Shown here: positions 1 to 36,144 of the stretch, one piece after another
Position numbering within the stretch: the first letter of the stretch is position 1
Layout: every line of letters begins with the position of its first letter
NCBI GenBank assembly: GCA_903928655.1
Contig: CAIYSA010000304.1
Span: 1 to 36,144 of the forward strand
DNA from: an uncultured Bacteroidota bacterium
GTDB taxonomy: Bacteria; Bacteroidota; Bacteroidia; B-17B0; Aurantibacillaceae
Length of the DNA: 36,144 bases
Direction: 5' to 3'
Notes under the pieces: generated by a model
Told to the model about the DNA's origin: nothing
What the model saw: only the letters and a program-made list of their open reading frames with translations
Databases searched by the model: none
Made by a program: the position numbers and the translations under genes

Positions 1-352
1 CTTTTTTATTATTTAAATAAGAGGCTTGCGCTAATAAATTACCATTAACACTATAGCGAGTCCATAAACCAAATTTCAAATTATTTTCATAATTACCAAC
101 TTCCATTGGCTTTCCGCTTTCATAGTTTTTGACAAAAACACCGTTAAGCTTTCCATCTTTTATGGTTAATTCTTCTTTTATTTTACCGTTTTCAAAATAA
201 GCAATAAACTTACCTGAATAAGGCATATTATTTTGAAAATATTCTCCATTTGAAAATGTTATGGTTTTAGATTCATTAGTTGTAAATGAAATGTCTTGAG
301 ATAATGCAATACCTGATACAAGAATACAAAGTGATAAGATTAGATTTTTCAT
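1..352 (-). CDS. YwqK/MORN-like repeat protein, 3' end cut by window edge
   Basis: The visible 117 residues begin MKNLILSLCILVSGIALSQ, a clear signal peptide ending near residue 18. Then come short Gly/Asn-rich strands of the MORN or YwqK type, for example YFENGKIKEELTIKDGKLNG and GNYENNLKFGLWTRYSVNG. Such repeats form beta-hairpin solenoids and in Bacteroidota are common in exported proteins of unknown role. The reading frame is open to base 1, so the C-terminus lies outside the window. A good promoter (TTG-N22-TATCTTTG) lies 40-72 bases upstream of the ATG, which supports this start. The repeat class is seen. No function can be given. Confidence 0.8.
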   Translation of the reverse strand, partial: MKNLILSLCILVSGIALSQDISFTTNESKTITFSNGEYFQNNMPYSGKFIAYFENGKIKEELTIKDGKLNGVFVKNYESGKPMEVGNYENNLKFGLWTRYSVNGNLLAQASYLNNKK

Positions 353-391
353 GATAGGGTCTGGTTTAAATTGTTAGAATGAAATCTTATA

Positions 392-424
392 CAAAGATAA
401 ACAATAATTAAGCCTTAACGACAA
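392..424 (-). promoter_or_regulatory. Bacteroidota-type promoter for the YwqK/MORN-like gene
   Basis: On the minus strand TTG (422-424) is followed after 22 bases by TATCTTTG (392-399), matching the Bacteroidota -33/-7 pattern TTG-N17..23-TAnnTTTG. Transcription would begin near 385, about 33 bases before the ATG at 352. This is a motif match only. Confidence 0.5.
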
Positions 425-463
425 AATAACCAAAACTTAACATTAAGTTTACATTGGAAAAAG

Positions 464-811
464 TTACTCTTCTAGTAAATCGACCTCTATATTACTTGTT
501 TTACCTGATAAATCAGCTAAATTAAGTGTTTTAGTGTTATAACCAACCTGAGAAAATTCTAATTTAAAAGTTGAGGCATCCTTAACTTTAATATAAATAA
601 AGAAATTTCCATTTAAATCAGAATAAATTGTTTTTTCGCAATTTGTTGCAGTAATACTAACACCAGATAATAATTCATTATGATTAGCATCAAGAATTTT
701 TCCACTAAAAATAAACGTCATCTCCTTAGGTTCATTGATAGCAATGGCTTTAACATTAGCTATAACAAGAAATAAAACTATAGTAAAAAATATTTTGATT
801 TTTGTGCTCAT
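464..811 (-). CDS. Small secreted carboxypeptidase-regulatory-like domain protein
   Basis: This 115-residue protein has a signal peptide (about residues 1-24, hydrophobic core FFTIVLFLVIANV). A single carboxypeptidase-regulatory-like beta-sandwich follows at residues 33-113. The features seen are FSGKILDANHNELLSGVSI, the turn SDLNGNFFI (64-72) and FSQVGYNTKTL (86-96), the usual 'gene product recast as a transthyretin-like fold' pattern. In Bacteroidota this domain normally caps TonB-dependent receptors. Here it stands alone with no barrel following, so it is a soluble periplasmic or surface protein. Its partner is unknown. It is followed by the YwqK-like gene on the same strand, but a promoter lies between them, so they may not be co-transcribed. 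Confidence 0.75.
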   Translation of the reverse strand: MSTKIKIFFTIVLFLVIANVKAIAINEPKEMTFIFSGKILDANHNELLSGVSITATNCEKTIYSDLNGNFFIYIKVKDASTFKLEFSQVGYNTKTLNLADLSGKTSNIEVDLLEE

Positions 812-905
812 TTAATGATTGTAAATATTACGTTACAAACTAACCGAACATTCTTAAAGTTATCCTTAACTCTATATTACGAAATTGTTAAATTAGAAAA
901 AAGGC

Positions 906-1310
906 TTAAGAAATACTGTTATTTTTAATTTTAACTAAACTTGTATTTAATATAATAATACAATTAATACCAAGGGTTGCAGCGTCTTCTATCTTTTTTT
1001 CAGGAAACTGAAATTTTAATTCCCTGTGCAAAACTTTATAGAGACTTAAAAATAATCCAATATCATTAATTACCTTTTTAGTTACTTTACTTTTTAAGCT
1101 TGGATTCAAAACTAATTCTTTTTTAATTTGAGAAACTAAACTTGATGTTTTTACTTTTTGATCAATTAATTCAATATTAAACTCATATTTTACAATCTGT
1201 TTTAAAGCCTTATTTATGAGAATATAAGATAAATTTAAAGATTCGATAAAAAATTTTGAATCAAATGCTTTTTTGTTTTTGTCAATTAAAGTTTTAATTG
1301 TTATAGCCAT
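906..1310 (-). CDS. Orphan helical protein of unknown function
   Basis: I do not recognise this 134-residue protein. It has no signal peptide or membrane segment. It is rich in Lys, Ile, Leu and Asn and looks almost wholly alpha-helical, with a short hydrophobic stretch near the C-terminus (LGINCIIILNTSLV, about residues 113-126). It resembles small helical-bundle proteins, but the RxxxxH motif expected of HEPN nucleases is absent. It has one of the best promoters in the window (TTG-N18-TATATTTG, 1328-1356), with a leader of roughly ten bases. That argues that it is a real gene. It is transcribed away from mnmH-selD, from a shared 74-base gap. Confidence 0.6.
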   Translation of the reverse strand: MAITIKTLIDKNKKAFDSKFFIESLNLSYILINKALKQIVKYEFNIELIDQKVKTSSLVSQIKKELVLNPSLKSKVTKKVINDIGLFLSLYKVLHRELKFQFPEKKIEDAATLGINCIIILNTSLVKIKNNSIS

Positions 1311-1327
1311 AATCTTGTCTGTGCGGC

Positions 1328-1356
1328 CAAATATAATAGAAAAAGTGTATACTCAA
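1328..1356 (-). promoter_or_regulatory. Bacteroidota-type promoter for the orphan helical protein
   Basis: The minus strand reads TTG (1354-1356), 18 bases, then TATATTTG (1328-1335). Both elements and the spacing fit the Bacteroidota primary-sigma consensus. The start of transcription should fall near 1320, about ten bases before the ATG at 1310. The site lies inside the gap shared with mnmH, so transcription of the two divergent units may interfere. Confidence 0.55.
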
Positions 1357-1384
1357 TATTAAATATTAATTTAACGTCGTAAAA

Positions 1385-2431
1385 ATGACATCAAAGGCCT
1401 TAAGTATTATACAATTTCTAAATAATAGCTCAAATGAGCTGATTATTGACGTAAGAGCGCCTATCGAATTTGAAAAAGGACATATCACAAATGCTATTAA
1501 TATCCCACTGTTTGAGGATGTTGAAAGAGCTGAAATAGGAACACTTTATAAACAACAAGGAAAAGAAATTGCAGTAAATCGAGGTTTAGAAATTGTGTCT
1601 CCTAAATTAGTTCCATTTGTAAATCAAGTAAAATCATTAACAAAAAACAAAAAAGTGTTTATATACTGTTTTAGAGGTGGAATGCGAAGCAATAGTTTTG
1701 CTTGGCTAATGAACACATCTGGATTGGATGCAACCATACTTGAAGGAGGTTACAAAAATTACAGAAATCATGTATTAAACTATTTTGAAGAGAAAAAAAA
1801 ATTAGTGATTATTGGGGGAATGACAGGAAGTGGAAAAACAGATTTATTAAAAAAATTAGATAAACTCGATTTTCAAATTATTGATTTAGAAAAATTAGCA
1901 AATCACAAAGGCTCAGCGTTTGGATCCATTAATGAAGAAAAACAAAAACCTCAACAAATTTTTGAGAACAATTTATTTCATCAGTTAAAATTGCTTGATC
2001 CTAAAAAAATAATTTTAATTGAAGACGAATCACAATCTATAGGTTATAATAAAATACCACATGCCTTATGGTTACAAATGAAAAAAGCACCAATTATTAA
2101 ACTTGACATCCCGTTTGAATTACGCGTACTAAAATTAGTACAAGATTATACAACCACAAATATTGATGCGCTGAAAATTTGTGTAAAAAAAATTGAACAG
2201 AATTTAGGGATACAAAATGCCAGCTTATGTTTTAAATATCTGGATGAAAATAACTTAACGGATGTAGCTCGTTTAACTTTAAAATATTATGACAAAGCAT
2301 ATTCATATACTTACAATAAAAAAACAACTCAACAAATAATTCCTGTAGTTTTAGACACAATGAATTTTGAAGAAAATACTTTAAAATTAAAAGGAGTGAT
2401 TAAATCATTAGATCTTTACAATGCAAATTAA
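1385..2431 (+). CDS. mnmH: tRNA 2-selenouridine synthase (rhodanese + P-loop)
   Basis: MnmH (SelU, YbbB) replaces the sulfur of 2-thiouridine at wobble position 34 of Lys, Glu and Gln tRNAs with selenium, using selenophosphate and going through a geranylated intermediate. The 348-residue protein has the expected two parts. The first is a rhodanese domain (about 5-135) with the active-site Cys95 in YCFRGGMRS. The second is a nucleotide-binding domain opening with the Walker A loop GGMTGSGKT (144-152). Length is normal for the family. The gene overlaps selD by 11 bases, so donor and user of selenophosphate are made together. The gene pair is strong evidence for function. No selA or selB is visible in this window, so a selenoprotein pathway is not indicated here. 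Confidence 0.95.
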   Translation: MTSKALSIIQFLNNSSNELIIDVRAPIEFEKGHITNAINIPLFEDVERAEIGTLYKQQGKEIAVNRGLEIVSPKLVPFVNQVKSLTKNKKVFIYCFRGGMRSNSFAWLMNTSGLDATILEGGYKNYRNHVLNYFEEKKKLVIIGGMTGSGKTDLLKKLDKLDFQIIDLEKLANHKGSAFGSINEEKQKPQQIFENNLFHQLKLLDPKKIILIEDESQSIGYNKIPHALWLQMKKAPIIKLDIPFELRVLKLVQDYTTTNIDALKICVKKIEQNLGIQNASLCFKYLDENNLTDVARLTLKYYDKAYSYTYNKKTTQQIIPVVLDTMNFEENTLKLKGVIKSLDLYNAN

Positions 2432-3449
2432 ATTAACAAAATTCAGCAAAGCCTCTGGTTGCGGTTGTAAAATAGCACCACCCATATTAGAAGAAATATT
2501 GAATGGTTGTAAAACAGATTCAGTTTTTAAAAATTTATTAGTTGGTAATGACACAAAAGATGATGCTGCTGTTTACGAAATAGATAATGACAATTGTATT
2601 ATTAGTACAACCGATTTTTTTACACCAATAGTTGATGATGCTTTTGATTTTGGAAAAATCGCTGCAGCCAATGCAATTAGCGATGTATATGCAATGGGCG
2701 GAAAACCAGTAATGGCAATAGCCATTTTAGGCTGGCCAACAGATAAATTACCGGCAGCTTTAGCACAACAAGTTATAAAAGGCGCACAAGAAATTTGCAA
2801 ACAAGCTGGAATTCCATTGGCCGGAGGACATAGTGTTGATACTCAAGAACCATTATTTGGATTAGCAGTAACAGGGCTGGTAAAAAAACAAAATATTAAA
2901 AAAAATAATGCCGTTAAACAAAATGATATTTTATACCTTACAAAGCCTTTAGGCATAGGCGTTTTAAGCACAGCATTAAAAAGAGGATTATTATCAGAAG
3001 CAGATTATTCAATTTTATTAAAAGAAACAACAGCCTTAAATAGTATTGGAGAAAAACTTGGAGAATTAACTTTTGTAAATGCAGTAACCGATGTAACTGG
3101 TTTTGGGTTTATTGGACATTTATTAGAAATGTTGGCCAACACAAATTGTTCGGCAGTGATTGAAAAAGAAAATGTTCCTATTATTAATTCAGCAAAAGAA
3201 TTTGCATCACAATTTGTTTTTCCTGATAATACAACTCGCAATTATAATGATCAAATAAAACAGGTTGATGGTTTAACCAATTTGGATTTTATATTTTATT
3301 GCGATCCGCAAACCTCTGGAGGTTTATTATTTAGCGTTACTAAAGAAAATGAAAATGAAATGGATTTGTTTTTAAAAAACAATCATCAATTTTATGCAAA
3401 GGTTGGAAACGTTACCGATAAAAAAGAAAAAGCAATTTTATTTATGTAA
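2421..3449 (+). CDS. selD: Selenide, water dikinase (selenophosphate synthetase)
   Basis: SelD makes selenophosphate from selenide and ATP, releasing AMP and phosphate. The N-terminal catalytic motif SGCGCKIAP is present. Cys14 stands where E. coli has Cys17 (Sec in some organisms), and Lys17 matches the essential Lys20. The ATP/Mg-binding Asp-rich segments DDAAVY and STTDFFTPIVDDAFDFG follow, then AGGHSVDTQEP and the C-terminal DPQTSGGLL. The length of 342 residues is normal. The start ATG lies inside the last codons of mnmH in another frame, typical of translational coupling. Because the catalytic residue is Cys, the gene itself needs no selenocysteine machinery. Confidence 0.96.
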   Translation: MQIKLTKFSKASGCGCKIAPPILEEILNGCKTDSVFKNLLVGNDTKDDAAVYEIDNDNCIISTTDFFTPIVDDAFDFGKIAAANAISDVYAMGGKPVMAIAILGWPTDKLPAALAQQVIKGAQEICKQAGIPLAGGHSVDTQEPLFGLAVTGLVKKQNIKKNNAVKQNDILYLTKPLGIGVLSTALKRGLLSEADYSILLKETTALNSIGEKLGELTFVNAVTDVTGFGFIGHLLEMLANTNCSAVIEKENVPIINSAKEFASQFVFPDNTTRNYNDQIKQVDGLTNLDFIFYCDPQTSGGLLFSVTKENENEMDLFLKNNHQFYAKVGNVTDKKEKAILFM

Positions 3450-3456
3450 TCCTTTA

Positions 3457-4008
3457 TTATTTAGACTCTGCTAATTTTTGTTGAAACGCTTTCCAATCCA
3501 TATTCCATGGATCTGTTTTTCGAACTGGGGCAATATCACTATGCCTTAAAACATAGTTTATAGTATGTCTTTTTTTAATACTGTTAATTAACGCAATAAG
3601 TGCAATAACTTGTTTTTCGGTTGGCGATTCTTTGTAGGATGTCATGATTTCAATACCTATAGAACAACTGTTTACATCCGTTCTTCCATCAGGCAAACTG
3701 CTTTTACCAGCGTGATAAGAAACATTTTGTTCATCAACAACTCTATAAACAATTCCATCTCTGCCAATAACATAATGTGCCGACACTTTATAAGTTGAAA
3801 ATTGTTTCAGTACTAAATCAATATCATAAAAATCACCACCTGAATTATTAAATGTTGAATGCACAATAACAGCATCTGCTTTTCTATTTTGAGAAACGGC
3901 ATATCCAAAATTAACTCTTTTATCAACTATGGTTAATGTATCGCCAGCAATAAGCGAATGACTAAAACTTATAAATAGGATGATATTAAAAATTACTGAA
4001 TGCTTCAT
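3457..4008 (-). CDS. Periplasmic N-acetylmuramoyl-L-alanine amidase (Amidase_2/AmpD fold)
   Basis: The enzyme should cleave the bond between N-acetylmuramic acid and the stem peptide of peptidoglycan. Its 183 residues start with a signal peptide (about 1-21) and continue with one Amidase_2 domain. Zinc ligands are visible as His50 (VIVHST), His156 (VLRHSDIAP) and Asp166 (RKTDPW). Glu120 (IGIEI) and Lys164 sit where AmpD has its catalytic Glu and Lys. HYVIGRDGIVYRVVDE (78-93) is a typical family strand pair. The signal peptide separates it from cytoplasmic AmpD and suggests envelope turnover or scavenging. It converges on selD with only seven bases between the stops. The gap of 44 bases to the upstream WG-repeat gene would allow co-transcription. 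Confidence 0.9.
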   Translation of the reverse strand: MKHSVIFNIILFISFSHSLIAGDTLTIVDKRVNFGYAVSQNRKADAVIVHSTFNNSGGDFYDIDLVLKQFSTYKVSAHYVIGRDGIVYRVVDEQNVSYHAGKSSLPDGRTDVNSCSIGIEIMTSYKESPTEKQVIALIALINSIKKRHTINYVLRHSDIAPVRKTDPWNMDWKAFQQKLAESK

Positions 4009-4052
4009 TTTATATTATTAAAAATATGTTTTGATAATTTATCTCAATGTTT

Positions 4053-4565
4053 TTATTTTGCACCTAATACTTCAATTCCATTCTTATCTATAAAATTTGT
4101 TTGCTTTTTGATTTTTACTCTTGCCCAACCATTTTGATAAATGTCGAATTGTTCAATTTCATCGTAAATTGGTTTAACAATTTCAACACCATTTTTATTA
4201 ATAAAACCAAACTTTCCTGATAATTTCACTTTTGCCCATCCTTGTTTATAAATGTCGAATTGGTCAATTTTATCGTATTTTGGCTTAACAATTTCAATCC
4301 CATTTTCATTAATAAAACCAAGCTTACCATTTAATTTCACTTGCGCCCAAGCATTTTGATAAATATCAAATTGGTCGATTTCCTCGTATATTGTTTTTAC
4401 AACTTCAATTCCATTCTTATCTATGAAGCCATATTTACCGTTTAATTTTACTTTTGCCCAATTGGCTTTTACTGCATCAAACTGGTCCACTTTATCATAA
4501 TTAGTTTGAGAAAACAAAGCTGAAATTGAGAATAGTAATAGAAAAAATAAAATTGATTTTATCAT
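4053..4565 (-). CDS. Secreted WG-repeat protein, four 37-residue repeats
   Basis: A signal peptide (about 1-19, ending ALFSQ) is followed by four tandem units at residues 26-62, 63-99, 100-136 and 137-170. Each full unit is exactly 37 residues and reads roughly IDQFDIY..(G)WAKVKLNGK.GFI.KNG.EIVKP.YD. This is the WG/KWG beta-repeat family, common in exported Bacteroidota proteins and probably a binding scaffold. No enzyme motif is present. The fourth unit has lost its NGKxGF core (KKQTNF instead) and ends early at LGAK. Units 2 and 3 are the most alike, which suggests recent duplication. The substrate or partner is unknown. Confidence 0.85.
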   Translation of the reverse strand: MIKSILFFLLLFSISALFSQTNYDKVDQFDAVKANWAKVKLNGKYGFIDKNGIEVVKTIYEEIDQFDIYQNAWAQVKLNGKLGFINENGIEIVKPKYDKIDQFDIYKQGWAKVKLSGKFGFINKNGVEIVKPIYDEIEQFDIYQNGWARVKIKKQTNFIDKNGIEVLGAK

Positions 4566-4745
4566 AATTTATTGTTTTAATATGTTTTATACTTTCGAAT
4601 CAAATGAAATTTTTTATTCAGAAACATTTAAATTAAAAGTACAATATTTTTTATCTAATTGCAATGTGAAAATGAATCAATTCTAAGGGCAATATTATTT
4701 GTAAACTATGAAGAAATTTCAGTTTTAATATTTGCCGATATTCAT

Positions 4746-5267
4746 TTATTTTATAATTTCAAGTTTGAGTATAGAATTGAAATTATCTCCATAACGAGAC
4801 CCAGATCGATAAGTAATGCGAACTATTTGTCCATCGAAAATCACATTGTTGTTGGTTTGTGAGAATGAATTAAATTTTCCTAAAACAGCATCGCCATATG
4901 CAAACTGAATACTGTCTACCCTAAAAATCTCGATTATTTCTTTTCTATTTCTATAATTACGTTGAAAATTTGAAATAACCCCCTCAACTCTTGGGGTTGT
5001 TTTTGAATCAAGCATTTTTAAAATCTGAACTTCTGAAGTGTCTTTGTAAACATAAGTTAAAAGAAAATAAAAAATCAATCCTAATACTACAAAAACTCCA
5101 ATTCCCCATAATAGTATTGTTTTATCACCATCACCTTTATCATTTTTGAATTTTTTTGTCAGTAGCCAAATTAAGCCGAAGAAAAGGGTAATAATTAAAC
5201 AAATTATATTTGATTTAATTGTGTGAGATGGAGAGTCAAGAATTGACCAATATGTTGAGTACTTCAT
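4746..5267 (-). CDS. Two-helix membrane protein of unknown function
   Basis: The 173-residue protein has two hydrophobic helices, about residues 20-38 (IICLIITLFFGLIWLL) and 52-73 (LLWGIGVFVVLGLIFYFLL). They are separated by a short Lys/Asp-rich loop (KKFKNDKGDGDK). A C-terminal soluble domain of about 95 residues follows, of mixed beta type. The segment DGQIVRITYRSG near the C-terminus resembles DUF3592-like small beta domains, but I am not sure of the family. It is neither a transporter nor an enzyme by any motif I can see. The 180 bases between it and the WG-repeat gene hold no other convincing gene. Its upstream side is the repeat-rich gap before gyrB. Confidence 0.65.
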   Translation of the reverse strand: MKYSTYWSILDSPSHTIKSNIICLIITLFFGLIWLLTKKFKNDKGDGDKTILLWGIGVFVVLGLIFYFLLTYVYKDTSEVQILKMLDSKTTPRVEGVISNFQRNYRNRKEIIEIFRVDSIQFAYGDAVLGKFNSFSQTNNNVIFDGQIVRITYRSGSRYGDNFNSILKLEIIK

Positions 5268-5381
5268 TTATATTTTGTGAGCTGAAATTTCTGCCAACCT
5301 AAATTAGTGATTTTTTTCAATATTTCTTCTAATGTTATATCGATGTTTCGTAAATATAATATTTATTATAAAGTTTTATTT

Positions 5382-5459
5382 GCGTTAAGGATTGCAGTGG
5401 AAATCCTTTTTGAGGAACGAAAAAAGATTGCAACGGAAAGCCTGGCCGAAGGCAACGCC
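5382..5459 (+). repeat. 78-bp direct repeat, copy A
   Basis: This matches 5681-5758 at 72 of 78 positions by eye, with no gaps. It carries an internal hairpin AAGGATT/AATCCTT (5387-5393 and 5402-5408) and the conserved tail GGAAAGCCTGGCC.AAGGC. The family resembles dispersed non-coding repeats that I recall from other Bacteroidota genomes, but that is memory and not a search result. The orientation given is arbitrary. Confidence 0.75.
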
Positions 5460-5486
5460 CTTAATATTTTCTTAATTATTCTTCCA

Positions 5487-5525
5487 ATACTTTTGAGCTT
5501 CGACAAGCTCAGCTACCAAAAGTAT
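5487..5525 (+). repeat. Bulged 14-bp hairpin between the repeat copies
   Basis: The arms ATACTTT + TGAGCTT (5487-5500) pair with AAGCTCA (5505-5511) and AAAGTAT (5519-5525), around a CGAC loop. A seven-base bulge (5512-5518) lies in the 3' arm. The core GAGCTTCGACAAGCTC is a palindromic word that I associate with dispersed repeats of Bacteroidota. Confidence 0.55.
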
Positions 5526-5533
5526 ACAAAACC

Positions 5534-5638
5534 TTATGATTTTGTGGAAGGCAATTCCTGCGGACCGCTGATAAAATGAATCCTTTCGCACAAGCATGCG
5601 CATATTCATTTGACAGCTATTGCTGCACAAAATCATAA
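5534..5638. repeat. Nested inverted repeat between the direct repeats
   Basis: The outer arms TTATGATTTTGTG (5534-5546) and CACAAAATCATAA (5626-5638) are perfect 13-base complements. Inside them AAATGAAT (5574-5581) pairs with ATTCATTT (5604-5611). Inside those CGCA (5587-5590) pairs with TGCG (5597-5600). Transcribed from either strand it could fold into a three-tier stem. It has no coding potential of note. Confidence 0.55.
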
Positions 5639-5680
5639 CCTAACATTTGAAGTATAAATTTTGTAACTAAATATAAGTTC

Positions 5681-5758
5681 GCGTTAAGGATTGTAGTGGA
5701 AATCCTTTTTGAGGAACGATAAAAGATTGATACGGAAAGCCTGGCCAAAGGCAACGCT
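5681..5758 (+). repeat. 78-bp direct repeat, copy B
   Basis: This is the second copy of the 78-bp element, in the same orientation as 5382-5459. It differs at six positions, mostly single transitions, and keeps the AAGGATT/AATCCTT hairpin. It ends 14 bases before the gyrB terminator. Confidence 0.75.
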
Positions 5759-5772
5759 CTAATCAAACAAAT

Positions 5773-5806
5773 AAAAAAAACCTGCTTAAATTAATTAGCA
5801 GGCTTT
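5773..5806 (-). terminator. Intrinsic terminator of gyrB
   Basis: On the minus strand the stem CCTGCT/AGCAGG (5797-5802 pairing with 5781-5786) is followed by an eight-T run (5773-5780). It lies about 30 bases past the gyrB stop. It is a standard Rho-independent signal. Confidence 0.75.
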
Positions 5807-5834
5807 AAATAAATTTTATTACTCTTAAAAAATC

Positions 5835-7796
<1,962 letters not shown>

Positions 7797-7998
7797 TTAA
7801 TCTCTATTTTTTGATTATTCTTTAAATATAGCGATTTTAAAGGGATTTTGGTACTATTTTTTTCTTTCATTTTACCAACAAATGTTAATAAAAAACAAGT
7901 GTTTATAAGTCATTTTTAATTAATAAAATTTGGAAAAATGATTAATAGTTTTTTAAAAAAACATATGCACTTCATAATTAAAATAAGCCAAATAATTA

Positions 7999-8865
7999 CT
8001 AACTAGGCTCAATATGAATTAAAACATGGCCTAATGAAGGGATTTCACGTCGTAAGGTGTCTTTTAATTTATGCGCAATATCATGTCCAACTTTTACAGT
8101 TATGCTTGCATTAACCACCGCATGTAAATCAACATGATATTTCATTCCTGCCTTACGAATAAAACATTTTTCCGTATCAATAATCCCATCAACTGTTAAT
8201 GAAACCTTTCTTATTTCGTCAATTAAATCATCATATAAATGTTCGTCCATTATTTCGCCAAGGGCCGGCCTAAAAATAAGATAACTATTATATAAAATAA
8301 ATACTGATGAGAAAAGTGCTGCCCAATCATCAGCGGACTCGTATCCTTTACCAAAGATTAAAGCAATTGATATTCCAACGAAAGCTGTTATAGAAGTTAT
8401 TGCATCGCTTCTATGGTGCCATGCATCAGCCTTTAGAGATGAACTGTTTGTTTCCTTACTTTTTTTTATTACAAACTGGAATGATAATTCTTTCCAAATA
8501 ATTATTCCTGCCAAAATAAAAAGAGTAAATGGTTCGGGTAAATCGTGAGGAGTGCCTATATTTATTATGCTTTCATAAGCAATAATAGTTGCTGATGTAA
8601 TTAAAAAACCAACCACTAAAAATGTAATAAGTGGTTCTGCGCGTCCATGACCGTAAGGATGGTTTTTATCTGCTGGTCTGTTCGAATATTTTATCCCAAA
8701 CAACACTAAAAAAGAAGAAAAAATATCAGTTGTAGATTCAATCGCATCCGCAATTAAAGCATACGAATTTCCAAAATAACCAGAAACACCTTTAATGATT
8801 GCCAAACTTGTATTACTTAAAATACTAAAATAAGTTGTTTTAACAGCAGTTTGTTCATTGGTCAT
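7999..8865 (-). CDS. Cation diffusion facilitator (CDF) metal exporter
   Basis: This is a 288-residue inner-membrane transporter of the CDF family, which exports Zn, Fe, Mn or similar ions in exchange for protons. Six membrane segments lie between about residues 12 and 200. A cytoplasmic ferredoxin-like domain follows (about 205-288, with YHVDLHAVV and GHVLIHIEPS). The transport site reads E43-x3-D47 in the second helix and H150-x3-D154 in the fifth (HHRSD). In E. coli FieF the first ligand is Asp45, so Glu43 is a conservative change. Metal choice cannot be told from this. It is the last gene of a close minus-strand cluster, 15 bases after the small membrane-protein gene. Its stop is TAG. Confidence 0.9.
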   Translation of the reverse strand: MTNEQTAVKTTYFSILSNTSLAIIKGVSGYFGNSYALIADAIESTTDIFSSFLVLFGIKYSNRPADKNHPYGHGRAEPLITFLVVGFLITSATIIAYESIINIGTPHDLPEPFTLFILAGIIIWKELSFQFVIKKSKETNSSSLKADAWHHRSDAITSITAFVGISIALIFGKGYESADDWAALFSSVFILYNSYLIFRPALGEIMDEHLYDDLIDEIRKVSLTVDGIIDTEKCFIRKAGMKYHVDLHAVVNASITVKVGHDIAHKLKDTLRREIPSLGHVLIHIEPS

Positions 8866-8880
8866 GATAGGAATTCTAAT

Positions 8881-9096
8881 TTAATTATGCAGCCAATTCT
8901 TAAATAATTTTTGCAATTGCGGCAGTAATACAAATACCATTAATGGAACAATAACCAATGTAATAGCAAGTGTGCGCAATGGTAATGGATTTATTTGGAT
9001 TAAATGTTTTCCAAAGAAAAAAAAGATTAATGTAATCGTTGGATAAATAGCAATCCAAATTAGAATTGCTAACTTCCATTTTTTTGGTGGTTTCAT
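8881..9096 (-). CDS. Small two-helix membrane protein
   Basis: The 71-residue protein has a basic start (MKPPKKWK) and two hydrophobic helices (about 9-29 and 41-59), with a short polar C-terminus. The opening PPKKWKLAILIWIAIYP resembles the membrane tail of some antibiotic-biosynthesis-monooxygenase (ABM) family proteins, here without the ABM domain. It could be a free-standing version or a remnant. Gaps of 11 and 15 bases to its neighbours place it firmly in the cluster with the dioxygenase and the CDF exporter. The function is unknown. Confidence 0.7.
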   Translation of the reverse strand: MKPPKKWKLAILIWIAIYPTITLIFFFFGKHLIQINPLPLRTLAITLVIVPLMVFVLLPQLQKLFKNWLHN

Positions 9097-9107
9097 TTAT
9101 TATATAA

Positions 9108-9632
9108 TTAAGAAATAATTGGTGGCGGATCCATTTTATGCCCGCACGATTTACATGTTCTTAAATCTTCAGAGCCATAAAATTTCACAAAAATTTCTTG
9201 AAATTGAGAAGTAATGTCATTCAATTCGAAAAACTCCTCATACAATTTTGTGTTGCATTTTTCGCAAAACCACATCAATCCATCTTTTTCTCCATTACGA
9301 CGGCGACGTTCCATTACTAAACCAATTGTGTTTTTAAATCGTATTGGATTGTGTGGAACTTTTGGAGGTAATAAAAAAATATCTCCTTCATTTATAGGAA
9401 CCTCAACTTCTTTTCCATCTTCTTGAATTTTAACAATAACATTGCCTTCTAATTGATAAAAAAATTCTTCGCTTTCGTTATAGTGATAATCTTTTCTTGA
9501 ATTTGGGCCACCAACAACCATGACAATGAATTCAGCATCTTTATAAACAACCTTATTATTAACTGGCGGCTTCAATAAATGACGATTTTCATCAATCCAT
9601 TTTTTAAAATTAAAAGGTCGGGTAATGCTCAT
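9108..9632 (-). CDS. nbaC: 3-hydroxyanthranilate 3,4-dioxygenase
   Basis: The enzyme opens the ring of 3-hydroxyanthranilate with O2, giving the precursor of quinolinate on the tryptophan-to-NAD (kynurenine) route or of 2-nitrobenzoate-type degradation. The 174-residue cupin has the iron ligands His50, Glu56 and His94 and the substrate-binding Arg46, Arg98 and Glu108. It also has the C-terminal rubredoxin-like CxxC pairs Cys123/126 and Cys160/163 that mark bacterial forms. Spacing agrees with the Cupriavidus enzyme to within two residues. No other kynurenine gene is in the window, so the pathway must be completed elsewhere or the enzyme serves another use. The upstream neighbour, 24 bases away, is a crotonase-family gene. 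Confidence 0.93.
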   Translation of the reverse strand: MSITRPFNFKKWIDENRHLLKPPVNNKVVYKDAEFIVMVVGGPNSRKDYHYNESEEFFYQLEGNVIVKIQEDGKEVEVPINEGDIFLLPPKVPHNPIRFKNTIGLVMERRRRNGEKDGLMWFCEKCNTKLYEEFFELNDITSQFQEIFVKFYGSEDLRTCKSCGHKMDPPPIIS

Positions 9633-9656
9633 ATATATTAAATTATTTAACTCTTA

Positions 9657-10451
9657 TTAATTCCCTAAAAAAGTAGCTTTTCTTTTTTCTAAAAACGCTG
9701 TGGTTCCTTCTTTAAAATCGGCAGTTCCAAAGCTTTTTCCAAATTCTTCAATCTCAACTTCATACCCATTAAATTTATTATTATAACCCGCATTAATTGA
9801 TTTTATAGCCGATTTAACAGCAACAGGAGACTTCGTGATTATTTTATTTGTAATTTCAAAACACTTACTCAACAATTCTTCTTGGGTTGTGATATAATTT
9901 GCGAGACCCCATTTATATGCATCTTCAGCATTTATAGTATCTGCCGTAACAATCATTTCAAAAGCTTTACCTTTTCCAACCAATTGGGCTAAACGCTGTG
10001 TTCCACCATAACCAGGTATAACACCTAAACTTACTTCGGGTAAGCCCATTTTAGCATTTGAACTTGCAACTCGCATATGACATGCCATTGCTAATTCTAA
10101 ACCACCACCTAACGCAAAACCATTAACGGCAGCTATTACAGGCTTAGAATAGTTTTCGATAAAATTAAAAATTTTAAAATGACCATTTGAACTTAATTGT
10201 TTCCCCTCTTGCATACTAAAATCAGCAAATTCCGCAATATCGGCACCTGCAACAAACGCTTTAGTTCCTGAACCAGTTATAATTAAAGCACGAATCGCTT
10301 TATCATTTTCAGCATTTACTAATGTTTCGTGGAGCTCTTCCAAAGTTTGTTTATTGAGAGCATTTAACTTATCAGGTCGATTAATTGTAATCAGCAAAAC
10401 CTCATTTTTTATTTCTGTAAGTATATTTTCTATTGCCATTTCTGTGTTCAT
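9657..10451 (-). CDS. Enoyl-CoA hydratase/isomerase family protein
   Basis: This 264-residue crotonase-fold protein probably hydrates trans-2-enoyl-CoA thioesters. The oxyanion-hole segments are present: AGADIAEF (68-75) and LGGGLE with Gly116. Both acid residues of true hydratases are kept, Glu119 (GGGLEL) and Glu139 (GLPEVSLGVIPG). That favours hydratase over a pure isomerase. ATG at codon 5 (MAIENIL) is an alternative start. A -7 promoter element TATATTTG at 10473-10480 suits the first ATG. It heads the cluster ech, dioxygenase, small membrane protein, CDF exporter. The CoA substrate cannot be told from sequence, and short-chain 3-hydroxyacyl metabolism is the default guess. Confidence 0.9.
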   Translation of the reverse strand: MNTEMAIENILTEIKNEVLLITINRPDKLNALNKQTLEELHETLVNAENDKAIRALIITGSGTKAFVAGADIAEFADFSMQEGKQLSSNGHFKIFNFIENYSKPVIAAVNGFALGGGLELAMACHMRVASSNAKMGLPEVSLGVIPGYGGTQRLAQLVGKGKAFEMIVTADTINAEDAYKWGLANYITTQEELLSKCFEITNKIITKSPVAVKSAIKSINAGYNNKFNGYEVEIEEFGKSFGTADFKEGTTAFLEKRKATFLGN

Positions 10452-10472
10452 TTTTACTTAATTTTGTTGTAA

Positions 10473-10480
10473 CAAATATA
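10473..10480 (-). promoter_or_regulatory. -7 element upstream of the enoyl-CoA hydratase cluster
   Basis: The minus strand reads TATATTTG, an exact TAnnTTTG. It implies transcription from near 10466 and a leader of about 15 bases. No TTG is found at the right distance upstream, so the call is weaker than for the two-box promoters. Confidence 0.4.
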
Positions 10481-10612
10481 AAATTATAACCTCTAAATAA
10501 GTAAAAAGTTATTAACCCGATCCTCGTTTTTTAACAACAAAATTAATTAATATTTAACACTAATAATTGTTTTTAATACTTCAAAAGTCAAGTTAATTAA
10601 TAAAAGGAAATT

Positions 10613-11431
10613 CTAACGTTTAGCAATAAACCAATTATTCAATAAAATTTCTCTATTGTAAACCATGGGTTCATTTGTTTTATAATCGATTAGAGAACAA
10701 TTTGCTTCTTGTAGTATCGCTTGTCCAGCGGCAGTATCCCACTCCATGGTTGGTCCAAAACGCGGATATTCATCGGCAACACCTTCGGCAACTAAACACA
10801 TTTTAATGCTACTTCCAGTATTTACAATTTCAACAATTTTATGATGCCATTTTAAATTTTCGATATGTGTGTATGTTTCGCTACTCATATGTGAGCGGCT
10901 CGCTACTACAACATAATTTGTTCGATCTTTTTTTATTGGAAGTTTTTGTGCTTTCGTTAAAATAAATGCTAAAGATGATGATTCGATTAAATCTTTTATT
11001 AAACTAAAATCATTTCCACTAATTTTAAATGCCCCATTATTTTTACTGGAGAAATATAAATCGTTAGAGACAGGAGAAAAAATTACACCAAGAGTCGGTA
11101 TTCCATTTTCTACAAGTGCGATGTTTACAGTAAATTCACCATTACGTTTAACAAATTCTTTTGTGCCATCTAAGGGATCAACAATCCATAATTTTTCCCA
11201 ATGTTTTCTAACACTGTAATCTTCATGTTTTCCCTCTTCACTCAAAACTTCGACATTAAAGGGTTTTAAGAATTCGATAATTTTATCACTTGCATTTTTG
11301 TCTGCTAATGTAACAGGAGATTTATCATTTTTTATCTCCACGTCAAAATTAGTTTCATACACTTTTAGTATTTCGTTGCCAGCCAATACTGAGGCAATAA
11401 TTGCTTGATGAAGAAGATCAGAATAAATCAT
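10613..11431 (-). CDS. cysQ: 3'(2'),5'-bisphosphate nucleotidase CysQ
   Basis: CysQ hydrolyses 3'-phosphoadenosine 5'-phosphate to AMP and phosphate, clearing the by-product of sulfate activation and sulfotransfer. The 272-residue protein belongs to the Li-sensitive inositol-monophosphatase superfamily. The metal-binding residues seen are Glu65/Glu66 (LSEEGK), Asp85 and Asp88 within WIVDPLDGTKEF (82-93) and Asp232 in the C-terminal MEWDTAAGQAIL. Length and motif spacing match CysQ better than inositol monophosphatase. No sulfate-assimilation genes adjoin it. It lies just after feoB on the same strand, and a strong hairpin at the feoB stop separates the two. Confidence 0.92.
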   Translation of the reverse strand: MIYSDLLHQAIIASVLAGNEILKVYETNFDVEIKNDKSPVTLADKNASDKIIEFLKPFNVEVLSEEGKHEDYSVRKHWEKLWIVDPLDGTKEFVKRNGEFTVNIALVENGIPTLGVIFSPVSNDLYFSSKNNGAFKISGNDFSLIKDLIESSSLAFILTKAQKLPIKKDRTNYVVVASRSHMSSETYTHIENLKWHHKIVEIVNTGSSIKMCLVAEGVADEYPRFGPTMEWDTAAGQAILQEANCSLIDYKTNEPMVYNREILLNNWFIAKR

Positions 11432-11451
11432 TAAAAAAAGAAATTGGAAGT

Positions 11452-11481
11452 TTGAAGTAAAAATACAGTTTTTTACTTCAA
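11452..11481 (-). terminator. Hairpin over the feoB stop codon, possible terminator
   Basis: TTGAAGTAAAAA (11452-11463) and TTTTTACTTCAA (11470-11481) are perfect 12-base complements around a six-base loop. On the minus strand the first arm contains the last two codons and the TAA of feoB. The U-run falls inside the second arm instead of after the stem, and the stem is AT-rich, so termination may be weak. Confidence 0.45.
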
Positions 11482-13482
11482 TAAATTAAATACAATAAAA
11501 GAAGACCCATAAGCCAAAACACTCATAAAAACCAATTGTATAAAAGGCCATTTCCAATGTTTGGTTTCGCTATATGTAGTTGCAAGCGTGCTCATGCATT
11601 GCATAGCAAATGCATAAAATACTAATAACGACCAGCAAACGGCAGTTGTATAAACAGGAGATTGTGTAACGGAATCTTTTTCAGAGGCTAATTTTTCGCG
11701 CAACGTTTCTGTGTTATCTGAATCGCCAGAGCTATAAATAGTTGCCATAGTTCCTACAAATACTTCGCGAGCTGCAAAAGATGTAATTAATGAAATGCCT
11801 ATTTTCCAATCAAAACCAATTGGTTCGATTAATGGTTCAATTTTTTTTCCAAATATTCCTGCATATGAATGTTCTAATTTTTGTGCGTTTAATACATCAG
11901 TTGGTGTATTTAAAACTAGTGCTTTTTCTTCTAACTGAGTAAATACATTACTAGGCGCATGGCTCGTTAAAAACCACAGTACTATCGAAATTGCCAAAAT
12001 AATTTTACCAGCATTAAACAAAAATAATTTTACTTTTTTAAGCACTAACATCCCTACGGTTTGCCATTGTGGCATTCGGTAAACAGGAAGTTCCATTATA
12101 AAATAATTTTTTTCTTTTGTTTTAAGAATAAATTTTAAAATAAAGGCAGCTAGAAATGCAGCGCCAAATCCTAACAAATACATTCCCATTAACACAATTC
12201 CCTTATAGTTAAAACCATAAATCATGTGTTCATCTTTAAACATGATACTAATAATTAAAGTATAAACTGGCAAGCGAGCCGAACAACTAATTAAAGGTGT
12301 AACTAAAATTGTAATGATCCGCGTTTTCCAATTTGAAATCGTTCGTGTACTCATAATAGAAGGAATGGCACAAGCAACGCTGCTTATCATTGGGATAACA
12401 GACTTACCATTTAACCCAAATTTTTGCATGACTTTATCTAAAATAAAACTTGCCCTTGCCATATAACCTGTATCTTCTAAAACAGTTATAAAGAAAAACA
12501 ATAATGCAATTTGTGGTACAAAAACAACTATTCCGCTAATGCCTGCTAAAACACCATTCACCAACAAATCATTCAATTCGCCTTTAGGTAATGAGTTTGC
12601 CGTAAAATTCATGAATGCAGCAAAAGACTCTTCTATCCATGTCATCGGAACATCAGCAACAAAAAACACAAACTGAAATACAATAAATAGAATTAAAAAG
12701 AAAAAGAAAAAACCAAAAAATTTATGAGTAAAAAAAGAATCTAGTTTTTGAGTTATACTTTTATTTAATTGTTCTGGTTTTTTTACACACTTTGCAATGA
12801 TATAATTCAGTTTATAAAACCTACTGATATTATCTTCCTTTTCAAACTGTTTAATGAGTTTAGATAATTCATCATCACATGTAAATTGTAAGTCTATTAG
12901 TTCCTTATAGCTTTTTAAATTTGGAAATAATTTCAACTGTTTTTCGAAATTATAAAAAATAGAATCAGATATCTTTGCTTTTAAAATTTCACTTTTAAGT
13001 TCTTCTAGGCCTGTTTTTTTTCGTGAATTAACGAATACAACACCAATACCTAATAAATTTTCTAAATCATTTTTATAGATAGTAATGTTTTGCTTTTCGG
13101 CTTCATCAATCATGTTTAATGCCAGTACACAAGGAATTTTTAAATCAATTAATTGCGTAGCAAGGAGCAAATGACGTTTGATATTTGTTGCATCAGCAAC
13201 AATAACAATAACATCCAATTTATCTGTTGATGTATTTAATATGGTTTTACAAGCAACTTCCTCATCTAAGGATTTCGGAAATAAACTATACGTACCAGGT
13301 AGATCAGTTACAGAAAAAGAAGTTCCATTAAATTCAAATTTCCCTACATGCTTCTCAATAGTAACTCCGGCATAATTGCCTGTTTTTTGAGTTAAGCCAG
13401 TCAGAGAATTAAACAACGTTGATTTTCCACTATTAGGATTTCCAACTAATGCTATATGAAGTGTATTTTTCAGAGAATTCAA
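11473..13482 (-). CDS. feoB: Ferrous iron transporter FeoB
   Basis: FeoB carries Fe2+ across the inner membrane under control of its N-terminal G domain. The 669-residue protein shows G1 GNPNSGKST (14-22), G3 DLPG (60-63) and G4 NMID (123-126), then a helical insert. Polytopic membrane domains with Gate-type motifs follow, such as CAIPSIMSTRTI and SCSARLPVYTLII. The latter contains the conserved Cys of the pore region. It is shorter than E. coli FeoB (773) but normal for Bacteroidota. Its ATG overlaps the feoA stop by four bases (ATGA), so translation is coupled. The C-terminus holds no FeoC-like part. The stop codon sits inside a hairpin. Confidence 0.95.
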   Translation of the reverse strand: MNSLKNTLHIALVGNPNSGKSTLFNSLTGLTQKTGNYAGVTIEKHVGKFEFNGTSFSVTDLPGTYSLFPKSLDEEVACKTILNTSTDKLDVIVIVADATNIKRHLLLATQLIDLKIPCVLALNMIDEAEKQNITIYKNDLENLLGIGVVFVNSRKKTGLEELKSEILKAKISDSIFYNFEKQLKLFPNLKSYKELIDLQFTCDDELSKLIKQFEKEDNISRFYKLNYIIAKCVKKPEQLNKSITQKLDSFFTHKFFGFFFFFLILFIVFQFVFFVADVPMTWIEESFAAFMNFTANSLPKGELNDLLVNGVLAGISGIVVFVPQIALLFFFITVLEDTGYMARASFILDKVMQKFGLNGKSVIPMISSVACAIPSIMSTRTISNWKTRIITILVTPLISCSARLPVYTLIISIMFKDEHMIYGFNYKGIVLMGMYLLGFGAAFLAAFILKFILKTKEKNYFIMELPVYRMPQWQTVGMLVLKKVKLFLFNAGKIILAISIVLWFLTSHAPSNVFTQLEEKALVLNTPTDVLNAQKLEHSYAGIFGKKIEPLIEPIGFDWKIGISLITSFAAREVFVGTMATIYSSGDSDNTETLREKLASEKDSVTQSPVYTTAVCWSLLVFYAFAMQCMSTLATTYSETKHWKWPFIQLVFMSVLAYGSSFIVFNLLK

Positions 13483-13727
13483 TTTGTTTTATTTAATACA
13501 ACATCATTTAAAAGCGTTACAACTACGGTTGACGCTTCTTGTTTTCTTAAACTCAATACATATCCCGAAACTTCAATAGCAATAGGATCTTGCATAGGTG
13601 CAATATTTACAACCTTAACAATTTCGCCAGGCAAACAACCCATTTCAATAAATTTAAGTGACAAAAAATCATCTGTAAATTCTTGCACAATAGCGGTCTG
13701 TCCTAGTTTTAGTTGGTCGAGGGTCAT
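13479..13727 (-). CDS. feoA: FeoA, ferrous iron transport accessory protein
   Basis: This 82-residue SH3-like protein binds FeoB and is needed for Fe2+ uptake. The family pattern is seen as LKLGQTAIVQEF, FIEMGCLPGEIVKVVNIAPMQD and PIAIEVSGYVLSLRKQEASTVVV. It overlaps feoB by four bases. The gene reads away from prfC across about 140 bases that contain a perfect dyad (13771-13792), a candidate operator. No classical Fur box is visible in that gap. Confidence 0.92.
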   Translation of the reverse strand: MTLDQLKLGQTAIVQEFTDDFLSLKFIEMGCLPGEIVKVVNIAPMQDPIAIEVSGYVLSLRKQEASTVVVTLLNDVVLNKTN

Positions 13728-13770
13728 AATAAATAAGCTAATAAATTTACAATTTTTAAGCAGGATATCT

Positions 13771-13792
13771 ATATACCTTAAATGTGGTATAT
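13771..13792. promoter_or_regulatory. Dyad ATATACC-N8-GGTATAT between feoA and prfC
   Basis: Two perfect seven-base arms (13771-13777 and 13786-13792) are separated by eight bases. The site is 44 bases upstream of the feoA ATG and about 78 upstream of the prfC ATG. The size and symmetry fit a dimeric repressor site, perhaps iron-related, but it does not match the Fur or DtxR consensus that I know. Confidence 0.35.
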
Positions 13793-13869
13793 CAAACTTT
13801 GGAATTTGAAACTATAACTATTAGAACCTAGCAATTTTACTATCTTTATAACCTTAAATTTTGAATTCA

Positions 13870-15453
13870 ATGACTTTTTTAGAAGAATTAAATAGGCGTA
13901 AAACATTTGCAATTATTGCCCATCCTGATGCTGGTAAAACTACTTTAACCGAAAAATTATTATTATTTGGGGGTGCTATTCAATCGGCTGGTGCGGTAAA
14001 ATCAAATAAAATAAAAAAAGCAACTACTTCCGATTTCATGGAAATAGAAAAGCAACGTGGTATTTCTGTTTCTACATCAGTTATGGCTTTTGATTACCGT
14101 AATTTTAAAGTTAATATTTTAGATACACCTGGTCACGAAGATTTTGCAGAAGATACTTACAGAACACTTTCAGCTGTTGATAGTGTAATAATGGTTATTG
14201 ATTGTGTGAAAGGTGTTGAACCACAAACACGAAAATTATTAGAAGTGTGTCGCATGCGAAACACCCCTGTTATTGTATTTGTAAATAAAATGGATCGTGA
14301 AGGTCAAAATGCTTTTGACTTATTAGATGAAATTGAAAAGGAATTAAAAATTAGAGTGCGTCCTTTAACTTGGCCAATTGGTATTGGCAAATCTTTTAAA
14401 GGTGTATATAATTTATACGAAAAAAAGTTGTCTCTTTTTCAAGGAGATAGTAAAACAACCGTTGAAGAAAATATTGTTATTGAAGACATTAATGATAAAC
14501 AAATTGAAAAATACATAACAGAAGATTTCGCAAAACAACTTCGTGCTGATATTGAATTAATAGATGGCGTGTATGATGATTTTGATAAAGAAGAATATTT
14601 AAAAGCGAAAATAAGCCCAGTATTTTTTGGAAGTGCTGTTAATAATTTTGGCATTAAAGAATTATTAGATTGCTTTGTTGAAATTGCGCCAACACCGCAA
14701 GGTAGAGATACAGATGTAGCTGGAGAAATAAAACCAGATGCTTCAAAATTTAGCGGATTCATCTTTAAAATTCATGCCAACTTAGATCCAAAGCACAGAG
14801 ATAGAATTGCCTTTTTAAGGATTGTATCAGGGAAATTTGAACGTAATAAATATTACTATAATGTGCGCGAAAATAAAGACATGCGTTTTAGTAATCCTAC
14901 AGCTTTTATGGCTCAACAAAAATCAATCATTGATGAGTCATTTCCCGGTGATGTAATTGGGTTATATGACGCAGGTAATTTTAAAATTGGAGATACCTTA
15001 ACAGAAGGTCCTAAATTTAATTTTAGAGGAATTCCAAGTTTCTCGCCTGAGTTATTTAAATATGTTACCAATCTTGATCCAATGAAAACTAAACAATTAC
15101 AAAAAGGTTTAGAGCAATTAACGGATGAAGGAGTTGCACAATTATTTACTAAAAAAGCAGATGGACGAAAAGTTGTTGGAACAGTTGGAGCCTTGCAATT
15201 TGAAGTTATCCAACATCGTTTAAAAAGTGAATACAATGCGTCGTGCGGCTACGATTCTATCAACTTATATAAAGCTCTTTGGATTGAATGCAACGACAAG
15301 AAAAAATTAGATGAGTTTTTAATTGATAAAGCGAATCACATTGCATTTGATAAAGAAAATCGTTTGGTGTTTTTAGCTGAATCTGCATGGCTTTTAGAAA
15401 TGGCACAAACTAAATTTCCAGAAATTAAATTTCATTTAAAGAGTGAGTTTTAA
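13870..15453 (+). CDS. prfC: Peptide chain release factor 3 (RF3)
   Basis: RF3 is a GTPase that removes RF1 and RF2 from the ribosome after peptide release. The G domain shows AHPDAGKTT near residue 16, [22 protein letters not shown] and NKMDREG. The length of 527 residues is normal. I chose the ATG at 13870 ([13 protein letters not shown]). A frame-open TTG three codons earlier (13861) is possible but adds only MNS and fits relatives less well. The segment [14 protein letters not shown] and the C-terminal EF-G-like domains are typical. The PaaY-like gene follows 15 bases after the stop, so the two are probably one transcript. The element TATCTTTA at 13841-13848 may be the -7 box, without a clear upstream partner. 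Confidence 0.95.
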
Positions 15454-15468
15454 CTAAATAAAATAAAT

Positions 15469-16074
15469 ATGGCAAACATTTTTGAGTTCAACGGTTATAA
15501 ACCAGTTATTGATAAATCTTCTTTTGTGCATCCAAATGCAACCGTTACAGGAAATGTGATTATTGGTAAAAACGTTTATATTGGTCCGGGCGCAGCCATT
15601 CGAGGTGATTGGGGAAAAATAATTATTGAAGATGGTTGCAATGTTCAAGAAAATTGCACTATTCACATGTTTCCCGGAACAACTGTGTTATTAAAAAAAG
15701 GAGCGCATATTGGTCACGGAGCAATTATACACGGAGGAACGATTGGTGAAAATTGTTTAATAGGAATGAATTCCGTTGTAATGGATAATGTAGTAATTGG
15801 AAATAATTGTATCATTGGAGCTTTGTGTTTTGTACCCGCAGAAACAATCATTGAAGAGAGAAAAGTTGTGGTTGGAAATCCTGCAAAGGTTATAAAAGAT
15901 GTTAGTGATTCGATGATTGAATGGAAAACAAAAGGAACAGCATTGTATCAACAACTTCCAGCAGATTGTTATGCAACTTTAAAACCATGTGAACCACTTC
16001 GCCGAGTGCCGGCTTATCAGCCAACTCAGCAAAATGAATACAAAACATGGAATGAAGAAAAAAAGAAAAAATAA
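15469..16074 (+). CDS. PaaY/CaiE-like gamma-carbonic-anhydrase-fold protein
   Basis: The 201-residue protein is a left-handed beta-helix of hexapeptide repeats (about 20-140, e.g. VTGNVIIGKNVYIGPGAAIRG). The three zinc ligands of gamma-class carbonic anhydrases are in place: His66 (CTIHMF), His83 (HIGHGA) and His88 (IIHGG). The C-terminal extension MIEWKTKGTALYQQL and EPLRRVPAY is the part shared with PaaY and CaiE. PaaY is a thioesterase that clears ring-hydroxylated CoA esters in phenylacetate breakdown, and CaiE belongs to carnitine metabolism. Neither pathway is visible here, so the substrate is open. It sits 15 bases after prfC and converges with pepP, seven bases away. Confidence 0.85.
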   Translation: MANIFEFNGYKPVIDKSSFVHPNATVTGNVIIGKNVYIGPGAAIRGDWGKIIIEDGCNVQENCTIHMFPGTTVLLKKGAHIGHGAIIHGGTIGENCLIGMNSVVMDNVVIGNNCIIGALCFVPAETIIEERKVVVGNPAKVIKDVSDSMIEWKTKGTALYQQLPADCYATLKPCEPLRRVPAYQPTQQNEYKTWNEEKKKK

Positions 16075-16081
16075 ATTAGTT

Positions 16082-17368
16082 CTAATGCATTAACGATTCA
16101 ATTTCATCCGCTTCTAAAGGGATATTCTTCATTAAATCGTTATTTCCATCTTTGGTAATAACAATATTATTTTCTAAACGAATGCCTAAACCTTCTTCTG
16201 GAATGTATATTCCTGGCTCAACGGTAAACGCATTACCAATTTGCATTGGCTCGTAAAATAAACCAACATCATGCACATCTAATCCAATAAAATGGGATGT
16301 GCCATGCATGAAATATTTTTTATAAGCAGGCCAATTTGGATTTTGATTTTTTACATCGTCTATTTTTAATAATCCTAATTGCAATAATTCTTCCGTCATC
16401 AAATCGCCCACGGCGGCATTGTATTTTTCAAAAGTATTCCCAACCTTCAACATAGATGTTGCAGATTTCATCACACGCAATACCGCATTATAAACTTCTT
16501 TCTGACGTTTTGTAAATTTTCCGTTTACGGGCAAACAACGTGTTAAATCACTTGCATAATTGGCATATTCAGCGGCTACATCTAATAAAATAACATCGCC
16601 GTCTTTGCACACTCTATTGTTTTCTACATAATGCAACACACAGGCACTTGCACCGCTCGCAATAATTGGCCCGTAAGCAAAACCTCTACTTTTATTTCTT
16701 ACAAATTCATGAATTAATTCTGCTTCAATTTCATATTCAGTTACGCCTGTCTTTATAAAATTTAATAATCGTCTCACTCCTTTTTCAGTTATATCACAAG
16801 CCTGCTGCATCAAGTCAATTTCAATTGGATGCTTAACCGAACGTATGCGGTGCATAATTGGTGCTGAACGTTGAATAATGTGAAGAGGACAAAGTGCTTG
16901 AATTTTTTTATTGAAACGCATTTCAGCCGTTTCCATATCAATATAACGGCGAGTGTGCTCGTTGCTATTCAAATAAATATGTTCTGCTTGAAAAACTAAC
17001 GATTTAAATACTTTATCAAATTCAGAAATCCAATAAATGTGATCAATACCACTTACTGCAGTTGCTTGAGTTTTGTTTAATTTCGCGCCTTCCCAAATAG
17101 CAATTAACTCACTTGTTTCTTTTAAAAACAAAACTTCTTTATGCTTTCCATCTTTAACATCAGGAAAAATAAGTAAAATTGAATCTTCCTGATCAATCCC
17201 TGATAAATAAAACAAATCGCTATTTTGAACAAAGCCAAACGAACCATCTGCATTGGTTGGCAACAAATCGTTACTCACAAATAACGCCAATGAATTTGGT
17301 TTTAAATGTTTAATGTAATTTGCTCTATTATCTATAAATAATTTGTTATTTATTGCTTCGTACTTCAT
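16082..17368 (-). CDS. pepP: Xaa-Pro aminopeptidase (aminopeptidase P)
   Basis: The enzyme removes an N-terminal residue that precedes proline. The 428-residue protein has the AMP_N domain (about 1-150) and a pita-bread M24 domain. The five metal ligands of E. coli PepP are matched by Asp263 (LLDVAAEY), Asp274 (YASDLTR), His359 (MHGTSHFIGLDVHD), Glu384 (TVEPGIY) and Glu399 (IRLENN). No signal peptide is present, so it is cytoplasmic. Length is usual. It ends with a TAG stop, which shows that TAG ends translation in this genome, a fact relevant to yidC. It appears monocistronic. Confidence 0.95.
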   Translation of the reverse strand: MKYEAINNKLFIDNRANYIKHLKPNSLALFVSNDLLPTNADGSFGFVQNSDLFYLSGIDQEDSILLIFPDVKDGKHKEVLFLKETSELIAIWEGAKLNKTQATAVSGIDHIYWISEFDKVFKSLVFQAEHIYLNSNEHTRRYIDMETAEMRFNKKIQALCPLHIIQRSAPIMHRIRSVKHPIEIDLMQQACDITEKGVRRLLNFIKTGVTEYEIEAELIHEFVRNKSRGFAYGPIIASGASACVLHYVENNRVCKDGDVILLDVAAEYANYASDLTRCLPVNGKFTKRQKEVYNAVLRVMKSATSMLKVGNTFEKYNAAVGDLMTEELLQLGLLKIDDVKNQNPNWPAYKKYFMHGTSHFIGLDVHDVGLFYEPMQIGNAFTVEPGIYIPEEGLGIRLENNIVITKDGNNDLMKNIPLEADEIESLMH

Positions 17369-17453
17369 AATTTTAAAAATTAATTACTGATTTGAAGAAC
17401 AAGGTAATAATTTTTTCGTAAAATAAAATTCCCTAAAAGATAAATCCTTACAA

Positions 17454-18473
17454 TTAATCTAGTGTAATATAAATTGATAAATGGTCACTGTAACCATTAT
17501 AATATTTATTTTCAGCACCATACGTTCGATTTGGTTTTTCCTCGCCAGTTTTTTTGTTTTTAAACATTACAAAATCTTTTCTAAGGATAAATGCGTTTTT
17601 TGGATTGAACTTATACCCTTTTTTTGCACTTAAAAATCCTTGAGAAACCATTATTTGATCTAAACAACGCCATTCTTTATCATAAAAATGAGTTCCTTGT
17701 TTGTTTGCATCTAAGGTTTGGTATGCGTTATATAATTCACTTTTATCTTTTGGTTTATCGCTAGCTTTTAATGTATTTAAAATACTCTTATTGTCTGGAT
17801 GATCGTTAAAATCTCCCATTGTAATAATTTTCACTTTAGCCTCTTTTTTTTGCAATTCATCTATTTTGTTTCTTAGTGTTTGTGCAGCAAAAATTCTACG
17901 AGGTTCACTTTCTGCTTCCCCAGTTCGGCGACTAGGCCAATGATTAACAAAAACATAAATCACATCACCATTGATGCTTTTTAAACATACCATTAAAATA
18001 TTACGAGTTTTGTAATCTCCTAAAGTTGGATTTGTTGCATTTAATTCTTCAGAACTAATTAATGTGAAAATATCTTTGTCATAAATTAAACCAACATCAA
18101 TGCTTCTTTCATCGGCACCAGTTGTACAAAGCACACCATATTTCTTTTTATTAAATTGCGATTTAGAAACTAAATCCTCCAAAACTTCTTTATTTTCAAT
18201 TTCTACTAAACCAGCAATAGCGGGTAATCCATCTCCAGCAACTGTCGAATCCAAAACCTGGGCAACTTTTTCTATTTTATTGTTATATTTTGTTTCATCC
18301 CATTTTGAAGGTGCTTCAGGCAAAAAATCTTCATCGTTTTTATCTGGATCATTTTTTGTGTCGAAAAAATTTTCACAGTTATAAAATGCAACTGTAATAG
18401 AATTTTTGTTTTGAGAAAAACCTGTTACTACAAAAAATAACAGTAATATTGTTGAACTAATTAATTTTATCAT
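17454..18473 (-). CDS. Secreted endonuclease/exonuclease/phosphatase-fold protein
   Basis: The 339-residue protein starts with a signal peptide (about 1-20, ending VTGFSQ). The EEP (DNase I-like) fold follows with all its motifs: Asn32 (YNCENFF), Glu91/Glu93 (LVEIEN), Asn177-His178 (VNHWPS), Asp221 and Asn223 (MGDFNDHPD) and Asp330-His331 (YSDHLS). Members hydrolyse phosphodiesters in DNA, RNA or lipids. Export suggests nutrient scavenging (extracellular nuclease or phosphatase), but substrate choice cannot be read from the motifs. TATATTTG occurs right before the ATG, too close to be a normal leader. No partner gene adjoins it. Confidence 0.9.
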   Translation of the reverse strand: MIKLISSTILLLFFVVTGFSQNKNSITVAFYNCENFFDTKNDPDKNDEDFLPEAPSKWDETKYNNKIEKVAQVLDSTVAGDGLPAIAGLVEIENKEVLEDLVSKSQFNKKKYGVLCTTGADERSIDVGLIYDKDIFTLISSEELNATNPTLGDYKTRNILMVCLKSINGDVIYVFVNHWPSRRTGEAESEPRRIFAAQTLRNKIDELQKKEAKVKIITMGDFNDHPDNKSILNTLKASDKPKDKSELYNAYQTLDANKQGTHFYDKEWRCLDQIMVSQGFLSAKKGYKFNPKNAFILRKDFVMFKNKKTGEEKPNRTYGAENKYYNGYSDHLSIYITLD

Positions 18474-18586
18474 AGCTCAAATATAATAAAAAACACTTTT
18501 AATAATAGAATTTGTAAATTAGCCTAATGCTAATTGTATGTTAAATTAATATAAACACATTATAAGCTACTTTAAACCCCAACTAA

Positions 18587-19066
18587 ATGAAAAAATATTT
18601 CACTCTAAATCGCATATTTCAATTTACACTTGGAACGCTTATAATTATTCAATTTTTTAGAATTGACAAAACCACTAAACCTTTAAATCCTGACACTGAT
18701 TTTATCACGGTCACACAAACTAATACCGAAATCTCAACTATTTTAAAAACATCTTGCTACGATTGCCATTCAAGTCAACCAACTTATCCTTGGTACACAA
18801 ATATTGCTCCTGTATCTTGGTGGATAAAACATCACATTAATGAAGGTTCGAAGCATTTAAATTTTTCTGATTGGCAAACCTATTCTTTAAAACGAAAAGA
18901 TCATAAATTAGAAGAATGTGTTGAAATGATTGAAGAAGGAGAAATGCCAATGGATTCATATACTTGGATGCACAGTGAAGCAAAATTAAGCAATACACAA
19001 AAACAACTTTTAATAGATTGGTTTAAAGCAGAACGAAGCAAATTAAATTATGTTCCTGAAAATTAA
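18587..19066 (+). CDS. Haem-binding CXXCH protein (Haem_bd family)
   Basis: The 159-residue protein has an N-terminal hydrophobic anchor (about 8-24). A single c-type haem motif CYDCH (57-61) follows, inside SSQPTYPWYTNIAPVSWW, which marks the Haem_bd family. EGEMPMDSYTWMH near residue 127 probably provides the distal Met ligand. The protein should face the periplasm, held to the inner membrane. The electron partner is unknown. Relatives are widespread in Bacteroidota as small stand-alone cytochromes. It is read toward yidC, and a hairpin terminator lies between the two stops. Confidence 0.88.
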   Translation: MKKYFTLNRIFQFTLGTLIIIQFFRIDKTTKPLNPDTDFITVTQTNTEISTILKTSCYDCHSSQPTYPWYTNIAPVSWWIKHHINEGSKHLNFSDWQTYSLKRKDHKLEECVEMIEEGEMPMDSYTWMHSEAKLSNTQKQLLIDWFKAERSKLNYVPEN

Positions 19067-19101
19067 TCCAAAATTTATTTAAGTTAAGATATTGTTGTAA
19101 T

Positions 19102-19137
19102 AAAAAAGACCTTGAATAAATCAAAGTCTTTTTTTAT
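19102..19137 (+). terminator. Bidirectional terminator between the haem protein and yidC
   Basis: GACCTTG (19108-19114) pairs with CAAAGTC (19122-19128), with one C-A mismatch. An A-run lies upstream and a T-run downstream, so it can end transcription from both converging genes. The same hairpin sequence recurs after typA (32561-32597). Confidence 0.65.
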
Positions 19138-19141
19138 TAGT

Positions 19142-20326
19142 TTATTTTTTATTAGGAATTTGTTTTTGCTTAGCCATTTCTTCTAATTTCGCTTGAAATC
19201 CAGATTTCTTTTCAGGCTTTTTCATATTAGCTAATAGTTGGTCCCTTATTTTTCCATCATCAATAAATTTTTTCATTGCAAATGTTTGAAGGAATGTAAT
19301 AACATTCGCTAAAAAGTAATACCAACTTAAACCAGCTGCATAACTATTCATTACTGCTAAAAATATAACTGGCATTAAATACATCATGTATTTCATCCCA
19401 GGCATCTGTGTTTGTTGTGGTTGTAGCATACTGCTATTCATCCACGTGTAAATTATTGTTGAAACAAACATTAATAATGCAAATAAACTTACGTGATCTC
19501 CATAACCCCAAACTTCAAATCCGAAATTATAAATTGAATCGTAAGTCGATAAATCATCTGTCCACAAAAAAGCTTTTTGACGCATTTCGATTGATGCAGG
19601 GAAGAATGCGAATAATGCAATTAAGATTGGAAATTGCAACAACATTGGTAAACAACCCGAAAGAGGATTTGCTCCAGCTCTTCGGTAAAGCGCCATGGTT
19701 TCCTGTTGTTTTTTCATAGGATCGGCATTGTCTTTAAACTTATCATTTATTTCATCAATTTCAGGTTTTAAAACCCTCATTTTTGAACTGCTCATATATG
19801 TTTTATAAGCTATTGGAAATAAAATAGTTTTTAGAATCAGAGTCAATAATAAAATCATGATTCCAGTATTAATGCTTGGCATACTGTTTAATAATGGAAT
19901 TACCATCCATTTATTAATATAGCTAAATACACTAAAGCCTGTTGGTATCATTTTGTCCAAATCCAAATTATAGTTTTTTAATGTATAATAATGTGTTGGT
20001 CCAAAATAAAATGCCATCCCAAATTTTTCATTAGCTGTATGCTTATATGGAATAGTTAATTGCGCTTCAATTCGTTTTACAATTTCTTGTGACGCAGGAT
20101 TTTCATTTGTTTTTACAAAACTTTCCTCTTTACTGAATTCGTTATCAGCAATTAAAGTTGAATTAAAGAAATGTTGCTTAAAACTAATCCATTTAATGTT
20201 TTGTTCATTTAATAAAAACTCCTCATTCTTTCTTGCATTTACATAATCAACACCTTCAATAGCTTGGTTATAATATACTGTTGCTGTTTCACGTTCTTTT
20301 TTAATGTCTTTTTCTTGAGAAGGCAT
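19142..20326 (-). CDS. yidC: C-terminal part of YidC after the TAG (insertase core)
   Basis: If translation restarted at the first ATG after the TAG it would give 394 residues (MPSQEKDIKK...). Residues 1-120 finish the periplasmic domain (KWISFKQHFFNSTLIAD, GMAFYFGPTHYYTLKNYNLDLD). Residues about 150-350 form the conserved insertase core. It includes SSKMRVLKPEIDEIN, YRRAGANPLSGCLPMLLQFP and MNSYAAGLSWYYFLAN. The C-terminus is Lys-rich (KKPEKKSGFQ...QIPNKK), as expected for a ribosome-facing tail. The piece lacks the first membrane helix, so made alone its periplasmic part would have no signal to cross the membrane. Restart is therefore unlikely to yield normal protein. No Shine-Dalgarno sequence is visible. 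Confidence 0.85.
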   Translation of the reverse strand: MPSQEKDIKKERETATVYYNQAIEGVDYVNARKNEEFLLNEQNIKWISFKQHFFNSTLIADNEFSKEESFVKTNENPASQEIVKRIEAQLTIPYKHTANEKFGMAFYFGPTHYYTLKNYNLDLDKMIPTGFSVFSYINKWMVIPLLNSMPSINTGIMILLLTLILKTILFPIAYKTYMSSSKMRVLKPEIDEINDKFKDNADPMKKQQETMALYRRAGANPLSGCLPMLLQFPILIALFAFFPASIEMRQKAFLWTDDLSTYDSIYNFGFEVWGYGDHVSLFALLMFVSTIIYTWMNSSMLQPQQTQMPGMKYMMYLMPVIFLAVMNSYAAGLSWYYFLANVITFLQTFAMKKFIDDGKIRDQLLANMKKPEKKSGFQAKLEEMAKQKQIPNKK

Positions 20327-20335
20327 ACTTTGTGC

Positions 20336-21028
20336 CTAATGTATTTTTACACCATGCGCTTTATTTGAAATAATATTTTGCATCCCTACAAAATTCACAT
20401 CATAATCAAGCATATAATCATTCCCTTTTAAAGTATAGATATATTCAATATAAGTTCCTGGAGTTGCTGTTTCAAGCTTTAATACTAATGTTTTAGAATC
20501 AGCGCCGCTAACTATAATAGATTTATCAGAAGTTTTAAAATAGAAACTATCAGTACTGAATTTCATATTTGAGTACGCGTCGAATTTAATTTGCTGAAAG
20601 GTTGAATCCTTATCAAATAAAATTAATGGCGATTTTTTACCATAACGGTTATATTTTTTCAATTCTACTTTTTCTACAACTGCACCTTTTGTAGAAACAT
20701 AAACTTTTATGTTTTCATTTTCAATCGTTACAATTTCTTTTGTTCCATTTGCTGAAACTGAAAAATCCTTATATTTATTTGATGCAATTGCAAACTTTGC
20801 AGAATCAGATAAATTTGAAGTTACAACTTTTACCGAATCCAATAATTTTTTAGAGGCAACTTCCGCCAATAGCTTTTCTGCATCCATCGCTGTTTTCTCA
20901 ACGAATTCAATGGAATCTTTAATGTCTTTATTCCGTTTAAGTTGTTCTTTATTTGGCCCAGCTAGAGCCAACCAAGTAATTAATATAACTGCAATTAGGC
21001 CTAAACCTATGAGTGATTTTTTATCCAT
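20336..21028 (-). CDS. yidC: N-terminal part of YidC before the TAG
   Basis: These 230 codons begin MDKKSLIGLGLIAVILITWLA, the first membrane helix of YidC. A charged helical linker (about 25-65) and the first two thirds of the periplasmic beta-supersandwich follow, including VSTKGAVVEKVELKKYNRYG and TPGTYIEYIYTLKGNDYML. They end at KAHGVKIH and then TAG. A promoter element (21052-21059) lies close upstream. Translation ending here would release a membrane-anchored, incomplete periplasmic domain with no insertase activity. Confidence 0.88.
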   Translation of the reverse strand: MDKKSLIGLGLIAVILITWLALAGPNKEQLKRNKDIKDSIEFVEKTAMDAEKLLAEVASKKLLDSVKVVTSNLSDSAKFAIASNKYKDFSVSANGTKEIVTIENENIKVYVSTKGAVVEKVELKKYNRYGKKSPLILFDKDSTFQQIKFDAYSNMKFSTDSFYFKTSDKSIIVSGADSKTLVLKLETATPGTYIEYIYTLKGNDYMLDYDVNFVGMQNIISNKAHGVKIH

Positions 21029-21051
21029 GATTTGGAAATATTTTTTGGTTG

Positions 21052-21059
21052 CAAATATA
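21052..21059 (-). promoter_or_regulatory. -7 element upstream of yidC
   Basis: The minus strand reads TATATTTG, a perfect TAnnTTTG, about 24 bases before the yidC ATG. The predicted leader is about 17 bases. No TTG occurs at the correct distance upstream. Confidence 0.4.
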
Positions 21060-21123
21060 TGTTTTTTTACTTACTGAAATAAGCTAAAATTTGTAAATCG
21101 AACAATTTACTAGAGGTATTTTT

Positions 21124-21516
21124 TTAAATAAAGCTTTTGATTTTATTAGCACACTCATCAAACTCTTCTTTTGTGAGGGAAAGTTTAGTGTTACTGAAAT
21201 TCATGTCATGCATTGTATTAATAGGAATTAAATGAAGATGCGCATGTGGCACTTCTAGACCAATAACGGCCATACCAATTCTATTACAAGGAAAAGCAAG
21301 TTTTATAGCAGTAGCAATCTTTTTTGAAAACTCCATTAATCCTAGGTAAGTCTCAGAATCTAAATCAAACAAATAGTCGACTTCTTTTTTTGGAACTATT
21401 AGCGTATGCCCTTTTTTTAATGGAAAAACATCTAAAAAGGCAAGGTAATGCTCATCTTCGGCTATTTTATAGCTAGGGATTTCTCCATTAATTATTTTCG
21501 TGAAAACACTTGGCAC
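21124..21516 (-). CDS. HIT family nucleotide-binding protein
   Basis: The 130-residue protein has the histidine triad HAHLHL (His91, His93, His95) after GLEVP. The N-terminal FTKIINGEIPSYKIAEDE and KGHTLIVPKKEV are typical of the Hint/HinT branch. These enzymes hydrolyse AMP-N or AMP-O bonds such as adenosine phosphoramidates. It follows greA by two bases on the same strand, so the two are translated from one mRNA, a pairing I recall in other Bacteroidota. The cytoplasmic role is housekeeping. The exact substrate is unknown. Confidence 0.92.
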   Translation of the reverse strand: MPSVFTKIINGEIPSYKIAEDEHYLAFLDVFPLKKGHTLIVPKKEVDYLFDLDSETYLGLMEFSKKIATAIKLAFPCNRIGMAVIGLEVPHAHLHLIPINTMHDMNFSNTKLSLTKEEFDECANKIKSFI

Positions 21517-21518
21517 AA

Positions 21519-21992
21519 TTATATTGTAATTTCAAGTATTTGAAATTGAATAATGCCCGCAGGAACTGTAACATCGACTGTATCTCCAACTTTTTTTCCA
21601 ACCAATCCTTTACCTATTGGCGAATCAATTGAAATCTTCCCGGATTTTAAATCAGCCTCATTTTCTGCAACAATGGTATATTTCATTTCCATGTTGTTTT
21701 TCAAATTCTTAATTTTTACAGTTGTTAAAATACTAACCTTATTAATATCAAGTTTTGAACTATCAACAATTCGGGCATTAGCAACAATTTCATCTAATTT
21801 TGCGATTTTTATTTCCAATAAACCTTGATCGTTTTTTGCGGCATCATATTCTGCGTTTTCTGACAAATCACCTTTATCTCTCGCATCTGCAATAGCTTTA
21901 ATAATCATTTTACGCTCAACCGTTTTTAGGTGATTTAACTCATCCTTCAATTTTTTTAATCCTTCTTCTGTATAATATGCTATTGTTGCCAT
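21519..21992 (-). CDS. greA: Transcription elongation factor GreA
   Basis: GreA enters the secondary channel of RNA polymerase and stimulates cleavage of backtracked transcripts. The 157-residue protein has the N-terminal coiled coil (about 8-75) whose tip carries Asp42 and Glu45 in GDLSENAEYDAAK. A C-terminal FKBP-like domain (about 80-157) contains IDSPIGKGLVGKKVGDTVDVTVPAG. Length and motifs are standard. The preceding surface operon ends in a terminator (22008-22045) that lies in the greA leader, so greA likely has its own promoter or depends on read-through. Confidence 0.95.
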   Translation of the reverse strand: MATIAYYTEEGLKKLKDELNHLKTVERKMIIKAIADARDKGDLSENAEYDAAKNDQGLLEIKIAKLDEIVANARIVDSSKLDINKVSILTTVKIKNLKNNMEMKYTIVAENEADLKSGKISIDSPIGKGLVGKKVGDTVDVTVPAGIIQFQILEITI

Positions 21993-22007
21993 GTTTTATG
22001 TATTATT

Positions 22008-22045
22008 AAAAATAAAAGAATCCCGAAATAATCGGGACTCTTTAA
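22008..22045 (-). terminator. Intrinsic terminator of the surface-protein operon
   Basis: TCCCGA (22021-22026) pairs with TCGGGA (22032-22037) around an AATAA loop. On the minus strand it is followed by a T-rich run. It lies about 30 bases past the stop of the PorV/PorQ-family gene and upstream of greA. Confidence 0.7.
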
Positions 22046-22067
22046 AATTATAAATAAAATATTTTGT

Positions 22068-23156
22068 TTAGAAGTTTATTCTAGCTCCAAAAGAGTGAAC
22101 TCCACCAAATGGATTTGTAAATCTGTAAGAATAATCAACACCAAAAGTTGATTTTTTTTCTCCAATTGGAACCTCAACAGTTGCTCCACAAGATGGTCCT
22201 GTAAAAGCAGTAGTTCTTTGTGAGTCTCCTTTAAAAATTCCTTTTTCGGTAACTAAGCCACCACGAACCATAATAATTTCTTTCCAGCTATATTCTACAC
22301 CAAATAAAAAATTATCTTTTGTAAATGAATTAGATGTAAAATTACCGGCCACTGTTAATCTATGTGTTCTTAATTTTCCAGTAGTATCTTGTGTTAAATA
22401 AAAATCATATGCTCCACCTATGTTTAATAAAGCTGGCAAATCAAAAGCTGCAGATTTACTACTCGCAGTTAATTGATATTGGTTTCCATAAGCATTAGTC
22501 ACAGTTCCTTGAATTGATAAACCATCCCCTTTGTATTGCATTTTTGGTCCAACATTTTTTAATCCAACTCCTAAATGCACTTGGTCATATTTACCAGTAT
22601 GGTATTGAATACCTGCATCGATAGAAACACCTTGCGCTTTAACATTATCAATACCTTCGGATAGAACACGTAAAGTTATTCCTCCATAAATATTATCAGA
22701 AAATCCTTTTGCATATGATAATGCAATATTTGTAAAACGTGGCGTAAACGTTCCTAATCCACCTTCTGGCTGATCTTCCGTTGTTCTTTCGATTTTACCA
22801 GCATTAATTGACATAATACCAATACCAATTGCTCCGGTTTCTCCTACTCTTTGAGAAATACCAAAAGTATTAATATTAATACCTGTTCCAACTAACCAAG
22901 CCGAACGCATAAACATTATTTCTGTTTTGCGAGTAAATGCTAAGCCTGCAACATTTGTGTACTGGGATTCTAAACCACGAGTACGAGAAGTATTACAACT
23001 TGCCCAACCAGCAGAACGAGCATATGGATTAATTAATAATTGTGACGCTCCAGCTTGACCAGCACGTTCTGGATTTCCGGCTTGCATTTGAATGCTAGAA
23101 AACACAATTGAACCTGTTAAAGTTAGATTTATTGCTATATTTTTTATTGACTTCAT
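22068..23156 (-). CDS. PorV/PorQ-family outer-membrane barrel protein
   Basis: The 362-residue protein has a signal peptide (about 1-26). A beta-barrel of the PorV/PorQ (DUF3308) family follows. It opens with the usual GASQLLINPYARSAGWASC segment and continues through Gly/aromatic-rich strands to the final ...FGARINF, whose terminal Phe is the BAM signal. True PorV shuttles type 9 secretion (T9SS) cargo from the SprA/Sov translocon to the attachment complex. This copy differs from PorV as I remember it and sits in an operon with a receptor and a giant secreted protein. I read it as a paralog serving that cargo. It is the last gene of the operon, 28 bases after the 1438-residue gene. Confidence 0.85.
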   Translation of the reverse strand: MKSIKNIAINLTLTGSIVFSSIQMQAGNPERAGQAGASQLLINPYARSAGWASCNTSRTRGLESQYTNVAGLAFTRKTEIMFMRSAWLVGTGININTFGISQRVGETGAIGIGIMSINAGKIERTTEDQPEGGLGTFTPRFTNIALSYAKGFSDNIYGGITLRVLSEGIDNVKAQGVSIDAGIQYHTGKYDQVHLGVGLKNVGPKMQYKGDGLSIQGTVTNAYGNQYQLTASSKSAAFDLPALLNIGGAYDFYLTQDTTGKLRTHRLTVAGNFTSNSFTKDNFLFGVEYSWKEIIMVRGGLVTEKGIFKGDSQRTTAFTGPSCGATVEVPIGEKKSTFGVDYSYRFTNPFGGVHSFGARINF

Positions 23157-23184
23157 AATTTCTTGTTTTATTAAAAATTAAAGG

Positions 23185-26100
23185 TTAGTAGCTTTGTAAA
23201 TCTAAAGGGCGCATTACACCAAACCATTTTAATATTTTTTCCCCTACTCCTGGTACATCAACATAAATGATATATAAACCACTCGCAACAGGAATCCCGC
23301 TTTGATTTTTTATATCCCAATCTTGATAAGGTAACCGTTTAGAATGTACATATTCTGATGAACTAACATTAATATCTTCTTGGCCAGAAACATCGCGATC
23401 AAATGTTCTTACTAAAGTCCCATTCATTGTAAAGATTTTTATTTTACATTTATTTGGCAAATTAGTAATTCTTACAACATTATCTAATCTATTTTGCTCA
23501 TAGCTAGAATACGCATAATATGGATTTGGAACAACATTAATTAAATCTAAGGCAGATTTTGCTTTATCAGCGTTATTAATATCTGAAAAAATATCAGCAG
23601 TACTAAAAGTATATAAACCAAAATTATTATTTTTTGGAGACGAAAGTGTATCTGTAGAGAAATTTGCATACTGAACTGCAGAAGGCATTGTAGGACAAGC
23701 CGCAGTACCTGGTGCAAAAATATTTAAAGCGTCAAAGTAAGAACCAGCCATACCTTTCTTATATGGTTTTTTAACTCTTAATCTCACTTTTGCATCACAA
23801 GGCATATTTGCAGGATTGGAAAACGCATATCGGCTATCAGTTAATAATGGCATACTTACCCACATTGCATCTGACCATATGTTTTTCATAATAATATCAA
23901 TTTGTGAACCAGCAGCTGGAGCCGCTCTTTTATATTGATTTGCAAAATCTTTATAATTAGTATAATTTCCAGAACCGATAAATTGACCAGTTGCATATTT
24001 AGTTCCACTTCTACTGTGCCCAAATACATAAATATAATGTCTTCCTCCAAAAGCATAACGGTATCCCGTTTGTGTTGAAACAGTTGTTGGATTCCATACC
24101 ATATCGGATCCATTATTAGCGCTTTGGTAAGCATCTTCTCCAAAAGCAATATTTAATCGCTCACCAGTTTCAATATTTACAGCATAACCAGGAAACCAGC
24201 TACAGCCATAACTTAAAGTGTCTAAAATTGCTTCTGAAGTATTACAACCTGCAGAGCCCCAAGGAATACCTTGTTTATCAACAGAACGAGATCTACGCAA
24301 ATCGAATTTTTTAGCAGCAGTTGGATTGGCAGCAGCCTCATCACATTGTTCAATTACAAGCGATCTAGTCCATTTACTTTTATCTGTAGTTAAAACTATA
24401 TCCACACTTGATAAATTTCTTAAATCAAATGGCGAACTTAAAACACCTGAACCAGAATACATACCACCATAACCTGGCGCTCCAGATGTTGGAGTGTTTG
24501 GTAAAACTGCAGTGGTTCCATATTTATAAGGTGCAACTAAACAGTATGGTGACCATGTTCCTCCTAATGCTCCTTCAAACACTTGATTAGGGTCTACAAA
24601 TGCATCAGAACCAGAACTGTTAACGAAATTAAAATCGTTTTGGTTTAAATCAGTTGGGCTTTGATATGAACCAGAACGAATCCAATTATTTCCATCAGTT
24701 CCATCTCTATCAGGAACACCAGTTAACCAAATTTTTGTAGGATCAGAAAAACTCAAAGTAGCTTCTAATAAATCACCTTTTTGAACCGTTTTATCAGTTA
24801 AAGCATTTGTTGGAGATGATACTGATGCAATCTCTAAAACTTGTCCAATATTTACAGATAAGCCAATTTCACTAAAGTAAAATTCTTCGCCAATTTTAAT
24901 CGATTTACAAGGCTTATACTCTTTATTATTTGTTAAGTCTTTTAAAACCCAAGTAACACTATCGCCAACAATTGACCCATACTTTGCACTCTTATTAGAT
25001 ACTTTGTCGCTAATATTATAAACACAAGCATTAGCAAGAGCTGCACTTTGATCTGAATAATAATTTTTCTTAATAAAAGTAACAGAAAACTCAGAGTTGG
25101 GAACATTTAAAGGGTCAACTACTCTAATATTAATAGGTCCTTTTCCATTAGCGTAAACTAATTTATCAACTCTACCGCCATTAGATACAATCTGATCTTC
25201 TGTTTCTTGAGTTAAATCTAAAACATTGCCGCCATTACCTTGGCCTTCAAGCCTTGAAATTTTTGGTCCATAACCATAATATGAATTTGCACCAGTACCA
25301 GATTTTTCAGGATCTGGAATGTGAGGAATTCCATACGCTTTCTTAGATTTACGACCTTCTAAATATGGACGTTTTTGCCCTAAAGAACTTGGTAAGTTTT
25401 GACCAGACCAACTTACATCCTCTTTATATTCAGCATATTGATTATAAGCATAAGCCACGGTTAAAAAATAATATTGTTTATTATTAATTACCTTTTTATC
25501 ACTAAAGCTTGAAAACTCATCTTTCGTAAAATGAAATGTAGAAGCTAAACCATTATCAGTTCCTTCAGCTTTAAGAATTGCTAAATCACCACCCGAAGTA
25601 GCGTCATATTCATAATTTACCAAACGCTTAATCCCATTATTGATATCACAACTAAAAACTAATTTTGCTTTACCAAGATCAGTTAAATCTTCTTGAGAAA
25701 CCGATTGATTACGAAGTTGATAAACTTTAAATCCTTCAAAATGATAATATCTATCAACATTGTTAAATAAGGTTGTTGTATTTGTACCAGTACCAATAGA
25801 TGTTACAGTATCTACAATAATTGACACATCTAATTCCTTATATTGATTTAAATAATTATTTGAGTTGCTTTTATTTGTAAAATATAAAATCAATTCATTG
25901 TCTAATTCTTGAATGGTCATGTCTGGAGCTTCAGGACCACTTAATACTTTAAAACAGTTATCAAATAAAGCTTGAGCTTTATCATCAGCTATTTTTAATA
26001 AAGGAATTGCAGATTTAGGTGTATTTGGAGCACTTGCTTTTGCCCAAGGTAAACCAACGGTTACAAAGTTTACCGCTCCTGGCTCTAATTCGAAAGGACC

Positions 26101-27501
26101 AGAAGATTGCATAAATCGTCTATCGCCCGGAGGTGCAGATTCTTCCCAATTTGCAGGACCGCAAGGACTATTTGTATAAGTGGTTCCAGGAAATGCAAAG
26201 CTTGTTGGAATTGATCCACCGTATCCACTTGCAGCATCACAAGTAAATGGCGTGCCATCTCTCCAAAAACCAGTCATATATTGGTAATATTGAACTGCAT
26301 TACCAGGATCGGTTGTATTAAGGTTAACCCCAGCAAAACTATTATTGAAAAATAAAAATTTAGTCATTCCCATTTGCTCACCTGGCTCATCAGAAAGTCC
26401 GTTCTGATTATCGTCAATACCATTTACTGTATTTATTGGCCCTTGAAAAAAGTCGCAACCTAACGCTGGTATATAATCTCCGTAACCATTTGTGCCGCCA
26501 GCTGTTTCGTCATAAGCATCTCCATTATAGATAAACCCTAATCCTCTTTTAACATCACAACCAATATAATCATCTTTATAATAGCCTAAATCAGCATCTG
26601 TCCAAACTGTCATATAAGAATCAACCAATTTAAATGAAGAACGATTAATAATTTGATAGTTATAAAACGTCATATTATTAATGTCATCCGTTGTTTTGAA
26701 AGCAAAAGCCTGAGCGCGAACTTCTAACCCAATAGCTTTACCCCCAGTTGCTTGATGAACATCTCCTTTATCATTATAAACCCACCATAAGGTTTCATCA
26801 CCAAACACGCGTGCTTTACATACTCCTAAATTATCTTTACCTGCATTATTATAAACATCATAATACGGGTAATCACCTTGTTCTGGCTCATATACGCCAT
26901 CACCACCTGAAACACCAAATTTATCAACCCAAGGAGCTAAATATGGATCTTGATTTAACGATAAATCGCCAGTTCCAGGCCAATTTTTTATATTATTTGT
27001 AACTGATCCTCCAGCTAAAACAAATGCATCAACCTCTGAACGAGTAATTTTGAAAATCTTATCATATTGCTGACAGATATCGCTAGTAATAGATGCATCA
27101 ACAGTACTTAACGGACCAGTCCAAAAATCGATACCGCCTTGACGGTATGTTTGCGCAGCAATTTTTAATTGTCCACCTAGGTCAAGCCCTCCAAACCATA
27201 CATTACCAGCAAAGTTTGATGAAATCCACTTAGATTTTTCTTCTACTTTTGGGATTACATAATACGAATTTCCTGAACCAAATAAATCCCACCACATGTC
27301 TGAACCAGAATAAATAATGGTTCTAACATTGTTTACAGCTAATTCTGCAGAAGATTGAGCTGCAGAACAACCTGCCATTACTTTACTTGTTTCAGAAGAT
27401 CTGAAAACTGATCCTTCTCGTTCTTTTGCATTAACACACATTACACTAAGTGAAGCTGCAGCTATTAAAAGATGTTTGTTTAAATTGTTTCTAGTTTGCA
27501 T
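23185..27501 (-). CDS. Giant secreted surface protein with FlgD-like C-terminal domain
   Basis: The 1438-residue protein begins with a signal peptide (about 1-25, AAASLSVMCVNA). The body is rich in Gly, Asn, Tyr and Asp with no enzyme motif I recognise. GIDDNQNGLSDEPGEQ (near 365) looks like a calcium-binding loop. The last 90 residues form an Ig-like FlgD/T9SS-type domain: VPNPYYAYSSYEQNRLDNVV, IKIFTMNGTLVRTFDRD and SGIPVASGLYIIYVDVPGVG. Unlike a usual type-A T9SS signal it continues past the final strand with KWFGVMRPLDLQSY. It is the middle gene of a three-gene operon, 18 bases after the receptor. Surface display or secretion by T9SS is an inference. The family is large in Bacteroidota, but I know of no assigned function. 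Confidence 0.8.
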   Translation of the reverse strand: MQTRNNLNKHLLIAAASLSVMCVNAKEREGSVFRSSETSKVMAGCSAAQSSAELAVNNVRTIIYSGSDMWWDLFGSGNSYYVIPKVEEKSKWISSNFAGNVWFGGLDLGGQLKIAAQTYRQGGIDFWTGPLSTVDASITSDICQQYDKIFKITRSEVDAFVLAGGSVTNNIKNWPGTGDLSLNQDPYLAPWVDKFGVSGGDGVYEPEQGDYPYYDVYNNAGKDNLGVCKARVFGDETLWWVYNDKGDVHQATGGKAIGLEVRAQAFAFKTTDDINNMTFYNYQIINRSSFKLVDSYMTVWTDADLGYYKDDYIGCDVKRGLGFIYNGDAYDETAGGTNGYGDYIPALGCDFFQGPINTVNGIDDNQNGLSDEPGEQMGMTKFLFFNNSFAGVNLNTTDPGNAVQYYQYMTGFWRDGTPFTCDAASGYGGSIPTSFAFPGTTYTNSPCGPANWEESAPPGDRRFMQSSGPFELEPGAVNFVTVGLPWAKASAPNTPKSAIPLLKIADDKAQALFDNCFKVLSGPEAPDMTIQELDNELILYFTNKSNSNNYLNQYKELDVSIIVDTVTSIGTGTNTTTLFNNVDRYYHFEGFKVYQLRNQSVSQEDLTDLGKAKLVFSCDINNGIKRLVNYEYDATSGGDLAILKAEGTDNGLASTFHFTKDEFSSFSDKKVINNKQYYFLTVAYAYNQYAEYKEDVSWSGQNLPSSLGQKRPYLEGRKSKKAYGIPHIPDPEKSGTGANSYYGYGPKISRLEGQGNGGNVLDLTQETEDQIVSNGGRVDKLVYANGKGPINIRVVDPLNVPNSEFSVTFIKKNYYSDQSAALANACVYNISDKVSNKSAKYGSIVGDSVTWVLKDLTNNKEYKPCKSIKIGEEFYFSEIGLSVNIGQVLEIASVSSPTNALTDKTVQKGDLLEATLSFSDPTKIWLTGVPDRDGTDGNNWIRSGSYQSPTDLNQNDFNFVNSSGSDAFVDPNQVFEGALGGTWSPYCLVAPYKYGTTAVLPNTPTSGAPGYGGMYSGSGVLSSPFDLRNLSSVDIVLTTDKSKWTRSLVIEQCDEAAANPTAAKKFDLRRSRSVDKQGIPWGSAGCNTSEAILDTLSYGCSWFPGYAVNIETGERLNIAFGEDAYQSANNGSDMVWNPTTVSTQTGYRYAFGGRHYIYVFGHSRSGTKYATGQFIGSGNYTNYKDFANQYKRAAPAAGSQIDIIMKNIWSDAMWVSMPLLTDSRYAFSNPANMPCDAKVRLRVKKPYKKGMAGSYFDALNIFAPGTAACPTMPSAVQYANFSTDTLSSPKNNNFGLYTFSTADIFSDINNADKAKSALDLINVVPNPYYAYSSYEQNRLDNVVRITNLPNKCKIKIFTMNGTLVRTFDRDVSGQEDINVSSSEYVHSKRLPYQDWDIKNQSGIPVASGLYIIYVDVPGVGEKILKWFGVMRPLDLQSY

Positions 27502-27519
27502 AATTGAATATTTTATTTA

Positions 27520-30500
27520 TTAAAAATCTAACATCACACCAATTCTGATGGTACGAGGACGAGAGTAGTTACCAGGGCTATTTAAATATATTTTATATTG
27601 ATCTGTAAATCCTTGAGGACTAACATTACTATTTGTTGCTTGTTGGCCAGCAGCAGTATTTAAATAACCATCATCACTTGCATTTCCTGTATAATTATAT
27701 ACATTTTGGATATTACGAGTATTTAATAAATTTAAAACTTGTAAGTAAATATTTAAGGCTGCCTTTTTTTGCTTATCTCCTTCTTTTTTACCCCAAACCA
27801 ATTCAATGTCTTTATCAATACGTAAATTAGCTCTATACTGCCATGATTTTCCAGAACCATTTAAAGATCCTAAAATTGGAGCTTTACCACTTGTACCTTG
27901 ACCAGAAATTGGAGTAGCAATTGTATAACGTGTATATGGCGTACCTGATCCTATTAAGAAACTTAAGTTAGCACCCATGTTTTGGAAAATTTGAATGGTT
28001 TGTTGAGTCCCTTTTTTAGTTTTATTAAACTGAGGGCCTTTGTAATCTTTTCCTTGACCAAAACGGTAATCAAAAGTAAATACCATATTATGGCGTTGAT
28101 CATAATCAAGTGGCAAAGTAACACGAAGATTAGGTTGACCTGAGTTTGCTAAATTAGCGCCAGAACCAGCGCTAGATCCTGATCCTTCAGCAAATTGTAA
28201 TGTGTAATTAGCATCAAATTGTAAACCGTTTGTACGGCGCATTTGAAATTCTAATGATAAACCTTTAACAGTTCCAAAATCCTGATTAGCATAAGTTGTG
28301 TATGATTTAGGATACGCTTGAGTTACGTTTACAACAGTAACTTGATTTCTCATTTCCTTATAAAACGCAGTTACTTTTAAAACAGCATTTTTCTTTTCAT
28401 TTAAAATCTGATTATATCCCAATTCATAATCAATTGTTTTTTCGGGAGCTAAATTAGAATTAGTAATAAAAGGTAAACTAGAAGTAGACCCAATAAAATA
28501 ATAATCTTTTGGATCAAAACGCATGTCAATTCCAGTAGGACGCTGTGTTAAAACGTCATAATGTGCAAAGAACCCAGCAACATCGGATATAGGGAAAGAA
28601 AATGCAACACGAGGCATAATATTAATTTGAGGTTTATAATCCTTAAAGGCATTAACACTAAAAGGATTTTTAGAAGCAAAATCCGCATCTTTCAACCAAG
28701 GGCTAACCTTACCATCAACGGCAAGTCCTGTTGGATCAGAAATTTCTTTACCTTCTACGTTATACCAAGTTTTTCCATCTCTGTATCCTGTAATTTTTGG
28801 GTTTGCGCTTTTATTATCATCCACATAAACCACAAAATTATCTTTAATATTTTCTGGTCGACCTTCAGATTTTTCGCCAGCAGTATAAGCTTCTTGAAAT
28901 AAATACTGATCTTTCAATACTTTTTGATTAGCATCAAACCGATCTATACGAACACCAACGTTAAATTTAATGTCTTTAAAATCAAACTTATCTTGAATAT
29001 AACCAGAAACATAAATTGGTTTATAACCTCCACAATTTAAAGTCTGATTACCTTTATCATCTTTTTTATTTAAAAATTTATCTAAAGAAGTGTTGTTATT
29101 GTCTTTATTACCTAAATAATCATACCCATAATAATCAACAAGTGGAGATACCCCTTTAAACAATAAATCTGAAGCGCTAAACATACTTAACTTTAAATCG
29201 TCGGGATTTAATGCGTCAGTATTAATATAAGATTGATTGTTTGCTGCTAATCCCATTTGCTCGCGCAAGGATTTATCAAATTGGCTTTGTGATTCTGAAT
29301 TATAAACATAATTAGAATAATAATGGTTTTCTGATCCGCTTAATTCTGGCACTAAAATACTGTTTTTCGTATCTAAAGTTGTTAAATGCGTATTTGTTAA
29401 TTCACGCATACGAGTCCATAATCCAATTGGAGAAACAGAGTATCCTGTGTTATTTCTCTGGTCATATTCAAAACCTATCATTAGTGAGTGATTTTTTATA
29501 TCAGCAGAAAAATTTGAGGCGAAACGTAATTGTGAATTATCTGTTTTAGAATAACCATTATATTGTCGGCCTGTGGCAGAAAATAAACTGTAAATATTAG
29601 TTGGTCTATCACCATTAATAAAACCAAAATTACTTTGAACATTTTGAATAGTTGGCAAACTACCGTAATAATCAAAAACCTGAGACGTGTAATTAGCCGC
29701 AGTAGCATTAGTTTCACTTCTTTCGAATGTTACTTTACTTAGTGAACGGCCAGTATATTGCCAGTATGAACTATCAGTACCTGCAAAAACATTTACATAA
29801 TTTGATAAACCTGTATCAGCCGTAATATTAAATTTACCAATATATCCGTAATTAAAAATCTTGTCTTTATGTGAGTCATCCTGAGTTTTTGATTTTGATT
29901 TTTCATACGAAGCTAGAAAAGTGAAAAATGCATTTGAAATTACAGACTGTGATTTCTCTCTTTCAGCACCATTTTGAACCGTACCAAATTTTTGACGAAT
30001 ATTGGCGTAAGCTCTATAAGTTGTGTTTATTGTTTGAGGATTGTTTTGAGCATTATATAAAGAATATTCATAAACAAAACTATGCTGATTTCCATAATCA
30101 AAAGCACCACCTAAAGTTAAGTTTGTGTTAGGAGTTATTTTAAAGTCTAATTTCCCATTTAATTGAATACTACGACTTGCAACATTTTGACGGGCTTTAA
30201 CCTTATCAAAATCGCCTTCGGTAACATAATAAAGCGAAGGGCTAAAACCTTGACCTGATGGAGAAACAACTAATGGTGTAGTTTCAATTTCTTTTAATTT
30301 ATCATCTTTTAATTTATAAATTTTATTGTAAGAAGGGGTTGGATCTTTTTCATAGTTTCCTTGCCCTGAAAGAATAAATCCAATAACTGGCGTTTTATTT
30401 CCTGCAGAATCTTTCTTTTGCCAAACTGGTCCACCAACAGAAAAACCTAATGAATTATACCCATATGCATCCGTTAATTGTGAAGAAATTAATTCTACTC

Positions 30501-31203
30501 CACCAAAAAATTTACTTTGAGGACCGCGAGTAGTTACAGATATTACACCAGAAGTTGCATCACCATATTGTGCAGGTAATCCTCCTAAAATAACATTTAC
30601 TTGTTCAACACCTTGCTGAGGAACACCTAAACCACCAATTACTTTAACACCATCAACAAAATAAGTTGTGTTATTTGAACGTCCACCTCTAACATTTAAC
30701 GAACCCCCTTCATCTGCTTGAAAAACACCAGCTGTAGTTGCAGCAACAGAGTTAATGTTTTTTGTAGCCATATTTTGATACTCTTCACGAGTAACTGTTC
30801 CACCTGATTTAGTATCTGGATCAATTAACGGTTCTTGATAAGCCACAATTTCAACTTCGTCAAGCTTAACACCATCACCACTTTCCAAATCAATTGTGAT
30901 GTATGCTGTTTTTGATTCACTCACAGTAATTCCTTTATATTCTTTAGCCTTATATCCAACGTAAACACCTTTTACATCATATTTGCCTGGATTTAAGGGT
31001 TTAATCATTGCGTAACCATCCATGTCGGTAGTACCAACTGCCACTTGAACGCCGCCTTGGTAAGCGACCACATTAGCAAATGGAATCGCTTCTCCATTCG
31101 TTTTATCTTTTAATAAAACCTTTATAGCTCCTGGTGTTTGCGCATGCAACGCTACACTTGAAATAAACAGAGTTATGATTGATAGGTAGATTTTTCTTAA
31201 CAT
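27520..31203 (-). CDS. TonB-dependent receptor with carboxypeptidase-regulatory-like domain
   Basis: The 1227-residue outer-membrane protein has a signal peptide (about 1-21). It continues with a carboxypeptidase-regulatory-like domain (26-106), a linker with a possible TonB box (VKLDEVEIVAYQ, 112-123) and a plug (about 130-226, with LNVRGGRSNNTTYFVDGVKV). A large barrel ends in RTIRIGVMLDF. The usual job is TonB-driven uptake or signalling. The downstream partner is not a SusD-like lipoprotein but the 1438-residue secreted protein, which argues against a polysaccharide locus. The promoter TTG-N20-TATATTTA lies at 31244-31274. The receptor is first in a minus-strand operon of three. Confidence 0.93.
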   Translation of the reverse strand: MLRKIYLSIITLFISSVALHAQTPGAIKVLLKDKTNGEAIPFANVVAYQGGVQVAVGTTDMDGYAMIKPLNPGKYDVKGVYVGYKAKEYKGITVSESKTAYITIDLESGDGVKLDEVEIVAYQEPLIDPDTKSGGTVTREEYQNMATKNINSVAATTAGVFQADEGGSLNVRGGRSNNTTYFVDGVKVIGGLGVPQQGVEQVNVILGGLPAQYGDATSGVISVTTRGPQSKFFGGVELISSQLTDAYGYNSLGFSVGGPVWQKKDSAGNKTPVIGFILSGQGNYEKDPTPSYNKIYKLKDDKLKEIETTPLVVSPSGQGFSPSLYYVTEGDFDKVKARQNVASRSIQLNGKLDFKITPNTNLTLGGAFDYGNQHSFVYEYSLYNAQNNPQTINTTYRAYANIRQKFGTVQNGAEREKSQSVISNAFFTFLASYEKSKSKTQDDSHKDKIFNYGYIGKFNITADTGLSNYVNVFAGTDSSYWQYTGRSLSKVTFERSETNATAANYTSQVFDYYGSLPTIQNVQSNFGFINGDRPTNIYSLFSATGRQYNGYSKTDNSQLRFASNFSADIKNHSLMIGFEYDQRNNTGYSVSPIGLWTRMRELTNTHLTTLDTKNSILVPELSGSENHYYSNYVYNSESQSQFDKSLREQMGLAANNQSYINTDALNPDDLKLSMFSASDLLFKGVSPLVDYYGYDYLGNKDNNNTSLDKFLNKKDDKGNQTLNCGGYKPIYVSGYIQDKFDFKDIKFNVGVRIDRFDANQKVLKDQYLFQEAYTAGEKSEGRPENIKDNFVVYVDDNKSANPKITGYRDGKTWYNVEGKEISDPTGLAVDGKVSPWLKDADFASKNPFSVNAFKDYKPQINIMPRVAFSFPISDVAGFFAHYDVLTQRPTGIDMRFDPKDYYFIGSTSSLPFITNSNLAPEKTIDYELGYNQILNEKKNAVLKVTAFYKEMRNQVTVVNVTQAYPKSYTTYANQDFGTVKGLSLEFQMRRTNGLQFDANYTLQFAEGSGSSAGSGANLANSGQPNLRVTLPLDYDQRHNMVFTFDYRFGQGKDYKGPQFNKTKKGTQQTIQIFQNMGANLSFLIGSGTPYTRYTIATPISGQGTSGKAPILGSLNGSGKSWQYRANLRIDKDIELVWGKKEGDKQKKAALNIYLQVLNLLNTRNIQNVYNYTGNASDDGYLNTAAGQQATNSNVSPQGFTDQYKIYLNSPGNYSRPRTIRIGVMLDF

Positions 31204-31243
31204 ATAGATGATTTTAAATTAAAATTCGTTTTATTCTAGTCGA

Positions 31244-31274
31244 TAAATATATAAACCAAAGCTTATTGATGCAA
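31244..31274 (-). promoter_or_regulatory. Promoter of the TonB receptor operon
   Basis: The minus strand reads TTG (31272-31274), 20 bases, then TATATTTA (31244-31251), which differs from TAnnTTTG only at the last base. Transcription would start near 31237, about 35 bases before the ATG at 31203. Confidence 0.4.
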
Positions 31275-31490
31275 ATTTTTAATCGTGTTTTTTCTAATAA
31301 ATTGATACTCCGTGTGTTATTTTCCAATTTTTTTGTGTTAAAGGGTGCTAAACTTAACAACAATTAACACAATATTACTTAGAAAGCCTGTTTTTGTGAC
31401 CAATCATTTTTTAAATGGGAGTCGATTTTTGATAAGTGGTTTGTTTTTAAGAATAAGTGGTGAAAAGATTAAAGATTTAAAGATTGGAAG

Positions 31491-31620
31491 ATTACAAATT
31501 AACAGATTAAACAAAATTAAACTCTTTTATGATTCATAAAAAAGTTTGGAAGATCGAAGATTTAGATTGTATTAGAGCGTACTTATCAAATTTGCAATCT
31601 GTAATCTTTTAATTTGTAAT
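31491..31620. repeat. 19-bp inverted repeat with 92-bp spacer
   Basis: ATTACAAATTAACAGATTA (31491-31509) and TAATCTTTTAATTTGTAAT (31602-31620) are complementary at 18 of 19 positions. The 3' arm ends two bases before the stop of the small basic-protein gene. It is AT-rich, so chance cannot be excluded. As a foldback it might end transcription of that gene. Confidence 0.45.
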
Positions 31621-31622
31621 TA

Positions 31623-31991
31623 TTATTGTTTTACTTTTGATGTTCTTTCTTTGTGTTGTTTTGCAGTTTTACGTTTCCCTTGTTTATTGAATAAACGTTT
31701 AATAAATGGTTCGCGTTTATTAGCACGAATAGCCTGAGATTTGCCTTTACTGCGTTTCATGCGTTTACGAACTTCTTTTGTTTGTATGCGTTTGTGATGT
31801 GCCTTTATTTTTTTTTCTTCGGCACGTTTTGCAGCTCTATCTTCTTTCCATTTTTTTTTATCTGCCTTGCGAAGTTTTCTTTTACTTTTTATAGTTTGAT
31901 CTTTTTTAGGAGGGCCTCCGCTTTCTTGGGCTGGACAAGTATTTTGAATGAAACAAACAAAAACTAAACTTAAGATAAATCGTAAAAACAT
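31623..31991 (-). CDS. Small secreted, highly basic protein
   Basis: The 122-residue protein has a signal peptide (about 1-21, FILSLVFVCFIQNTCPAQ). The rest is almost entirely Lys, Arg, Glu and Gln (SKRKLRKADKKKWKEDRAAK, KRLFNKQGKRKTAKQHKERT). It has no hydrophobic core and is probably disordered or a charged helix with a very high isoelectric point. Such a protein could bind nucleic acid or acidic polysaccharide in the periplasm, but this is a guess. It follows the dCMP-deaminase gene by 19 bases on the same strand. I know no family name for it. Confidence 0.65.
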   Translation of the reverse strand: MFLRFILSLVFVCFIQNTCPAQESGGPPKKDQTIKSKRKLRKADKKKWKEDRAAKRAEEKKIKAHHKRIQTKEVRKRMKRSKGKSQAIRANKREPFIKRLFNKQGKRKTAKQHKERTSKVKQ

Positions 31992-32010
31992 ATTTATTTT
32001 TTAAAAAAAA

Positions 32011-32460
32011 TTATTTGTAATGGATTACTTGAACTCCAAATTTTCTAAGAAATTCAACCCCTTCATCGCTTGGGATTTTTTTAAATTCAGCATAACTTCG
32101 TCTGAAATAAACTTTTTTAATTCCTGTCGTATAAATAACTCTTGCGCAAGCAATACATGGAGAAAGAGTGACATATAAAGTACATCCTTCAATAGTTGTG
32201 TTATTTTTTACAGCATATAAAATAGCATTTTGTTCAGCATGAAGTGCTAAAGAACAACTTCCTTTACTATCTCGCGCGCAACCATCTTCTGGCCATTCAA
32301 TATCACAATTGTGAGTGCCTGCTGGTGGCCCATTATACCCTAATGAAACAATACGTGTTTCTTTTGTTAATACAGCGCCTACTTGTGCCTTAACGCAGTG
32401 TGAACGCAAGGCCAATTTTTCAGCAAGATCCATGTAAATTTCATCAAATGATGGCTTCAT
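32011..32460 (-). CDS. dCMP deaminase family protein
   Basis: The 149-residue zinc deaminase probably converts dCMP to dUMP for thymidylate synthesis. The catalytic HAE (74-76, LHAEQNAIL) and PCIAC (101-105) motifs supply the zinc ligands His74, Cys102 and Cys105 and the proton-shuttle Glu76. The preceding GYNGPPAGTHNC is typical of the ComEB/dCMP deaminase branch, as against cytidine or tRNA adenosine deaminases. Length is normal. It lies downstream of typA, separated by a terminator, and upstream of the small basic-protein gene. It is cytoplasmic. Confidence 0.92.
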   Translation of the reverse strand: MKPSFDEIYMDLAEKLALRSHCVKAQVGAVLTKETRIVSLGYNGPPAGTHNCDIEWPEDGCARDSKGSCSLALHAEQNAILYAVKNNTTIEGCTLYVTLSPCIACARVIYTTGIKKVYFRRSYAEFKKIPSDEGVEFLRKFGVQVIHYK

Positions 32461-32560
32461 ATTTTTTAGAAAATAAGGTAAGGTTTTAATAAAGCACGAA
32501 TATACGATTCTGTTTTTATAACCGATTAGTAATACTCTTTACTAATTAAATTTTAGTCAA

Positions 32561-32597
32561 AAAAAAGACCTTGAATAAGAATATTCAAAGTCTTTTT
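32561..32597 (-). terminator. Intrinsic terminator of typA
   Basis: GACCTTGAATA (32567-32577) pairs with TATTCAAAGTC (32582-32592), with one internal C-A mismatch. A seven-T run follows on the minus strand. It lies 22 bases past the typA stop. The hairpin head is the same as at 19102-19137, but the stem is longer. Confidence 0.75.
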
Positions 32598-32618
32598 ATA
32601 TGTTTTATTATTTAATTA

Positions 32619-34430
32619 TTAGCTATTTACTAATTGTTTACCGAAACGTTTACGTTCGTTTTCGTCTAAGTAAATTTTACGTAAACGAATAAATACAGGC
32701 GTAATCTCAACATATTCATCACCTTGAATATATTCCATTGCTTCTTCTAAGCTGAAATTAATTTTTGGAACGATACGCATTTTATCATCTGTACCAGACG
32801 CACGCATGTTTGTTAATTGTTTTTCTGTACAAATATTTACAACTAAATCATCAGGACGAATGTGTTCTCCGATAATCATACCTGGATAAATTTCATCACC
32901 TGCTCCTACAAAAAACTTACCACGATCTTGTAATTTATCAATTGAATATGCAACTGCAGTTCCTTTATCTTTAGAAATTAATACGCCAGCAATACGGCTA
33001 GGAATTGGTCCTTTCCAAGGCTCATAATCTTTAAAACGATGAGCCATAATAGCTTCACCAGCTGTAGCAGTTAAAACGTTATTACGTAAACCAATAATGC
33101 CACGAGCAGGGATTTCGAACTCAATATGAGTTAAATCTCCTTTTGCTTCCATTAGCATTAAACTACCTTTACGTTGAGTAACCAAATCAATTACTTTGGA
33201 TGCAGATTCTTGAGGAACATCTACTGATAAAACCTCAATTGGCTCACATTTTTTTCCGTCAATTTCTTTAACAATAACTTGTGGCTGACCTAATTGTAAC
33301 TCATACCCCTCACGACGCATAGTTTCAATTAATACAGATAGATGAAGAATACCACGACCAAATACTAAATAAGAATCAGGAGATGCTGTTTCTTCAACAC
33401 GCATTGCTAAGTTCTTTTCTAATTCTTTAAATAAACGGTCACGTAAGTGACGAGATGTAACAAATTTACCATCTTTTCCAAAGAAAGGAGAGTTGTTAAT
33501 TGTGAACAACATACTCATTGTTGGCTCATCAATTTTCATTGTTGGCATTGCTTCCGGACTATCAAAATCTGCAACTGTATCACCAATTTCAAATCCTTCA
33601 ATACCAGTAAATGCACAAATGTCTCCAGTTTGAACTTCAGTAACTTTAACTTTACCTAAACCTTCAAACACGTATAATTCTTTAATACGCGATTTTTGAA
33701 TTCTTCCATCACGTTTTACGACTGAAACCGGCATGTTTTCTTTTATTATACCACGAAAAACACGGCCAACAGCAATACGACCAATAAATGAAGAATAATC
33801 TAAAGATGTGATTTGTATTTGCAAGGATCCAACACGTTCAGGAGCAGTTGGGATATTTTCTAAAATAGTATCTAATAAATACGTTACATCAGTTGTAGGA
33901 GTTTTATAATCAGCTCCCATCCAACCAATTTTACTAGAACCAAATACAGTTGGAAAATTTAATTGATCTTCAGATGCATCTAGGTTGAAAAATAAGTCAA
34001 AAACTTGATCATGAACTTCGTCAGGACGACAGTTTGGTTTATCAACTTTATTTACTACAACAATTGCTTTTTTACCAGCAGCTATAGCTTTTTGAGTCAC
34101 AAAACGCGTTTGAGGCATTGGCCCTTCGAATGCATCTACTAATAAAATTACACCATCCGCCATATTTAATGTACGTTCCACTTCACCGCCAAAATCAGCA
34201 TGGCCTGGTGTGTCAATGATGTTAATTTTCGTTCCTTTATACATTACAGAAACGTTTTTAGCTAAAATAGTAATACCACGTTCACGCTCTAAGTCGTTAT
34301 TATCAAGGATTAACTCACCAGAAGCTTGATTTTCTCTAAATAAATTACACTGGTGTAAAATTTTATCTACTAAAGTAGTTTTCCCGTGATCGACATGGGC
34401 AATAATTGCAATGTTTCTAATTTCAGACAT
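32619..34430 (-). CDS. typA: Ribosome-associated GTPase TypA/BipA
   Basis: TypA is a translational GTPase that helps 50S assembly and growth under stress or cold. The 603-residue protein shows AHVDHGKTT near residue 11, RERGITI, DTPGHADFGGEVER and NKVDKP. EF-G-like domains and the TypA-specific C-terminus (about 480-603, VNICTEKQLTNMRASGTDDK) follow. I start it at the ATG at 34430 (MSEIRNIAIIAHVDHG). A longer reading from 34481 would begin at a TTG that is itself the -33 box of the promoter, so it cannot be transcribed from there. Length and start then agree with the family. It is followed by a strong terminator. Confidence 0.95.
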   Translation of the reverse strand: MSEIRNIAIIAHVDHGKTTLVDKILHQCNLFRENQASGELILDNNDLERERGITILAKNVSVMYKGTKINIIDTPGHADFGGEVERTLNMADGVILLVDAFEGPMPQTRFVTQKAIAAGKKAIVVVNKVDKPNCRPDEVHDQVFDLFFNLDASEDQLNFPTVFGSSKIGWMGADYKTPTTDVTYLLDTILENIPTAPERVGSLQIQITSLDYSSFIGRIAVGRVFRGIIKENMPVSVVKRDGRIQKSRIKELYVFEGLGKVKVTEVQTGDICAFTGIEGFEIGDTVADFDSPEAMPTMKIDEPTMSMLFTINNSPFFGKDGKFVTSRHLRDRLFKELEKNLAMRVEETASPDSYLVFGRGILHLSVLIETMRREGYELQLGQPQVIVKEIDGKKCEPIEVLSVDVPQESASKVIDLVTQRKGSLMLMEAKGDLTHIEFEIPARGIIGLRNNVLTATAGEAIMAHRFKDYEPWKGPIPSRIAGVLISKDKGTAVAYSIDKLQDRGKFFVGAGDEIYPGMIIGEHIRPDDLVVNICTEKQLTNMRASGTDDKMRIVPKINFSLEEAMEYIQGDEYVEITPVFIRLRKIYLDENERKRFGKQLVNS

Positions 34431-34450
34431 GTTTGTTTTTTTTAAGCGTG

Positions 34451-34481
34451 CAAAATTAGGGATTTTTATTGCAGAATCCAA
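34451..34481 (-). promoter_or_regulatory. Promoter of typA
   Basis: The minus strand reads TTG (34479-34481), 20 bases, then TAATTTTG (34451-34458), an exact TAnnTTTG with accepted spacing. Transcription would start near 34444, about 14 bases before the ATG at 34430, so it decides the typA start. Confidence 0.55.
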
Positions 34482-34581
34482 TTTATCTTATTGAAAATGT
34501 AGCAATTGGCGTTAAATAAAGGTTAATTTAATGCTTTTTGGCATAAAATTAAAGAATAATTACATTTATAAATTGTTATGC

Positions 34582-34589
34582 TACTTTTG
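34582..34589 (+). promoter_or_regulatory. -7 element upstream of the multihaem cytochrome
   Basis: TACTTTTG matches TAnnTTTG and lies about 20 bases before the TTG start at 34610. No good -33 TTG is seen at the expected distance. Confidence 0.4.
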
Positions 34590-34609
34590 AAGAAAATAAT
34601 TTTGCCGCA

Positions 34610-36144
34610 TTGAATTCACTAAAATATATCATCATTAGTTTTTTTATTCTTTTTGGGATCATTTTGTTTTCATGTGACAATAATGTTGAACAAATCGCTC
34701 AAAAAATTATAAAAGCAGACTCCTTAATTTATCTCAATCATTTTGATTCAGCTAAATATGTTGGCATCAATACTTGTAAGCTATGTCATCAAAATATTTA
34801 CGATACCTATATAAAAACTGGAATGGGCAAAAGTTTTGACATTGCCACAAAAGCTAAATCAGTTGGAGATTATAAGCACGCAACCATTTATGATAAAATT
34901 GGCGATTTTTATTACAAAGCATTTTGGGAAAAAGATAGTTTACGTTTTTTAGAATATCGCTTAAAAGGCAAAGACACGCTGTTTAAACGCCTTGAAACTG
35001 TTAATTTCATTATTGGTTCAGGACAACACACAAATTCTCATATACAATCTGTTAATGGTTATTTAAACCAAATGCCAATGACATTTTATAGTCAAAAACA
35101 AAAATGGGATTTGCCACCAGGTTTTGAAAACGGCCATAACAGTAGGTTTTCGCGAAAAATTGGATTAGAGTGTATGAGCTGCCACAATAACTATCCTGAA
35201 TTTGTTTTAGGTTCTGAGAATAAATATAAAGCTGTGCCTGAAGGTATAAACTGTGAACGGTGCCACGGACCAGGAAGTATACATGTTTCAGAAAGACAAA
35301 CAGGAAGAAAAATTGATACTTCAAAATATATTGATTACAGTATTGTGAATCCATCAAAATTAAGCATTGATGCTCAGTTTGATATTTGCCAGCGTTGCCA
35401 TTTGCAAGGAAACACAATATTAAAAGAAGGAAAATCATTTTATGATTTTAAACCAGGCATGAAATTAAGTGATTACATGACTGTTTTTTTACCCAAATAT
35501 AAAAATGCAGATGATGAATTTATAATGGCTTCGCATGCGGATAGGTTAAAGCAAAGCACTTGTTTTATTAAATCACTTGAGAAATCAAAATTAGGTTCAA
35601 CAAAATCGTTAAAGCCATACAAAGATGCAATGACTTGTGTTACCTGCCATAATCCGCATGTGAGCGTAAAAGAAACGAACACAAATGTTTTTAATGATGC
35701 GTGTAATAAATGTCATAATACAAGTGGAAAATCAATATTAACTTGTTCAGATAAAACTGTCATTAAAAATTCGAAGCTTAAAATACAAAACTGTGTTGGT
35801 TGTCACATGCCAAAATCTGGCTCGATTGATATACCACATGTTACAGTGCATGATCATTTTATTAGAAAACCAATTACAAAAAAAGATAAACAAGCACTAA
35901 AAGAATTCATAGGATTGTATGCTATCAACGAAAAAAATCCGAGCTCATACACCAAAGCAAAAGCGTATTTAAATCAATACGAAAAATTTGATCAAAAGCC
36001 ATATTATTTGGACAGTGCAGGAACTTATTTGAAAACACAAACTATTGAAGATTTAAAAAATAATATTCATTTGTTAGTACAATTAGAGTTTACAAAAAAG
36101 AAATACAGCCAAATAATTTTATATGTCAATAGATTAACAGACCA
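34610..36144 (+). CDS. Seven-haem c-type cytochrome lipoprotein, 3' end outside window
   Basis: The frame is open from 34553 to the window end and has no ATG before a lipoprotein signal, so I place the start at TTG 34610. The N-terminus has a hydrophobic core and the lipobox LFSC (Cys22), so the mature protein is lipid-anchored, outside the cytoplasm. Seven CXXCH haem motifs follow, with their Cys at residues 56, 188, 215, 260, 343, 365 and 395. Their sequences are CKLCH, CMSCH, CERCH, CQRCH, CVTCH, CNKCH and CVGCH. After about residue 425 a helical, TPR-like region begins (SSYTKAKAYLNQYEKFDQKP). The general plan is that of multihaem cytochromes of the c554/NrfB-like class fused to TPR, as found in Bacteroidota. 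The electron donor and acceptor are unknown. Minus-strand frames over it are shadows. Confidence 0.9.
   Translation, partial: MNSLKYIIISFFILFGIILFSCDNNVEQIAQKIIKADSLIYLNHFDSAKYVGINTCKLCHQNIYDTYIKTGMGKSFDIATKAKSVGDYKHATIYDKIGDFYYKAFWEKDSLRFLEYRLKGKDTLFKRLETVNFIIGSGQHTNSHIQSVNGYLNQMPMTFYSQKQKWDLPPGFENGHNSRFSRKIGLECMSCHNNYPEFVLGSENKYKAVPEGINCERCHGPGSIHVSERQTGRKIDTSKYIDYSIVNPSKLSIDAQFDICQRCHLQGNTILKEGKSFYDFKPGMKLSDYMTVFLPKYKNADDEFIMASHADRLKQSTCFIKSLEKSKLGSTKSLKPYKDAMTCVTCHNPHVSVKETNTNVFNDACNKCHNTSGKSILTCSDKTVIKNSKLKIQNCVGCHMPKSGSIDIPHVTVHDHFIRKPITKKDKQALKEFIGLYAINEKNPSSYTKAKAYLNQYEKFDQKPYYLDSAGTYLKTQTIEDLKNNIHLLVQLEFTKKKYSQIILYVNRLTD

Follow-up and report, generated by a model that had tools for sequence, protein, structure and literature searches.

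A lone in-frame TAG in yidC of an uncultured Bacteroidota genome: a probable base error or short-lived point mutation

The yidC gene is normally essential. In an uncultured bacterium of the Bacteroidota, it is interrupted by a single in-frame TAG, for which a wrong base or a short-lived point mutation is the most likely cause, as opposed to a new reading of the genetic code. The gene lies in a stretch of 36,144 nucleotides (contig CAIYSA010000304.1, hereafter the window), where TAG at codon 231 is the sole break in the frame (Table 1). The initial annotation had described two YidC pieces in one frame, separated by TAG and three sense codons. This arrangement was confirmed on the minus strand, where TAG GCA CAA AGT is followed by ATG. 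The joined pieces also proved to have the full length of a YidC, as had been proposed, since the product aligns over residues 1-628 with the intact genes of relatives, with nothing missing. It matches YidC_periplas (residues 100-376, spanning the break) and 60KD_IMP (residues 389-587), both above the curated cut-offs and in one frame, interrupted by the TAG. In length, domain order and sequence it agrees with the intact same-genus genes of the Gram-negative type of the YidC/Oxa1/Alb3 insertases (TM1 and P1; PF02096 and PF14849), with the difference that one TAG replaces a conserved Trp codon within the periplasmic domain.

Table 1. Coordinates of the yidC features in the window and of two further genes of the same draft genome (G000) that carry a lone stop codon.
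Feature	Coordinates	Strand	Remarks
yidC	19142..21028	-	628 codons if TAG is read across; PF14849 and PF02096 on the joined protein; full-length alignment to relatives
In-frame TAG, codon 231	20336..20338	-	TGG in 108/110 sequences
yidC, first piece	20336..21028	-	230 codons and TAG; TM1 region plus the N-terminal half of the periplasmic domain
yidC, second piece	19142..20326	-	394 codons, counted from the first ATG; C-terminal half of the periplasmic domain plus the insertase core
ATG, possible restart site	20324..20326	-	Nine bases past TAG; also in the intact genes of G009 and G007
icd with lone TAA	L207:5479-6708 (G000:C123)	-	Stop at C123:6457-6459
411-aa conserved protein with lone TAA	L309:6225-7454 (G000:C25)	-	Stop at C25:26684-26686

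Codon 231 was compared in 110 sequences, from the genus up to the phylum, which included the draft genome studied here (G000), its closest relative (G009, 88% identity) and its second-closest relative (G007, 84% identity). Of these, 108 have TGG (Trp); TTG (Leu) occurs in G007 only and TAG in G000 only. The expectation that Trp belongs at this position is thereby borne out, and a single G-to-A change at the conserved codon fits the conversion of TGG into TAG. The conserved Trp is located eight residues ahead of a Glu and nine ahead of a Lys. The comparison with the closest strains, which the initial annotation had suggested, gave a divided answer: G009 has an intact gene with TGG, whereas the G007 gene (L031, G007:C152:589-2472) carries Leu instead of Trp. 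On the tree ((G000,G009),G007), this codon has changed twice among only three genomes, which may be due to chance, to a weaker requirement for Trp in the clade or to an error in both drafts. In G007, a second yidC fragment covering residues 485-628 (G007:C17:3474-3908) is 90% identical to the window copy, compared with 84% for the full copy of that bin, which suggests that the bin is mixed.

Judged from its substitution pattern, yidC has not been drifting. Relative to G009, dN/dS is 0.08 ahead of the TAG and 0.02 past it, although synonymous sites are near saturation and these ratios are rough. TAG aside, every column that is invariant in the rest of the genus is unchanged in the G000 gene, and purifying selection is strong both before and after the stop. 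Signs of a pseudogene, namely relaxed constraint in the comparison with G009 or any further lesion, were not seen in yidC. Low dN/dS on both sides of the TAG implies a very young stop, one that is bypassed or an artefact.

The draft was scanned for other stops with same-frame coding on both sides, which were judged by eye against ordinary gene junctions. In icd, encoding the NADP isocitrate dehydrogenase (contig C123), a lone TAA occupies codon 84, which in 23 relatives is AAA (19), AAG (3) or ACG (1), that is, Lys with one Thr. In addition, the comparison with G009 genes revealed a conserved protein of 411 aa (contig C25) with a lone TAA where G009 has a Tyr codon; no Pfam match was obtained for its first 256 residues. 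In the matched comparisons, one internal stop was found in 3 of 116 genes in G000 and in 0 of 113 in G009, a contrast that is only suggestive because two of the three cases had already been identified, leaving an unbiased yield of about 1 in 114. No convincing frameshift was observed in G000 genes in the comparison with G009 genes. Many further apparent internal stops in this comparison were dropped as antisense shadow frames. By this comparison yidC is not special in the G000 draft. Neither the stop codon nor the replaced residue is the same in all three genes; hence no single recoding mechanism covers all of them, whereas substitution errors under thin coverage, or private mutations, would. 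The icd gene of another draft, G018 (L265, G018:C198:19420-20649), is interrupted by a single TGA in place of a Gly codon, indicating that flaws of this kind are not confined to G000.

From the consensus sequence, the TAG is rather probably an isolated point error in a fragmented draft, which is itself probably a metagenome assembly. The draft consists of 529 contigs and has gaps at essential genes, rpsL being missing. Thin coverage in such an assembly would scatter substitution errors over unrelated conserved genes, and each would appear, as in yidC, as a single substitution against the family codon in an otherwise flawless gene. The reads would then not support the TAG, and the living population would most likely carry an intact yidC. 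The pattern resembles isolated nonsense errors of draft assemblies in that single-substitution stops of different kinds are scattered over conserved genes with no relation to one another, all within one fragmented draft, and differs in being known from the consensus alone. Several observations argue against a consensus error. The G000 yidC shows no surplus of odd missense changes, so that the error rate cannot be very high; G007, as the second-closest relative, also departs from Trp at codon 231; and the excess over G009 is statistically weak, two of its three cases having been known before the comparison was made. Among the options listed in the initial annotation, a base error (or, alternatively, a transient mutation) is favoured by the TAA codons in icd and in the 411-aa protein, and the need for a special mechanism is not supported.

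The main competitor, possible although clearly less probable than a consensus error, is that the sampled strain truly carries a nonsense mutation of very recent origin, either transient and deleterious or tolerated because background misreading of UAG provides enough full-length YidC. The low dN/dS on both sides of the TAG fits a very young stop, and bacterial genes under constraint are on record as carrying short-lived in-frame stop codons (Belinky et al. 2021, PMC7918605). As in those cases, the yidC stop is one nonsense substitution, is surrounded by sequence with dN/dS far below 1 and is private to one genome. Moreover, the Leu at codon 231 of G007 suggests that residues other than Trp may be acceptable here within the clade. 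The present case differs from the recorded ones in that it comes from a single unverified draft and concerns a normally essential gene. Against such a mutation, yidC is normally essential, and a functional second YidC elsewhere in the genome, which the initial annotation had considered, was not found in the 529 contigs searched. A search for a near-identical yidC on public plasmids returned no match. In addition, several conserved genes are hit together, which is more easily brought about by errors than by mutations tolerated under selection.

It is improbable that the TAG is both real and fixed, with enough YidC made either through tolerated misreading of UAG, at a site where Trp is no longer required in the clade (Leu in G007), or in two pieces through restart at the nearby ATG. 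Neither suppression nor a split YidC has positive support. Production of YidC as two pieces, in which ribosomes terminate at the TAG and begin again at the ATG nine bases further, and in which both pieces or the second alone function, is considered slightly less probable still. The restart codon is in the same frame and close past the TAG, and the second piece contains the whole insertase core. By analogy with E. coli, where TM1 and most of P1 are largely dispensable and a signal sequence can replace TM1 (PMC5766551), such a piece might suffice. Against this, the second piece would start inside the periplasmic domain without an export signal, and the break falls within one folded domain. The ATG is also found in the intact relatives, so it did not arise for restart and is no adaptation; furthermore, the split was seen in no other genome examined.

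The least probable reading, and a very doubtful one, is a dedicated decoding of UAG by a suppressor tRNA, loss of RF1, pyrrolysine or programmed read-through. TAG is a normal stop in this organism, and its use speaks against a genome-wide reassignment of UAG, which the initial annotation had called unlikely. TAG terminates 67 of 558 long ORFs (12.0%) in 867 kb of G000 and 52 of 379 (13.7%) in 530 kb of G009. It is not over-represented among the same-frame junctions of G000 with coding on both sides (3 of 28), and within the window it also ends pepP, the CDF gene and the gene at 10613-11431. The other broken genes of G000 carry TAA. A suppressor tRNA or read-through of UAG G, both raised in the initial annotation, found no backing. 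No tRNA with a CUA anticodon was present among the 27 tRNA genes recovered genome-wide by a covariance-model search and ARAGORN, a set that is incomplete and in which a suppressor could be missed. Scanning for CUA tRNAs by pattern produced 71 matches, compared with 33 in a reversed control, and was discarded as unspecific in AT-rich DNA; the tRNA result does not draw on it. PylS was not found, the only match being weak (19 bits against a cut-off of 178) and similar to matches in most control genomes. No stable RNA fold was detected downstream of the TAG (z = +0.44 against shuffles), and a read-through context kept in relatives was not found, as these carry a sense codon.

A point in favour of dedicated decoding is that prfA, encoding RF1, was not found in the G000 draft, in which the model search returned prfB and a weak peptidyl-hydrolase-like match only. 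The gene is present in both G009 and G007, and its immediate downstream neighbour in G009 is rpsL, the gene for an essential ribosomal protein. Among 20 relatives searched for rpsL, 18 gave a full-length match, one a fragment (G007) and one none (G011). Because this neighbour in the G009 order is missing from G000 as well, the absence of prfA is probably an assembly gap. Loss of RF1 as a sign of recoding was set aside, given the normal use of TAG at gene ends and the absence of rpsL. The pyrF neighbourhood is uninformative, as prfA adjoins pyrF in G002 and G003, whereas the two genes are apart in G007 and G009. In G007, prfA is flanked by a gene for a 797-aa protein, of which the G000 draft contains no full-length homologue. 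It should be added that prfA was likewise not found in the same-genus drafts G001, G011 and G014; for these drafts a gap is a less evident explanation than for G000, since the completeness of G014 is rated at 99% and rpsL is present in G001.

This case mainly illustrates that neither lone nonsense codons in draft assemblies nor an apparent loss of RF1 should be counted as recoding unless reads and a check of the neighbouring genes back it. Should the TAG in yidC nevertheless prove genuine and fixed, the cell would rely on read-through or a split protein for a membrane insertase that is normally essential, a surprising situation.
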